A stretch of 64,000 nucleotides of DNA. Source: Inmirania thermothiophila (GTDB taxonomy: Bacteria; Pseudomonadota; Gammaproteobacteria; DSM-100275). Positions 1 through 64,000 of the stretch are shown here, piece by piece; positions within the stretch are counted from its first letter, which is position 1; each line of letters starts with the position of its first letter. The notes under the pieces are model-generated. The model did not search any database, was not told the origin of the DNA, and worked only from the letters and a program-made list of their open reading frames with translations. The stretch covers positions 386,000-449,999 of the forward strand of contig NZ_RJVI01000001.1 in the NCBI RefSeq assembly GCF_003751635.1, written 5' to 3'. Both the position numbers and the translations under genes were made by a program.

Positions 1-259
1 CGGCCGCCCCGGCCTCTGCTACGAGGTGGACTTCCCCCGCGCCCGCATCGGCACCTTCGACGTGGACCTGGTGCGGGAGTTCTTCCAGGGGCTGGTCAAC
101 CACGCCGGGATGACGCTGCACGTCGACCTCCTCCGGGGCCGCAACGCCCACCACATCGCCGAGTGCCTCTTCAAGGCGTTCGGCCGCGCCCTGCGCCAGG
201 CGGTGGCGCCGGATCCGCGCCTCGGCGGTGCGATCCCCTCCACCAAGGGCAGCCTCTGA
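1..259 (+). CDS. hisB: Imidazoleglycerol-phosphate dehydratase (C-terminal part)
   Basis: The last 85 codons or so of hisB, read from position 2; the 5' part lies outside the window. The enzyme dehydrates imidazole glycerol phosphate to imidazole acetol phosphate (histidine pathway, cytosol). The metal-binding signature [19 protein letters not shown], with its HHxxE ligands, is the hallmark of the family, and the C-terminal STKGSL is typical. hisH begins 10 nt after the stop, so it heads the hisBHAFIE run. An internal GTG at 26 is not the start because similarity continues upstream to the window edge. Confidence 0.95.
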
Positions 260-269
260 GGGCAGACCC

Positions 270-914
270 ATGGGGCGGGTGGTGGTCATCGACTACGGCA
301 TGGGGAATCTCCACTCCATGGCCAAGGCCCTGGAGCGGGTGGCGCCGCCGCGGGTGCGGGTGCGGGTGAGCGGTGACCCCGCCGCGGTGGCGGCGGCCGA
401 CCGCGTGGTCTTTCCCGGCGTCGGCGCCATGCGCGACTGCATGGCGGAGCTCGCGCGGCGCGGCCTCGTCGAGGCGGTGCGCGAGGCCGCCGCCTCGCGG
501 CCCTTCCTCGGCGTCTGCATCGGCATGCAGGCGCTCTACGAGGAGAGCGAGGAGAACGGCGGCACCCGGTGCCTGGGGATCCTCCCCGGGCGGGTGCGCT
601 TCTTCGGCCACGGCATGCGCGAGCCGGACGGGCGCGCCCTCAAGGTCCCGCACATGGGCTGGAACCGCGTCTGGCGCACGCGGCCGCACCCGCTCTGGGA
701 CGGCATCGCCGACGGCGCCTGGTTCTACTTCGTCCACGGCTACCACGCGGAGGCCGCGGGGGCGGCGCTCGCCGCCACCTCGGACTACGGCGTGCGCTTC
801 GCCGCCGCGGCGGCGCGCGGCAACCTGTTCGCGACCCAGTTCCACCCCGAGAAGAGCTCGGCCACGGGCCTGCGCCTGCTGGCCAACTTCCTGGCGTGGG
901 ACGGTGAGGGCTGA
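270..914 (+). CDS. hisH: Imidazole glycerol phosphate synthase, glutamine amidotransferase subunit
   Basis: 214 residues. Class I glutaminase that delivers ammonia to HisF, which makes imidazole glycerol phosphate and AICAR. The catalytic triad is visible: nucleophile Cys83 in GVCIGMQ, and His192/Glu194 in QFHPEKS. The N-terminus VVVIDYGMGNLHS is the conserved first strand and oxyanion region. ATG 270 is preferred over the in-frame GTG at 228, which would add 14 non-conserved residues and overlap hisB. It lies between hisB and hisA, as in the usual gammaproteobacterial order. Confidence 0.97.
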   Translation: MGRVVVIDYGMGNLHSMAKALERVAPPRVRVRVSGDPAAVAAADRVVFPGVGAMRDCMAELARRGLVEAVREAAASRPFLGVCIGMQALYEESEENGGTRCLGILPGRVRFFGHGMREPDGRALKVPHMGWNRVWRTRPHPLWDGIADGAWFYFVHGYHAEAAGAALAATSDYGVRFAAAAARGNLFATQFHPEKSSATGLRLLANFLAWDGEG

Positions 915-938
915 GGGCAACGGAGGAGGCGAGAGGCC

Positions 939-1685
939 ATGCTGGTGATCCCGGCCATCGACCTCAAGGGCGGGCGCTGCGTGCGCCTGCGCCAGGGTCG
1001 GATGGAGGAGGAGACGGTGTTCTCGGACGACCCGCTCGCGGTGGCCGAGCGGTGGGTGGCGGCGGGTGCGCGCCGCCTCCACATCGTCGATCTCGACGGC
1101 GCGGCGAGCGGCCGCCCGGTGCATGCGGACGTGGTGGCGCGGATCTGCGCCGCGTTTCCGGACCTGCCGGTGCAGGTGGGCGGCGGCATCCGCGACGAGG
1201 AGACCATCCAGGCCTATCTCGATGCCGGGGTGAGCTACGTCATCCTCGGCACGCGGGCGGTGACGGCGCCCCACTTCGTCTCCGACGCCTGCCTCGAGTT
1301 CCCCGGCCACATCCTCGTCGGGCTCGACGTGCGCGACGGCCGCGTCGCCCTCGACGGCTGGTCCAAGCTGGCTCGCCACAGCGTCGTCGAGCTCGCCCAG
1401 CGGCTCGAGGCCGAGGGCGCCGAGGGCATCGTCTACACCGACATCACCCGCGACGGGATGCTGAGCGGGATCAACGTCGAGGCCACCGCGGCGCTCGCCC
1501 GCGAGCTCGCCATCCCGGTGATCGCCGCGGGCGGCATCCGCGACCTCGACGACATCCGCGCCCTCTGTGCGGTGGCCGACGAGGGCATCCTCGGCGCCAT
1601 CACCGGCCGCGCCCTCTACGAGGGCACGCTGGATCTCGCCGAGGGGCAGCGCCTCGCCGACGAGCTCACCGGGACGGCGGCCTGA
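939..1685 (+). CDS. hisA: ProFAR isomerase
   Basis: 248 residues, the usual length. 1-(5-phosphoribosyl)-5-[(5-phosphoribosylamino)methylideneamino] imidazole-4-carboxamide isomerase; it performs the Amadori rearrangement of ProFAR to PRFAR, the substrate of HisF. A beta/alpha barrel with the paired catalytic aspartates Asp8 (PAIDLKGG) and Asp129 (VGLDVRDG), plus the phosphate-binding GGGIRD and [10 protein letters not shown] loops that mark the half-barrel duplication. A GGAGG ribosome site precedes ATG 939. hisF starts 1 nt after the stop. Confidence 0.97.
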
Positions 1686-1686
1686 G

Positions 1687-2454
1687 ATGGCGCTCGCCCG
1701 CCGCGTCATCCCCTGCCTCGACGTCGACGCCGGCCGCGTCGTCAAGGGCGTGCGCTTCGTCGACATCCGCGACGCCGGGGATCCGGTGGAGATCGCCCGC
1801 CGCTACGACGAGCAGGGCGCCGACGAGCTCACCTTCCTCGACATCACGGCCAGCCACGAGGGGCGCGAGACCATGCTCCACGTGGTGGAGCGGGTGGCGG
1901 GGCAGGTCTTCATCCCCCTCACGGTGGGCGGCGGGGTGCGAAGCTGCGAGGACGTGCGCCGGCTCCTTTCGGCGGGGGCGGACAAGGTCGCCATCAACAC
2001 CGCGGCGGTGCAGCGCCCGGAGCTCGTGCGCGAGGCCGCCGAGCGCTTCGGCTCGCAGTGCATCGTGGTCGCCATCGACGCCAAGCAGGTGGCCGAGGCA
2101 CCGTCGCGCTGGGCGGTCTTCACCCACGGCGGGCGCCGGCCCACGGGGCTCGACGCGGTGGAGTGGGCGGCGCGCATGGCCGCCTACGGCGCGGGCGAGA
2201 TCCTGCTCACGAGCATGGACCGCGACGGCACCCGCGAGGGCTTCGACCTCGCGCTGACGCGGGCGGTGAGCCGCGCCGTCCCGGTGCCCGTGATCGCCTC
2301 CGGCGGTGTGGGCAGCCTCGACCACCTCGCCCAGGGGATCCTCGAGGGCGAGGCCGACGCGGTGCTCGCCGCGAGCATCTTCCACTTCGGCGAGCACACC
2401 GTCGAGGAGGCCAAGCGCCACATGGCGGCGCGCGGCATCGAGGTGCGCCTGTGA
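1687..2454 (+). CDS. hisF: Imidazole glycerol phosphate synthase, cyclase subunit
   Basis: 255 residues. Works with HisH to convert PRFAR plus ammonia to imidazole glycerol phosphate and AICAR. A beta/alpha barrel paralogous to HisA; catalytic aspartates are Asp12 ([10 protein letters not shown]) and Asp131 (VVAIDAK), with phosphate loops GGGVRS and ASGGVGS. ATG 1687 gives the canonical [14 protein letters not shown]-terminus; the open frame upstream to 1567 is only overlap with hisA. Its TGA overlaps the GTG of hisI, implying translational coupling. Confidence 0.97.
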
Positions 2455-2846
2455 GCGCGGATCCGGGGCCGGTGCGCTGGAACGCCGACGGGCTGGTGCC
2501 CGCCGTGGCCCAGGACGCCGACACCGGTGAGGTGCTGATGCTCGCCTGGATGAACCGCGAGGCCCTGGAGGCGACCTTGCGCGAGGGGCGGGCGGTGTAC
2601 TGGTCGCGCTCGCGGGGGCGGCTCTGGCGCAAGGGCGAGGCCTCGGGGCACGTGCAGGAGGTGGTGGAGGTGCGGCTCGACTGCGACGGCGACGCGGTCC
2701 TGCTGCGGGTGCGCCAGCGCGGCGGCATCGCCTGCCACACCGGGCGGCGCTCCTGCTTCTACCGCGCCTGGGACGGCACCGGCTGGCGCGAGGTCCTGCC
2801 GGTGCTGCGCGACCCGGACGAGATCTACGGAGGCGGCGGTGAGTGA
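2451..2846 (+). CDS. hisI: Phosphoribosyl-AMP cyclohydrolase
   Basis: 131 residues. Hydrolyses the purine ring of phosphoribosyl-AMP, a zinc enzyme. Conserved features are the [13 protein letters not shown] start, MLAWMN, the [18 protein letters not shown] block and the zinc-ligand cysteines in RLDCDGDA and [15 protein letters not shown] 2451 overlaps the hisF stop by 4 nt and yields the expected N-terminus. Here the cyclohydrolase and pyrophosphatase are separate genes, as in pseudomonads, not the fused HisIE of enterics. Confidence 0.96.
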
Positions 2847-3159
2847 CATCCTCAGGCGTCTCGACGAGGTGCTGGCGGCGCGCCGCGGCGCCGACCCCGA
2901 GCGCTCCTACGTGGCCTCGCTGCACGCCCGCGGCGAGGAGGCGATCCTGCGCAAGGTGGGCGAGGAGGCGGTGGAGGTGCTGCTGGCGGCCCGCGGCGGC
3001 GAGGCCGGGCCCCTGGTGCGGGAGGTGGCCGACCTCTGGTTCCACACCTTGGTGCTGCTGTCCCATCGCGGGCTGGGGGCGGGGGCGGTGCTGGCCGAGC
3101 TGGAGCGGCGCTTCGGCACCTCGGGTCTCGAGGAGAAGGCCGCGCGGGGACGGTCGTGA
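2839..3159 (+). CDS. hisE: Phosphoribosyl-ATP pyrophosphatase
   Basis: 106 residues. Removes pyrophosphate from phosphoribosyl-ATP, the second histidine step. All-alpha MazG-like fold; the acidic metal site appears in [18 protein letters not shown] and [16 protein letters not shown] 2839 overlaps hisI by 8 nt and its TGA overlaps the GTG of the HIT gene, so hisIE-HIT is translated as one coupled unit. Confidence 0.95.
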
Positions 3160-3488
3160 GCTGCGTCTTTTGTGATATCGTTGCCGGGCGCGCTCCGGCC
3201 CGCTTCGTCCACCAGGACGAGCAGGTGGTGGCCTTCCACGACATCCACCCCAAGGCCCCGGTCCACGTGCTGGTGGTGCCGCGGGTGCACGTGGCGAGCC
3301 TCGACCACCTGGGGCCCGAGCACGAGGCGCTGGTCCTGCACATCATCCGGCTCCTGCCGGGGCTGGCGCGCCGGCTGGGGTTGGCCGAGGGGTACCGTAC
3401 GGTGGTCAACACCGGCCGGGGCGGGGGCCAGATCGTCGATCATCTGCACCTGCACCTGCTCGGGGGATTCCGGCACCCGGGGCGGTGA
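3156..3488 (+). CDS. HIT family hydrolase (HinT-like)
   Basis: 110 residues, matching the HinT branch of histidine-triad nucleotide hydrolases, which cleave purine nucleoside phosphoramidates and adenylates. The histidine triad is in IVDHLHLHLLGG near the C-terminus, with the FCDIVAGR start and FHDIHPKAPVHVLVVP block of the family. GTG 3156 overlaps the hisE stop. A HIT gene between hisE and tatA is a conserved arrangement in many gammaproteobacteria, with no known functional reason. Confidence 0.95.
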   Translation: MSCVFCDIVAGRAPARFVHQDEQVVAFHDIHPKAPVHVLVVPRVHVASLDHLGPEHEALVLHIIRLLPGLARRLGLAEGYRTVVNTGRGGGQIVDHLHLHLLGGFRHPGR

Positions 3489-3509
3489 CCACGAAGAGGG
3501 GACGAGGAG

Positions 3510-3785
3510 ATGGGCATCAGCGTCTGGCAGCTCCTGATCATCCTGCTGATCGTCCTGCTGCTGTTCGGGACCAAGAAGCTGCGCAACCTGGGCGCGGACC
3601 TCGGGGCCTCCATCAAGAGCTTCCGCCAGGCCGTGCGCGAGGGCGAGAGCGAGGCCGAGGCCGAGCCGCCGAAGCAGATCGCCGAGGGCGAGAAGGGCCC
3701 CGCCGAGGGCACCGCCGAGGGCGGGGCCGGGCAGGAGGCGGCGAAGGCGGGCGGGACCGCCTCCGGCGACAAGGGCCAGGCCTGA
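3510..3785 (+). CDS. tatA: Sec-independent translocase subunit TatA
   Basis: 91 residues. TatA oligomerises to permit membrane passage of folded twin-arginine substrates. Visible features are a short N-terminal membrane helix (residues 3-20), the [10 protein letters not shown] hinge, an amphipathic helix, and a long highly charged tail (Glu/Ala/Gly/Lys) that is normally dispensable. A GAGGAGATG ribosome site sits at the start. First gene of tatABC; the many metal-sulfur enzymes of a lithotroph would be its clients (inference). Confidence 0.95.
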
Positions 3786-3818
3786 GGCTGGGCGGCGGCG
3801 GCTGCCGCCGCGGCGGTC

Positions 3819-4163
3819 ATGTTCGACATCGGTTTCTGGGAGGTCGCCCTCGTCCTGCTGGTGGCGCTGCTGGTCATCGGGCCGGAGCGGCTGCCGCGGG
3901 TGGCGCGCACCGCCGGGCTCTGGGTGGCGCGGCTGCGGCAGATGGTGGGCTCGGTCAAGGCCGACATCGAGCGCGAGATCCGCGCCCAGGAGCTCAAGGA
4001 GCTGATGGAGCAGCAGAAGGCCGCCCTCGGCGACCTCGAGCCCGTCGAGGACCTCAAGGAGGACCTGAGCCGTCCGATCCCGGTGGATGCGCCGCCGCCG
4101 GCGGGCAAGACGGCGCGCTCCGCCGCTGAGGGCGGCGCCGGCGACAAGCCTTCCGCGTCATGA
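3819..4163 (+). CDS. tatB: Sec-independent translocase subunit TatB
   Basis: 114 residues. Partner of TatC in the twin-arginine receptor complex. The N-terminus [20 protein letters not shown] is the single membrane helix, followed by the TatB-type hinge [13 protein letters not shown], which separates it from TatA (FGxKKL). The C-terminal amphipathic and charged region extends to about residue 114. Its end overlaps the tatC ATG by 4 nt. Confidence 0.95.
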
Positions 4164-4951
4164 GCACGACCGCGCCAGGGCAGGGGCCGGACCCCGGCGA
4201 GCTCGAGCAGCCCTTCATCAGCCACCTCATCGAGCTGCGCGACCGCATCCTGCGGGCGCTGCTCGGGGTGCTGGTGGTCTTCCTCGCCCTCTTCCCCTTC
4301 GCCAACCCCCTCTACACCTGGCTGTCGGGGCCGCTGCTGAAGCACCTCCCGCAGGGGGCGACCATGATCGCCATCGAGGTCGCCTCGCCCTTCCTCGCCC
4401 CCCTCAAGCTCACCCTGGTGGCGGCGGCGTTCATCGCCATGCCGTGGATCCTCTACCAGGCGTGGGCCTTCGTGGCCCCCGGGCTCTACCAGCACGAGCG
4501 GCGCCTGGTGCTGCCGCTGCTGGTGGCGAGCACCATCCTCTTCTACCTCGGCGCCGCCTTCGCCTACTTCGTGGTCTTTCCCCTGGTGTTCGGCTTCCTC
4601 ACCTCGACCGCGCCCGAGGGCGTGGCGATCATGACCGACATCAACCGCTACCTGAGCTTCGTGCTCACGGTCTTCTTCGCCTTCGGGGTCGCCTTCCAGG
4701 TCCCCATCGCCACCATCCTGCTGGTCTGGGGCGAGTTCACCACGCCCGAGGCGCTGGTGGCGAAGCGCCCCTACGTGATCGTCGGCGTCTTCGTGGTGGG
4801 CATGATCCTGACGCCGCCCGACGTGATCTCCCAGACCCTGCTCGCGATCCCGATGTGGCTGCTGTTCGAGCTCGGGGTGCTCTTCTCGCGCTTCTACGCG
4901 CGCAGGGACGGCGGCGAGACCGGCACCGACGCACCCGAGGGCGGCGGCTAG
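4160..4951 (+). CDS. tatC: Sec-independent translocase subunit TatC
   Basis: 263 residues, six predicted membrane helices. TatC recognises the twin-arginine signal peptide. The N-terminal cytoplasmic motif [17 protein letters not shown] is diagnostic (HLxELRxR), and the later [10 protein letters not shown] block before the last helices is conserved. ATG 4160 overlaps tatB. It ends 11 nt from the convergent gene at 4963; no terminator-like hairpin is visible in that gap. Confidence 0.96.
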
Positions 4952-4962
4952 CGGGGCGGGCC

Positions 4963-6690
4963 TCAGACGGCCCGCATGGGCTCGCGGGGCGGTGGCGGCA
5001 GCGTGGCCGGGGCCCGTGTCGGCTCGTAGAGATAGCGGGCGAAGCGGGCGGTGCTCTCCAGCGCCTTGGTCAGGCGCAGATAGACGATGCGCGATTCCAT
5101 CTGCACCAGCAGCACGGTGCCGACGTCGTAGATGTAGGCCGGGGTGACGAGGGCCGCGGGGCGCTCCAGGGGATCGGTGTCGGGGACCACGAGGGCGCGC
5201 TGGTAGACGCCCCCGCTGCCGGTGCCGGCGACCGCGCGCACGGCCACGGCGCGGGCGCTGCGGTCCAGGCGCTTGATGCCGATGCGCAGGGTGCCGTCGT
5301 CCGCCACCTGGCGCATCCAGCGCACCGTCCCCACGTGCCAGCCGTCCCCTTCGGCCCCGCGGTAGGCGAGGAGCTCGCCGACGAGGAGCCGCACCGGCGC
5401 CCCCGGGCGGATCTCGGCGGCGAGGCCGCCGGCGCTGACGTCGGCGCTCTCGACGATCGACGGCTCGGACTCGTCCGCAGGCCGGATTTCGGCCGCCGGC
5501 TCCTCGGGCGTCTCGTAGACCCGCTGCCAGACGTCGGCGGCGGGATCGATGGCGCGGAAGGTGCGCCGCTCGGGCGGCGGCGTGTGCGGCTCGGCCTCGT
5601 CCAGCACCCGCAGCAGGTGCAGGTCGCGGGTGGCGCGGGCGATGCGGGCCTCCTGCTCCGCGGGGGCGAAGGGCGCGCCCCCCGTGAGTACGGCATGGAC
5701 GTTGGACAGCCCGGCGACGATGGCGAGCCGGCCGGGCACCGCTGCCCGCTGCTGATGCCGGCGCGGGCGTCTGCCCCAGGCCTCCAGCAGCCGCAGCAGC
5801 AGGTCGCGCTCGCGGCGCACCGGCAGGGGCATGGCCCGGCCCGCGGCAGGCGGGTGCTCGCGCAGGATCTCCCCGAGGCGATCGCGCAGCGCCGCCGCCA
5901 CCGGTTCGGGGTCGATGCGCAGGGTGCCTGCGCTGCCGGCGAGGAGCTCCACCGGCACCGGGCCGGCCTCGCCCGTGAGGTCCACCGCCGCCCAGCCGTC
6001 CTCGCCGCCGAGGGTGAGCCGGCCGGCCAAGGGGGCGGCCCAGGCGTAGACGGTGTCCGCCTCCCCCAGCATCAGGTGATACGGGTTGGCGAGGGCGAGG
6101 AGGAGGGCGCGGGCATAGGCCGCTCGGGGTGTCAGCGTGACACCCTCGAGGTCGTGGGCGGCGCGGGCGGCGGCCTCGGCGTCGCCGTGCAGCCGCGCGA
6201 AGCTTCGATGCAGCAGCCGCCAGGCGGCGGGATCCGGCGGCTGGTAGTGGGCGTAGCGGGCGAGGAGCCAGCGCGCGGCGTGGTCCAGCACGCGCACCGC
6301 TGCGGTCGCCCGCGTGCGCGCCGCGCCCTTGTCCTCCAGCGCCTCGAGGAGGCGCGCCCAGGCCGCGGCGGCGCAGGCGTGGAGGGCCTCTCGCGCCACC
6401 AGGCCGGTGCGCGCCGTCGGCCCCACGGGGAAGCCGGGGATGCGCCGCAGCTCCTCGCGCAGCGCGCCCTCGAGCTCGCCGACGGCCGGCGTGAGCGTCT
6501 CGAGGGCGGCGATGGCATCCTGCGGGCGCAGGGCGAGCGCCCCCAGCTCGTCGAGCCGCTCCGCGAGCAGGGTCGCCGCGCGGCGCGGCTGCGCCAGCGG
6601 CAGCCCCCGCAGCCACTCGCGCAGCCGCTCGGGACGCGCCTCCGCCGCCGTGAGTCCTCCGCCTCTTCCTCCGTCCGTCCCGTTCACCAT
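4963..6690 (-). CDS. Large protein with a C-terminal PilZ-like region, function unknown
   Basis: 575 residues, alanine- and arginine-rich, no obvious signal peptide or membrane helix. I do not recognise a named family for residues 1-380, which look wholly helical. Near the C-terminus RRTFR (an RxxxR pair) is followed about 50 residues later by ADVSAGGLA, which fits the PilZ (D/N)xSxxG signature, and then by a beta-rich stretch VGTVRWMRQ...LRIGIKRL like the end of PilZ domains. PilZ domains bind c-di-GMP; binding here is inference. ATG 6690 sits directly after AAAGGAGGG, so GTG 6687 may be used; GTG 6708 is also in frame. Lies alone, convergent with tatC. Confidence 0.6.
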   Translation of the reverse strand: MVNGTDGGRGGGLTAAEARPERLREWLRGLPLAQPRRAATLLAERLDELGALALRPQDAIAALETLTPAVGELEGALREELRRIPGFPVGPTARTGLVAREALHACAAAAWARLLEALEDKGAARTRATAAVRVLDHAARWLLARYAHYQPPDPAAWRLLHRSFARLHGDAEAAARAAHDLEGVTLTPRAAYARALLLALANPYHLMLGEADTVYAWAAPLAGRLTLGGEDGWAAVDLTGEAGPVPVELLAGSAGTLRIDPEPVAAALRDRLGEILREHPPAAGRAMPLPVRRERDLLLRLLEAWGRRPRRHQQRAAVPGRLAIVAGLSNVHAVLTGGAPFAPAEQEARIARATRDLHLLRVLDEAEPHTPPPERRTFRAIDPAADVWQRVYETPEEPAAEIRPADESEPSIVESADVSAGGLAAEIRPGAPVRLLVGELLAYRGAEGDGWHVGTVRWMRQVADDGTLRIGIKRLDRSARAVAVRAVAGTGSGGVYQRALVVPDTDPLERPAALVTPAYIYDVGTVLLVQMESRIVYLRLTKALESTARFARYLYEPTRAPATLPPPPREPMRAV

Positions 6691-6700
6691 CCCTCCTTTC

Positions 6701-6739
6701 GGGGACACGAACGCTTTGTTTCCCCTTATCGGTGTCCCC
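6701..6739. repeat. Inverted repeat upstream of the PilZ-like gene
   Basis: A perfect 8-bp inverted repeat, GGGGACAC (6701-6708) and GTGTCCCC (6732-6739), separated by 23 unusually AT-rich nucleotides, lies 10-50 nt upstream of the ATG at 6690. It could be a regulator operator or form a stem in the leader. The remaining gap up to radC (6740-6814) shows nothing recognisable. Confidence 0.45.
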
Positions 6740-6814
6740 AGTCTTCCTGTCTATCGGCAGGCGACAGCGGCTAGGCTAGCACCGCCCCTGCACCCCGTCC
6801 ACGACGCCGCCCCG

Positions 6815-7492
6815 TCAGGGCAGGAGGCCCAGCTGCGCCAGCGAGCAGGGCTCGCCGTCGCCGACCACGAAGTGATCGAGGAGGCGCACCTCGAGCAGGG
6901 CCAGGGCCTCGGCCAGGCGGCGGGTCAGGGCGCGGTCGGCGGCGCTGGGCTCGGCCACCCCCGAGGGGTGGTTGTGGGCGGCGATGACGGCGGCGGCGTT
7001 GTGGGCGAGGGCCCGCCGCGCCACCTCGCGGGGATGGACCTGGGCGCCGTCGATGGTGCCGGTGAAGAGCTCCTCGTAGGCGATGAGACGGTGGCGCGCA
7101 TCGAGGAAGAGGCAGGCGAAGACCTCTCGCGGACGGTGGCGGAGCCGGGCCGCGAGGTAGCGCGCGGCGGCGGCGGGGTCGGTGACGGCCTCGCCGCGGC
7201 GCAGCCGCTCCTGCAGATGCCGGCGGGCGAGCTCGAGGGCGGCGGCGAGCTGGGCGTACTTGGCCGGGCCGAGCCCGGGCAGGGCGCAGACGGCGGCCGG
7301 CGGGGCGTCGAGGAGGGGGCGCAGGCCGCCGAAGCGGGCGAGGAGCTCGCGGGCGAGATCGAGGGCGCTGCGCCCGCGCACCCCGGTGCGCAGGAAGATG
7401 GCCAAGAGCTCCGCGTCCGAGAGGGCCTCCGGACCTTGGGCGAGGAGCTTCTCCCGCGGCCGCTCGGCGGCCGGCCAGTGGCGGATCGCCAT
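6815..7492 (-). CDS. radC: RadC family JAB1/MPN domain protein
   Basis: 225 residues. N-terminal helix-hairpin-helix-like part ([33 protein letters not shown]) followed by a JAMM metalloprotease-like domain with AAHNHPSG plus the downstream Ser/Asp ([11 protein letters not shown]) of the zinc site. The biological role of RadC remains unsettled; its old DNA-repair label in E. coli was withdrawn. ATG 7492 follows GGGAGGTGCCC and gives the conserved MAIRHWP start; in-frame ATG 7537 and GTG 7573 are less likely. Divergent from coaBC, the classical radC-coaBC-dut context. Confidence 0.93.
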
Positions 7493-7629
7493 GGGCACCT
7501 CCCTGCGCCGGGGCGGCGTCCGTTGCCGCGTCCGCATCGCCGGATGGTATCTTAACGGCCCATCGGGCACCACGGGATGCGGAGGAGGCGGGTGCGAGGC
7601 TGGCGCGTGGGCGGGCGCGGAGGGAGCGG
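7493..7629. promoter_or_regulatory. radC/coaBC divergent intergenic region
   Basis: 137-bp divergent spacer. On the plus strand TTGCCG (7523-7528) and TATCTT (7548-7553) are separated by 19 nt and could serve coaBC. On the minus strand TAAGAT (complement of 7549-7554) could be a -10 for radC, which would place initiation near the in-frame ATG at 7537. Both readings are weak and overlap. Confidence 0.3.
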
Positions 7630-8862
7630 GTGAGCGCGCTCGCCGGGCGGCGCATCGTCCTCGGCGTGAGCGGCGGCGTCGCCGCCTACAAGGCCGCCGA
7701 GCTCGCCCGCGAGCTGGTGCGCGCGGGGGCCGAGGTGGATGCCGTGCTCACGCGCGGGGCGACCGCCTTCGTGACCCCGCTCCTCTTCCAGGCGGTGACG
7801 GGCCGCCCGGCCCGGGAGGCCCTGCTCGATCCCCAGGCCGAGGCCGGCATGGGCCACATCGAGCTCGCCCGCAGGGCCGACCTGGTGCTGGTGGCCCCCG
7901 CCACCGCGCACCTGCTGGCGCGCCTCGCCCACGGGCTCGCCGACGACCTCCTCACCACCCTCTGCCTGGCGACGCGGGCGCCGCTGGCGCTGGCCCCGGC
8001 GATGAACGCGGCCATGTGGGCGCATCCGGCGACCCAGGACAACGTCGCCCGGCTGCGCGCGCGCGGGGCCCACGTCCTCGGCCCCGCCGAGGGGGCCCTC
8101 GCCTGCGGCGAGGAGGGGCCGGGGCGGATGCTCGAGCCGGCCGAGATCGCGGCCGCGGTGCAGGGGCTGCTGGAGCGGGGCCCGCTCGCCGGGCTGCGGG
8201 TGCTGGTCACCGCCGGCCCGACCCGCGAGGCCATCGATCCCGTGCGCTACATCAGCAACCGCAGCTCCGGGCGCATGGGCTACGCGGTGGCCCAGGCCTG
8301 CCGCGAGGCCGGCGCCGAGGTGGTGCTGGTGAGCGGGCCGACGGCGCTGGCGCCGCCGCCCGGGGTGCGCCTGGTGCGGGTGGAGAGCGCGGCCGAGATG
8401 CTGGCGGCGGTGGAGGCGGAGGTGGACGCCTGCGCCATCTTCATCGCCGCCGCGGCGGTGGCGGACTACCGGCCGGCCGAGACCGCCCCCGCCAAGATCA
8501 AGAAGCGGGCGCAGCGGTTGGGCCTCGAGCTGGTGCGCAACCCGGACATCCTCGCCACCGTGGCCCGGCGCCGGCCGCGGCCGTTCGTGGTCGGGTTCGC
8601 GGCCGAGACCGAGGCGGTGGAGGCGAACGCGCGCGCCAAGCTCGCCGCCAAGGGCCTCGACCTCGTCGCCGCCAACCGGGTCGGTCCCGGGATCGGCTTC
8701 GATCGCGAAGACAACGAGCTGACGCTCATCTGGGAGGACGGCGCCGAGCCGCTGGGGCGGGCGTCGAAGCTGGAGCTTGCGCGGCGGCTCGTCGCGCGCA
8801 TCGCGGAGCGCCATGGAGCGAGAGATCCCGCTGCGGATCCTGGATCCGCGCCTCGGCCGTGA
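7630..8862 (+). CDS. coaBC: Bifunctional phosphopantothenoylcysteine decarboxylase/synthetase
   Basis: 410 residues; two steps of coenzyme A synthesis. CoaC flavin domain about residues 1-190: [10 protein letters not shown], the active-site [20 protein letters not shown] block and the PAMNAAMW substrate clamp. CoaB domain about 195-395: [20 protein letters not shown] for nucleotide and dimer contacts, AAVADYRPA and KIKK. GTG 7630 gives the usual N-terminus. The last 17 codons overlap dut in another frame, an unusually long overlap. Confidence 0.96.
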
Positions 8863-9271
8863 CTGGCCGCTGCCCGACTACGCCACCGCCGAGGCGGCGG
8901 GGATGGACCTGCGCGCCTGCCTGCAGGCGCCGCTGGAGCTCGCCCCGGGGGCGTGCGAGCTGGTGCCCACCGGGATCGCGGTGCACATGGGCGACCCGGA
9001 GATGGCGGCGGTGGTGCTGCCGCGCTCCGGCCTCGGGCACCGCCACGGCCTCGTGCTCGGCAACCTCGTGGGCCTCATCGACGCCGACTACCAGGGCGAG
9101 ATCCTCATCTCCTGCTGGAACCGCGGGGTGCGCCCGTTTACGATCGAGCCGGGGGAGCGCATCGCGCAGCTGGTCTTCGTGCCCGTGATCCGGGCCCGCT
9201 TCTGCCTCGTCGAGGCCTTCGAGCCGAGCGCGCGGGGCGCCGGCGGGTTCGGCCACTCGGGGCGGCGCTGA
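8813..9271 (+). CDS. dut: dUTP diphosphatase
   Basis: 152 residues, trimeric all-beta dUTPase that hydrolyses dUTP to dUMP and keeps uracil out of DNA. The five family motifs are readable: AAGMDLRA (I), [11 protein letters not shown] (II), [11 protein letters not shown] (III), [10 protein letters not shown] (IV) and [10 protein letters not shown] (V; usually GFGSTG). ATG 8813 starts inside coaBC, yet the encoded N-terminus ([17 protein letters not shown]) is conserved in the family, so the 50-bp overlap looks genuine. Confidence 0.96.
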
Positions 9272-9281
9272 GGGGGGAGTC

Positions 9282-11795
9282 ATGGCGCTGTTCGGTGCTC
9301 GGAGCAAGGCCCCGGCGGCGGGGCGCCCGGCGGGGGGGCGGCTGGGACTGCCGCTTCTCGGGGCCGCCCTCTGGGCGGGGGCGGGGGCCGCCGCCGCGGC
9401 CGCGGTGCTGCTCGCCGCCGCGCTGGTGGAGGCGCAGGAGCGGGGGGCGCAGGCGGTGCTCGGCGAGGCCGCGGCGCGCGCCCATGCGGGCGCCGTGGCC
9501 GCCTTCCTCGACGGGCCGCGGCGCACCCTGGAGGCGGTGGCGGCCCGCGCCGAGGTGGCGGCGGCCCTCGCCGGCGATGCCGCCGCGCGCGAGGCCATGG
9601 CGCGCCGGCTCGCCGCGGCCTTCCCGGGGGCACGGGTGCGGCTCCTGCCGGCGGGATGGGACCGCCTCGAGGAGGAGGCGAGCCCGCCCTTCGGCTTCGC
9701 CGACCTCGAACTCGTGCGCAGCCTCGAGCGCGGCGGTCCGCTGCCGCCGGTGGAGGTCTACCTCCCGGGCAGGCCGGGGGCGCACTTCGACCTCGCCCGC
9801 GCGGTGCCGGCCCCCGGCGGCGGGGTGGCGGGGGTGGTGCTCGCGGCCTACCCGCAGGAGGCGCTCGCGGCCTTCCTCGGGCGGCTGGAGACGCCGGGCG
9901 GGCGGCTCGAGCTGCACCAGCGCGGCGTCGGCGCGCTCGCCGCGCGCGGCCAGGCCGCAGGCGGCGCGGTCTTCCGCGCCCCCGTCGCGGGGACCGGCTG
10001 GGAGGTGGTGCTGCAGACCCCGGCGGTGGCCTCGGCGGGCCCGGTGCGGCCGCTGGTGCTCGGCGTCGCCGGCGGGGCGGTGGCGGTGATCGCCCTGGTG
10101 GTCTTTGCGCTCCTGCGCGTCCTCGCCGGGGCCATGCGCCGCGACCAGGTGACGATCCTCAACCTCGTGCGCGACCTCCTGGCCCGCCGCCTCGGCACCG
10201 ACTACCCGGTGCGGCTCGCCTCCTCGGCGGTGACCGTGAGCCTGCTCATCGACATGGGCCGCGAGATGGCGGCGCGGACCCCCGCCCCGGCGGCGCGGCC
10301 GGTGCCCGAGCCGAAGCCTGCGGCACCCGCGGTGGAGGAGGTGGCCCCGGCGGCGGTGGCGGTGGAGGAGGAGGTCGCGCCGGTCTTCGGGGAGGCCTCG
10401 GAGGCGGAGGGCGGGAGCCTCGAGCGGGTGCCGGCGAGCATCTTCCGCGCCTACGACATCCGCGGCGTGGTGGGCGAGACCCTGACCCCGGAGATCGTCG
10501 AGGCCATCGGCCGGGCCCTGGGCACGGAGGCCTACGAGCGCGGCCAGCAGTCCCTGGTGGTGGGCCGCGACGGCCGGCTGTCGGGGCCGGAGCTCGCCGA
10601 GGCGCTCATGCGCGGCATCCAGGCCTCGGGCCGCGACGTGGTCGACATCGGCATGGTGCCGACCCCGGTGCTCTACTTCGCCACCCACTACCTCGGCACC
10701 GGCTCGGGGGTGGCGGTGACGGGCAGCCACAACCCGCCGAACTACAACGGCCTCAAGATCATGCTCGCCGAGGAGACCCTGTCGGGGGAGGCGATCCAGG
10801 CCCTGCGCGCCCGCATCGAGTCCGGGGACCTCCTCGCCGGCAGCGGCGCGCGCGAGCGCCGCGAGGTGATCGACGACTACATCGACCGCATCGTCGGCGA
10901 CGTGCGTCCGGCGCGGCCGCTGCGGGTGGTGGTGGACTGCGGCAACGGGGTCGCCGGTGCGGTGGCGCCGCGGCTGCTGCGGGAGCTGGGCTGCGAGGTC
11001 ACCGAGCTCTACTGCGAGGTGGACGGGCGCTTCCCCAACCATCACCCGGACCCGAGCCAGCCGGAGAACCTGCGCGACCTGATCATGGCCGTGCGCCGGC
11101 AGGGCGCGGACCTCGGTCTCGCCTTCGACGGCGACGGCGACCGCCTCGGCGTGGTCGACGGAGGCGGCCGCGTGGTCTGGCCGGACCGGCTGCTGATGCT
11201 CTTCGCCGTGGATCTGCTGCGCCGCCAGCCCGGCGCGGCCGTGATCTACGACGTCAAGTGCAGCCGCCACCTGCGCCGGGTCATCGCCGAGCACGGCGGC
11301 CAGCCGATGATGTGGAAGACCGGGCACTCCCTGATCAAGGCCGCGATGCGCAAGACCGGGGCGCTGCTGGCCGGCGAGATGAGCGGCCACTTCTTCTTCA
11401 AGGAGCGCTGGTTCGGCTTCGACGACGGGCTCTACGCCGCGGCGCGGCTGCTGGAGGTGCTGGCCGCCGATGCGCGCAGCCCCGAGGAGGTCTTCGCCGC
11501 GCTGCCCGACAGCGTGACGACGCCGGAGCTGCGGGTGGACCTGGCGGAGGGGGAGCAGTACGCCTTCATCGATCGGCTCCTCGCCGAGGCGAGCTTCCCC
11601 GAGGCGGAGGTCTCCACCATCGACGGCCTGCGCGCCGACTTCCCGGACGGCTTCGGCCTCGTGCGCGCCTCCAACACCACGCCCTGCCTGGTCCTGCGCT
11701 TCGAGGGCGACAGCCCGCAGGCGCTGCGGCGCATCCAGGAGACCTTCCGCAAGGCGATCCTCGCCGTGCGGCCCGACCTCGAGCTGCCGTTCTGA
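9282..11795 (+). CDS. algC: Membrane-anchored phosphomannomutase/phosphoglucomutase
   Basis: 837 residues. The C-terminal ~460 residues are an AlgC-type alpha-D-phosphohexomutase interconverting mannose- or glucose-1- and 6-phosphates for exopolysaccharide and LPS. Visible sites: phosphoserine Ser482 in TGSHNPP, metal loop D616-G-D-G-D-R621, sugar loop GEMSGH, phosphate loop RASNTTP. The N-terminal ~370 residues hold two membrane helices (about 25-48 and 265-285) flanking an extracytoplasmic domain, then an Ala/Pro/Glu linker; this layout matches the long form of Pseudomonas AlgC. Sits between dut and argB, the usual neighbourhood. Confidence 0.93.
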   Translation: MALFGARSKAPAAGRPAGGRLGLPLLGAALWAGAGAAAAAAVLLAAALVEAQERGAQAVLGEAAARAHAGAVAAFLDGPRRTLEAVAARAEVAAALAGDAAAREAMARRLAAAFPGARVRLLPAGWDRLEEEASPPFGFADLELVRSLERGGPLPPVEVYLPGRPGAHFDLARAVPAPGGGVAGVVLAAYPQEALAAFLGRLETPGGRLELHQRGVGALAARGQAAGGAVFRAPVAGTGWEVVLQTPAVASAGPVRPLVLGVAGGAVAVIALVVFALLRVLAGAMRRDQVTILNLVRDLLARRLGTDYPVRLASSAVTVSLLIDMGREMAARTPAPAARPVPEPKPAAPAVEEVAPAAVAVEEEVAPVFGEASEAEGGSLERVPASIFRAYDIRGVVGETLTPEIVEAIGRALGTEAYERGQQSLVVGRDGRLSGPELAEALMRGIQASGRDVVDIGMVPTPVLYFATHYLGTGSGVAVTGSHNPPNYNGLKIMLAEETLSGEAIQALRARIESGDLLAGSGARERREVIDDYIDRIVGDVRPARPLRVVVDCGNGVAGAVAPRLLRELGCEVTELYCEVDGRFPNHHPDPSQPENLRDLIMAVRRQGADLGLAFDGDGDRLGVVDGGGRVVWPDRLLMLFAVDLLRRQPGAAVIYDVKCSRHLRRVIAEHGGQPMMWKTGHSLIKAAMRKTGALLAGEMSGHFFFKERWFGFDDGLYAAARLLEVLAADARSPEEVFAALPDSVTTPELRVDLAEGEQYAFIDRLLAEASFPEAEVSTIDGLRADFPDGFGLVRASNTTPCLVLRFEGDSPQALRRIQETFRKAILAVRPDLELPF

Positions 11796-13330
<1,535 letters not shown>

Positions 13331-13334
13331 GGCC

Positions 13335-13976
13335 TCAGGGGCGGCGCGGCGCCGCCCGATCTCCCGCGCCGTCGCGCTCCGCGGCGAGCTCGCGGAAGCG
13401 GGCCATCTCGGCCTCGAAGCGCGCGCGCAGCCGCGCCTGCTCCTCGCGCTTGGCGCGGATGAAGGCCTCGTGCTCGGCGATCTGGCGGCGGGTGGCGCCG
13501 ATCTCGCGCCGCAGCGGCTCCGGTACCGCCTCGCCGCCGCGCTCGTGCGCCGCCGCCTGGCGCAGCAGGCGGTCGAGCTGGGCGCGGAGGTTGTCGGCGG
13601 TGCCGGCGGCGACCTGGATCAGCCCCTCGAGGGCGTTCAGGGCCTCGTCGCGGGCGCGCGCGATGTCGGCGAGGCTCGAGTAGGTGGCGAGGAGCCGGCG
13701 GTCGCGCTCGGCCTGCTCGCGCGCCCGCCGCTCGGCCTCCTCGCGGCGGCGCCGCTCGGCCTCGGCGGCGGCGAGCTCCTCCGGCGTCGGGGCGCGCTCG
13801 ATGCGGCGGACGGTCAGCCCCCGCTCGTCGAGCTCCTCGCGCCCGCGGGGCGCGGCCTGGGGCGGCACGGTGTCGCTGTAGTGGACGACGCCGTTCTCGT
13901 CCACCCATTTGTAGAGCTTCGCCGCCCATGCCGGCAGGGCGGTGAGCAGCAGGAGCGCGGCGACGAGGTGCCGCAT
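13335..13976 (-). CDS. Periplasmic DUF4124-containing coiled-coil protein
   Basis: 213 residues. A signal peptide (about residues 1-18, cleavage after PAWAA) is followed by the DUF4124 core KLYKWVDENGVVHYSDTVP (residues ~20-38), common in gammaproteobacterial envelope proteins of unknown role. Residues ~65-205 are highly charged and predicted coiled coil, rich in Glu/Arg/Ala. It precedes pyrE's stop by 12 nt in reverse order and converges with slmA. No catalytic motif is visible. Confidence 0.85.
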   Translation of the reverse strand: MRHLVAALLLLTALPAWAAKLYKWVDENGVVHYSDTVPPQAAPRGREELDERGLTVRRIERAPTPEELAAAEAERRRREEAERRAREQAERDRRLLATYSSLADIARARDEALNALEGLIQVAAGTADNLRAQLDRLLRQAAAHERGGEAVPEPLRREIGATRRQIAEHEAFIRAKREEQARLRARFEAEMARFRELAAERDGAGDRAAPRRP

Positions 13977-13988
13977 CGCGCCCTCCCC

Positions 13989-14630
13989 TCAGTCCGCGCC
14001 GTAGCGGGCGCGGTAGGCGCGGATCGCCGCCACCTCCGCCTCCCGCCCCTCGGCGGCGAGCCAGGCCTCGAGGTGGTCGAGGCGGACGATGCTGATGACC
14101 GGGATCCCCAGGCCCTCCTCCACCTCGGCCACCGCCGAGCGGGGCCCGACGCCGCGCTCCTGGCGGTCGAGGGCGATGAGCACGCCCGCGGGCTCGGCGC
14201 CGAGGCCGCGGATGATGGCCACCGACTCGCGCACCGAGGTGCCGGCGGAGATGACGTCGTCGACGATGAGGACGCGGCCGCGGATGGGGGCGCCCACCAC
14301 CACGCCCCCCTCGCCGTGGTGCTTGGCCTCCTTGCGGTTGAATGCGAAGGGGAGGTCGCGGCCGTGCTCGCGGGCGAGGGCGATGGCGGTGGCGGCGACG
14401 AGGGGGATGCCCTTGTAGGCGGGGCCGAAGAGCATGTCGCAGGCGACGCCGGAGGCGGTCAGGGCGGCGGCGTAGAAGCCGCCGAGCCGCGCGAGCCGCC
14501 CGCCGCTGTCGAACAGCCCGGCGTTGAAGAAGTAGGGCGAGACGCGGCCGGACTTGAGGGTGAACTCGCCGAAGCGGAGGACGCCGCACTCCACGGCGAA
14601 GCGGATGAATGCCTCCTGGTAGTCGCGCAT
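13989..14630 (-). CDS. pyrE: Orotate phosphoribosyltransferase
   Basis: 213 residues. Converts orotate and PRPP to OMP. The PRPP-binding signature [14 protein letters not shown] and the [13 protein letters not shown] flexible catalytic loop are clear; [10 protein letters not shown] marks the type I enzyme. ATG 14630 gives the E. coli-like start [14 protein letters not shown]; the longer frame to 14741 would run into the divergent nuclease gene. Other pyr genes lie at 46-50 kb. Confidence 0.96.
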
Positions 14631-14657
14631 CGTGCCCTGCTCGTCCGGGTCGACCTG

Positions 14658-14664
14658 TATCATA
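14658..14664. promoter_or_regulatory. Bidirectional -10-like element between pyrE and exonuclease III
   Basis: The 61-bp divergent gap contains GTATCATACAC: TATCAT (14658-14663, plus) and TATGAT (complement of 14659-14664, minus) are good -10 hexamers for the nuclease and pyrE respectively, with leaders of about 20 nt. No convincing -35 is seen for either, so this is tentative. Confidence 0.35.
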
Positions 14665-14691
14665 CACGCTGGCCCGGGTGCGGGGGCGGCG

Positions 14692-15471
14692 GTGCGCGTC
14701 ATCACCCTCAACGTCAACGGCATCCGCGCGGCGGTGGGCAAGGGGCTCTACGCGTGGCTCCCGAGCCAGGACGCCGACGTCATCTGCCTGCAGGAGACCA
14801 AGGCCCAGCTCGGGGCGCTGCCGGCGCGCTATCGTACCCTGCCGGGCTATGCGCTGTACGGGTGCGACGCCGAGCGCAAGGGCTACAGCGGGGTGGCGAT
14901 CTTCACCCGCCTGCCCCCGCGCGAGGTGCGCTGCGGCATCGGCTGGGAGGAGGCGGACCGCGAGGGGCGCTATCTGCAGATCGACCTCGGTCCGGTGCGG
15001 GTGGCGTCGGTCTACGTCCCCTCGGGCTCGGCCGGTCCCGAGCGGCAGGAGGCCAAGTACCGCTTCCTGGACGCCTTCCTCGCCTTCCTGCGCCGGCTGC
15101 GCGGCGACGGCCACGAGTACATCCTCTGCGGCGACTGGAACATCGCCCACCGCCCCATCGACCTCGCCAACTGGCGCGGCAACCAGCGCAACTCGGGCTT
15201 CCTGCCCGAGGAGCGGGTTTGGCTCGACCGGGTCTTCGACGAGCTCGGCTTCGTCGACGCCTTCCGCGTCGTCAACCGCGAGCCGGGCCAGTACACCTGG
15301 TGGTCGAACCGCGGGCGGGCGTGGGAGAAGAACGTGGGGTGGCGCATCGACTACCAGATCGTGACGCCGGGCCTGCGCGGGCGCGTGCGCGCCGCCGCCA
15401 TCTACCGCGAGCAGCGCTTCTCCGACCACGCCCCTCTGATCATGGACTACGACCTGGAGGTGCCGGGGTGA
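14692..15471 (+). CDS. xthA: Exodeoxyribonuclease III (AP endonuclease family)
   Basis: 259 residues; E. coli ExoIII has 268. Exonuclease-endonuclease-phosphatase fold enzyme for abasic-site repair. Key residues: Asn in TLNVNGIRA, Glu in CLQETKAQ, the GDWNIAH motif (Asp/Asn) and the catalytic SDHAPL near the C-terminus. GTG 14692 gives the canonical N-terminus; the upstream frame to 14632 overlaps pyrE's start. Its stop overlaps the next gene's GTG. Confidence 0.93.
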
Positions 15472-16187
15472 GCCTGCTCGGCGAGGGTGCAGGGCCGGCC
15501 GCGGCCGTGCTCCTGGGGCTCCTCGGCGCCGGCCACTGCGTCGGCATGTGCGGCGGCATCGCCGCCGCGCTGGCCCTCGGCGCCGCCCCCGGGCGGGGCC
15601 CCGCCTGGGTGCTTCAGCTCGGCTACGGGCTCGGCCGGGTGGCGAGCTACGCCGCCGCGGGGGCGGTGGCCGGAGGGCTCGGCGCGACCGCGGCCGAGGC
15701 GGTGACCCTGGATGCGGCGCGGCGCCTGCTCCAGGGGGTGGGCGCGCTCTTCCTCCTCGGGCTGGGGCTCCACCTCGGGGGCTGGTGGGCGGGGCTCGGC
15801 CGTCTCGAGGCCCTCGGTGCGGTGCTGTGGCGGCGGCTGGAGCCCGCCGCGCGCAGGCTGCTGCCGGTGCGCACGCCGATGCAGGCGGTGGCCTGCGGGA
15901 TGGTCTGGGGGTGGATCCCGTGCGGTCTCGTCTACACCGCCCTCGCCGGGGCGCTGGCCGCCGGGGGCGCGGCCGGCGGTGCGGTGTGGATGGCGGCCTT
16001 CGGCCTCGGGACCCTGCCGGCGACGCTGGCGGCGGGGCTCGCCGGGCGCGGGGTCGCGGCGTTCCTGGCGCGGCCCGCGGTGCGCACGGCGGCGGCGCTG
16101 GCGGTGATGGGGCTCGGGCTTGCCGGGCTCGCCGCGGCCGCGGGCTGGCTCCCGGGCCCCGGTCACGCCGGTCACGGCGGCGGCTGA
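15468..16187 (+). CDS. DsbD/TauE-superfamily membrane protein (COG2836 type)
   Basis: 239 residues with about six membrane helices. The N-terminal GLLGAGHCVGMCGGI motif and the internal WGWIPCGLVYTAL motif are the cysteine/proline signatures of the family annotated as sulfite exporter TauE/SafE or UreH-like (PF13386), related to CcdA/DsbD thiol-redox transporters. Members often accompany copper handling or cbb3 oxidase maturation, but no such genes are adjacent, so the substrate is unknown. The C-terminus is short and His/Gly-rich. GTG 15468 overlaps the nuclease stop. Confidence 0.82.
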   Translation: MSLLGEGAGPAAAVLLGLLGAGHCVGMCGGIAAALALGAAPGRGPAWVLQLGYGLGRVASYAAAGAVAGGLGATAAEAVTLDAARRLLQGVGALFLLGLGLHLGGWWAGLGRLEALGAVLWRRLEPAARRLLPVRTPMQAVACGMVWGWIPCGLVYTALAGALAAGGAAGGAVWMAAFGLGTLPATLAAGLAGRGVAAFLARPAVRTAAALAVMGLGLAGLAAAAGWLPGPGHAGHGGG

Positions 16188-16193
16188 GGGCGC

Positions 16194-16805
16194 TCAGCCG
16201 CCCCCGTCGCGGCGCACGCGGTAGAGGGCGATCTCGCCGAGGAGGTTGGGCAGCAGGCGCATCCAGGGGCGCTCGCGGTGGCGTGTGTCCACCATCGCCC
16301 GCTGCAGGATGGCCCAGCCGCGCTCGCGGCACAGGGCCTCGAAGTCGCGCACGGTGCAGAGGTGGATGTTGGCGGTCTCGTACCACTGCGCCGGCAGCGC
16401 CCCGGTGACCGGCATGCGCCCGCGCAGGGCGAGCTGGGCCCGCACCCGCCAGTGGCCGAAGTTGGGGAAGGTGACGATGCCCTGGCGGCCGACCCGCATC
16501 ATCTCCGCCAGCAGGCGGTGGGGGTAGCGCACCGCCTGCAGGGTCTGGGTCATGACCACGTAGTCGAAGGCGTCGTCGTCGAAGTCGGCGAGCCCCGCGT
16601 CGAGGTCGCGCTGGATGACGTTGACCCCGCGCTCGATGCAGCGGGCGACGCTCTCGTCGTCGATCTCGATGCCGTAGCCGCTCACCCCGCGCGTGCGGCC
16701 CAGGTGCTCGAGCAGGGTGCCGTCGCCGCAGCCGAGATCGAGCACCCGGCTGCCGGGCTCGATCCACTCGCTGATGGTGGCCAGGTCCGGCCGCAGCGCG
16801 GTCAC
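16194..16805 (-). CDS. metW: Methionine biosynthesis protein MetW
   Basis: 203 residues. Class I methyltransferase fold with [15 protein letters not shown] (SAM motif I) and the MetW-specific stretches [14 protein letters not shown] and [16 protein letters not shown]. MetW is paired with MetX in proteobacteria and is needed for, or stimulates, homoserine acylation. GTG 16805 overlaps the metX TGA in a GTGA junction, indicating coupling. Converges with the TauE-like gene 6 nt away. Confidence 0.95.
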
Positions 16806-17968
16806 GCCCCCACCTCCTCGGCCACCCGCGCCAGGTAGCCGCGCAGGATGCGGTGGTAGTGCGGGATGGGCATGAGGAAGGCGTCGTGGCCGTGGTGGGC
16901 CTCGATCTCGGCGTAGCTCACCTCGCGCCCGGCGTCGAGCAGGGCCTTGACGATCTCGCGCGAGCGCGCCGGGGCGAAGCGCCAGTCCGAGGTGAAGGAG
17001 AGCACGAGGAAGCGGGCGCGGGCGCGGCGCAGGGCCTCGGCGAGGTCGTCGCCGTGGTCGGCGGCGGGGTCGAAGTAGTCCAGGGCCTTGGTCATGAGCA
17101 GGTAGGTGTTGGCGTCGAAGCGCTCGACGAAGCGCGCCCCCTGGTAGCGCAGGTAGCTCTCCACCTGGAACTCGACGTCGAAGCCGTAGCCGATGCGGCC
17201 CGCGCGCAGCTCGCGCCCGAACTTCGCGCGCATGACGTCGTCGGAGAGGTAGGTGATGTGGCCCAGCATGCGCGCCAGCGCGAGCCCCCGCCGCGGCACC
17301 ACGCCGTGCTCGTAGAAGCGGCCGCCGTGGAAGTCGGGGTCGGCGAAGATGGCCTGGCGCGCCACCTCGTTGAAGGCGATGTTCTGGGCCGAGAGCTTGG
17401 GGGCGGCGGCGATGACCACGGCGTGGCGCACCCGCTGCGGCTGGTCGATGGCCCACTGCAGCGCCTGCATGCCGCCGAGGCTGCCCCCCACCACCGCGGC
17501 CCAGCGCTCGATCCCCAGGCGGTCGGCGAGCCGTGCCTGGCTCGCCACCCAGTCCGGCACGGTGACGATGGGGAAGTCCGGCCCGTAGGGACGGCCGGTC
17601 TCGGGATTCGTGCTGGCGGGGCCGGTGGAGCCCGCGCAGCCGCCCAGGTTGTTGAGGCTGACCACGAAGAAGCGCCGGGTGTCGATGGGCTTGCCCGGAC
17701 CGATGCAGTTGTCCCACCAGCCGGGCTTGCGGTCCTCGGGGCCGTGGTAGCCGGCGGCGTGGTGATCGCCGGAGAGGGCGTGGCAGACGAGGACGGCGTT
17801 GGTGCGCGCGGCGTTGAGCTCGCCGTAGGTCTCGTAGACGAGCTCGTAGGGGCCGATGCTGCGGCCGCAGCGAAGCGGCAGCGGCTCCTCGAAGCGCATC
17901 CGCTGCGGCGTGACGATGCCGACCGATCCGGCCGACGGCTGGCTGTGCTTCCCGGCTGCAGGGTCCAT
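16802..17968 (-). CDS. metX: Homoserine O-acyltransferase MetX
   Basis: 388 residues, alpha/beta hydrolase. Acylates homoserine to start methionine synthesis. Nucleophile elbow [12 protein letters not shown], the oxyanion segment [13 protein letters not shown] and the C-terminal Asp/His region [14 protein letters not shown] complete the triad. Proteobacterial MetX paired with MetW commonly prefers succinyl-CoA over acetyl-CoA; the specificity cannot be settled here. ATG 17968 chosen over the open frame to 18067. No SAM riboswitch is visible in the 49-bp gap upstream. Confidence 0.95.
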
Positions 17969-18017
17969 GGGAACCGGCAAGTCTAGAGGCGGGATCGGCC
18001 GGCGCGCAACCGCGCCC

Positions 18018-18302
18018 TCACGGGCGCGCCCACGCCGGGAGACGGCGCGGCGCGACGATGCGCACACGTTTGTCCCGCGCGCCGGCCCCGGCGAGGATCT
18101 CCACCTGGCGGCGCGGCACGCCGAAGGCCTCGGCCAGGAGCTCGGCGAGGGCGGCGTTGGCCCGTCCGTCCGCGGGCGGTGCGCTCACCCGCACCCGCAG
18201 CCGCTCCCCCTCCGGGCCCACCACGGCGGTGCGGCTCGCCCGCGGCTGCACCCGCACCGCCAGCACGAGGTCGTCGCCTTCCCGGCGCAGCCAGGCGCTC
18301 AT
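18018..18302 (-). CDS. yggU: DUF167 / YggU family protein
   Basis: 94 residues, the normal length. Small conserved protein of unknown function with the family signature [20 protein letters not shown] and [16 protein letters not shown] 18302 overlaps the yggT stop by 4 nt (ATGA), placing it at the end of yggS-proC-yggT-yggU, a gene order conserved from pseudomonads to enterics. Confidence 0.92.
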
Positions 18303-18862
18303 CCGGCGAGCGCGAGCAGCGGCGGCAGGATCAGCCGCTTGGCCAGCTCCAGGGCGATCATCGCCACCAGGGGCGAGAAGTCGATCCCCCCCGCCACCGG
18401 CACGAAGCGCCGGATCGGCCTGAGGACCGGTTCGGTGAGGCTGTGCAGGAGCGAGGTCAGGGGGTTGTGCAGCCCCGGGTTGACCCAGGAGAGGACCGCC
18501 TGGATGAGGATGGCGAAGAAGAAGACGTTGATGGCGAGCCGCACGAGCTCGGCGAGGCTCACCGCGAGCAGGGCGCCCACCGGGAGCGGCCCGCCGCGCA
18601 GGAGGACGATGAGGGCGAGGGCGGCGAACTGCACCGCCAGCATCAGCACCAGCGCGGCGAGGTCGATGCCGCCGAGCGGAGGGACGATGCGGCGCAGCGG
18701 GCGCAGCGGCGGGCTGGTGATCCGCACCAGGAACTGGCTCAGGGGGTTGTAGAAGTCGGCCCGCACCCAGGCGAGGAGGAAGCGCAGCATGAGGGCGAGG
18801 ACGTAGAGCCCGGCCACGGTCTGGATGAGGAACTCCAGCGGCGAGGCCAGATACGGGTTCAC
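18299..18862 (-). CDS. yggT: YggT family membrane protein
   Basis: 187 residues with two tandem copies of the YggT unit (about 1-95 and 96-187), each with two membrane helices and a conserved polar segment: NPLSQFLVRITSPPLRPLRR then NPLTSLLHSLTEPVLRPIRR. Integral inner-membrane protein; roles in osmotic tolerance or division have been proposed for relatives but not proven. GTG 18862 overlaps the proC stop (GTGA). Confidence 0.93.
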   Translation of the reverse strand: MNPYLASPLEFLIQTVAGLYVLALMLRFLLAWVRADFYNPLSQFLVRITSPPLRPLRRIVPPLGGIDLAALVLMLAVQFAALALIVLLRGGPLPVGALLAVSLAELVRLAINVFFFAILIQAVLSWVNPGLHNPLTSLLHSLTEPVLRPIRRFVPVAGGIDFSPLVAMIALELAKRLILPPLLALAG

Positions 18863-19692
18863 CGCCCCTCCCCCCCGAGGATGCGGCCGAGCTCCTCGGC
18901 GCGGTCGCGGGCCGCGGTGACGGCGCGGGCGACGATCTCGCCGAGGCCGGCCTCGGCGAAGACGCGAAGCGCCGCCTCCGTGGTGCCGCCCGGCGAGGTC
19001 ACCCGCGCTCGCAGCACCGCGGGGTCCTCGCCGCTGGCGAGCGCCATCTTGGCCGCGCCGTAGGCGGTCTCGAGGGTGAGGAGGCGGGCCTGCTCCGGCG
19101 TCAGCCCCAGCCGCACCCCCGCCGCCTCCAGGCACTCCATGAGGAGGAAGAAGTAGGCCGGACCGCTGCCCGAGAGGGCGGTGACCGCATCCAGCAGCGC
19201 CTCCTCCTCGACCCACAGGGTGACCCCCACGGCGCGCAACACGGACTCGGCGACCTCGCGCTGGGCCGCGCTCACCAGGGGGTTGGCGTAGAGGGCGGTG
19301 GCCCCGCTCTGCACCAGCGCCGGGGTGTTGGGCATGGTGCGCACCACCGGCACCTCGCCGCCGAGCCAGCGGCGGATGTCGGGCTCGCGCACGCCGGCGG
19401 CGATGGAGATCACCAGCGGGCGGCGGGCCTGCACCACCGGGGCGAGGCCCTCGGCCACCGCGCGCAGCACCTGCGGCTTGACCGCGAGTACCACGACCGC
19501 GGCGTCCGCCGCCGCCTCGGTGTTGTCGGCGTGGACGGCGACCCCGTAGTCGGCGGCCAGCGCCGCCCGCTTCTCGGCGCTGGGGTCGGCGACGCGGATG
19601 CGCGCCGCCGGGTGGCCGTCGGCGACGAGGCCGCCGACCAGGCTGCGGGCCATGTTGCCGCCGCCGATGAAGGCGAGGACCGGCTGCTCCAT
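18859..19692 (-). CDS. proC: Pyrroline-5-carboxylate reductase
   Basis: 277 residues. Last step of proline synthesis, NAD(P)H-dependent. N-terminal dinucleotide fold FIGGGNMARSLVGG, the VLAVKPQVL and RTMPNTPALV motifs, and the C-terminal dimer signature SGSGPAYFFLLMECLEAAGV...TSPGGTTEAAL. ATG 19692 is immediately downstream of a good promoter (see 19700-19728) with essentially no leader. Confidence 0.97.
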   Translation of the reverse strand: MEQPVLAFIGGGNMARSLVGGLVADGHPAARIRVADPSAEKRAALAADYGVAVHADNTEAAADAAVVVLAVKPQVLRAVAEGLAPVVQARRPLVISIAAGVREPDIRRWLGGEVPVVRTMPNTPALVQSGATALYANPLVSAAQREVAESVLRAVGVTLWVEEEALLDAVTALSGSGPAYFFLLMECLEAAGVRLGLTPEQARLLTLETAYGAAKMALASGEDPAVLRARVTSPGGTTEAALRVFAEAGLGEIVARAVTAARDRAEELGRILGGEGR

Positions 19693-19699
19693 GGCGGCG

Positions 19700-19728
19700 A
19701 AGATACTGGAGGGGCGCGCGCGCGACAA
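19700..19728 (-). promoter_or_regulatory. proC promoter, predicted leaderless
   Basis: On the minus strand TTGTCG (complement of 19723-19728), a 17-nt spacer and TATCTT (complement of 19700-19705) form a sigma-70-like promoter. The expected transcription start is at or 1-2 nt before the proC ATG at 19692, so the message would have no Shine-Dalgarno region. Confidence 0.5.
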
Positions 19729-19742
19729 CCGCGCCGGCGCCG

Positions 19743-20453
19743 TCAGCGGCGCGGGCGGAGGCCGAAGATGGCGGTGCCGATGCGGACCACGGTGGCGCCC
19801 TCGGCCACCGCGGCCTCGAGGTCGTCGCTCATGCCCATGGAGAGGGTGTCGAGGGCGAGGCCCCGGGCGCGCAGCCCCTCCAGGAGCTCGCGCAGGCGGC
19901 GGAAGGGGCGCCGCTGGGCCTCGGGGTCGTCGCAAGGGGCGGGGATGGCCATGAGCCCGCGCAGGCGCAGCCGCGGCAGCCTCGCCACCGCCTCGGCGAG
20001 CGCCGGCAGCGCCTCGGGGCTGCAGCCGGACTTGGTGGCCTCGCCGCTGACGTTGACCTGGATGCAGACCTCGAGCGGCGGGAGCCCCTGCGGGCGCTGG
20101 GCGGAGAGGCGCTCGGCCACCTTGATGCGGTCGACGCCGTGGACCCAGTGGAAGCGGGCGGCGATGGCGCGGGTCTTGTTGGACTGGATGGGGCCGATGA
20201 AGTGCCAGACGAGATCGCGCCCGGCCAGGGCGTCGATCTTGCCCGCCGCCTCCTGGACGTAGCTCTCGCCGAAGTCGCGCTGGCCGGCATCGGCGGCCGC
20301 CGCCACCGCCTCGGCGGGGTGGGTCTTGCTCACCGCCACGAGCCGGATCGCCGCGGGGTCCCGTCCGGCCGCGGCGGCGGCCGCGGCGATGCGGGCGCGT
20401 ACCCGTTCAAGGCCCGCTCTGATATGCTCGAAGTCCTGCACGGATCCCGACAT
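19743..20453 (-). CDS. yggS: YggS/PROSC family PLP-binding protein
   Basis: 236 residues. Alanine-racemase-like single-domain barrel that binds pyridoxal phosphate and takes part in vitamin B6 homeostasis. The PLP lysine lies in [38 protein letters not shown] and the phosphate-binding [12 protein letters not shown] with VRIGTAIFG are conserved. ATG 20453 fits the family N-terminus. Heads the minus-strand cluster, back to back with pilT; the 50-bp gap to proC holds the proC promoter. Confidence 0.95.
20420..20428 (+). promoter_or_regulatory. Extended -10 element for pilT
   Basis: TGATATGCT provides a TGn-extended -10 (TATGCT at 20423-20428) within the 5' end of yggS and about 48 nt before the pilT ATG. 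A -35 is not evident, as expected for extended -10 promoters. Weak but plausible. Confidence 0.35.
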
Positions 20454-20475
20454 CTTCGTCGCCACGGGGGGAGAG

Positions 20476-21513
20476 ATGGACATCGCCGAGCTCTTGGCCT
20501 TCAGCGTCAAGAACCGCGCCTCCGACCTGCACCTCTCGGCGGGGCTGCCGCCCATGATCCGGGTCGACGGCGACATCCGCCGCATCAACCTGCCGCCCCT
20601 CGACCACAAGACCGTGCACGCCCTCGTGTACGACATTATGAACGACAAGCAGCGCAAGGACTACGAGGAGTTCCTGGAGGCGGACTTCTCCTTCGAGCTG
20701 CCGGGGGTGGCGCGCTTCCGCGTCAACGCCTTCAACCATCACCGCGGCGCCGGCGCCGTCTTCCGCACCATCCCCACCAACGTCCTGACCCTGGAGGAGC
20801 TCGGCGCCCCGGCCGTGTTCAAGGACATCGCCGACAACCCGCGGGGGCTGGTGCTGGTGACCGGGCCCACGGGCTCGGGCAAGTCCACCACCCTGGCGGC
20901 GATGATCGACCACATCAACGAGACCCGCTTCGACCACATCCTCACCATCGAGGACCCGATCGAGTTCGTGCACCAGAGCAAGAAGTGTCTGGTCAACCAG
21001 CGCGAGGTGCACCGCGACACCCTCGGCTTCAGCGAGGCGCTGCGGGCGGCGCTGCGCGAGGATCCGGACGTGATCCTGGTGGGCGAGATGCGCGACCTCG
21101 AGACCATCCGCCTGGCGCTGACCGCGGCCGAGACGGGGCATCTCGTCTTCGGCACCCTGCACACGGTCTCGGCGGCCAAGACCATCGACCGCATCATCGA
21201 CGTCTTCCCCGCGGGCGAGAAGGAGATGGTGCGCTCGATGCTCTCGGAGGCGCTGCGGGCGGTGATCTCGCAGACCCTGCTCAAGAAGATCGGCGGCGGG
21301 CGCGTGGCCGCCCACGAGATCATGATCGGCACCCCCGCCATCCGCAACCTGATCCGCGAGAACAAGGTGGCGCAGATGTACTCGGCGATCCAGACCGGGG
21401 GCGCGGTGGGGATGCAGACCCTGGATCAGAGCCTGCAGGAGCTGGTGCGCAAGGGCGTGGTCAGCGTCCAGGAGGCGCGCGCCAAGGCGCACAACCGCGA
21501 CCTCTTCCGCTGA
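20476..21513 (+). CDS. pilT: Type IV pilus retraction ATPase PilT
   Basis: 345 residues, hexameric secretion-type ATPase powering pilus retraction (twitching). N-terminal ASDLHLSAG, Walker [10 protein letters not shown], Asp box [12 protein letters not shown], Walker [19 protein letters not shown] and His box [18 protein letters not shown]. The C-terminal part carries the [16 protein letters not shown] retraction motif. GGGGGGAGAG precedes ATG 20476. pilU follows after 10 nt. No other pil genes are in the window. Confidence 0.97.
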
Positions 21514-21523
21514 GGGAGGCGTC

Positions 21524-22648
21524 ATGGACTTCAACGGCCTGCTGCGGCTGATGGTGCAGAAGAAGGCCTCCGACCTCTTCATCACCACGGGCTTTCCGCC
21601 CGCCCTCAAGATCGACGGCAAGCTCCATCCGGTGAGCCGCAACCCCCTCACGCCGGACCAGTCGCGCGAGCTCGTGCTGGGGATCATGAACCAGCGCCAG
21701 CGCGCCGAGTTCGAGCGCACCCACGAGTGCAACTTCGCCATCAGCGCCTCGGGCATCGGCCGCTTCCGCGTCAGCGCCTTCGTCCAGCGCAACCAGCCGG
21801 GGATGGTGCTGCGTCGCATCGAGACCCGCATCCCCACGGTGGAGGAGCTCAGGCTGCCCCCCATCATCAACGAGCTCGCCATGCTCAAGCGCGGGATCGT
21901 GATCTTCGTGGGCGGCACCGGCACCGGAAAGTCCACCTCGCTGGCGGCCATGGTGGGCTATCGCAACCAGCACTCCAGCGGCCACATCATCTCCATCGAG
22001 GATCCCATCGAGTACGTCCACCAGCACATCAACTGCATCGTCACCCAGCGCGAGGTGGGCCTCGACACCGAGTCCTTCGAGGTGGCCCTCAAGAACACGC
22101 TGCGCCAGGCCCCGGACGTGATCCTCATCGGCGAGATCCGCACCCGCGAGACCATGGAGTACGCCATCGCCTTCGCCGAGACCGGCCACCTGGTGCTCGC
22201 CACCCTGCACGCCAACAACGCCAACCAGGCCCTCGAGCGCATCATCAACTTCTTCCCCGAGGACCGGCACAACCAGATCCTGCTCGATCTCTCCCTCAAC
22301 ATGCAGGCCATCATCGCCCAGCAGCTCGTGCCCCGGAAGGACGGCGTCGGGCGGCGCGTGGCGGTGGAGATCCTGCTCAACACGCCGCTGGTCAAGGACC
22401 TCATCCGCAAGGGCGAGGTGCACAAGATCAAGGACGTCATGAAGCGCTCCACCCAGCAGGGCATGATCACCTTCGACCAGTACCTCTACCAGCTCTACCG
22501 CAACGAGGAGATCAGCGCCGAGGAGGCGCTGCGCCACGCCGACTCGCCCAACGAGGTGCGCCTGATGATCAAGCTCGGCGAGGAGCGCGGGGTCGACGAG
22601 TTCGCCGCCGGCCTCGACGGGGTCAGGCTGGTCGATCCGGAGCGCTAG
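21524..22648 (+). CDS. pilU: PilT-dependent retraction ATPase PilU
   Basis: 374 residues. PilT paralogue supporting forceful retraction. ASDLFITTGFPP, Walker A GGTGTGKST, IISIEDPIEYVHQ, Walker B APDVILIGEIRTRETM and LATLHANNANQALERI are present; the TFDQYLYQLYRNEEIS tail is PilU-like. Its last 26 bp overlap the convergent truC gene. Confidence 0.96.
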   Translation: MDFNGLLRLMVQKKASDLFITTGFPPALKIDGKLHPVSRNPLTPDQSRELVLGIMNQRQRAEFERTHECNFAISASGIGRFRVSAFVQRNQPGMVLRRIETRIPTVEELRLPPIINELAMLKRGIVIFVGGTGTGKSTSLAAMVGYRNQHSSGHIISIEDPIEYVHQHINCIVTQREVGLDTESFEVALKNTLRQAPDVILIGEIRTRETMEYAIAFAETGHLVLATLHANNANQALERIINFFPEDRHNQILLDLSLNMQAIIAQQLVPRKDGVGRRVAVEILLNTPLVKDLIRKGEVHKIKDVMKRSTQQGMITFDQYLYQLYRNEEISAEEALRHADSPNEVRLMIKLGEERGVDEFAAGLDGVRLVDPER

Positions 22649-23390
22649 CCCCGCCGGGTTCGCGCAGCACCGCCACGCGGGGGCGGTGTGCGCCCCAGCC
22701 GAGCGCGTCGAGCACCGCGGCGAAGTCCTCGGCGAGCGGCGCGGTCAGCTCCAGGGTGCCGCCGGCGGGATGGGCGAGGCGCAGGCCCACGGCGGCCAGC
22801 AGCAGCCGGCCGCAGCCGAAGCGGGCGCGGAAGAAGCGGTTGTGGCTGCCCTGGCCGTGGGTGGTGTCGCCGATGATGGGGTGGCCGGCGTGCTTGAGGT
22901 GGCGGCGGATCTGGTGGTGCCTGCCGGTGCGGGGGCGCACCTCCAGCAGCGCATACCAGGCCACGGGATAGCGGTCCACCGGCTCCGGGATCTCCACCGT
23001 GGCCAGGCGGCGGAAGGCGGTCACCGCATCGCGCAGGGGCGCCCCCGGGTGCGCGTGATCGCGCAGGGGCCGGTCGATGACGCCCGCCTCGGGCGGGTGG
23101 CCGCGGACCACCGCGAGATAGCGCTTCGCCACCCGCCCCGCGGCGAACTCGGCGCCGAGATGGCGCGCCGTCGCGGGGTCGAGGGCGAAGAGGAGCAGCC
23201 CCGAGGTGGCGCGGTCGAGGCGGTGCACGGGCCAGACGCGTCGGCCGAGGCGCTCGCGCACCAGCTGCAGGGCATGGCGGCGGTCCCGCCGGTGCAGGCG
23301 GCTTCGGTGCACGGCGAGGCCGGCCGGCTTGTGCACCGCCACCAGGCAGTCGTCGCGGTAGAGGATCTCGAGCCCGTCCACGGCGCGCAT
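22623..23390 (-). CDS. truC: tRNA pseudouridine synthase C (RluA family)
   Basis: 255 residues. Closest in sequence pattern to E. coli TruC, which modifies U65 of tRNA. Start LEILYRDDCLVAVHKPAG, catalytic Asp59 in VHRLDRATSG, and RTGRHHQIRRHLKHAGHPIIGD all match. No S4 domain precedes the catalytic part, also TruC-like. It overlaps the 3' end of pilU tail to tail. A paralogous RluA enzyme cannot be excluded without a tree. Confidence 0.88.
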   Translation of the reverse strand: MRAVDGLEILYRDDCLVAVHKPAGLAVHRSRLHRRDRRHALQLVRERLGRRVWPVHRLDRATSGLLLFALDPATARHLGAEFAAGRVAKRYLAVVRGHPPEAGVIDRPLRDHAHPGAPLRDAVTAFRRLATVEIPEPVDRYPVAWYALLEVRPRTGRHHQIRRHLKHAGHPIIGDTTHGQGSHNRFFRARFGCGRLLLAAVGLRLAHPAGGTLELTAPLAEDFAAVLDALGWGAHRPRVAVLREPGGASAPDRPA

Positions 23391-23424
23391 TGTGCCGCCT
23401 CCGCCGCCGCGGGGCGAGGTCGCC

Positions 23425-25065
23425 TCAGCCGAGCTCGTGGCGGAAGTGGCGCAGCACCGAGCGCACCGGGTTCGGCGCGGCCTGGCCCAGGCCGCAGATG
23501 GAGGCCTCGGCCATGAGCTCGCAGAGGGCCTCCAGGGTCTCCACCGCCCAGCGCCCCTCGGCCATGAGCTCGGCGGCGCGTGCGGTGCCGGCGCGGCAGG
23601 GGGTGCACTGGCCGCAGGACTCGGCGGCGAGGAAGCGCATCACCGCGAGCGCCGCGTCGCGGGCGCGGTCGCCCTCGGCGAGCACCGTGAGGGCGCCGGT
23701 GCCCGGGGAGGCGCCCAGCGGGGCGAGCGTCTCGGGCAGGAGCGGCAGGTGGGCGGCATCCGCGGGCAGGATCCCCGAGGCCGCGCCCCCCGGGAAGAAC
23801 GCATAGAGGGGGCGGTCGTCGGCCATGCCGCCGGCGTGCTCCTCGATCAGCTCGCGGGCGCTCACCCCCACGGGGGCGACGTAGACACCGGGGCGGCGGA
23901 CCCGTCCGCTCACCGAGTAGGCGCGCAGCCCGCGGCCGCCGTTGCGGCCGCAGGCGGCGAAGCGGGCGCCGCCGCGGTCGAGGATCTCGGGCACCCAGTA
24001 GAGGGTCTCGCCGTTCTGGACCAGGGTCGGGCGGCCGTGGAGGCCGCGCTCGGCGACGTAGGGCGGGCGCAGCCGCGGCCAGCCCCGGCGGCCCTCGATG
24101 GACTCGAGCATCGCCGATTCCTCGCCGCAGATGTAGGCGCCGGCGCCGCGGCGAAGCGCGAGCTCGGGCAGGGGGGCGGGCGGGTCGGCGGCCAGCGCGG
24201 CGAGCTCGCGCGCAAGCACCGCGCGCGCCCCCGCATACTCGTCGCGCAGGTAGAGCACCACCCGCTCCGCGCCCACCACCCGCGCCGCCACCAGCGCCCC
24301 CTCCAGCATCCGATGGGGGGCCGTCTCCAGGAACCAGCGGTCCTTGAAGGTGCCGGGCTCACCCTCGTCGAGGTTCACCACCACCGCCTTGGGGGCGGGC
24401 TGCGCGCGCACGATCCGCCACTTGCGCGCGGTGGGGAAGCTGGCGCCGCCGAGGCCCCGCAGGCCCGCCGCCTCCAGCTCGGCGAGGACCCGCTCGGGGT
24501 CGAGCCTGCCGTCGGCGAGGGCGGCGAGGTGGCGATAGCCGCCGCGGGCCCGGTAGGCGGCGAGGCCCTCGGCCGCGGGGACGGGGGCCTCGGTGTCGCT
24601 GCCGAGGGCGGCGGCGGTGACCGCGGCGGCGTCGGCCGGGGCCAGCGGGCGCCGGCCGACGAGCACCGCCGGGGCGCCGTCGCAGCGCCCGATGCACGAT
24701 GCGGCGACGACCCGCGCCCGCGTCGCCGGCAGCCCGGCGCGCAGGCGGGCGAGCAGCGCCTCGGCGCCGCCGAGCCGGCAGGCGGGCGAGGTGCAGACGC
24801 GCACCGTCACCGGCGGCGGCGGGGCCTCGCCCTCGCGCACGAGGTCGAAGTGGTGGTAGAAGCTTGCGGTCTCGTGGACCTCGGCGGGGGCGATCCCGAG
24901 GTGCTCGGCGAGGGCCGAGAGCAGCCGTGCGGGCAGGTGGCCGCAGGCGTCCTGGATCCGGTGCAGGTGCTCGAGGAGGAGGTCGGGGCGCACCGCGAGG
25001 CCCGCGCCGAGCCGGCGCACGGTCTCGAGATCGCCCGCCTCGTGCCGCGGGACCTGCTTGCGCAT
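23425..25065 (-). CDS. NuoE-NuoF fusion flavoprotein (FdsB/HoxF-like diaphorase)
   Basis: 546 residues. Residues 1-150 are a NuoE-like thioredoxin-fold [2Fe-2S] domain with ligands Cys91, Cys96, Cys124 and Cys128. The rest is NuoF-like: FMN/NADH site GLRGLGGASFPTARKW and NLDEGEPGTFKDR, then GAYICGEESAMLESIEG, and the [4Fe-4S] ligands ESCGQCTPCRAG plus SICGLG. This architecture serves NAD-linked formate dehydrogenases (FdsB), bidirectional hydrogenases (HoxF) or complex I. The GLGG and YLRDEY stretches look most like FdsB (from memory of the family). No partner subunit lies nearby. ATG 25065 follows a hairpin that may hide its ribosome site. Confidence 0.85.
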   Translation of the reverse strand: MRKQVPRHEAGDLETVRRLGAGLAVRPDLLLEHLHRIQDACGHLPARLLSALAEHLGIAPAEVHETASFYHHFDLVREGEAPPPPVTVRVCTSPACRLGGAEALLARLRAGLPATRARVVAASCIGRCDGAPAVLVGRRPLAPADAAAVTAAALGSDTEAPVPAAEGLAAYRARGGYRHLAALADGRLDPERVLAELEAAGLRGLGGASFPTARKWRIVRAQPAPKAVVVNLDEGEPGTFKDRWFLETAPHRMLEGALVAARVVGAERVVLYLRDEYAGARAVLARELAALAADPPAPLPELALRRGAGAYICGEESAMLESIEGRRGWPRLRPPYVAERGLHGRPTLVQNGETLYWVPEILDRGGARFAACGRNGGRGLRAYSVSGRVRRPGVYVAPVGVSARELIEEHAGGMADDRPLYAFFPGGAASGILPADAAHLPLLPETLAPLGASPGTGALTVLAEGDRARDAALAVMRFLAAESCGQCTPCRAGTARAAELMAEGRWAVETLEALCELMAEASICGLGQAAPNPVRSVLRHFRHELG

Positions 25066-25069
25066 CGCC

Positions 25070-25094
25070 GCCCCCGGGGTCGTGGCCCGGGGGC
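25070..25094 (-). promoter_or_regulatory. Leader hairpin in front of the NuoEF-type gene
   Basis: GCCCCCGGG (25070-25078) and CCCGGGGGC (25086-25094) form a perfect 9-bp stem with a 7-nt loop ending 4 nt before the ATG at 25065. The only purine-rich stretch suitable as a Shine-Dalgarno (GGGGGC) is in its gene-proximal arm. A TATCCT hexamer (complement of 25096-25101) just upstream could be a -10. It lacks a U-tract, so a terminator for hemE is unlikely. Confidence 0.4.
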
Positions 25095-25109
25095 AAGGAT
25101 AGCAGGGTC

Positions 25110-26174
25110 TCAGGCGGCGCCGTGGTAGGCGGGGCTCAGCTCGCGCACGGCCTCCACCAGCGCCGCCACGTGCTCGGGATCGACGTCCTTGTGGATGCCG
25201 TGGCCGAGGTTGAAGACGTGCCCCGGGCCGTGGCCGTAGGAGGCGAGCACGCGCGCCGCCTCCTCGCGGATGCGCGCGGGCGAGGCGAAGAGGGCGCAGG
25301 GGTCGAGGTTGCCCTGCAGGGCGACGCGGTCGCCGACGCGGGCGCGGGCCTCGCCGATGTCCACGGTCCAGTCCAGGCCGAGGGCGTCGCAGCCGGTCTC
25401 GGCCATGGCCTCGAGCCAGGCGCCGCCGCCCTTGGTGAAGAGGATCACGGGCACGCGCCGGCCCTCGTGCTCGCGCGGCAGGGCGGCGACGATGCGGGCC
25501 ATGTAGTCGAGGGAGAAGCTGCGGTAGGCGCGCGGGGTGAGCAGCCCGCCCCAGGTGTCGAAGATCATCACCGCCTGCGCGCCGGCGGCGATCTGGGCCT
25601 GCAGGTAGGCGGTGACGGCCTCGGCGAGCAGCCCCAGCAGGCGGTGGAGGAGCTCCGGGCGCTCGTAGAGCATCCCGCGCACGCAGCCGAGCTCCTTGCT
25701 GGCGCCGCCCTCCACCATGTAGGTGGCCAGCGTCCAGGGGCTGCCGGAGAACCCGATGAGCGGCACCCGCCCGGCGAGCTCGCGCCGGATCAGCCGCACC
25801 GCATCCATGACGTAGCCGAGATCGTCCTCCGGATCCGGCATCCCGAGGGCGTCCACGTCGGCCTCGCTGCGCACGGGCCGGGCGAAGCGCGGGCCCTCGC
25901 CCTCGGTGAAGGACAGCCCCAGGCCCATGGCGTCGGGGATGGTGAGGATGTCCGAGAAGAGGATGGCGGCGTCGAGGCCGAAGCGGTCGATGGGCTGGAG
26001 GGTGACCTCGCAGGCCAGCTCCGGGGTCTTGCAAAGGGTCATGAAGTCGCCGGCGCGGGCGCGCGTGGCGCGGTACTCGGGCAGGTAGCGCCCGGCCTGG
26101 CGCATGATCCAGAGGGGCGTGCGCTCCACGGGCTGGCGCAGCAGGGCCCGCAGGAGGAGGTCGTTCTGCGGCAT
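25110..26174 (-). CDS. hemE: Uroporphyrinogen decarboxylase
   Basis: 354 residues, the usual length. Decarboxylates the four acetates of uroporphyrinogen III to coproporphyrinogen III for haem. Signatures [16 protein letters not shown] and [17 protein letters not shown] carry the substrate-binding Arg and Asp environment; [15 protein letters not shown] holds the catalytic Asp. Lies 27 bp after gltD on the same strand, possibly co-transcribed. Confidence 0.97.
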
Positions 26175-26201
26175 GGTTCTCTTCCGCTGTGCCCGGGGCG
26201 G

Positions 26202-32083
<5,882 letters not shown>

Positions 32084-32138
32084 AGTCTGCAACCGCTTGA
32101 TTGGCAAGGCCGTGCGCCCGGCCTGCCGGGGGCCGCCG

Positions 32139-32209
32139 GCAAAGGGCGCAAAGGGCCGATCAGACTACCACGACCCGCCATGGTGCGGCAAAGCCGCCGC
32201 CGTGCAAAG
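32139..32209. repeat. Four GCAAAG repeats in the gltB/recG divergent spacer
   Basis: GCAAAG recurs at 32139, 32148, 32188 and 32204, the first two as GCAAAGGG spaced 9 nt apart and the last two 16 nt apart. The rest of the 167-bp spacer is GC-rich, with a CCGGC-rich inverted repeat near 32117-32140. It may be a regulator array for gltBD, or simple low-complexity drift. Confidence 0.35.
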
Positions 32210-32234
32210 CCCCTCCGCCGCCGCCTTCCCCCGC

Positions 32235-32240
32235 TACAAT
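32235..32240 (+). promoter_or_regulatory. -10 box of recG
   Basis: TACAAT (GCTACAATG) is an almost perfect -10. It overlaps the upstream candidate ATG at 32239, and predicted initiation near 32247 would leave a leader of about 4 nt before ATG 32251. This favours the second ATG and a near-leaderless message. A -35 is not evident. Confidence 0.45.
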
Positions 32241-32250
32241 GCGCCACGGC

Positions 32251-34317
32251 ATGGACGGGGCGGCGGAGCAGGGGGCGGCGGCGCTGGCGGGGCTGCCCGG
32301 CGTGGGGGCGCGGACGCTGGAGCGTCTGGCCCGGCTCGGCGTGCGCGGCCTCGGCGACCTCCTGCTGCACCTGCCCCTGCGCTACGAGGACCGCACCCGC
32401 ATCACGCCCCTGGGGCGGCTCCTGCCCGGCCGCGAGGCCCTGGTGGAGGGCGAGGTCACGGCCGCGGTGGAGGCGGGCGGGCGCCGGCGCAGCCTCCAGG
32501 TGGAGATCACCGACGGCAGCGGCGTCCTGCGCCTGCGGTTCTTCCACTACCGCGCCGGCCTCAAGGCGCGGCTTCGCCCCGGGGTGCGCGTGGGCTGCTA
32601 CGGCGAGGTGCGCCTCGGCCCCGCCGGGCTGGAGATGGTCCACCCGGAGTGGCGCCTCGGCGGGGCGCGCCCGGAGCCGGCGCTGACCCCCGTCTACCCG
32701 GCCACCGAGGGTCTGCCCCAGCGCACCCTGCGCGCCCTGGCGGGGGAGGCCCTGGCGCGTGCGGGCAGGGCGGAGACGCTGCCGGCGTGGCTGCGCGAGG
32801 CCTACGGGCTGTACCCCCTCCCCGACGCCCTCGCGCGGCTGCACCGCCCGCCCCCCGGCACCGACCCGGCCGCCCTCGCCGATCCCGCCGATCCGGCGCG
32901 GCGCCGGCTCGCCTTCGAGGAGCTGCTCGCCCACCAGGTGAGCCTGCGCCTGCTGCGGGCGCAGGCGCGGCGGCGGCAGGCGCCGCCCCTGGCCCCCGGG
33001 GGGCGGCTCGCCGAGGCCTTCCTCGCGGCGCTGCCCTTCGAGCTGACCGCGGCCCAGCGCCGGGTCGCGGAGGAGATCGGCCGCGACCTCGCCGCGCCAC
33101 GGCCCATGCTGCGCCTGGTCCAGGGCGACGTGGGCTCGGGCAAGACCGTGGTGGCGGCGCTGGCGATGCTGGCCGCGGCGGAGGCCGGCTGGCAGGCGGC
33201 GCTGATGGCCCCCACCGAGCTCCTCGCCGAGCAGCATCGCGCCAATCTGGCGCGCTGGCTCGAGCCGCTGGGCCTCGAGGTGGTGTGGCTCGGCGGGCGG
33301 GTCAAGGGGGCGGCGCGGCGCGCGGCGCTGGCGCGCATCGCCGCCGGCGCCCCCGCGGTGGTGGGCACCCACGCCCTGTTCCAGGACGACGTGCGCTTCG
33401 CCCGCCTCGGCCTCGTCGTGGTGGACGAGCAGCACCGCTTCGGGGTGCACCAGCGGCTCGCCCTGCGCGGCAAGGGCGAGGCCGGCGCGCTGGTGCCGCA
33501 CCAGCTCATCATGACGGCGACCCCGATCCCGCGCACCCTGGCCATGACCGCCTACGCCGACCTCGACCTCTCGGTGATCGACGAGCTGCCCCCGGGGCGG
33601 ACCCCGGTGCGCACGGTGACGGTGCCGGCGGCCCGCCGCGGCGAGGTGGTGGCGCGGCTGCGCGCGGCCTGCGCCGCCGGCCGCCAGGCCTACTGGGTCT
33701 GCACCCTCGTCGAGGCGTCGGAGGCGCTGCAGGCGGAGGCCGCGGAGGCCACCGCGCAGACCCTGCGCCGCGCCCTGCCCGAGGTGCGCGTGGGCCTGGT
33801 CCACGGGCGCATGCGGGGGGAGGACAAGGAGCGGGTGATGCGGGCCTTCGCCGCCGGCGAGATCCAGCTCCTGGTGGCGACGACGGTGATCGAGGTCGGG
33901 GTCGACGTGCCCAACGCCACCGTGATGGTGATCGACAACGCGGAGCGGCTGGGGCTGGCGCAGCTGCACCAGCTGCGCGGCCGCGTCGGCCGCGGCGGCG
34001 GCGAGAGCCACTGCGTCCTGCTCTACGAGCCCTCGCGCCTCGGGGAGACCGGGCGGGCGCGGCTCGCGGTGCTGCGCGAGACCTGCGACGGCTTCGAGAT
34101 CGCGCGCCGCGACCTGGCGCTTCGCGGCCCCGGGGAGCTGCTGGGCACGCGCCAGAGCGGCCCCCTCGCGCTGCGGGTCGCCGATCTCGTGCGCGACGGC
34201 GACCTCGTGCCCGCGGTGCAGGAGGCCGCCGAGGCGCTGATCCGGCGCGACCGCGAGGCCGCCGAGGCCCTCGTGCGGCGCTGGCTGGGCGGGCGCATGG
34301 CCTACGCCGAGGCGTGA
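32251..34317 (+). CDS. recG: ATP-dependent DNA helicase RecG
   Basis: 688 residues from ATG 32251. Remodels stalled replication forks and branched DNA. N-terminal wedge/OB domain (LEITD..VLRLRFFHYR region), then superfamily 2 helicase: Walker A LVQGDVGSGKTVVA, DEQH box VVVDEQHRFGVHQ, MTATPIPRTLAMT (III), VATTVIEVGVDVPNA (V) and QLRGRVGRGG (VI), then the TRQSGPLALRVADLVRD tail. ATG 32239 is an alternative but coincides with the -10 box. It ends 7-20 nt before ubiC. Confidence 0.95.
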   Translation: MDGAAEQGAAALAGLPGVGARTLERLARLGVRGLGDLLLHLPLRYEDRTRITPLGRLLPGREALVEGEVTAAVEAGGRRRSLQVEITDGSGVLRLRFFHYRAGLKARLRPGVRVGCYGEVRLGPAGLEMVHPEWRLGGARPEPALTPVYPATEGLPQRTLRALAGEALARAGRAETLPAWLREAYGLYPLPDALARLHRPPPGTDPAALADPADPARRRLAFEELLAHQVSLRLLRAQARRRQAPPLAPGGRLAEAFLAALPFELTAAQRRVAEEIGRDLAAPRPMLRLVQGDVGSGKTVVAALAMLAAAEAGWQAALMAPTELLAEQHRANLARWLEPLGLEVVWLGGRVKGAARRAALARIAAGAPAVVGTHALFQDDVRFARLGLVVVDEQHRFGVHQRLALRGKGEAGALVPHQLIMTATPIPRTLAMTAYADLDLSVIDELPPGRTPVRTVTVPAARRGEVVARLRAACAAGRQAYWVCTLVEASEALQAEAAEATAQTLRRALPEVRVGLVHGRMRGEDKERVMRAFAAGEIQLLVATTVIEVGVDVPNATVMVIDNAERLGLAQLHQLRGRVGRGGGESHCVLLYEPSRLGETGRARLAVLRETCDGFEIARRDLALRGPGELLGTRQSGPLALRVADLVRDGDLVPAVQEAAEALIRRDREAAEALVRRWLGGRMAYAEA

Positions 34318-34320
34318 TCG

Positions 34321-34326
34321 TATGAT
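34321..34326 (+). promoter_or_regulatory. -10-like TATGAT before ubiC
   Basis: TATGAT starts 4 nt after the recG stop. With initiation near 34333 the leader to ATG 34337 would be about 4 nt. It spans the alternative ATG codons at 34322 and 34325. No -35 is apparent, so it may only support read-through from recG. Confidence 0.3.
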
Positions 34327-34336
34327 GCCTGCTGCC

Positions 34337-34819
34337 ATGGGGAGCGGGAGTCGGGGGTTCGCGGCGGGGCTGCGACGGGCGCGGCTTGCGCCGCGTCCGC
34401 TGCGGCGCTGGCTGTGCTGGCAGGGGCCGCTGCTGCCGGCGCTCGGGCGCGCCGCAGGCGGGGCGCGGGTGCGGCTGCTGCGCGCAGGCTTCCTGCCCCT
34501 CGCGCCGGCCGAGGCCCGGGTCCTGGGGCGGCGTTTCGGCTACGTGCGGGAGGTGGTGCTGGAGGGGCCGCGGGGGGTGCTGTGCCGGGCGCGAAGCGCC
34601 GCCGACCCCGGGCTGGTGCGGCGCGGTGGGGGGCGCGCCCTGGCGCGGCTCGGCACCCGCCCCCTCACGGGGTGGCTGCACCGGCCGCGGGGGCCGCGGC
34701 TGGTGCGCCGCACGGTGGCGCCGGTGGCGGGGGGATGGGCGCGGCGCAGCCTCTACCGCGTCCACGGCGCGCGGCTCCTGCTCGAGGAGCGGTTCACGAG
34801 GGAGGAGGAAGGGCGATGA
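34337..34819 (+). CDS. ubiC: Chorismate lyase
   Basis: 160 residues from ATG 34337 (ATG 34322 would add five). Cleaves chorismate to 4-hydroxybenzoate and pyruvate, feeding ubiquinone synthesis. Sequence is divergent, Arg-rich, but keeps the UbiC landmarks: [12 protein letters not shown] (active-site Arg), [21 protein letters not shown] and LLLEERF with the catalytic Glu. Stop overlaps the ubiA ATG (ATGA). Adjacency to ubiA strongly supports the call. Confidence 0.9.
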
Positions 34820-35709
34820 GCGTGCGCGTGCTGCCGCGCTGGGAGGAGGTGCGGGCCCGGCTCGACGCCTACGTGCGGCTGGTGCGGCTGGACCGGCCGA
34901 TCGGGATCTGGCTCCTGCTCTGGCCCACCCTGTGGGCGCTGTGGATCGCCGGCGAGGGCCGCCCCGAGCCGCGCCTGGTGCTCATCTTCACCCTCGGGGT
35001 GGTGCTCATGCGCTCGGCCGGCTGCGCCATCAACGACTGGGCCGACCGCGGCTTCGACCCCCACGTGGCGCGCACCCGCACCCGCCCCCTGGCCGCGGGC
35101 GAGATCGCCCCGGGCGAGGCGCTGGCGGTGTTCGCGCTGCTCGCCCTCCTGGCCTTCGGCCTCGTCCTCCTCACCAACCGCCTCACCATCCTGCTGTCCC
35201 TCGCGGCGGCGGCGCTGGCCGCCACCTACCCCTTCGCCAAGCGGTGGACCTGGATGCCGCAGGTCCACCTGGGGGCGGCCTTCGGCTTCGCCGTGCCCAT
35301 GGCCTTCGCCGCCCAGACCGGGGCGGTGCCGCGGCTGGCGTGGCTGCTCTTCGTGGTCACCCTGCTCTGGGCGGTGATCTACGACACCATGTACGCCATG
35401 GCTGACCGCGAGGACGACCGCCGCATCGGCGTGCGCTCCACGGCGCTCCTCTTCGGCGAGGCCGACCGCCTGATCCTCGCCGTCCTCCAGGGGGTGTTCC
35501 TGCTCGGGCTGCTGCTGGTGGGGCGGCTCGCCGGCCTCGACGGCTACTACCACCTGGGGCTGGCGGTGGCGGCGGCGCTCTTCCTCTACCAGCAGTACCT
35601 GATCCGCGACCGCGACCCCGCCGCCTGCATCCAGGCCTTTCTCAACAACCACTGGCTGGGGATGGCGGTCTTCGTCGCCATCCTCCTCGACTACCTGGGG
35701 CGCGGCTGA
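34816..35709 (+). CDS. ubiA: 4-hydroxybenzoate octaprenyltransferase
   Basis: 297 residues, about eight membrane helices. Prenylates 4-hydroxybenzoate in the inner membrane. Both Asp-rich Mg-diphosphate motifs are present: [20 protein letters not shown] and [17 protein letters not shown], with YPFAKR between. [19 protein letters not shown] is the standard first helix. Start overlaps ubiC; converges with comF after 1 nt. Confidence 0.97.
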
Positions 35710-35710
35710 C

Positions 35711-36400
35711 TCAGGCCGGCGGCGCCGCCCGCGCCGCCACCCACAGGTGGATCTCGGCGGCGCCCGCCCGGCGCAGGGCACGGGCGGCGGCCTCGGCGGT
35801 GGCGCCGCTGGTGAGGACGTCGTCGACGAGGATCACCCGCCGCGGCGCCGCGTCGCGGGCGACGAAGGCGGTGCGCAGGTTGCGGCGGCGGGCGCGGGCG
35901 TCGAGCCCCACCTGGCTCGGGGTGTCGCGGCGGCGTGCGAGGAGCGCGGGGGCGAGGGGGAGGCCGCGGGCGCGGGCGATGCCGCGGGCGAGCTCCAGGG
36001 CCTGGTTGTAGCCGCGCTGCGCGAGGCGGCGGCGGTGCAGCGGCACCGGCACCAGGACCCCGTCCACCGCCGGCGCCGCCTCGGCCATGAGCGCGGCGAG
36101 GAGCGCGAGGGCGGCGAGGTCGCCGCGGTACTTGGCGCGGTGGACGATGCGGTCGGCAGGCGGGGCGTGGGCGAGCGCGGCCCAGGCGCGGAAGGGCGGC
36201 GGGCGGCGCAGGCAGCGCCCGCAGGGGCCCGCCGCCCCCTCGGGCAGCGGCGCCGCGCACAGGGGGCAGGGGCGCGGATGGCGGGGCAGGGCGTCGGCGC
36301 AGTCCCGGCACAGGTCGCGGCCGTCGCCCGGCCCGCCGCAGAGGAGGCAGCGCCAGGGATAGAGGAGCCGCAGGATGCGGCGGGCGATCCCGTCAACCAT
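35711..36400 (-). CDS. comF: ComF family amidophosphoribosyltransferase-like protein
   Basis: About 229 residues. N-terminal zinc-ribbon with four CxxC-type pairs (CLLCGG, CRDC, CPLC, CGRC) followed by a phosphoribosyltransferase fold with [16 protein letters not shown] and [12 protein letters not shown]. ComF proteins take part in DNA uptake in competent bacteria; pilTU in the same window is compatible with that. ATG 36406 lies directly against GGAAGGG, so ATG 36400, 6 nt downstream, is the better start. The start is covered by the bio operator. Confidence 0.9.
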
Positions 36401-36421
36401 CGGCATCCCTTCCGGTTGACA
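36391..36421. promoter_or_regulatory. bioO: BirA-type biotin operator
   Basis: CGTCAACC (36391-36398) and GGTTGACA (36414-36421) form an inverted repeat with one mismatch, separated by 15 nt. This matches the BirA box (TTGTAAACC-N14-16-GGTTTACAA) in its core ACC...GGT, spacing and symmetry. The right arm coincides with the -35 of the bioB promoter and the left arm with the start of comF, so holo-BirA binding would block bioBFHCD and probably comF. Confidence 0.72.
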
Positions 36422-36443
36422 GCGTCCGGCCGCGGGCTACCAT
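36416..36443 (+). promoter_or_regulatory. Promoter of bioBFHCD
   Basis: A consensus -35 TTGACA (36416-36421), 16-nt spacer and -10 TACCAT (36438-36443). Initiation near 36450 leaves a leader of about 25 nt before the bioB ATG. The -35 is embedded in the BirA-like operator. Confidence 0.65.
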
Positions 36444-36474
36444 CGGGGGCCGGTCGCAGCCGAGGTACGCCAGC

Positions 36475-37539
36475 ATGACCAGCCATAGCAGCGCCGCGCA
36501 GGCGGCGCAAGCCGTCCGCCACGACTGGACCCGCGACGAGGTGGCGGCGCTCTACGCGCGCCCGTTGCTCGACCTCGTCTTCGAGGCCGCCGCGGTCCAC
36601 CGCCGCCACTTCCCCGGCAACCGGGTGCAGGTGAGCACCCTGCTCAGCGTCAAGACCGGCGGCTGCTCCGAGGACTGCGGCTACTGCGCCCAGAGCGCGC
36701 ATCACGACACCGGGCTCGCGCGCGAGCCGCTGATGGCGCTGGAGGCGGTGGTGGCGCGGGCGCGCGAGGCGCGTGCCGCCGGCGCCGGCCGCTTCTGCAT
36801 GGGGGCGGCCTGGCGGCGGCCGCGGCCGCGCGAGTTCGAGGCCCTGCTGGAGATGGTCCGCGCGGTCAAGGCCCTGGGGCTCGAGACCTGCCTCACCGCG
36901 GGGGCGCTCACGGCCGAGCAGGCGCGGTGGCTCGCCGAGGCCGGGCTCGACTACTACAACCACAACCTCGACACCTCGCGCGAGCACTACCCGCGCATCG
37001 TCACCACCCACGGCTACGACGAGCGCCTCGAGACCCTGCGCCACGTCCGCGAGGCCGGGCTCAAGGTCTGCTGCGGCGGCATCCTCGGCCTCGGCGAGTC
37101 GCGCGAGGACCGCATCGGGCTGCTGCTGGAGCTGGCGCGCATGCCCCGCCACCCCGAGAGCGTGCCCATCAACCGCCTGGTGCCCATCGCGGGCACGCCC
37201 CTGGCCGACGCCCCGCCCCTGGACCCGTTCGAGCTCGTGCGCACGGTGGCGGTGGCACGCATCCTCATGCCCCGCTCCTGGATCCGCCTCTCGGCGGGGC
37301 GCGAGTCCATGAGCGACGAGCTCCAGGCCCTGTGCTTCCTCGCCGGCGCCAACTCGGTCTTCTCCGGCGAGCGCCTGCTCACCGCCCCCAACGCTGGCGC
37401 CGAGCGCGACCGCGCGCTGTTTGCGCGCCTCGGGCTCGAGCCCGAGCCCCACGCCGAGCGCGCCCACACCGGCGGCACCGGGTCGGGGCCGCTGCTCTAC
37501 GGCGAGGCCTGCCTTGGCGAGCGCGCCGAGCCTCACTGA
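36475..37539 (+). CDS. bioB: Biotin synthase
   Basis: 354 residues. Radical-SAM enzyme that inserts sulfur into dethiobiotin. The radical-SAM cluster ligands are in [11 protein letters not shown] (CxxxCxxC); the second, sacrificial [2Fe-2S] cluster uses Cys and Arg residues such as [20 protein letters not shown] and [23 protein letters not shown] and [12 protein letters not shown] are standard. First gene of bioBFHCD; its end overlaps bioF by 26 nt. Confidence 0.97.
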
Positions 37540-38701
37540 GGCCGCGCTGCGCCGCGCCCTGCTCGAGCGCGAGGCGGCGGGGCTGCGGCGCCTGCGCCGC
37601 CTCGTGGACGGTCCCCAGGGGCCCGAGGTGGTGGTGGAGGGGCGGCGGCTCCTCGCCTTCTGCAGCAACGACTACCTGGGCCTCGCCGCCGACCCGCGCC
37701 TGGCGGAGGCGGCGGCGCGGGCCCTGCGCCGCCACGGCACGGGCAGCGGCGCATCACACCTGGTGAGCGGCCACATGCGGCCCCACCACGAGCTCGAGGA
37801 GGCGCTCGCCGACTTCACCGGGCGGGCGCGGGCGCTCGTCTTCTCCACCGGCTACATGGCCAACCTGGGCGTGGTGGGGGCGCTGGCCGGGCGCGGCGAC
37901 ACGGTGGTCGAGGACCGCCTCAACCACGCCTCCCTGCTCGATGCGGCGCGGCTGGCCGGGGCGCGCCTGCGCCGCTATCCCCACGCCGACGCCGCGGCCG
38001 CGGCGCGCCTGCTGGCGCGCGCCCAGGGGCGGCGGCTGCTGGTCACCGACGGCGTCTTCAGCATGGACGGCGACGTGGCGCCGCTGGCGGCGCTCGCGGA
38101 GACGGCGCGCGCGCACGGCGCCTGGCTGGTGGTGGACGACGCCCACGGGCTCGGCGTGGTGGGGCCGGGCGGGCGCGGCAGCCTCGAGGCGGCCGGGCTC
38201 GACGCCGCGGCGGCGCCGGTCCTGGTGGGCACCCTGGGCAAGGCCTTCGGTACCTTCGGCGCCTTCGTCGCGGGCTCCGAGGCGCTGGTGGAGACCCTGA
38301 TCCAGCAGGCGCGCAGCTACATCTACACCACGGCGCTGCCGCCCGCGGTGGCGGAGGCCGCGCGCGAGGCGGTGCGCATCGCCGCCGCCGAGCCGTGGCG
38401 GCGCGAGCGCCTGCGCGGGCTGGTGGCGCGCTTCCGGGCCGGTGCGGCCGCGCTGGGGCTGCCGCTCGCCCCCTCCGGGACCCCGATCCAGCCCCTCATC
38501 GTCGGCGAGGCGGAAGCGGCGGTGCGGCTGTCGCGGGCCCTGGAGGCCCGGGGGATCTGGGTGCCGGCGATCCGCCCGCCGACGGTGCCGCCGGGGCGGG
38601 CGCGGCTGCGCATCACCCTGTCGGCGGCCCACGACGAGGCCCACGTGGCGCGGCTGCTGGAGGCGCTCGCCGAGGCCTGGCGGGGGTGCGGCGGTGGGTG
38701 A
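37514..38701 (+). CDS. bioF: 8-amino-7-oxononanoate synthase
   Basis: 395 residues from TTG 37514. PLP enzyme joining pimeloyl-ACP and alanine. [53 protein letters not shown] and the PLP lysine in [11 protein letters not shown] are clear. No ATG or GTG gives the N-terminus; TTG 37514 lies inside bioB (26-nt overlap) and yields [16 protein letters not shown]. The start therefore is inferred. Overlaps bioH by 8 nt. Confidence 0.93.
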
Positions 38702-39428
38702 GGCCGTGCTGCCGGTGGTGGCCCTGCACGGCTGGGCCATGAGCGGGCGGGTCTTCGCGCCCCTGGCGGCGCGCGTGCCGGGGCTGCTCGCCCTCGACCT
38801 GCCGGGGCACGGCGAGGGCGGCGCGGTGCCCGCGGGCGGGGTCGAGGCCTGGGCGGCGGCAGTGCTTGCGCGCGCGCCGCGCCGGGCGTGGTGGCTCGGA
38901 TGGTCCCTCGGCGGCATGGTGGCGCTGGCGGCGGCGGCGCAGGCGCCCGAGCGGGTCGCCGGGCTGGTGCTGGTGGCGGCCTCGCCGCGCTTCGTGCGGG
39001 GGCCCGACTGGCCGCGCGCGACGGCGCCGGAGGTCCTGGAGGGCTTCGCCGCGGAGCTGGCCCGCGACCACGCCGCCACCCTGCGCCGCTTCCTCGCCCT
39101 CCAGGTGCGGGGGGCGCCGGGGGCGCGGCCGCTGGCGCGGCGCCTCGCGGCGGCCATGGCCCCCCCGCGGCCCGAGGCGCTGGCCGCGGGGCTCGACATC
39201 CTGCGGGGTGCCGACCTGCGCGGGGCGCTCGCCGCGCTGGCGGTGCCGGCGGCGGTGGTGCTCGGGGGGCGTGATGCCCTGGTCCCGGCGGCGGTGGCGG
39301 CGGATCTCGCCGCACTCGCCCCGGCGGCGCGGGTCACGGTGCTGGAGGACGCGGCCCATGCGCCGCTGCTCTCGCACCCCGAGGCGGTGGCCGCGGGGCT
39401 GGAGGGGCTGCGCTGTGCCGCGGCCTGA
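38694..39428 (+). CDS. bioH: Pimeloyl-ACP methyl ester carboxylesterase
   Basis: 244 residues, alpha/beta hydrolase. Removes the methyl group placed by BioC, ending pimelate chain growth. Catalytic Ser71 in GWSLGGMV, Asp in LGGRDALVP and His in [18 protein letters not shown] is the oxyanion segment. GTG 38694 overlaps bioF and leads into conserved LPVVALHGW. Its inclusion between bioF and bioC, not apart as in E. coli, confirms the function. Confidence 0.94.
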
Positions 39429-40263
39429 GGGGCGGCCGGAGAAGGGGCGGGTGCGGGCCAACTTCGCCCGCGCCGCGGCGCGCTACGACGGCTTCGCGCT
39501 GCTGCAGGCGGAGGTCCGCCGGCGCCTGCTGGGCAGGCTCGACTGGCTGCGGCGCTTCGAGCCGCGGACCGTCCTCGACCTCGGCTGCGGCACCGGCGCG
39601 GCCCTGCCCGAGCTCGCCCGCCGCTATCCGCGGGCGCGCCTGCTCGCGGTCGATCTCGCCCACCCGATGGCGGCGGCGGCGCGCCGGCGGGGACGGCCGT
39701 GGCGGCGGCCGTGGGCGGTGTGCGGCGACGCCGAGGCGCTGCCCCTGGCCGGCGCCTCGGTGGACCTCGTCTTCTCCAATCTCACCCTGCAGTGGTGCCC
39801 CCGGCTGGAGGGGGCCCTGGCCGAGATCGCCCGCGTGCTGCGCCCCGGGGGGCTCGTGCTCTTCACCACCTTCGGCCCCGACACCCTGCGCGAGCTGCGC
39901 GAGGCCTGGGCCGAGGCCGACGGCGGCGCGCATACCCACGTCAACGCCTTCCACGACCTCCACGACGTGGGTGACGCCCTGGTGGCGGCGGGGCTCGCCG
40001 ACGCGGTGGCCGACGTCGAGCGCATCACCATGACCTACCCGGACGCCTACACCCTGATGGGCGACCTCAAGGGGCTGGGCGCCGCCAACGCCACCGCCGG
40101 CAGGCCGCGGGGGCTGACCACGCGGCGCCGTCTGGAGCGGGTGGCGGCGGCCTACGAGCGCTTCCGCCGCGCCGAGGACGGGCGCCTGCCGGCCACCTGG
40201 GAGGTGGTCTTCGGCCACGCCTGGGGGCGGGCGCCGCTGGAGGTGGGGGTGGCGGGCCCGTGA
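39415..40263 (+). CDS. bioC: Malonyl-ACP O-methyltransferase
   Basis: 282 residues. SAM-dependent methylation of malonyl-ACP to start pimeloyl chain synthesis. Motif I VLDLGCGTGAALPEL, acidic AVDLAHPMAAAA, GDAEALPLAGASVDLVFSNL and the BioC-specific FTTFGPDTLRELREAW. GTG 39415 has GGAGGGG 7 nt upstream and overlaps bioH by 14 nt. Overlaps bioD by 4 nt. Confidence 0.95.
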   Translation: MPRPEGRPEKGRVRANFARAAARYDGFALLQAEVRRRLLGRLDWLRRFEPRTVLDLGCGTGAALPELARRYPRARLLAVDLAHPMAAAARRRGRPWRRPWAVCGDAEALPLAGASVDLVFSNLTLQWCPRLEGALAEIARVLRPGGLVLFTTFGPDTLRELREAWAEADGGAHTHVNAFHDLHDVGDALVAAGLADAVADVERITMTYPDAYTLMGDLKGLGAANATAGRPRGLTTRRRLERVAAAYERFRRAEDGRLPATWEVVFGHAWGRAPLEVGVAGP

Positions 40264-40931
40264 CGGCGGGCTGGTTCGTCACCGGCACCGACACCGGCGC
40301 GGGCAAGACCGTGGCGGCGGCGGCGCTGATCCACCGCCTGCGCGCCGAGGGCCTGCGCGTGGCGCCCATGAAGCCGGTGGCCTCGGGCTGTCGCGCCACC
40401 CCCGGGGGGCTTCGCAGCGAGGACGCCGAGATCCTGATCGAGGCCGCCGGCGGCGGCTGGGACTACGCCGACGTCAACCCCTACGCCCTCGCCCCGCCCG
40501 TCGCGCCCCACATCGCCGCCGCCGAGGCCGGGGTGGAGATCCGCCGCGCGCCGATCCTCGAGGCCTACGCGCGGCTGCGGGCGGGGGCCGACGCGGTGGT
40601 GGTGGAGGGAGTGGGCGGCTGGCTCGTCCCCCTCGGCGCGCACTGGACCACGGCCGACCTCGCCGTGGCGATGGGTCTGCCGGTCCTGCTGGTGGTGGGG
40701 CTGCGCCTCGGCTGCATCAGCCACGCCCTGCTCACCGCCGAGGCGGTGGCGGCGCGGGGGCTACGGCTCGCGGGCTGGATCGCGGCGCGGGTCGAGCCCG
40801 CGACGGAGCGCGCCGGGGCGGTGGTCGAGGCCCTGCAGGCGCGCCTTGCGGCCCCGCTGCTGGGGGTGCTGCCGCACGCGCGGCCGCCGCGCCCGGAGCG
40901 CCTTGCCGCCTCGCTCGCCCTGCCGCGGTGA
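40260..40931 (+). CDS. bioD: Dethiobiotin synthetase
   Basis: 223 residues. ATP-dependent ureido ring closure. P-loop TGTDTGAGKTVAAAALIH at the N-terminus, MKPVASGCR, and the VVVEGVGGWLVPLG motif. Last gene of the biotin operon. GTG 40260 overlaps bioC. It ends 3 nt from the convergent rpoH stop, with no terminator visible. Confidence 0.96.
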   Translation: MTAGWFVTGTDTGAGKTVAAAALIHRLRAEGLRVAPMKPVASGCRATPGGLRSEDAEILIEAAGGGWDYADVNPYALAPPVAPHIAAAEAGVEIRRAPILEAYARLRAGADAVVVEGVGGWLVPLGAHWTTADLAVAMGLPVLLVVGLRLGCISHALLTAEAVAARGLRLAGWIAARVEPATERAGAVVEALQARLAAPLLGVLPHARPPRPERLAASLALPR

Positions 40932-40934
40932 GGC

Positions 40935-41792
40935 TCAGGCGGCGAGCTGCATGCGCATCTTGCGGATCGCGGCGTTCTCGATCTGGCGCACGCGCTCGAT
41001 GGAGATCCCGTACTCGGCCGCCAGCTCCTGCAGGGTCGCCTTCGGCTCGGCCAGCCAGCGGCGCGTGACGATGTCGCGGCTGCGCGGATCGAGCGCCGCC
41101 AGCGCCGCGTGCAGGCGGGCGCGGCTGTGCGCCTCCCACTCCGCCTGCGCCACCTGCTCGGCGGGGTCGGCGCCGCGGTCCTCGAGGTAGGCGACGGGGG
41201 CAGGCCGGTGGCCCTCGTCGTCGTCCTCGGGGCCGGCGTCGAAGGGGACGTCGTGGGCGGCGAGGCGGCGCTCCATCTCCACCACCTCGGCCTCCGGCAC
41301 GCCGAGGTCGGCGGCGATGCGCCGGGCCTCGTCGCGGCTGAGCCAGCCCAGGCGCTGCTTCGCCCGGCGCAGGTTGAAGAAGAGCTTGCGCTGGGCCTTG
41401 GTGGTGGCGACCTTGACGATGCGCCAGTTGCGCAGGATGAACTCGTGGATCTCCGCCCGGATCCAGTGCACGGCGAAGGAGACCAGGCGCACCCCCATGG
41501 CGGGGTCGAAGCGCTTGACCGCCTTCATGAGGCCGATGTTGCCCTCCTGGATGAGGTCGCCGAGGGGCAGCCCGTAGCCGAGGTAGCCGCGGGCGATGTA
41601 GACCACGAAGCGAAGGTGCGCGAGCACCAGGCGCCGGGCCGCCTCGAGGTCGCGCCGCTCGCGCCAGGCCCGCGCGAGCTGCCGCTCCTCCTCGGCGTCC
41701 AGCACCGGGATGCGGTTGACGGCCTCGATGTAGGCGTCGAGGTTGCTGACCGGCGCCGGCAGCGTCAGGCGTGCCTCGATCGGCAGCGTCAT
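40935..41792 (-). CDS. rpoH: Heat-shock sigma factor RpoH
   Basis: 285 residues. Sigma-32 type factor: region 2.1-2.4 from [20 protein letters not shown] through [19 protein letters not shown] and [19 protein letters not shown], the RpoH box [10 protein letters not shown] that distinguishes it from RpoD/RpoS and contributes to FtsH/DnaK control, and a region 4.2 [32 protein letters not shown] precedes ATG 41792. A perfect CIRCE element overlaps its presumed promoter. Confidence 0.96.
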
Positions 41793-41843
41793 GGTGCATT
41801 CCTCCCCCTGCGTCGGTGTCCGTGTCTCGCGGGCACCTTGAGT

Positions 41844-41870
41844 TTAGCACTCACCGCCTTCGAGTGCTAA
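41844..41870. promoter_or_regulatory. CIRCE element (HrcA operator) upstream of rpoH
   Basis: TTAGCACTC (41844-41852), nine nucleotides, GAGTGCTAA (41862-41870): a letter-perfect CIRCE, the operator of repressor HrcA usually found before groESL or hrcA-grpE-dnaKJ. It lies 52 nt upstream of the rpoH ATG. A minus-strand TTAGCA/TAAACT pair (complements of 41865-41870 and 41841-41846, spacer 18) falls within it and could be the rpoH promoter. It is also 92 nt upstream of the divergent GGDEF/EAL gene. Confidence 0.9.
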
Positions 41871-41945
41871 CGGCGGGGAAGGTTCCCCGGGCGCAGGGGC
41901 GGGCGGGTTTCGTATCAAATTTGGTCGCGTCAACGATCAGGTTAT

Positions 41946-41954
41946 TGCTATAAT
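41946..41954 (+). promoter_or_regulatory. Extended -10 promoter of the GGDEF/EAL gene
   Basis: TGCTATAAT is a perfect extended -10 (TGn plus TATAAT at 41949-41954) in a short AT-rich patch. Initiation would fall at about 41961, one base before the ATG at 41962, so the transcript is predicted leaderless. No ribosome site is visible upstream of the start. Confidence 0.6.
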
Positions 41955-41961
41955 TCGCGTG

Positions 41962-44475
41962 ATGAGAGAGGCGACCTCCAAGGCCCCCGACGAGACCCGC
42001 CTGGGCTTCCTGCTCACCCGACGCTTCGCCTTGTTCGCGCTGGCCGCGGCGCTGGCGGTCGGGGCCGGGCTCGCCGCCCTGTACCGTTTCTACGTCGTCG
42101 AGGCCCTGGTGTTGCAGGAGCGCCGCCACGCCGAGAGCCTCGCGCGCAGCCTGGTCTCCGTGCTGCACCACCACTACGACGGGCTGCTCGACGCCAGCGC
42201 CGCCATGACCGCGGTCGAGCTCGCCCGCCATCCCCTCCAGGAGGACCTGCGCGAGCTCCTCGAGGCCGCGGGCGGCGGGCGCGTGGTGCGCGCCAAGCTC
42301 TACGACGGGCAGGGGCGGACGGTGTTCTCGACCCGGCCCTACGAGGTGGGTGAGGACCAGGCGCGCAACCCGGGGGTGCGTTCCGCCCTCGGCGGGCAGG
42401 TGCACTGGGCCATCGAGCGGCGCGGCCACTTCAACGTCCACGACCGGGTGGTGGAGCAGCAGGACCTGCTCGAGACCTACGTGCCGGTGGCGGAGCGGGA
42501 CGATGGGGGGCGCGTCCACGGCGTGGTCGAGCTCTACACCGACATCGGCCCTCTCTTCGCCCAGGTGCGGCGGGTGCAGTGGGCCCTGGCGGCGGGGACG
42601 GCGCTGGCGCTGCTCCTGCTCTGGGCGGGGATCACGTGGTACGTGCGCCGCGGGGCGCTCGCGCTGGCGGCGCGGCTCGTCCGGCGCGAGACCCGGCTCG
42701 CCGAGGCCGAGGCGCGCATCGCGGGCCTCGAGGCCGACCTGGCGGCGGCGCGGGAGGAGGCGCGGCGGGCCGAGGGGGAGCGCCGGCGGGCGCTTCGCGA
42801 GCTCGAGTACGCCCGCATCGCCTTCGAGAAGACCAGCGAGGGGATCGTCGTCACCGACCGCACCGGCGCGATCCTCGCGGTCAACCCCGCGTTCACGCGG
42901 CTGACCGGCTACGCCCCCGAGGAGGTGATCGGCGAGAACACCCGCATCCTCTCCTCGGGCCGGCACGAGCCGGCCTTCTACGAGGCCATGTGGCGGGAGC
43001 TGGCCGAGCAGGGGCAGTGGCAGGGCGAGATCTGGAACCGGCGCAAGAGCGGCGAGTTCTATCCCGAGTGGCTCAACATCACCGCGGTGCGGGAGGCCGA
43101 CGGCGAGATCACGGGCTACATCGGCATCTTCTCCGACCTCAGCCGCGTCAAGGCGGCGGAGGAGCAGGCGGCCTACCTGGCCCAGCACGACCCGCTCACG
43201 GGGCTGCCCAACCGCGCCCTGCTGCGCGACCGCATCCAGCAGGCCCTGGCGCACGCCCGCCGCGCCGGGGAGCGGCTGGCGCTGCTGTTCGTGGACCTGG
43301 ACCGCTTCAAGGACATCAACGACACCCTCGGCCACGCCGCCGGCGACCTCGTCCTCAAGGCCGTGGCGCGCCGCTTCGCGCGCTGCATCCGCGCCGACGA
43401 CACCCTCGCCCGGCACGCCGGCGACACCTTCGCCGTGCTCGCCCGGGGCATCGACCAGGCCGACGACGCCGCGCGCCTCGCCCAGTGCCTGCTGGACGCC
43501 CTCGCCGAGCCGGTCACCGTCGAGGGGCGGCAGCTCTTCCTGCGGGCCAGCATCGGCATCGCCGTCGCGCCGGAGGACGCCGAGGACCCGGACTCGCTGC
43601 TGCAGCACGCCGATGCCGCCATGTACGAGGCCGCCTCCGCCGGCGGCGGCCGCTACCATTTCTTCGCCATCGCCCTCGAGGAGCAGGCGCGGCGGCGGCT
43701 GGACCTGGAGGGCGCGCTGCGCAAGGCCCTCGAGCGCGGGGAGCTGCTGCTGCACTACCAGCCGCAGGTGGACCTCTCCGACGGCGCCATCGTGGGCGCC
43801 GAGGCCCTGGTGCGCTGGCGCCACCCGGAGCGGGGCCTGATTCCGCCCGGGGAGTTCATCCCCGTGGCCGAGGAGAGCGGGCTCGTCGTGCCCCTGGGCG
43901 AATGGGTGCTGCGCGAGGCCTGCCGCCAGGCCTACCGCTGGCGCGTCGAGGGGCTGCCGCCGGTGCGGGTGGCGGTCAACCTCTCGGCGCGCCAGTTCGC
44001 GGCCGGCGACCTCGCCGAGCTGGTCGAGCGCATCCTCGACGAGACCGGGATGGAGCCGCACTACCTGGAGCTCGAGCTCACCGAGAGCGCGCTCATGGCC
44101 GACACCGACCGCGCCGCGCGCACCCTCGGGGCGCTGCGCGAGCTCGGCGTCCATGTCGCCGTCGACGACTTCGGCACCGGCTACTCCTCCATGGCCTATC
44201 TGCGCCGCTTCCCCCTGAGCGCGCTCAAGATCGACCAGGCCTTCGTGCGCGGCCTGCCGGGGAGCGAGGAGGATGCCGCCATCGTCGGCGCCACCGCGGC
44301 GCTGGCCCGCGCGCTGGGGCTGCGCACCGTCGCCGAGGGGGTCGCCACCAAGGCGCAGTGGCTCAAGCTGCTCCAGCTCCGTGTGGACGAGATCCAGGGC
44401 GAGCTCACCGGCTGGTCCGGACCGCCCGAGGAGCTGGCGCGGCGGCTGCGGGAGGGGCGGATCCTGCAGGCCTGA
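41962..44475 (+). CDS. Membrane PAS-GGDEF-EAL c-di-GMP signalling protein
   Basis: 837 residues. Two membrane helices (about 22-44 and 207-228) enclose a periplasmic sensor-like domain; then a coiled coil (about 235-275), a PAS domain (about 275-400), GGDEF (405-565) and EAL (580-830). The cyclase signature is degenerate: H485-AGDTF instead of GGDEF. The EAL domain retains E614-A-L, NLSARQF, ELTESAL, VDDFGTGYSS and the KID lysine, so c-di-GMP hydrolysis is likely and synthesis unlikely (inference). The C-terminal loop reads IQGELTGWSGPP, not the common QGYLFSRP. GTG 41959 is an alternative start. Confidence 0.92.
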   Translation: MREATSKAPDETRLGFLLTRRFALFALAAALAVGAGLAALYRFYVVEALVLQERRHAESLARSLVSVLHHHYDGLLDASAAMTAVELARHPLQEDLRELLEAAGGGRVVRAKLYDGQGRTVFSTRPYEVGEDQARNPGVRSALGGQVHWAIERRGHFNVHDRVVEQQDLLETYVPVAERDDGGRVHGVVELYTDIGPLFAQVRRVQWALAAGTALALLLLWAGITWYVRRGALALAARLVRRETRLAEAEARIAGLEADLAAAREEARRAEGERRRALRELEYARIAFEKTSEGIVVTDRTGAILAVNPAFTRLTGYAPEEVIGENTRILSSGRHEPAFYEAMWRELAEQGQWQGEIWNRRKSGEFYPEWLNITAVREADGEITGYIGIFSDLSRVKAAEEQAAYLAQHDPLTGLPNRALLRDRIQQALAHARRAGERLALLFVDLDRFKDINDTLGHAAGDLVLKAVARRFARCIRADDTLARHAGDTFAVLARGIDQADDAARLAQCLLDALAEPVTVEGRQLFLRASIGIAVAPEDAEDPDSLLQHADAAMYEAASAGGGRYHFFAIALEEQARRRLDLEGALRKALERGELLLHYQPQVDLSDGAIVGAEALVRWRHPERGLIPPGEFIPVAEESGLVVPLGEWVLREACRQAYRWRVEGLPPVRVAVNLSARQFAAGDLAELVERILDETGMEPHYLELELTESALMADTDRAARTLGALRELGVHVAVDDFGTGYSSMAYLRRFPLSALKIDQAFVRGLPGSEEDAAIVGATAALARALGLRTVAEGVATKAQWLKLLQLRVDEIQGELTGWSGPPEELARRLREGRILQA

Positions 44476-44482
44476 GGAGGCT

Positions 44483-44512
44483 TTGCGTCGAGGCGGCGCA
44501 AGGCGCTAGGAT
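44483..44512 (+). promoter_or_regulatory. Possible promoter of the multihaem cassette
   Basis: TTGCGT (44483-44488), an 18-nt spacer and TAGGAT (44507-44512) resemble a sigma-70 promoter in the 48-bp gap after the GGDEF/EAL gene. TTGCG and CGCAA (44483-44500) also form a small inverted repeat, without a T-run. Confidence 0.35.
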
Positions 44513-44547
44513 CGGCGTCACGGGTGAGGGGGGAGCATCCGGCCACC

Positions 44548-45066
44548 GTGACCAGGGAAGGTGCGGCAAGGGACCTGATCCGCTTCGCGCTGGCGGCGCT
44601 GGTGGCCGGCACGGTCGTTCTCGCCTTCCTCGCCGCCGCGGTGTGGCTGGCCGCGGCCGGCACCGCGGGCGGCTACGAGACCCTGGTGCGCGGCGCCCTT
44701 GCCCTGCGCCGCGGCCTCGATCTTGCGCTGCTGCTCGCGGCCGGGCTCGCGCTGGGACTCGGCGCCCTCGCCGCGGGGGCGGCGGCGCTCTACGCCTCCT
44801 TCCGCGTCGTCGGGCCGCTCTACCGCATCGCCCGTAATTTCGAGCGCCTGCTGGAGGCCGGCCCGGTGCCGCCGGTCCCGGTGCGCCGCGGCGACCGCCT
44901 GCGCCGGGAGGCGCGGCTGCTGGAGCGGGCCAGCGCCGCCCTTGAGGGCCACGCCGCGGCGGTGGCCGAGGAGGCGCGGCGGGCGCGCGAGGCCCTCGCC
45001 CGGGGTGAGGACGCCGGGCCCCGGATCGAGGCCCTGAGGGAGCTCGTCCGCCGTGTGGAGGTCTGA
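44548..45066 (+). CDS. Small membrane protein with HAMP-like segment
   Basis: 172 residues from GTG 44548 (GTG 44524 would add eight). Not recognised by name. Two long hydrophobic helices (about 12-38 and 57-84) are followed by a HAMP-like linker, RVVGPLYRIARNFERLLEAG, then a charged helix predicted coiled coil to the end. No periplasmic sensor of any size and no output domain (kinase, GGDEF, methyl-accepting) is attached. AGGGGGGAG lies 12 nt upstream of 44548. Its stop overlaps the start of the multihaem cytochrome gene, so the two are coupled. Confidence 0.75.
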   Translation: MTREGAARDLIRFALAALVAGTVVLAFLAAAVWLAAAGTAGGYETLVRGALALRRGLDLALLLAAGLALGLGALAAGAAALYASFRVVGPLYRIARNFERLLEAGPVPPVPVRRGDRLRREARLLERASAALEGHAAAVAEEARRAREALARGEDAGPRIEALRELVRRVEV

Positions 45067-45847
45067 GCGGCGGCCCGTGCCCCTGGTCTGGGCGGCGCCG
45101 GTGGTGCTGCTGGCGGCGGTGCTGCTGGCGTCGCGGCCCGAGGGCGCGGCGGCGCCGACCCACCCCGACACCGTGTGCGCGGGCTGCCACCTCGCCGGCC
45201 CGCGCACGCGTCCGGAGACGGCGCGCTTCCTCGTCGCCTCGGAGGAGCGGCTCTGCGGCGGTTGCCACGCCGCCGCCCTGCGCGCCAGCCATCCCACCGG
45301 GGTGCGCCCGGTGCGGCCGCTGCCGGCGGCCTATCCCACGGACTGGAAGGGGGAGCTGACCTGCAGCACCTGCCACGACGTGCACGCCGCGGGGCCGGGC
45401 AAGCTGCGCGGGGAGCGCCGCGGGCGCGGGTTCTGCCTCAGCTGCCACGAGCAGGCCTTCTTCGACGCGATGCCGGAGGGCGGCACGGCCCTCATGGTCT
45501 CGGGGCATCTGGCCGACGACGGCCCCCCCGCCGGGCGCATCGACCGCTACTCCGCGCAGTGCCTGGGCTGCCACGCGGACAAGCTCGGCCTGAAGGAGGT
45601 CCGGATCGACGTCCGCGGCGTCCTCCGCCATCCCGAGCGGGCCCTCAACCATCCCATCGGGGTGCGCTACGCCGACGCCGAGGCGTACGGCGGCTACCGC
45701 CCGGCGGCGCTGTTGCCGCGCGAGATGCTGCTCCCGGGCGGGCGCCTGAGCTGCCTCTCCTGCCATCGCGCCTACGAGGCCCGCCACGGCGCCCTCGTGC
45801 GGCGCTACGACAACGGGGAGCTCTGCTACCAGTGCCACGACCTGTGA
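45053..45847 (+). CDS. Seven-haem cytochrome c (doubled CXXCH type)
   Basis: 264 residues. An N-terminal hydrophobic segment (about 11-27) acts as signal peptide or anchor. Seven CXXCH haem sites begin at residues 42, 68, 104, 128, 170, 234 and 258. SHPTGV (79-84) and NHPIGV (199-204) resemble the distal-His motifs of doubled-CXXCH cytochromes. The spacing C104-C128 recurs as C234-C258, suggesting an internal duplication in which the second half lost one haem. Periplasmic electron carrier; partner unknown. GTG 45053 overlaps the preceding gene and the TGA overlaps the next. Confidence 0.88.
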   Translation: MWRSERRPVPLVWAAPVVLLAAVLLASRPEGAAAPTHPDTVCAGCHLAGPRTRPETARFLVASEERLCGGCHAAALRASHPTGVRPVRPLPAAYPTDWKGELTCSTCHDVHAAGPGKLRGERRGRGFCLSCHEQAFFDAMPEGGTALMVSGHLADDGPPAGRIDRYSAQCLGCHADKLGLKEVRIDVRGVLRHPERALNHPIGVRYADAEAYGGYRPAALLPREMLLPGGRLSCLSCHRAYEARHGALVRRYDNGELCYQCHDL

Positions 45848-46383
45848 CGACCCCGGCAGGCGCGGAGCGGCGTCGGCGGCGCTACCTCGGCGTCGCCCTG
45901 CAGCGGCGGCTGATCCTCGTCCTGGCGGCGCTCGAGGCGGTCCTCGTGGCGGCCTTCCTGCTGTGGCTTCGCGCCCGCCTGGGCGGGCTCGCCGAGGCGC
46001 TGGCCTTCCGCGCCCACCCGCCTCCGGGACCGGTGGCGCCCCTGTTCCTGGCCGAGATCGCCCGTGCGGCGGCGGGGTTCGTGGCCGCCAACGCCGCGGT
46101 CCTCCTCGCCGCCGCCGCGGTCTGGGAGCGGCGCGTCGCGGCCCTGCGCCGCCCGCTGTGCCGGCTGCTCGCGGCGGCGGGCGATCTCGACCTGCGGCCG
46201 CGCCCGGCCGGTGGCGGGCACGAGGCGCTGGAGCTGGCGCAGGTGTGGCTCGCCGCCGAGCGGGCCCGGCACCGCCGCGTGCGCGAGCTGGTCGCGGGCC
46301 TCGCCGGTGCCGGCGCGGAGGACTGCGCGCGGCGCCTCGCCGAGATCGAGGCCCGGGTGCAGGGGCCGCCGCGCTCCGGCTAG
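45844..46383 (+). CDS. Second small membrane protein of the multihaem cassette
   Basis: 179 residues, not recognised by name. Arg-rich N-terminus, then two hydrophobic helices (about 18-40 and 64-90), a HAMP-like segment (RRPLCRLLAAAGDLDLRP) and a charged, probably helical tail. Layout parallels the gene at 44548, so the cytochrome is bracketed by two similar membrane proteins. GTG 45844 overlaps the cytochrome stop. Its TAG interlocks with the TAG of the convergent pyrK-like gene (shared CTAG at 46380-46383). Confidence 0.72.
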   Translation: MTTPAGAERRRRRYLGVALQRRLILVLAALEAVLVAAFLLWLRARLGGLAEALAFRAHPPPGPVAPLFLAEIARAAAGFVAANAAVLLAAAAVWERRVAALRRPLCRLLAAAGDLDLRPRPAGGGHEALELAQVWLAAERARHRRVRELVAGLAGAGAEDCARRLAEIEARVQGPPRSG

Positions 46384-47255
46384 GGCGTGCCGGCCCAGAG
46401 GACGTCGGCGGCGTCGAAGACGGGGCCGTCGACGCAGACCCGGCGCATGGCCGGTCCGCTCGGCGTGCGCACCGGCACGGTGCAGCCGGCGCAGCCGCCG
46501 ACGCCGCAGGCCATGTGCTCCTCCAGCGAGACCTGGCAGGGCAGGCCGAGGCGGCGGGCGAGCGCCGCGGTCGCCGCGAGCATGGCCGGCGGGCCGCAGG
46601 CGTAGACCGCGACCTCGGCGAGGGCCTGCGGCGCCAGGGCCTCGAGCCAGCGCTCGGCAAGCCCCGTCACGTGCCCTTGGAAGCAGCCGGGCAGGCCCGC
46701 GTTGCTGGCGAGCCGGCAGGGTACGCCGCGGTCCTCGAGCCAGCCGAAGGTGGCGATGACCCCGGTCGGGATGCCCTCGATGAGCATCTGCGAGGGGCGG
46801 GGCGGGAAGGGAAAGGGCACCTCGGAGCCTGCGAGCAGCAGCGGCCGGTGGCTGCGCGCCGCCGCCATCCGCTCGGCGAGGAAGATCATGGGCGGGATGC
46901 CGACGCCGCCGCCGAGGAGCAGGGCCCGCGGCCGCCCCGCCACGGGACGGAACGGGCGGCCGATGGGGCCGAGGAGGTTCAGCGTCTCGCCCTGGCGGCG
47001 GCGGGCGAGAAGGCGCGTGCCCCGGCCCACCACCTTGAACAGCAGTTCCACCGTGCCCCGCAGGCGGTCGGCGCGCAGGATCGAGAGGGGGCGGCGCATG
47101 GGCAGGGCCTCGTCGCAGCGCACGTGCACGAACTGGCCAGGCTCGGCGCCGGCGGCGATGCGCGGGGCCTCGAGGCGCAGCAGATGCTGATCCGCGGGCA
47201 GGGCCTCGGCGGCGAGGATGCGGGCATCCTCGACGTGGATGGCGGCCGTGCTCAC
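46380..47255 (-). CDS. pyrK: Dihydroorotate dehydrogenase electron-transfer subunit-like protein
   Basis: 291 residues. Ferredoxin-reductase-like flavoprotein: FAD site MRRPLSILRAD after PGQFVHVRC, NAD site LLLGGGVGIPPMIFLAE and YACGPPAMLAA, then the C-terminal [2Fe-2S] ligands MACGVGGCAGCTV plus RVCVDGPVF, as in PyrK. PyrK passes electrons from the class 1B PyrD to NAD. Most gammaproteobacteria use quinone-linked PyrD, and no pyrD is here, so its partner is uncertain. GTG 47255 overlaps pyrC' by 4 nt. Confidence 0.85.
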   Translation of the reverse strand: MSTAAIHVEDARILAAEALPADQHLLRLEAPRIAAGAEPGQFVHVRCDEALPMRRPLSILRADRLRGTVELLFKVVGRGTRLLARRRQGETLNLLGPIGRPFRPVAGRPRALLLGGGVGIPPMIFLAERMAAARSHRPLLLAGSEVPFPFPPRPSQMLIEGIPTGVIATFGWLEDRGVPCRLASNAGLPGCFQGHVTGLAERWLEALAPQALAEVAVYACGPPAMLAATAALARRLGLPCQVSLEEHMACGVGGCAGCTVPVRTPSGPAMRRVCVDGPVFDAADVLWAGTP

Positions 47256-48535
47256 GGCGCCGGCTCCTCGTGCACGATCCGCCCCTCGAGCAGGGTCCAG
47301 CGCACCCGGCCGCGCAGGGTGCGGCCGAGGAAGGGGCTGTTGCGGCCGCGGCTGCGCAGGGTGGCCGCCTCCACCGTCCATGCCGCGTCGGGGTCGAACA
47401 GGCACACGTCGGCGACGGCGCCGGGGGCGAGGCGCGGCGGCGCAAGCCCCAGCACCGCGGCGGGGCCGGCGGTGAGGCGGGCGAGGGCGGTGGCGAGGTC
47501 GCAGACCCCGTCGGCGACCAGGGCCAGGGTCAGGGGGAGCAGGGTCTCCAGGGCCGAGATCCCGGGCTCGGTCTCGCCGAAGGGGGCGAGCTTGGCGTCG
47601 GCCTCGTGGGGCTGGTGGTCGGAGCAGACGGCGTCCAGGGTGCCGTCGGCGAGCCCCGCGCGCAGGGCCTCGCGGTCGGCGCCCTCGCGCAGCGGCGGCC
47701 GCAGGTGGCACTGGGGGTCGAAGCCCTCGAGGTCGTCCTCGGTGAGGTGGAGCTGGTGGGCGCTCACATCGGCGGTCACCGCCAGCCCCTCGGCCTTGGC
47801 GCGGCGCACCAGCGCCACCCCGCGGGCGGTGGAGAGGCGGCAGAAGTGGACCCGCGCGCCGGTCTCCTCGGCCAGCGCCAGGGCCCGGGCGATGGCCACG
47901 GTCTCGGCCGAGGGCGGGATCCCGGGCAGGCCGAGGCGGGTCGCCACCCGGCCCTCGTGGGCGATGCCGCCGTCGCGCAGCGCCGGATCCTCCGGGCGCA
48001 GGTGCAGGGGCAGGTCGAAGGTGGCGGCGTAGGCCATGGCCCGGCGCAGGAGCAGGGGGTCGCCGAGGGGCTCGAGCCCGTCGCCGACGGCGACGCATCC
48101 GGCCTCGCGCAGCGCCGCCATCTCGCTCAGCTGGGCGCCGGCGAGTCCCTGGGTGACGGCGCCGATGGGCAGCACGCGGGCGAAGCCCGCCGCCCGCGCG
48201 TGGCGCTGGATGAGCTCCGCCACCGCCGGGGTGTCGATCACGGGCTCGGTGTCCGGCGGGCAGCACAGGGTGGTGATCCCACCCGCCGCCGCGGCCCGGG
48301 TCTCGGAGGCGATGGTGGCCTTGTGCTCCTGGCCCGGCTCGCGCAGCCGCGCCGCGAGGTCCACGAGGCCGGGGCAGGCGACGAGGCCCGCGGCCTCGAT
48401 CACCCGCTCGGGGACGAAGCCCGCCGGGGCGGGGCCGAGGGCGGCGATGCGGCCGTCGGCGACGTGGAGATCGGCAACCGTGTCGAGGCCGCCTGCGGGG
48501 TCGACGAGGCGCGCGCCGCGGATCGTGAGCCGCAT
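47252..48535 (-). CDS. pyrX: Dihydroorotase-like protein, predicted inactive (PyrC')
   Basis: 427 residues, class I dihydroorotase fold (LVACPGLVDL, LREPGQEHK, GGITTLCCPPDTEP, SDHQPH). The zinc signature DxHxH is lost: residues 59-64 read DLAARL, with Ala61 and Arg63 where histidines are required; later ligands are also changed (HLRPED, SAHQLHL). This matches the non-catalytic PyrC' of Pseudomonas, needed to assemble active aspartate transcarbamoylase with PyrB. A catalytic dihydroorotase must be encoded elsewhere. Follows pyrB by 1 nt. Confidence 0.93.
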   Translation of the reverse strand: MRLTIRGARLVDPAGGLDTVADLHVADGRIAALGPAPAGFVPERVIEAAGLVACPGLVDLAARLREPGQEHKATIASETRAAAAGGITTLCCPPDTEPVIDTPAVAELIQRHARAAGFARVLPIGAVTQGLAGAQLSEMAALREAGCVAVGDGLEPLGDPLLLRRAMAYAATFDLPLHLRPEDPALRDGGIAHEGRVATRLGLPGIPPSAETVAIARALALAEETGARVHFCRLSTARGVALVRRAKAEGLAVTADVSAHQLHLTEDDLEGFDPQCHLRPPLREGADREALRAGLADGTLDAVCSDHQPHEADAKLAPFGETEPGISALETLLPLTLALVADGVCDLATALARLTAGPAAVLGLAPPRLAPGAVADVCLFDPDAAWTVEAATLRSRGRNSPFLGRTLRGRVRWTLLEGRIVHEEPAP

Positions 48536-48536
48536 C

Positions 48537-49508
48537 TCAGCCCCCCTCCTCCGCGCCGCGGCCGAGGACCATGGACATCACCGCCATGCGCACGGCGATG
48601 CCGTGGGTGACCTGCCTGAGGATCACCGAGCGCGGCCCGTCGGCCACCGCCGACTCGATCTCCACGCCGCGGTTGATGGGGCCCGGATGCATGACGATGG
48701 CGTCGGGCCGGGCCCGCGCGAGGCGCGCCTCGGTCAGGCCGTAGGTCTGGAAGTACTCGTGGGCGCTGGGCAGGAGCGCCCCGCGCATGCGCTCGCGCTG
48801 CAGCCGCAGCATGATGACCACGTCGGCCCCCTCGAGGCCCTCGTCGAGGTGGCGGCACGGGCGCACGCCGAGGGCCTCGGCGGCCGCCGCCGGCAGCAGC
48901 GTCCCCGGCGCCACCACGCGCACCTCCCCGGCGCCGAGGGTGCGCAGGGCGTGGATCTGCGACCGCGCCACCCGCGAGTGCAGGATGTCGCCGACGATGG
49001 CGATGGTGAGGCCCTCGATGCGGCCCTTGACGCGGCGGATGGTGAAGGCGTCGAGCATCGCCTGGGTGGGGTGGGCGTGGCGGCCGTCGCCGCCGTTGAT
49101 GACGGCGACGTGGGGGGCGACGTGGCGGGCGATGAAGTGCGCCGCGCCGCTGGCGGCGTGCCGGACCACGAACATGTCGCAGTGCATGGCCTCGAGGTTG
49201 CGCACGGTGTCGAGCAGGGTCTCGCCCTTGGTCGCCGAGGAGGTGGCGGCGCTGATGTTGAGCACGTCGGCCGAGAGCCGCTTGGCCGCGAGCTCGAAGG
49301 TGGTGCGGGTGCGCGTGCTGGGCTCGAAGAAGAGGTTGGCCACGGTCTTGCCGCGCAGCAGCGGCACCTTCTTGACCTCGCGGCCGGTGACCTCGAGGAA
49401 GGACTCGGCGGTGTCGAGGATCTCCTCGAGGACCGCGCGCGGCAGCCCCTCGGTGGTGAGGAAATGGCGCAGCCGGCCCCGCCCGTCCAGCTGCAGCGCC
49501 TCGGCCAC
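48537..49508 (-). CDS. pyrB: Aspartate carbamoyltransferase catalytic subunit
   Basis: 323 residues. First committed pyrimidine step. Carbamoyl-phosphate loop [31 protein letters not shown]-type block ([13 protein letters not shown]), [11 protein letters not shown] and [11 protein letters not shown]. The N-terminal extension ([15 protein letters not shown]) is as in the PyrB that pairs with PyrC'; no pyrI is present. GTG 49508 is 4 nt after the pyrR stop. Confidence 0.96.
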
Positions 49509-49512
49509 CGCC

Positions 49513-50016
49513 TCAGCCCTCCTGCACCGTCAGCGCGAGGGGCTCGGGCCCCGTGAGCTTGACGTGCTGGTGCGGCGCCAGGGCCATGTGGCGCCCCACC
49601 ACGTCGGGCTGGATCGGCAGCTCGCGCCCGTCGCGCTCCACCAGCACCGCCAGGCGCACCGCGGCCGGGCGGCCGTAGTCGAAGAGCTCGTTGAGGGCGG
49701 CGCGCACGGTGCGCCCGGTGTGGAGGACGTCGTCCACCAGGATCAGGTAGGCGTCGTCCACGGCGAAGGGCAGCCGCGAGGGGCGCACCTGGGGGTTGAT
49801 GCCGATGCGGGTGAAGTCGTCGCGGTAGAAGGAGATGTCCAGCGTTCCCAGCGGCGTGTCGAGGCCGAGGAGGCGGCGCAGCCGCTCCGCCACCCACACC
49901 CCGCCGGTGTGGATCCCCACCATGAGGGGGCGCGCCACGGCGTCGGCGGCGAGGCGCGCCCGCAGCGCCTCGGCCATGCGCGCCAGAGCGGCCTCGATGC
50001 CGTCCTCAGCCGCCAC
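49513..50016 (-). CDS. pyrR: Bifunctional pyr regulator / uracil phosphoribosyltransferase PyrR
   Basis: 167 residues. PRPP-binding motif [18 protein letters not shown] and the PyrR signatures [13 protein letters not shown] and DISFYRDDF. In firmicutes PyrR binds pyr mRNA; in pseudomonads it sits before pyrBC' and acts as a regulator and UPRTase. GTG 50016 is inside the end of ruvX (11-nt overlap). No attenuator-type hairpin is visible in the 4-nt gap to pyrB. Confidence 0.94.
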
Positions 50017-50416
50017 CGCCCGCCCCGTCGCCGCGCAGCCAGCTCTCGACGATGAGGCGGGCCGCGATCGCATCCACCGGCTCCGCCCCCCCCAGCGCCT
50101 CGGCCTCGGCGCTGGTGAGCCGCTCGTCCACTTCCGCCACCGGCAGGCGGCAGCGCCCCCCCAGCCGGCGTGCGAAGCGCCGCGCCGCCCGCGTCATCTC
50201 GTGCTCGCTCCCGTCCATGTGGCGGGGACAGCCCACCACCAGGAGGTCCGGGCGCCACTGCGCCACCAGCCGCCGGATCCGCTCCCAGTCGGGCTCGCCG
50301 CGGCGCGCCGGCACCACGCCCAGCGCCCGGGCGGTGCCGGTCAGCTCCTGGCCCACGGCGACGCCGATGCGGCGCCGGCCGTAGTCGAAGCCGAGCACCG
50401 TCCGCGGACGGCTCAC
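50006..50416 (-). CDS. ruvX: Holliday junction resolvase-like RuvX/YqgF
   Basis: 136 residues. RNase H-fold nuclease involved in pre-16S rRNA 5' processing. Catalytic acids at [24 protein letters not shown] and [26 protein letters not shown] is the family block. GTG 50416 overlaps yqgE by 4 nt. yqgE-ruvX-pyrR-pyrB-pyrC' is the Pseudomonas order. Confidence 0.95.
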
Positions 50417-50976
50417 GCGTGCCCCACCTCGCCGGAGAGGTTGTTGAGGTCGACCCCCACGAGGGCCGCCGCCGCCTCCCAGCGCCGCTCCGGGGCGAGA
50501 TCGAAGAGGATGCCGCGGTCGCCCGGCGCGCTCAGCCAGGCGTTGGCCGCCATCTCCTGCTCGAGCTGGCCCGCGGCCCACCCGGCGTAGCCGAGGGCCA
50601 CCAGCGCCTGCTCCGGACCCCTGCCCTCGGCGAGGGCGGCGAGGATGTCGCGGGAGGTGGTCAGGCCGAGGTCGTCGCCGATGCGCAGCGAGGCCTCCCA
50701 CTCGCCCGCCGGGCGGTGGAGCACGAAGCCCCGCTCGCGCTGCACCGGCCCGCCGTAGAAGACCGGCCGTGCGCGCAGGGCCGCATCCGTGCAGGGGATC
50801 TCCAGATGGTCCAGCAGCTCGCCCAGGGTCAGCTCCAGGGGGCGGTTGACCACGATCCCCATGGCGCCGTCGGCGTTGTGCTCGCAGACGTAGGTCACGG
50901 TGCGGGCGAAGTTGGGGTCGGCCAGGGCGGGCATGGCGATGAGGAACTGGCCGGTGAGATAGGAGGGTCCGTCCAT
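50413..50976 (-). CDS. yqgE: YqgE/AlgH family protein
   Basis: 187 residues. Conserved cytosolic protein of uncertain function (DUF179; AlgH in Pseudomonas). LTGQFLIAMPALADPNFART, HNADGAMGIVVNRP, GGPVQRERGFVLH and ALGYAGWAAGQLEQE are the characteristic blocks. ATG 50976 lies 8 nt after a GATACT -10 box, so the message may lack a leader. Heads the minus-strand pyr cluster. Confidence 0.95.
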   Translation of the reverse strand: MDGPSYLTGQFLIAMPALADPNFARTVTYVCEHNADGAMGIVVNRPLELTLGELLDHLEIPCTDAALRARPVFYGGPVQRERGFVLHRPAGEWEASLRIGDDLGLTTSRDILAALAEGRGPEQALVALGYAGWAAGQLEQEMAANAWLSAPGDRGILFDLAPERRWEAAAALVGVDLNNLSGEVGHA

Positions 50977-50984
50977 GGCGCGAT

Positions 50985-51014
50985 AGTATCCGTCCGCGCC
51001 GGTGGGGGGCGCAA
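50985..51014 (-). promoter_or_regulatory. Promoter of the yqgE-pyr cluster
   Basis: Minus-strand TTGCGC (complement of 51009-51014), 18-nt spacer and GATACT (complement of 50985-50990). Predicted initiation near 50978 leaves a 1-2-nt leader before the yqgE ATG. The -35 lies 6 bp from that of the divergent folB promoter. Confidence 0.45.
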
Positions 51015-51020
51015 GGCAGG

Positions 51021-51049
51021 TTGCCCCCGGGGCGCGGCCGCGCTACGGT
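51021..51049 (+). promoter_or_regulatory. Promoter of folBK
   Basis: TTGCCC (51021-51026), a 17-nt spacer and TACGGT (51044-51049), giving a leader of about 24 nt with the GCGGAGG ribosome site before the folB ATG at 51080. Confidence 0.45.
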
Positions 51050-51079
51050 CCGCCCCCGGAGGCGAGCGGAGGCCCGTCC

Positions 51080-51436
51080 ATGGACATCGTCTACCTGCGC
51101 GACCTGCGCATCGAGACCGTCATCGGCATCTTCGACTGGGAGCGTCGCATCCGCCAGGTGGTGAGCGTCGATCTCGACATGGCGGCGGACGTCGCCCGCG
51201 CCGCGGCGAGCGACGACATCGCCGACGCCCTCGACTACAAGGCCGTGGCCAAGCGCATCATCGCCTTCGTCGAGGGCAGCAGCTTCCGCCTCGTGGAGAG
51301 CCTGGCCGAGGGCATCGCCCGTATCGTCCGCGAGGAGTTCGGGGTGCCCTGGGTGCGCGTCAGCGTGCACAAGCCGGGCGCCATCCGCGGCGCCCGCGAC
51401 GTCGGCGTCATGATCGAGCGGGGCGTGCGCGGGTGA
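51080..51436 (+). CDS. folB: Dihydroneopterin aldolase
   Basis: 118 residues. Cleaves dihydroneopterin to 6-hydroxymethyl-dihydropterin in folate synthesis. DIVYLRDLRIETVIGIFDWE at the N-terminus includes the catalytic Glu region; DALDYKAVAKRI carries the conserved Tyr/Lys; SVHKPGAIRGARDVGV holds the catalytic Lys. ATG 51080 after GCGGAGG. Overlaps folK by 4 nt. Confidence 0.95.
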   Translation: MDIVYLRDLRIETVIGIFDWERRIRQVVSVDLDMAADVARAAASDDIADALDYKAVAKRIIAFVEGSSFRLVESLAEGIARIVREEFGVPWVRVSVHKPGAIRGARDVGVMIERGVRG

Positions 51437-51918
51437 CGGTGCGCGTCTACGTCGGTCTCGGCAGCAACGTCGAGCCGCAGCGCCACGTGCCCTCGGCGCT
51501 GGCGGCGCTGCGCCGGCGCTTCGGCGCGCTGGAGACGTCCTCGCTCTACGAGACCGAGGCCGTCGGCTTCGCCGGCGCCCCCTTCCACAACCTCGCGGTG
51601 GGCTTCGGGACCGACGAGCCGCCGGAGGCGGTGGTGGCGGCGCTCGCCGCCATCGAGGACGCCAACGGGCGCGACCGGCGCGGGCCCCGCTTCGGCCCCC
51701 GCACCCTCGATCTCGACCTGCTCCTCTACGGCGACCTGGTGGGCGAGGTGGCGGGCCGGCCCGTGCCGCGGCCGGAGCTCGTCGAGCACGCCTTCATGCT
51801 CGCGCCCATGGCGGAGCTCGCCCCGGGTCTGCGCCACCCCGTGCTCGGGCGTACCCTCGCCGAGCTCTGGGCCGCGCACCCGGGGGGCGCCATCCGCCGC
51901 CTCGGCCCCGCGCCCTAG
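51433..51918 (+). CDS. folK: HPPK: hydroxymethyl-dihydropterin pyrophosphokinase
   Basis: 161 residues. Adds pyrophosphate to 6-hydroxymethyl-dihydropterin. VYVGLGSNVEPQRHV start, FHNLAVGF, and the signature GRDRRGPRFGPRTLDLDLLL with the metal-binding Asp pair; RPELVEHAFMLAPMAEL follows. GTG 51433 overlaps folB. Last 4 bp overlap the convergent SDR gene. Confidence 0.96.
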   Translation: MTVRVYVGLGSNVEPQRHVPSALAALRRRFGALETSSLYETEAVGFAGAPFHNLAVGFGTDEPPEAVVAALAAIEDANGRDRRGPRFGPRTLDLDLLLYGDLVGEVAGRPVPRPELVEHAFMLAPMAELAPGLRHPVLGRTLAELWAAHPGGAIRRLGPAP

Positions 51919-52655
51919 TCCACGACCGAACGGCCGCCGTCGACGGCGAGGATCTGGCCGCTGACGTAGGGGGCGTCGCGGGCGAGGAAGAGGACGGCGC
52001 GGGCCACGTCCTCGGGGCTGCCGGTGCGTCCCAGCGGGGTGCGGGCGAGGAGCAGGCGCATGCGCTCGGGGTCGACGCCCTGCTCGGGCCAGAGGATGGC
52101 GCCGGGGGCGACGCCGTTGACGCGCACCGCCGGGCCCAGCTCCCGCGCCAGCGCCCGCGTGAGCGCGGCGAGGCCGGCCTTGGCGATGCTGTAGACGGGG
52201 TGGCCGGCGAGGGGGCGCTCGGCGTGGATGTCGACGATGTTGACGATGCTGCCGCCGGCGGCGGCGAGGTGGGGGGCGGCGGCCTGGGCGACGAAGAAGG
52301 GGGCCTTGAGGTTGGTGCCGAGGAGCCTCTCCCAGTCGGCCTCGGTGACGCTGCCCACCGGGGTGGGGAAGAAGGCCGAGGCGTTGTTGACCAGCAGGTC
52401 CAGGCGGCCCCAGTGCGCCAACGCCCCCTCCACGAGGGCGGGCAGGCGCGCGGTCTCGAGCAGGTCCGCCCGTGCGGTGCGCGCGCTGTCGGGCCGCGCG
52501 GCGGCAAGCTCCGCCGCCAGCGCCGCGGCGGCCGCCGCCGAGCGGTGGTGGTGCAGGAGGACGCGATAGCCGGCACCATGGAGGGTGCGGGCGATGCAGG
52601 CGCCGATGCGGTGGGCGGCGCCGGTGACGAGGGCGACGGGTGCGGCGGTGTCCAT
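51915..52655 (-). CDS. Pteridine-reductase-like short-chain dehydrogenase
   Basis: 246 residues, Rossmann SDR. TGAAHRIG in place of the usual TGxxxGIG is the arginine-bearing NADPH motif of pteridine reductases (PTR1/FolM type); NNASAFFPTP, the catalytic YSIAKAGL (YxxxK) and RVNGVAPGAILWPE are present. Next to folB-folK a role in pterin or folate reduction is likely (inference). ATG 52655 chosen; the upstream frame to 52808 overlaps the divergent methyltransferase. Confidence 0.85.
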   Translation of the reverse strand: MDTAAPVALVTGAAHRIGACIARTLHGAGYRVLLHHHRSAAAAAALAAELAAARPDSARTARADLLETARLPALVEGALAHWGRLDLLVNNASAFFPTPVGSVTEADWERLLGTNLKAPFFVAQAAAPHLAAAGGSIVNIVDIHAERPLAGHPVYSIAKAGLAALTRALARELGPAVRVNGVAPGAILWPEQGVDPERMRLLLARTPLGRTGSPEDVARAVLFLARDAPYVSGQILAVDGGRSVVD

Positions 52656-52667
52656 GGCTGGCGCTGC

Positions 52668-52673
52668 ACTGTA
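52668..52673 (-). promoter_or_regulatory. Extended -10 of the SDR gene
   Basis: Minus strand TGCTACAGT gives a TGn-extended TACAGT, 12 nt before the ATG at 52655; the leader would be about 6 nt. Only 40 bp separate this gene from the divergent methyltransferase. Confidence 0.4.
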
Positions 52674-52695
52674 GCAGAAGGGGCAGGAGGGCGAC

Positions 52696-53874
52696 ATGGG
52701 GGCGTCGACACGGCTCGAGCTTCCGCCGCCGTCGCCGGAGGCGGCGGCGCACAGCGCGCGGGTGCGCGAGCGCATCGCGGTCGAGATCGAGGCCGCCGGC
52801 GGTGCCATCCCGTTCCGCCGCTACATGGAGCTCGCCCTCTATGCGCCGGGCCTCGGCTACTACATGGCGGGCACGGAGAAGCTGGGGCCCGGGGGGGACT
52901 TCGTCACCGCGCCGGAGGTCTCGCCGCTCTTCGCCGCGTGCCTCGCGCGGCAGGTGGCGGAGGTGCTGGAGCGGCTCGGCGGCGGCGAGGTGCTCGAGCT
53001 CGGTGCCGGCAGCGGGCGGCTCGCGGCGGGGCTGCTGGCGGCGCTGGAGCGGCTCGGCGCGGCGCCTGCGCGCTACCGCATCCTCGAGGTCAGCGGCGAG
53101 CTCGCGGCGCGCCAGCGCGCCCATCTCGCCGCCGCGCTGCCGGCCTGGCGGGAGCGCATCGTCTGGGCGCGGGGGCTGCCCGAGGCGGGCTTCCGCGGCG
53201 TGGTGATCGCCAACGAGGTCCTCGACGCCATGCCCGTGGAGCGCTTCGAGCGCACCGCCGAGGGCGTGGTGGAGCTCGGCGTGCGCCGCCGCGGCGAGGG
53301 CTTCGCGTGGACGGCGCTGCCGCCCGCGGAGGATCTGGCGGCGGCGGTGGCGGGGATCGAGGCCGCCTGCGGGCGGCTGCCTGCGGGCTACCGCTCCGAG
53401 CGCAACCCGCAGCTTGCCGGCTGGGTGGCGGCCCTCGGCGAGATCCTGGAGGCGGGGGTGGTGCTGCTCGTCGACTATGGCTATCCGCGCTGCGAGTACT
53501 ATCATCCCGAGCGCGCCGACGGCACCCTGCGCTGCCACTACCGCCATCGCGCCCATGACGATCCCTTCCTGCTGCCGGGGATCCAGGACATCACCGCCCA
53601 CGTGGACTTCACCGCGGTGGCCGAGGCGGCGGTGGCGGCGGGGCTGGAGGTCGCGGGCTACACCACCCAGGCGCAGTTCCTGCTCGCCACGGGGCTGGCC
53701 GAGCTTGCCGCCGAGGCCGCCGACGCGCTGACCCGGGCGCGGCGGGCGGCCGAGGTCAAGCGCCTGGTGATGCCGTCGGAGATGGGGGAGGCGTTCAAGG
53801 TGATGGCGCTTGCCCGCGGGATCGAGGGGCCGCTGGGCGGCTTCGCCCTGCGCGACCTGCGCGGGCGGCTGTGA
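52696..53874 (+). CDS. SAM-dependent methyltransferase, MidA/NDUFAF7 family
   Basis: 392 residues. PF02636 family: IPFRRYMELALYAPGLGYY, GPGGDFVTAPEVSPLFA, VLELGAGSGRLAAGLL (SAM motif), VVIANEVLDAMPVERF and DYGYPRCEYYHPERADGTLRCHYRHRAHDD are all present in abbreviated view. The mitochondrial member methylates an arginine of complex I subunit NDUFS2; bacterial roles are unproven. ATG 52696 follows GGCAGGAGGG. Confidence 0.92.
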   Translation: MGASTRLELPPPSPEAAAHSARVRERIAVEIEAAGGAIPFRRYMELALYAPGLGYYMAGTEKLGPGGDFVTAPEVSPLFAACLARQVAEVLERLGGGEVLELGAGSGRLAAGLLAALERLGAAPARYRILEVSGELAARQRAHLAAALPAWRERIVWARGLPEAGFRGVVIANEVLDAMPVERFERTAEGVVELGVRRRGEGFAWTALPPAEDLAAAVAGIEAACGRLPAGYRSERNPQLAGWVAALGEILEAGVVLLVDYGYPRCEYYHPERADGTLRCHYRHRAHDDPFLLPGIQDITAHVDFTAVAEAAVAAGLEVAGYTTQAQFLLATGLAELAAEAADALTRARRAAEVKRLVMPSEMGEAFKVMALARGIEGPLGGFALRDLRGRL

Positions 53875-53888
53875 CGGGAGGCGGAGGC

Positions 53889-54584
53889 ATGTCGGGAGGC
53901 ATCGAGGAGACCCGGGCGCTGCTTGCGCGCCACCACCGCGACGGGCGGCGCTTCGCCGAGCTCATGAAGGCGCACTTTGCGCAGCGCTACGACGAGGCCT
54001 TCTGGGCCGAGTGGGCGCGCTGGATGGAGCCGGTCCTTTCGGACCCACCCACGGTGCTGGATCTCGGCAGCGGGCCGGGGCTGTTCCTGCGCGCCCTGGT
54101 GGAGCGCTACCCGGGGGCGCGGGCCATCGGCGTCGAGTGCGCCCCCTACATGCTCGACGCCGCGGGCGAGCTGCCCGGCGGCTGCGAGATGGCGCGGGAG
54201 GACCTGCACGACCCCCACCTCCCCCTCGCCGACGGCAGCGTCGATGCCGCTCTGGCCTCGGTGGTCCTGCACGAGATGAACCAGCCGGTGCGGGCGCTGC
54301 AGGAGACGGCCCGGTGCCTGCGGCGCGGCGGGCGGCTGATGGTGCTGGAGTGGGTGCGGGTGCCGCTGCGGCGCTACCTGGAGGAGGAGGGGCATCTGCC
54401 GGCGGCCTTCGACCCGGCGACGCCGGCGGCGGAGCTCGCCGACATCTTCGTCCACTTCGTGGAGCACAACCGCTACACGGTGGAGGACCTGGAGTACCTG
54501 CTGCAGCGCACGGGCTTCGCCGTCCTCGAGCGGGTGCTGCTGCGCGGGGGGCGCTTCGTCCGGCTGGTGGCGGAGCGGCGCTGA
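53889..54584 (+). CDS. Class I SAM-dependent methyltransferase, substrate unknown
   Basis: 231 residues. SAM fold with VLDLGSGPGLFLRALVE, an acidic VECAPYMLD after strand 2, and LASVVLHEMNQPVRALQETARCL followed by LMVLEWVRVP. The C-terminal part (FVHFVEHNRYTVEDLEYLL) resembles ubiquinone/menaquinone-type methyltransferases but gives no specificity. GGAGGCGGAGGC precedes ATG 53889, so the GTG at 53871 is not used. Its TGA overlaps the uppP ATG by 1 nt. Confidence 0.85.
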   Translation: MSGGIEETRALLARHHRDGRRFAELMKAHFAQRYDEAFWAEWARWMEPVLSDPPTVLDLGSGPGLFLRALVERYPGARAIGVECAPYMLDAAGELPGGCEMAREDLHDPHLPLADGSVDAALASVVLHEMNQPVRALQETARCLRRGGRLMVLEWVRVPLRRYLEEEGHLPAAFDPATPAAELADIFVHFVEHNRYTVEDLEYLLQRTGFAVLERVLLRGGRFVRLVAERR

Positions 54585-55381
54585 TGGAGCCGCTGCAGGT
54601 CGCGGTCCTGGCGCTGCTGCAGGGCTTCACCGAGTTCCTGCCCATCTCCAGCTCCGCCCATCTCATCCTGGTGCCGGTCCTGACCGGCTGGCCCGACCAG
54701 GGGCTCGCCTTCGACGTCGCCGTGCACGTGGGCACGCTGGCGGCTGTGCTCGCCTACTTCCGCGACCGCCTGCGGCCCCTGCTGGCGGGGTGGTGGAGCT
54801 CGCTGCGCGGGGAGGGGCTCACGGCCGAGGGGCGGCTCGCGTGGGCGGTGATCCTCGGCACGGTGCCGGTGGGGCTTGCCGGGCTCGTCTTCGGGGACCT
54901 GGTGGAGACGCGGCTGCGCTCGCCGCTGGTGATCGCGCTCGCCACCGTCGGCTTCGGGCTCCTGCTGGGCTGGGCCGACCGGCGCGGCGGCGGCGCGCGC
55001 GACGAGGGGCGGCTGACCTGGCGGGACGTGGCGGTGGTGGGCTGCGCCCAGGCCCTCGCCCTCGTTCCCGGCACCTCGCGCTCGGGCATCACCATCACCG
55101 CGGGGCTCGCCCTGGGGCTCTCCCGCGAGGCGGCGGCGCGCTACTCCTTCCTCCTCTCCATCCCGGTGATCGTGCTCGCGGGCGGGCTCAAGACGCTGGA
55201 GCTCGCGCAGTCCGGCGATCCGGTGCCGTGGGGTGCGCTGCTCGCCGGGGCGGGGCTTTCCGCGGCCAGCGCCTATCTCTGCATCCGTATCTTCATGGCC
55301 TGGATCGAGCGCGCGGGGATGATGCCCTTCGTCCTCTACCGCCTCGCCCTGGGCGGGGTGCTGCTGGCGGTGTTCGCATGA
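54584..55381 (+). CDS. uppP: Undecaprenyl-diphosphate phosphatase
   Basis: 265 residues, about seven membrane helices. Recycles the lipid carrier for peptidoglycan and O-antigen and confers basal bacitracin resistance. LQGFTEFLPISSSAHLIL contains the (E/Q)xxxE and SSS elements; PGTSRSGITITAGLALGLSR is the PGxSRSGxT catalytic motif. Start shares one base with the preceding stop; overlaps the VanZ gene by 4 nt. Confidence 0.97.
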   Translation: MEPLQVAVLALLQGFTEFLPISSSAHLILVPVLTGWPDQGLAFDVAVHVGTLAAVLAYFRDRLRPLLAGWWSSLRGEGLTAEGRLAWAVILGTVPVGLAGLVFGDLVETRLRSPLVIALATVGFGLLLGWADRRGGGARDEGRLTWRDVAVVGCAQALALVPGTSRSGITITAGLALGLSREAAARYSFLLSIPVIVLAGGLKTLELAQSGDPVPWGALLAGAGLSAASAYLCIRIFMAWIERAGMMPFVLYRLALGGVLLAVFA

Positions 55382-55767
55382 CCCCGGCCGGCCTGCGCGC
55401 GCTGTGGCGGGCGGCGGGCTGGGGCCTGGTGGCGCTGGTGGTGTGGCTGTCGCTGACGCCCGAACCGGTGGCGGCGGGCAACGACAAGCTGGGCCATCTC
55501 CTCGCCTACGCCGCGCTCATGGGCTGGCACGTGCAGCTGCACCCGCGGCGGTGCCGGGCCGGGCTGGCGGCGGTCTTCGTCGCCCTGGGCGCCGTCCTGG
55601 AGCTGCTGCAGGGCCTCGGCGGGGCGCGCGCGGCCGAGTGGGGTGATCTCGCCGCCGACGCCGGCGGGGTGGCGCTGGCCTGGGCGGGCGCGGCGCTGGG
55701 GCTCGACCGCGTGCTGGCGGGCCTCGAGGGGCGGCTCGCCGCGGCTCAGCGGGCGGTGCGGCGGTAG
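55378..55767 (+). CDS. VanZ-like membrane protein
   Basis: 129 residues with three or four membrane helices. [11 protein letters not shown] and the [16 protein letters not shown] motif (DKxxHFxxY-like) identify the VanZ/teicoplanin-resistance-related family, of unclear function in Gram-negatives. Coupled to uppP by ATGA overlap, suggesting an envelope role (inference). The last 22 bp overlap the convergent cca gene. Confidence 0.82.
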
Positions 55768-56972
55768 GCGGCGAGCGCGCGCAGGCGCGCCAGCCGCAGC
55801 GCTGCGCCCAGCTCCGGGCCGCGCAGGCCGCGCGCGAGGAGGGGGTGCGGGGAGACCGCGGCCGCCGCCTCGCGCGCCCCGCGCAGGTAGTCCGCCTGGG
55901 GGTAGGGACGGTCCTCGAGGCCGGTGCGGCCGCGGGCGTCGGCCTCGCAGGCGAGGACGAAGCGCTCGAGGCGCTCCGGGCGGCGCAGGGCGTCGAGCCG
56001 CTCGAGGGTGTCGAGGAGGGTCGCCGGGCGCAGCGCCGGCGCGTCGTGGCAGCGCCCGTGCAGGCGCGCGGCGAGCATGCCCTCGTCGCGGTACTCGCGG
56101 GGGGCGCGCAGGCGGGTGCAGAGCCGTTCCACGAGGCGGGCGCCGCGCACCTCGTGGCCGTGGTGGGCGGGCCAGCGCGCGGGCGGGGTGGTGCCCTTGC
56201 CGAGGTCGTGCACCAGGGCGGCGAAGCGCACCCGGGGGTCGTCGCTGAGGCGCGCCGCCTGCGCCAGCACCAGCTCCGTGTGGAGACCGCAGTCCACCTC
56301 CGGGTGGTGCTCGGGGGGCTGGGGCACGCCGTAGAGGCGGTCCACCTCGGGGAGGATGCGGGCGAGCGCGCCGCAGGCGCGCAGGGCCTGCAGGAAGGCC
56401 TGCGGCGCCGGCTCGGCGAGCGCCTTCGCGAGCTCCGCCCAGACCCGCTCCGGCACCAGCGCATCCACCTCGCCCCGCGCCACCATCTCGCGCATGAGGG
56501 CCAGGGTCTCGTCGGCGATGCGGAAGCCGAGGGGCGCGTAGCGGGCGAGGAAGCGGGCCACGCGGAGGATGCGCACCGGGTCCTCCACGAACGCGGGCGA
56601 GACGTGGCGCAGGATGCGCGCCTCGAGGTCGCGCCGGCCGCCGTAGGGGTCGATGATGCGCCCGGCGGCGTCTCGGGCCATGGCGTTGATGGTGAGGTCG
56701 CGCCGCGCCAGGTCCTCCTCCAGGGTCACGTCCGGGGCGGCGTGCACGGCGAAGCCGCGGTAGCCGGGGGCGGTCTTGCGCTCGGTGCGCGCGAGGGCGT
56801 ACTCCTCGCCGGTCTCGGGGTGGAGGAAGACCGGGAAGTCGCGGCCCACGGGGCGGAAGCCGCGCCGGATCATCTCCTCCGGCGTCGCCCCCACCACCAC
56901 CCAGTCGCGCTCCCGCACCGGCCGGCCCAGGAGCTGGTCCCGGACCGCGCCGCCGACGAGATAGACCTCCAC
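55746..56972 (-). CDS. cca: Multifunctional CCA tRNA nucleotidyltransferase
   Basis: 408 residues. Adds or repairs the 3' CCA of tRNAs. Class II poly(A) polymerase-like head: [14 protein letters not shown], the metal Asp pair [20 protein letters not shown] and [15 protein letters not shown]. The C-terminal HD domain ([26 protein letters not shown]) carries the phosphohydrolase activity of the long gammaproteobacterial form. GTG 56972 gives the normal start. Confidence 0.96.
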
Positions 56973-56988
56973 CGCGCCGCGGCCGCCC

Positions 56989-57966
56989 TCAGCGGCGGGC
57001 GAGGCGGCGGAAGTCCGAGAGCCGCCCCCGCCAGGTGCGCCGGGCGAGGTAGGCGGGCACCACCGCCTCGACGCTCGCCGGCGGGCCGCCGAGGATCGCC
57101 GGCCACGGCCCCTCGCAGGTACTCGCGACCTGGAGCGAGAGGTAGTTGTCGTAGGTGAAGGGCTGGCCCGGCAGGCGCTCGAGGATGCGTGCCTGGAGCC
57201 GCGAGAGGGCGTCGGGCAGGCCCAGGATCAGCCGGCGCACGCCGAGGGTCCGGGCGGTGAAGCGCACCAGCTCGCGCAGGGTGTAGGTGCGCGGGCCGCA
57301 GAGGTCGTAGGCCGCGCCCGCCGTCTCCGCCTCGGCGAGGGCGGTGACGAAGGCCTGGGCGACATCGCCCACGTAGACCGGGGCGAGGCGCGCCTCCGGA
57401 CAGGCCAGGGGGAAGACCCCGGGCGAGAGGCGCAGCAGGGTGGCGAAGCGGTTGAAGAAGCGGTCGTCGGGGCCGAAGATCACCGAGGGGCGGAAGACGG
57501 TCACGGCAAGCCCCTCGGCCTCGCGCACGACGCGCTCGCCCTCGCCCTTGGTGCGCAGGTAGCGGCTCTCGCCGCGGCCGGCGTTGAGTGCGCTCATGTG
57601 CAGCAGGCGCGGCACCTGCGCGGCGCGGCAGGCGGCGACGAGCTTGCGCGGCAGCTCCACGTGGACGCGGCGGAAGCCGGCGCCGTCGCGCGCAGGGTCG
57701 TTGAGGATGCCGACGAGGTTGACGGCGGCGTCGCAGCCGGCGAGGAGCCGGGTCAGGGTCGCCTCGTCGTGGACGTCGGCCTCCACCAGCTCCAGCACCG
57801 GCTCGGTGTAGTTGCCGTTGCCCGCGGGCTGCGGCAGCAGGTCGCGATGGCGGTGGGGGTGGCGGGTGGGCACGACGAGCCGGTGCCGCCCCCGCAGCAG
57901 GCGCGGGATCAGGTGGCGGCCGACGAAGCCGGTGCCGCCCAGGATGCAGATGCGCATGGGCCTCAT
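56989..57966 (-). CDS. NAD(P)-binding protein, complex I NDUFA9-like
   Basis: 325 residues. Atypical [39 protein letters not shown] and the lone YLRTKGEGE (YxxxK). This pattern matches the NDUFA9 / nucleoside-diphosphate-sugar epimerase-like group found widely in proteobacteria, where the function is unknown. GGAGGGCGACC precedes ATG 57966 (57957 is the second choice). Runs in the same direction as cca, 16 nt apart. Confidence 0.87.
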
Positions 57967-58067
57967 GGTCGCCCTCCGGAAAGGGGTGGTCGGCGCCGAT
58001 TGTACGGGAATCGGGGCGGTGAGGGGGGCCTTCGGCGGGGGGCGGCAGCCGCTATACTGCGGGCGCC
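57967..58067. promoter_or_regulatory. Divergent spacer with two -10 boxes
   Basis: For the minus strand TACAAT (complement of 57999-58004) lies 33 nt before the NDUFA9-like ATG, with a normal ribosome site. For the plus strand TATACT (58053-58058) lies 9 nt before the TauE-like ATG at 58068, predicting a 3-nt leader. No convincing -35 for either. Confidence 0.45.
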
Positions 58068-58868
58068 ATGACGGCGCTCGCGCTTCTCGCCTATCTCGCC
58101 GCCGGCGCCCTCGCCGGGGTCCTCGCCGGGCTGCTGGGGGTCGGCGGCGGCATCGTCATCGTCCCGGCGCTGCTGGTGCTGCTGGAGGCGCAGGGGGTGG
58201 CGCCGGAGCTCAGCATGCACATGGCGGTGGGGACCTCCCTCGCCACCATCCTCCTCACCTCGCTCTCCTCGGTGCGGGCCCACCATCGTCGCGGCGCCCT
58301 GCGCCGGGAGCTTGTCGCCGCCATGGCCCCGGCCATCGCGGCGGGCGCCCTCGCCGGGGCGGGGCTCGCCGACGCCCTGGCGGGGGCGGTGCTGCGCCGC
58401 ATCTTCGGCGCCTTTCTCCTGCTGGTGGCGGCGCAGCTCGCCCTCGAGCTGGTCCCCGCCGGGCGGCGGCAGGTGCCGGGGCGAGGCGTGCTGGCCGCCG
58501 CCGGGGGGGTCATCGGCGCCGTCTCGGCGCTGCTCGGCATCGGCGGGGGCAGCCTCACGGTGCCGTTCCTGGTCTGGCGCAACGTGCCCGTGCACGAGGC
58601 GGTCGCCACCTCCGCCGCCTGCGGCCTGCCCATCGCCGCCGCCGGGGCGGCCGGGTTCGTCTGGGGCGGCTGGGGGGAGACGGGGCTGCCCCCGTGGAGC
58701 CTCGGCTACGTCCACCTGCCGGCGCTCGCCGGGATCGCCCTCGCCAGCGTGCCGGCGGCGCCCGTGGGGGCGGCGCTCGCCCACCGTTGGCCGGCCGCGC
58801 GGCTGCGCCGCATCTTCGCCGCCTTCCTCGTCGTGGTGGGCCTGCGGATGCTGTTGGGAGGGGGATAA
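58068..58868 (+). CDS. TauE/SafE family anion permease
   Basis: 266 residues, about eight membrane helices in two similar halves: [21 protein letters not shown] and [19 protein letters not shown] (the GxGGG...VP repeat of PF01925). Family members export sulfite, sulfoacetate or take up organosulfur compounds. Lying 116 bp upstream of sat-aprBA on the same strand, sulfite or sulfate transport is a reasonable guess. No Shine-Dalgarno is evident. Confidence 0.9.
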
Positions 58869-58900
58869 GACCCCCTTATGCAGGCAGAGGAAATACCTGT

Positions 58901-58929
58901 TTGGCACCATTCCGGCGCCCCCCTAAGGT
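58901..58929 (+). promoter_or_regulatory. Promoter of sat-aprBA
   Basis: TTGGCA (58901-58906), a 17-nt spacer and TAAGGT (58924-58929), in a locally AT-richer patch. Initiation near 58936 gives a leader of about 49 nt containing the hairpin at 58937-58956. Confidence 0.55.
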
Positions 58930-58936
58930 TTTGTTC

Positions 58937-58956
58937 CCCCGGGGGCCTGCCCGGGG
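58937..58956 (+). promoter_or_regulatory. Leader hairpin before sat
   Basis: CCCCGGG (58937-58943) and CCCGGGG (58950-58956) make a 7-bp all-GC stem with a 6-nt loop at the very 5' end of the predicted mRNA. It could stabilise the transcript. The ribosome site (GAGGGAGGGG, about 58967-58976) is free. Confidence 0.4.
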
Positions 58957-58984
58957 AGGTGAGGCCGAGGGAGGGGTAGACGCG

Positions 58985-60199
58985 ATGAGCCTGGTGCCGC
59001 CGCATGGAGGGGGATCCCTCAAGCCGCTGCTCCTCGAGGGCGAGGCGCTCGCCGAGGAGCGCCGCCGCGCCGAGACGCTGCCGCGGGTGACGCTGAGTTC
59101 GCGCGAGGCCGGCGACCTGATCATGATGGGCATCGGCGGCTTCACGCCGCTCGAGGGCTTCATGACCCGGGCCGACTGGGAGGGGGTGTGCGACGGGATG
59201 CGCATGGCCAACGGCCTCTTCTGGCCCATCCCCATCACGCTGTCCACGGACCGGGACACCGCCGACGGGCTCAAGGAGGGGCAGGACGTCGCCCTCTACG
59301 ACCCCGAGCGTGACGAGATCCTCGCCACCATGACGGTCACCGAGCGCTACACCATCGACAAGGCGCACGAGTGCGCGACGGTGTTCCGGACCACCGACCT
59401 CGAGCACCCGGGCGTGAAGATGGTGATGGAGCAGGGCGAGGTCAACCTGGCCGGGCCCGTGCGGGTGCTCTCCACCGGCGGCTTCCCGGAGAAGTACGGG
59501 GCGCTCTTCAAGACCCCGGCGCAGACGCGGGCGGTGTTCGAGGCCAAGGGCTGGACCACGGTGGCCGCCTTCCAGACCCGCAACCCCATGCACCGCTCGC
59601 ACGAGTACCTGGCGAAGATCGCCATCGAGGTCTGCGACGGCGTGCTGATCCACTCGCTGCTGGGCAAGCTCAAGCCCGGCGACATCCCGGCCGAGGTCCG
59701 GGCCCGCGCCATCGATGCGCTCATCGAGCACTACTTCGTCAAGGACACCGTGGTGCAGGCGGGCTACCCGCTGGACATGCGGTATGCCGGTCCGCGCGAG
59801 GCCCTGCTGCATGCGCTCTTCCGCCAGAACTACGGCTGCTCGCACCTCATCGTCGGGCGCGACCACGCCGGGGTCGGCGACTACTACGGCCCCTTCGACG
59901 CCCACAAGATCTTCGACGAGATCCCGGCCGATGCGCTGGTGACCAAGCCGCTCAAGATCGACTGGACCTTCTGGTGCGACCGTTGCGAGGGGATGGCCTC
60001 GATGCGCACCTGCCCGCACGGCGAGGAGGACCGCCTGCTGCTGTCGGGCACGAAGCTGCGCAAGATGCTCTCGGAGGGCCAGCCGGTGCCGGATCACTTC
60101 AGCCGCCCGGAGGTCCTGGCGATCCTGCGCGAGTACTACGAGGGGCTTGCCGAGCACGAGCGCGTGGAGGTGAAGCTGACCGGCCACTCGGCCCGCTGA
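58985..60199 (+). CDS. sat: Sulfate adenylyltransferase (ATP sulfurylase, dissimilatory)
   Basis: 404 residues. In sulfur oxidisers it converts APS and pyrophosphate to ATP and sulfate. Active-site motifs [11 protein letters not shown] (197-207) and [14 protein letters not shown] are present; [18 protein letters not shown] carries the Cys/His zinc-site pattern of dissimilatory homo-oligomeric Sat. Not the assimilatory CysDN type and lacking a fused APS kinase. ATG 58985 after GAGGGAGGGG. Followed by aprBA. Confidence 0.96.
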
Positions 60200-60209
60200 G
60201 GGCCGACGG

Positions 60210-60233
60210 CGCCCGGCCCGCGAGGGCCGGGCG
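60210..60233 (+). repeat. Strong hairpin between sat and aprB
   Basis: A 10-bp all-GC perfect stem, CGCCCGGCCC / GGGCCGGGCG, with a GCGA tetraloop (a GNRA loop, 60220-60223), starts 10 nt after the sat stop. No T-run follows, so it is more likely an RNA-stability or processing element than a terminator. Confidence 0.65.
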
Positions 60234-60271
60234 GGTGTACCTCGAGGTGACCACAAACGGAGACGCTGACG

Positions 60272-60742
60272 ATGCCAACCTACGTCCGTACCGACAAGTG
60301 CGACGGATGCAAGGGTCAGGACAAGACCGCTTGCATGTACATCTGCCCCCACGACCTCATGCGCCTGGACAAGGACGGCTCGGAGACCGGCTGGGCGATG
60401 AAGGCCTACAACCAGGAGCCGGAGCAGTGCTGGGAGTGCTACTCCTGCGTCAAGATCTGCCCCCAGCAGGCGATCGAGGTCCGCCACTACGCCGACATCG
60501 TCCCCATGGGTGCGTCGGTGCAGCCGCTGCGCGGTTCGGACTCCATCATCTGGACCATCAAGTTCCGCAACGGCACCATGAAGCGCTTCAAGTTCCCCAT
60601 CCGCACCACCCCCGAGGGCTCCATCGAGCCGTATGCGGGCAAGCCCAAGGCGGATCTGTCGCGCATCGACCAGCCGGGCTTCTTCAACAACCCCGACGGC
60701 CCGGTCAAGCCCGGCGATCGCAGCCAGCTGATCCGGGTCTGA
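60272..60742 (+). CDS. aprB: Adenylylsulfate reductase beta subunit
   Basis: 156 residues. Electron-transfer subunit with two [4Fe-4S] clusters: CDGCKGQDKTACMYICPHD with four ligands and CWECYSCVKICPQQAI with four. The C-terminal tail (about 110-156, ending in SQLIRV) wraps around AprA in known structures. In this setting it accepts electrons from sulfite oxidation to APS. ATG 60272 follows ACGGAGACGCTGACG. No aprM precedes it. Confidence 0.97.
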   Translation: MPTYVRTDKCDGCKGQDKTACMYICPHDLMRLDKDGSETGWAMKAYNQEPEQCWECYSCVKICPQQAIEVRHYADIVPMGASVQPLRGSDSIIWTIKFRNGTMKRFKFPIRTTPEGSIEPYAGKPKADLSRIDQPGFFNNPDGPVKPGDRSQLIRV

Positions 60743-60756
60743 GCAGGCCCCGCAGC

Positions 60757-60772
60757 GCCGGCCGCGGCCGGC
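60757..60772. repeat. Perfect 16-bp palindrome between aprB and aprA
   Basis: GCCGGCCGCGGCCGGC, a perfect palindrome in the 60-bp gap. As RNA it would be a stem with almost no loop, so a DNA-level site or a processing signal is possible. Ribosome site for aprA (GAGAGGGTGA) is downstream and free. Confidence 0.45.
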
Positions 60773-60802
60773 AGGGAAGGACAAGACGAGAGGGTGACAT
60801 CC

Positions 60803-62755
60803 ATGTCTGAGGGTACCTTCGGCAATCCCGAGATCGTCCAGGAGGAGGTCGACATCCTCATCATCGGCGGTGGCATGGCCGCCTGCGGCGCCGCCTACGA
60901 GATCGGCCCCTGGATCGAGGCGGCCAAGGAGAAGATCGGCCGCGAGCTCAAGGTCAAGCTGGTGGACAAGGCCGCGCTGTCGCGCTCCGGTGCGGTGGCC
61001 CAGGGCCTCTCCGCCATCAACACCTACCTCGGCGAGAACGACCCCGCCGACTACGCCCGCATGGTCTCCAACGACCTCATGGGCATCACGCGCGACGACC
61101 TCACCTACGACCTCGGCCGTCACGTGGACGACTCCGTGCATCTGTTCGAGGAGTGGGGCCTGCCGATCTGGAAGCAGCCCGGCGACGAGGGCAAGAAGCT
61201 CGTCGAGGGCGGCAAGCCGGTGCGCTCCGGGCGCTGGCAGATCATGATCAACGGCGAGTCCTACAAGTGGATCGTGGCCGAGGCGGCGAAGAAGGCGCTC
61301 GGCATGGAGCGCATCCAGGAGCGCGTCTTCATCGTCAAGCTCGTCAACGACAAGAACGACCCCAACCGCGTCGCCGGCGCGGTGGGCTTCTCGGTGCGCG
61401 AGCACAAGGTCTTCGTCTACAAGTTCAAGGCCTGCCTGCTGGTCTGCGGCGGCGCCGTCAACATCTTCCGTCCGCGCTCGGTGGGCGAGGGCACGGGCCG
61501 CGCCTGGTACCCGGTCTGGAACGCCGGCTCCACCTACGCCATGGCGGCGGAGGCCGGGGCGGAGCTCACCATGATGGAGAACCGCTTCGTCCCCGCCCGC
61601 TTCAAGGACGGCTACGGCCCGGTGGGCGCCTGGTTCCTGCTCTTCAAGTCTAAGGCCATCAACGCCTACGGCGAGGAGTACCTGTCCAAGCCCGAGGCCC
61701 AGCAGCTCCTCGAGGCCTATGCGCCCTACAACAAGGCCCAGGTGACGCCCACCTGCCTGCGCAACCACGTCATGCTCAACGAGATGCTCGAGGGGCGCGG
61801 TCCCATCTACATGGACACCGTGACCGCGCTCGGCAAGCTCGCCGAGACCATGACGCCCAAGGAGATCAAGCACCTCGAGGCCGAGGCCTGGGAGGACTTC
61901 CTCGACATGTGCATCGGCCAGGCCGGCGTGTGGGCGGGCGAGAACATCGAGCCGGAGAAGAAGAACTCCGAGCTCATGCCCACCGAGCCCTACCTGCTCG
62001 GCTCGCACTCGGGCTGCTGCGGCATCTGGGTCTCGGGGCCGGAGGACGTGGGTGCGCCTGACGACTGGCACTGGGGCTACCGCTCCATGACCACGGTCAA
62101 GGGGCTGTTCACCGCGGGCGACGGCGTCGGCGCCTCGGGCCACAAGTTCTCCTCGGGCTCGCACGCCGAGGGCCGCATCGCCGCCAAGGGCATGGTGAAG
62201 TTCGTGCTCGACAACATCGACTGGCAGCCGGAGCTCGACACCCCGGTGGAGGAGCTGGTGGAGGAGATCTACCGGCCGGTGCGCAACTTCCTCGAGCACA
62301 AGGACTACACCACCGCCATCGACGTCAACCCCCACTACATCACGCCCAAGATGCTGCAGTTCCGGCTGCAGAAGATCATGGACGAGTACGTGGGCGGCGT
62401 CGCCACCTACTACCGCACCAACGAGAAGATGCTCGAGGTGGCGGAGCAGAAGCTGGAGATGCTCAAGGAGGACGCCCTCAAGATGCGGGCCAAGGACCTG
62501 CACGAGCTGCTGCGGGCCTGGGAGAACTACCACCGCATCCTCACCTCCGAGGCGCATCTCAAGCACGTCAAGTTCCGGAAGGAGAGCCGCTACCCCGGCT
62601 TCTACTACCGGATGGACTACAACTTCATCGACGACGAGAACTGGAAGGTCTTCGTCAACTCCACCTACGACCGGAAGACCAAGGAGTGGAAGGTCTTCAC
62701 CCGTCCGCACGTGGACCTGGTGGAGAAGTGGAACAGCCCCGGCAAGGCCGCCTGA
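60803..62755 (+). CDS. aprA: Adenylylsulfate reductase alpha subunit
   Basis: 650 residues. FAD enzyme that joins sulfite and AMP to APS when working oxidatively. FAD-binding LIIGGGMAACGAAYEI at residues ~17-32, KLVDKAALSRSGAVAQGLSAIN, GEGTGRAWYPVWNAGSTYAM and GDGVGASGHKFSSGSHAEGR are AprA signatures. ATG 60803 gives the family start MSEGTFGNPEIV; GTG 60794 is in frame but less likely. Codon use and purine-rich wobble look typical of a highly expressed gene. A terminator follows. Confidence 0.97.
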   Translation: MSEGTFGNPEIVQEEVDILIIGGGMAACGAAYEIGPWIEAAKEKIGRELKVKLVDKAALSRSGAVAQGLSAINTYLGENDPADYARMVSNDLMGITRDDLTYDLGRHVDDSVHLFEEWGLPIWKQPGDEGKKLVEGGKPVRSGRWQIMINGESYKWIVAEAAKKALGMERIQERVFIVKLVNDKNDPNRVAGAVGFSVREHKVFVYKFKACLLVCGGAVNIFRPRSVGEGTGRAWYPVWNAGSTYAMAAEAGAELTMMENRFVPARFKDGYGPVGAWFLLFKSKAINAYGEEYLSKPEAQQLLEAYAPYNKAQVTPTCLRNHVMLNEMLEGRGPIYMDTVTALGKLAETMTPKEIKHLEAEAWEDFLDMCIGQAGVWAGENIEPEKKNSELMPTEPYLLGSHSGCCGIWVSGPEDVGAPDDWHWGYRSMTTVKGLFTAGDGVGASGHKFSSGSHAEGRIAAKGMVKFVLDNIDWQPELDTPVEELVEEIYRPVRNFLEHKDYTTAIDVNPHYITPKMLQFRLQKIMDEYVGGVATYYRTNEKMLEVAEQKLEMLKEDALKMRAKDLHELLRAWENYHRILTSEAHLKHVKFRKESRYPGFYYRMDYNFIDDENWKVFVNSTYDRKTKEWKVFTRPHVDLVEKWNSPGKAA

Positions 62756-62778
62756 GGCGGGGCTGACCGGGCAGGGAC

Positions 62779-62820
62779 GGCCCGGGCGGGGCGCAGGCCC
62801 CGTCCGGGCCTTCCCCTTTT
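62779..62820 (+). terminator. Rho-independent terminator of sat-aprBA
   Basis: GGCCCGGGCGGGGC (62779-62792) pairs with GCCCCGTCCGGGCC (62797-62810): a 14-bp stem with one G-U pair and GCAG loop, followed by TTCCCCTTTT. It begins 24 nt after the aprA stop and separates the apr unit from the YkgJ gene. Confidence 0.85.
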
Positions 62821-62863
62821 GCGTCACCGGGCCGGCCTGCCACGGCCCGAGGAGCGGGAACCC

Positions 62864-63712
62864 ATGAGCGACATCCGGCGCACGGGCGCCATCGACAACC
62901 CGGTGGTGCCGGTCCAGCTGCGCGGCGACAGCCGGCTGCAGTTCCGCTGCCGCCAGGGCATCGACTGCTGGAACGCCTGCTGCAGCAACATCGACTTCGC
63001 CCTCACCCCCTACGACATCCTCCGCATGGCCCGCCGGCTCGGCCTCACCACCGGCGAGTTCCTGGCCACCTTCACCTTCCCCTACGAGATGGACGCCGAC
63101 GGTCTGCCGGGGGTGAAGCTGCGCACCCGCGACGACCGCCCCGCCTGCCTCTTCATGGCGGACGAGGGATGCACCATCTACGAGGACCGGCCCACGGCCT
63201 GCCGCTACTACCCGCTGGCGCTGCTGTCCATGCGCAAGGCGGGCGAGGCGCGCGACGAGGCCCATTACGCGCTGGTCCGGGAGGCGCACTGCCACGGCCA
63301 CCAGGAGCCGCGCGAGCTCGCCATCGACGCCTACCGCGCCGAGCAGGGGCTCGAGCCCTACGACCGCCTCGCCCGGGGCTGGCGCCGGCTCCTGCTCAAG
63401 AAGCGCTCGGCGGGACCGGCCCTGGGACGCCCGCCCAAGCGCACCTACGATTTCTTCTTCATGGTCTGCTACGACCTCGACCGCTTCCGTGCCTTCGTCG
63501 CCAGCGAGGGCTTCCGCCGCACCTACGATCTCGACCCGGTGTTCCTCCAGCGGCTGGCGCGGGAGGACGAGACCCTGTTGGAGTTCGGCTACCGGCTCCT
63601 GCGCCAGGTCCTCTTCGGCGAGGCGACGATCCCGCTCACCGCGGAGGCCAAGGCGCGGCGCGAGGCGCGGGCGCAGCGGGAGGCCGCACCGGCGGGGGAT
63701 GCGGCCGGTTGA
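62864..63712 (+). CDS. YkgJ family cysteine-cluster protein
   Basis: 282 residues. Two cysteine clusters define the family (PF03692): FRCRQGIDCWNACCSNID and CLFMADEGCTIYEDRPTACR, probably binding zinc or an Fe-S cluster; function unknown. The middle (about 180-240) contains PKRTYDFFFMVCYDLDRFR and the C-terminus is Ala/Arg/Glu-rich. GAGGAGCGGGAA precedes ATG 62864. Behind the apr terminator, so its expression may depend on read-through or on a separate promoter. Confidence 0.88.
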   Translation: MSDIRRTGAIDNPVVPVQLRGDSRLQFRCRQGIDCWNACCSNIDFALTPYDILRMARRLGLTTGEFLATFTFPYEMDADGLPGVKLRTRDDRPACLFMADEGCTIYEDRPTACRYYPLALLSMRKAGEARDEAHYALVREAHCHGHQEPRELAIDAYRAEQGLEPYDRLARGWRRLLLKKRSAGPALGRPPKRTYDFFFMVCYDLDRFRAFVASEGFRRTYDLDPVFLQRLAREDETLLEFGYRLLRQVLFGEATIPLTAEAKARREARAQREAAPAGDAAG

Positions 63713-63765
63713 CGCGCGCCGGTGCGGTCTGACAGCATCGGCCCCCCGAGCACCGGAGGTCCGCC

Positions 63766-64000
63766 GTGCCGCACCCGCCCGTCGAGGTCGCCGAGGGCAT
63801 CCACTGCATCGACACCGGCTTCCTGGGCCGCGAGGGGCTCGCCGCCTCCTATCTGCTCCTGCGGGGCGGGCGCGCCGCCTTCGTCGAGACCGGCACCACC
63901 CACGCCGTGCCGTGCCTCCTCGCCGCCCTCGAGGCCCTGGGCCTCGGGCGCGACCGCGTCGACTACGTCATCGTCACCCACGTCCACCTGGACCACGCCG
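63766..64000 (+). CDS. Metallo-beta-lactamase-fold hydrolase (N-terminal part)
   Basis: First 78 codons; the gene runs off the window. GTG 63766 is preceded by GGAGGTCCGCC. Sequence begins PHPPVEVAEGIHCIDTGFLG, then AFVETGTTHAVP and the zinc motif VTHVHLDHA (HxHxDH). Such enzymes include glyoxalase II-like and persulfide-dioxygenase-like hydrolases, but the part seen does not distinguish them. The 53-bp gap after the YkgJ gene holds no clear promoter. Confidence 0.88.
   Translation, partial: MPHPPVEVAEGIHCIDTGFLGREGLAASYLLLRGGRAAFVETGTTHAVPCLLAALEALGLGRDRVDYVIVTHVHLDHA

Follow-up and report, generated by a model that had tools for sequence, protein, structure and literature searches.

In the NrfH-NrfA complex, a haem of one subunit takes a ligand from its partner subunit (PMC8840924), and a two-TM haem-c sensor with a HAMP domain has been characterised (PMC12889525). 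The cassette analysed here, which lies in a window of 64,000 nucleotides of the Inmirania thermothiophila genome, would resemble NrfH-NrfA as a membrane-held multihaem complex with the inter-subunit haem ligation proposed below, but, unlike NrfH, itself a NapC-type haem protein, its membrane subunits carry no haem and end in HAMP-like tails. With the sCache_heme (DUF3365/Tll0287) sensors it would share a c-type haem in the periplasm that acts on a HAMP domain in the cytoplasm; those sensors, however, bear a mono-haem Cache domain in the same chain, whereas the cassette has a separate multihaem cytochrome and no Cache domain. As in methyl-accepting chemoreceptors and HAMP receptors (PF00672), a TM2-HAMP region is recognisable by profile, yet the cassette membrane proteins have no periplasmic sensor domain, kinase, MCP or GGDEF output. 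The cytochrome falls with DmsE/MtrA and GSU2203-type decahaem cytochromes in the doubled-CXXCH superfamily, but has seven haems in an apparent 4+3 arrangement, scores far under their cut-offs and is accompanied by HAMP-like partners instead of a porin. Among OmcE-type filament cytochromes (PDB 7tfs, which we take to be OmcE, and 9yuq), 9yuq has an HPIGxxY region in common with its C-terminal domain, but the cytochrome is not OmcE-like over its full length. The earlier note on this DNA knew of no described system of this composition, and none turned up in Pfam, in NCBIfam or in the non-subscription literature searched on HAMP domains with multihaem or c-type cytochromes; a literature search on TorC-TorS, a possible precedent, gave nothing useful. 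The recurrence of the trio in distant bacterial phyla, and a histidine of one partner that looks placed to grip a haem, suggest that it is a redox relay or sensor of the inner membrane not described before.

The cassette encodes, in order, a membrane protein (MEM1), a cytochrome with seven CXXCH motifs (CYT7) and a second membrane protein (MEM2), joined head-to-tail by overlaps of 14 nt (MEM1/CYT7) and 4 nt (CYT7/MEM2). The three open reading frames and the make-up read from them by the earlier note are borne out, as is the membrane PAS-GGDEF-EAL protein that it placed immediately upstream, which is recognised by Pfam and whose gene ends ~70 nt before MEM1. The features are as follows:

41959..44475, + strand: PAS-GGDEF(AGDTF)-EAL membrane protein, a neighbour only, not a conserved part of the cassette
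44548..45066, + strand: MEM1 (P0001), 172 aa, two-TM, with a HAMP-like cytoplasmic tail carrying the GP...R...R..D signature
45053..45847, + strand: CYT7 (P0002), 264 aa, predicted exported, seven-haem c-type cytochrome
45844..46383, + strand: MEM2 (P0003), 179 aa, two-TM, with a HAMP-like tail
46015..46017, + strand: MEM2 His58 codon, invariant periplasmic-loop histidine and candidate inter-subunit haem ligand

MEM1 starts with GTG, with AGGGGGGAG ~13 nt 5' of the start, and a promoter scan found no sigma-70-like site. Its hydrophobic segments span residues 14-32 and 59-77, and MEM2 likewise has two. Downstream lie convergent pyrimidine-pathway genes, read from their translations alone. In the upstream PAS-GGDEF-EAL protein the EAL motifs are intact and the GGDEF site is degenerate, reading AGDTF; this protein is probably a phosphodiesterase only.

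Homology searches revealed that the complete trio, in the same order, is present in nine genomes: the window's (G000) and eight others, among them MAGs of Acidobacteriota, Nitrospirota and 'Deltaproteobacteria'. Neighbouring genes of the trio either overlap at their start and stop codons or are a short distance apart. The CYT7 search led to an Acidobacteriota MAG (L023) with the same gene order, the cytochrome being flanked by two small membrane proteins. Among 369 genomes of the same class as the window's, presumably Gammaproteobacteria, two further complete cassettes came to light (G153, G066), and a search of the order of G153 yielded a genome with all three genes (G395). With the MEM1 profile, one Nitrospirae MAG (G414) and a pair of Deltaproteobacteria MAGs (G411, G409) proved to hold complete cassettes, and G412, G410, G136 and G008 reduced ones; the MEM2 profile added a complete cassette in G440, a near relative of G409 and G411. 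The order-level search was empty, the window's genome being the sole member of its order among the genomes searched. With nine complete cassettes, we rejected a chance association of neighbouring genes, and the earlier note's concern that the trio might not be conserved together is answered by the same gene order in eight other genomes. Mean identity between complete cassettes is low (26% for MEM1, 38% for the cytochrome, 23% for MEM2), and the identity matrices of the three proteins correlate (r = 0.97-0.98). Among the 369 same-class genomes, only five match the MEM2 profile at E<1e-40, all of them cytochrome-linked, and the next match is at 4e-17, a gap that is partly by construction as those five copies were part of the profile. 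No other genome in that sample of 369 holds a comparable copy. The cassette is a rare but sharply defined module.

The co-occurrence that the earlier note proposed to look for holds for the trio as a cassette, with the qualification that the three genes are not always all present. In G136 and G008 a four-haem cytochrome is paired with a single membrane protein. In G412 and at one G410 locus a four-haem-type cytochrome lies between two membrane proteins in reversed order, two of the four haem motifs being degenerate in the latter, and another G410 locus pairs one membrane protein with a ten-haem protein. In G371, from the order of G153, the cytochrome has neither membrane gene beside it.

CYT7, a single-copy protein in the window's genome, has an N-terminal signal/anchor segment (residues 9-27) and exactly seven CXXCH sites (CAGCH, CGGCH, CSTCH, CLSCH, CLGCH, CLSCH and CYQCH). 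It matches Pfam Paired_CXXCH_1 (PF09699; E=2.2e-17, 62.9 bits against a gathering score of 20.6), which marks it by sequence as a member of the doubled-CXXCH superfamily. It falls below the DmsE/MtrA cut-off (TIGR03508, 47.4 bits versus 192) and has seven CXXCH motifs, not ten; the cassette proteins have no Pfam match to NapC/NrfH, and reach 16.9 bits in TIGR03153 against a cut-off of 134. Since the four-haem proteins of reduced cassettes align with its N-terminal half, and three-haem proteins found elsewhere (G121, G125, G092) with its C-terminal half, CYT7 looks like a 4+3 fusion. The N-terminal domain holds haems 1-4 and candidate distal histidines at 37, 80 and 111. In the C-terminal domain, three haem motifs are accompanied by two candidate distal histidines (152 in 9/10 sequences and 200 in 10/10). 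In 14/14 cytochromes, the histidines of the four haem sites in the four-haem domain are matched by no more than three further invariant ones, the same 37, 80 and 111. The AlphaFold model of CYT7 (pLDDT 35.5, with three sequences allowed) was useless for haem pairing.

The profiles of MEM1, MEM2 and a set of stand-alone proteins of ~180 aa are related (hhalign 99.5%), identifying MEM1 and MEM2, at the sequence level, as paralogues from a wider short TM-TM-HAMP-like family. The stand-alone members (L089-L112) are widespread and have no cytochrome neighbour, sensor or output domain. As the earlier note had claimed for the two cassette proteins, neither has a sensor or output domain in Pfam: MEM1 (172 aa) and MEM2 (179 aa) lack an MCP cytoplasmic signalling domain, show no sCache_heme/DUF3365 match and no CXXCH, and have no Pfam or NCBIfam match of note. 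Its description of their tails as HAMP-like stands at the level of the family profile and not for each protein of the window alone, neither of which matches Pfam HAMP (PF00672) singly. That model is matched by 8/18 stand-alone relatives and 2/13 MEM2-type copies (best 7.6e-7), and the MEM2 profile finds the TM2-HAMP region of chemoreceptors, Af1503 and the sensory rhodopsin (SRII) transducer in the PDB (E=5e-8), and it also picks out, in many long receptors, stretches of the size of a TM2-HAMP unit; used alone, the MEM1 profile retrieved no HAMP structure in the PDB profile search. HAMP relatedness is thus seen only at the family or profile level, where TM2 is followed by a two-helix HAMP with a conserved proline and an acidic residue. 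The residues invariant in the ten cassette MEM1 proteins (G89, P90, R93, R113 and D116) all fall in the HAMP-like part. The possibility that these are truncated chemoreceptors, or that their homologues are always full-length chemoreceptors, was rejected, cassette homologues being always two-TM proteins of ~170-220 aa.

Alignment of the first 13 cytochrome-linked MEM2-type copies identified only two invariant residues, Gln20, which is common among stand-alone relatives, and His58. The latter position is occupied by histidine in 14/14 cytochrome-linked MEM2-type copies, not all of them independent (G409, G411 and G440 are close), versus 0/10 MEM1 and 0/18 stand-alone relatives; G440, which was found after the pattern had been seen, carries the histidine too. 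In cassettes with two membrane proteins exactly one partner has it, and at loci with one partner that partner does. In the moderate AlphaFold model of MEM2 (66), residue 58 lies in a turn between helices 4-55 and 64-111; a fold search with this model against the PDB returned nothing significant. Positive-inside charges place the loop bearing His58 in the periplasm, the side on which c-type cytochromes mature. We propose that His58 is the missing fourth haem ligand of the four-haem domain, because in every minimal form three invariant other histidines plus one MEM2 histidine equal the four haems. Counting histidines is no proof of ligation, but it yields a specific prediction, which hangs on one residue. 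Against it, the missing ligand could be a methionine, a non-conserved histidine, water or nothing, and the C-terminal domain is also one conserved distal histidine short, so that a haem left open does not require MEM2 to complete it.

The reading we favour, tentatively and at a little under an even chance, is that MEM2 His58 contacts or ligates one of the N-terminal domain's haems within a membrane complex whose HAMP bundle feels the state of that haem. It builds on conservation, paralogy, HAMP relatedness, histidine invariance and the haem and histidine counts, from which we infer complex formation, haem ligation and signal output. The three genes would form one inner-membrane complex, the diverged paralogues MEM1 and MEM2 (TM-loop-TM-HAMP) assembling into a (hetero)dimeric helical bundle on whose periplasmic tip the exported multihaem cytochrome would dock. 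The hairpin-tip histidine of MEM2 would be the distal ligand of a haem of the four-haem domain, or contact it directly, and reduction, oxidation or a ligand change at that haem would alter the bundle and, beneath it, the HAMP domains. The cytochrome would be a sensor supplied in trans, its haem chain also able to pass electrons. The cytoplasmic output partner would lie outside the cassette and differ between hosts, the upstream EAL phosphodiesterase being one candidate here. The earlier suggestion that the cytochrome is held between two membrane partners is plausible, and the MEM2 histidine lends it specific support.

The stronger form of this proposal, a split receptor in which two HAMP membrane proteins use a separate multihaem cytochrome through an inter-subunit histidine-haem bond and electron flow drives HAMP signalling, we consider rather doubtful. 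Against the favoured complex itself, no output partner is conserved, nearby signalling genes are not enriched, seven haems exceed the need of a sensor and G371 has the cytochrome without adjoining membrane genes. The electron chain in the periplasm of cells that respire on minerals, sulfur or electrodes has a redox state that these cells must sense. Physical contact between a multihaem cytochrome and a HAMP bundle would, if true, give them a concrete means to do this, and would add to the known membrane complexes in which a haem of one protein is ligated by another.

To characterise the genomic context of the module, we compared the 6 kb range around 14 cassette-type loci with 40 control regions of the same genomes. 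Nearly as likely as the favoured complex is a plain anchored electron relay, in which the MEM pair would be a membrane platform with HAMP as dimeriser, and the cytochrome, at the periplasmic face, would accept electrons from a carrier such as quinol and hand them on to cytochromes in the periplasm or outside the cell; the MEM2 histidine would still be a haem ligand or docking residue. Seven haems suit transfer, the lack of an output domain agrees with this reading, and other multihaem genes are enriched within 6 kb (5 versus 0.9 expected, p=0.003). All of these come from G066, G407 and G410, however, and 11/14 loci have no other multihaem gene in that range. In G066 and G407 the cassette lies in a run of NHL, beta-barrel-like, multihaem and OmcE-like filament cytochrome genes, and in G136 and G008 the four-haem form comes after beta-barrel-like genes. 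A bare anchor, on the other hand, would not need the HAMP signature residues that are invariant in MEM1, and no invariant acidic or lysine residue of the kind expected at a quinol site is found in the membrane segments of MEM1 or MEM2.

A redox input to c-di-GMP signalling, with the cassette reporting to the adjacent PAS-GGDEF-EAL protein as the earlier note had suggested, is improbable. In its favour, the cassette of the window directly follows the PAS-GGDEF-EAL gene, the gene run of the G136 cassette starts with a dCache-PAS-GGDEF-EAL gene, an HD-type gene adjoins MEM2 in G412 and a GAF-GGDEF gene lies near one G410 cassette. Within 6 kb, c-di-GMP enzymes are in excess (6 versus ~2.2 expected, p=0.024) in a test that was post hoc and on a small sample. 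Yet a GGDEF-EAL gene is near only 2/14 loci (G000, G136) and so is neither always adjacent nor a fixed partner; four more loci have other c-di-GMP-type enzymes (GGDEF or HD-type), and G008, laid out like G136, has a chemoreceptor-hemerythrin gene instead. Signalling genes overall are not enriched near cassettes (14 observed versus 11.5 expected, p=0.27), in a test made conservative by control contigs some of which were chosen for HAMP matches. Because no single neighbouring partner is constant, the cassette looks self-contained.

Very improbable is a role of the MEM proteins as chaperones or assembly factors for haem loading or export outside the working complex, for although both are small and their reading frames overlap that of a multihaem protein, and maturation factors such as CcmE are known to place a histidine close to haem, their HAMP relatedness, the host's other multihaem cytochromes without such partners and the G371 cytochrome without MEM genes all speak against it.

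Several further arrangements were seen around these loci. The G008 cassette run (L061 552-4949) is headed by a chemoreceptor with a C-terminal hemerythrin domain, followed by the beta-barrel-like gene, the four-haem cytochrome and the histidine-bearing membrane protein, and the reversed G412 cassette (L134 2523-10354) follows an RR-GAF-HD gene and directly precedes a type II secretion/pilin-like operon. G000 (C2:1040000-1049000), G153 and partly G092 have in common a conserved island (L083/L073, L056, L060) encoding a TlpA-like protein, membrane sensor, PAS kinase, sigma-54 regulator, Sel1 protein, cytochrome c and two propeller proteins; in G153 this TlpA-like/PAS kinase/sigma-54 regulator island runs straight into the cassette. 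The window's genome also harbors OmcE-like filament-type cytochrome genes (L073 at C2:1052000-1063000, L075, L076), which include a cluster of the kind seen around the G066 and G407 cassettes, one of these genes being near genes for a PPIase, a beta-barrel-like protein and an 11-haem protein, likely constituting an extracellular electron transfer cluster. Clusters encoding a 24-haem protein (L058, L059 and L039, the L039 copy being cut off and showing 17 CXXCH) are a repeated feature of several gammaproteobacteria-like genomes, where they also hold an NHL protein, three-, seven- and eight-haem cytochromes and a cytochrome-b-like membrane protein.
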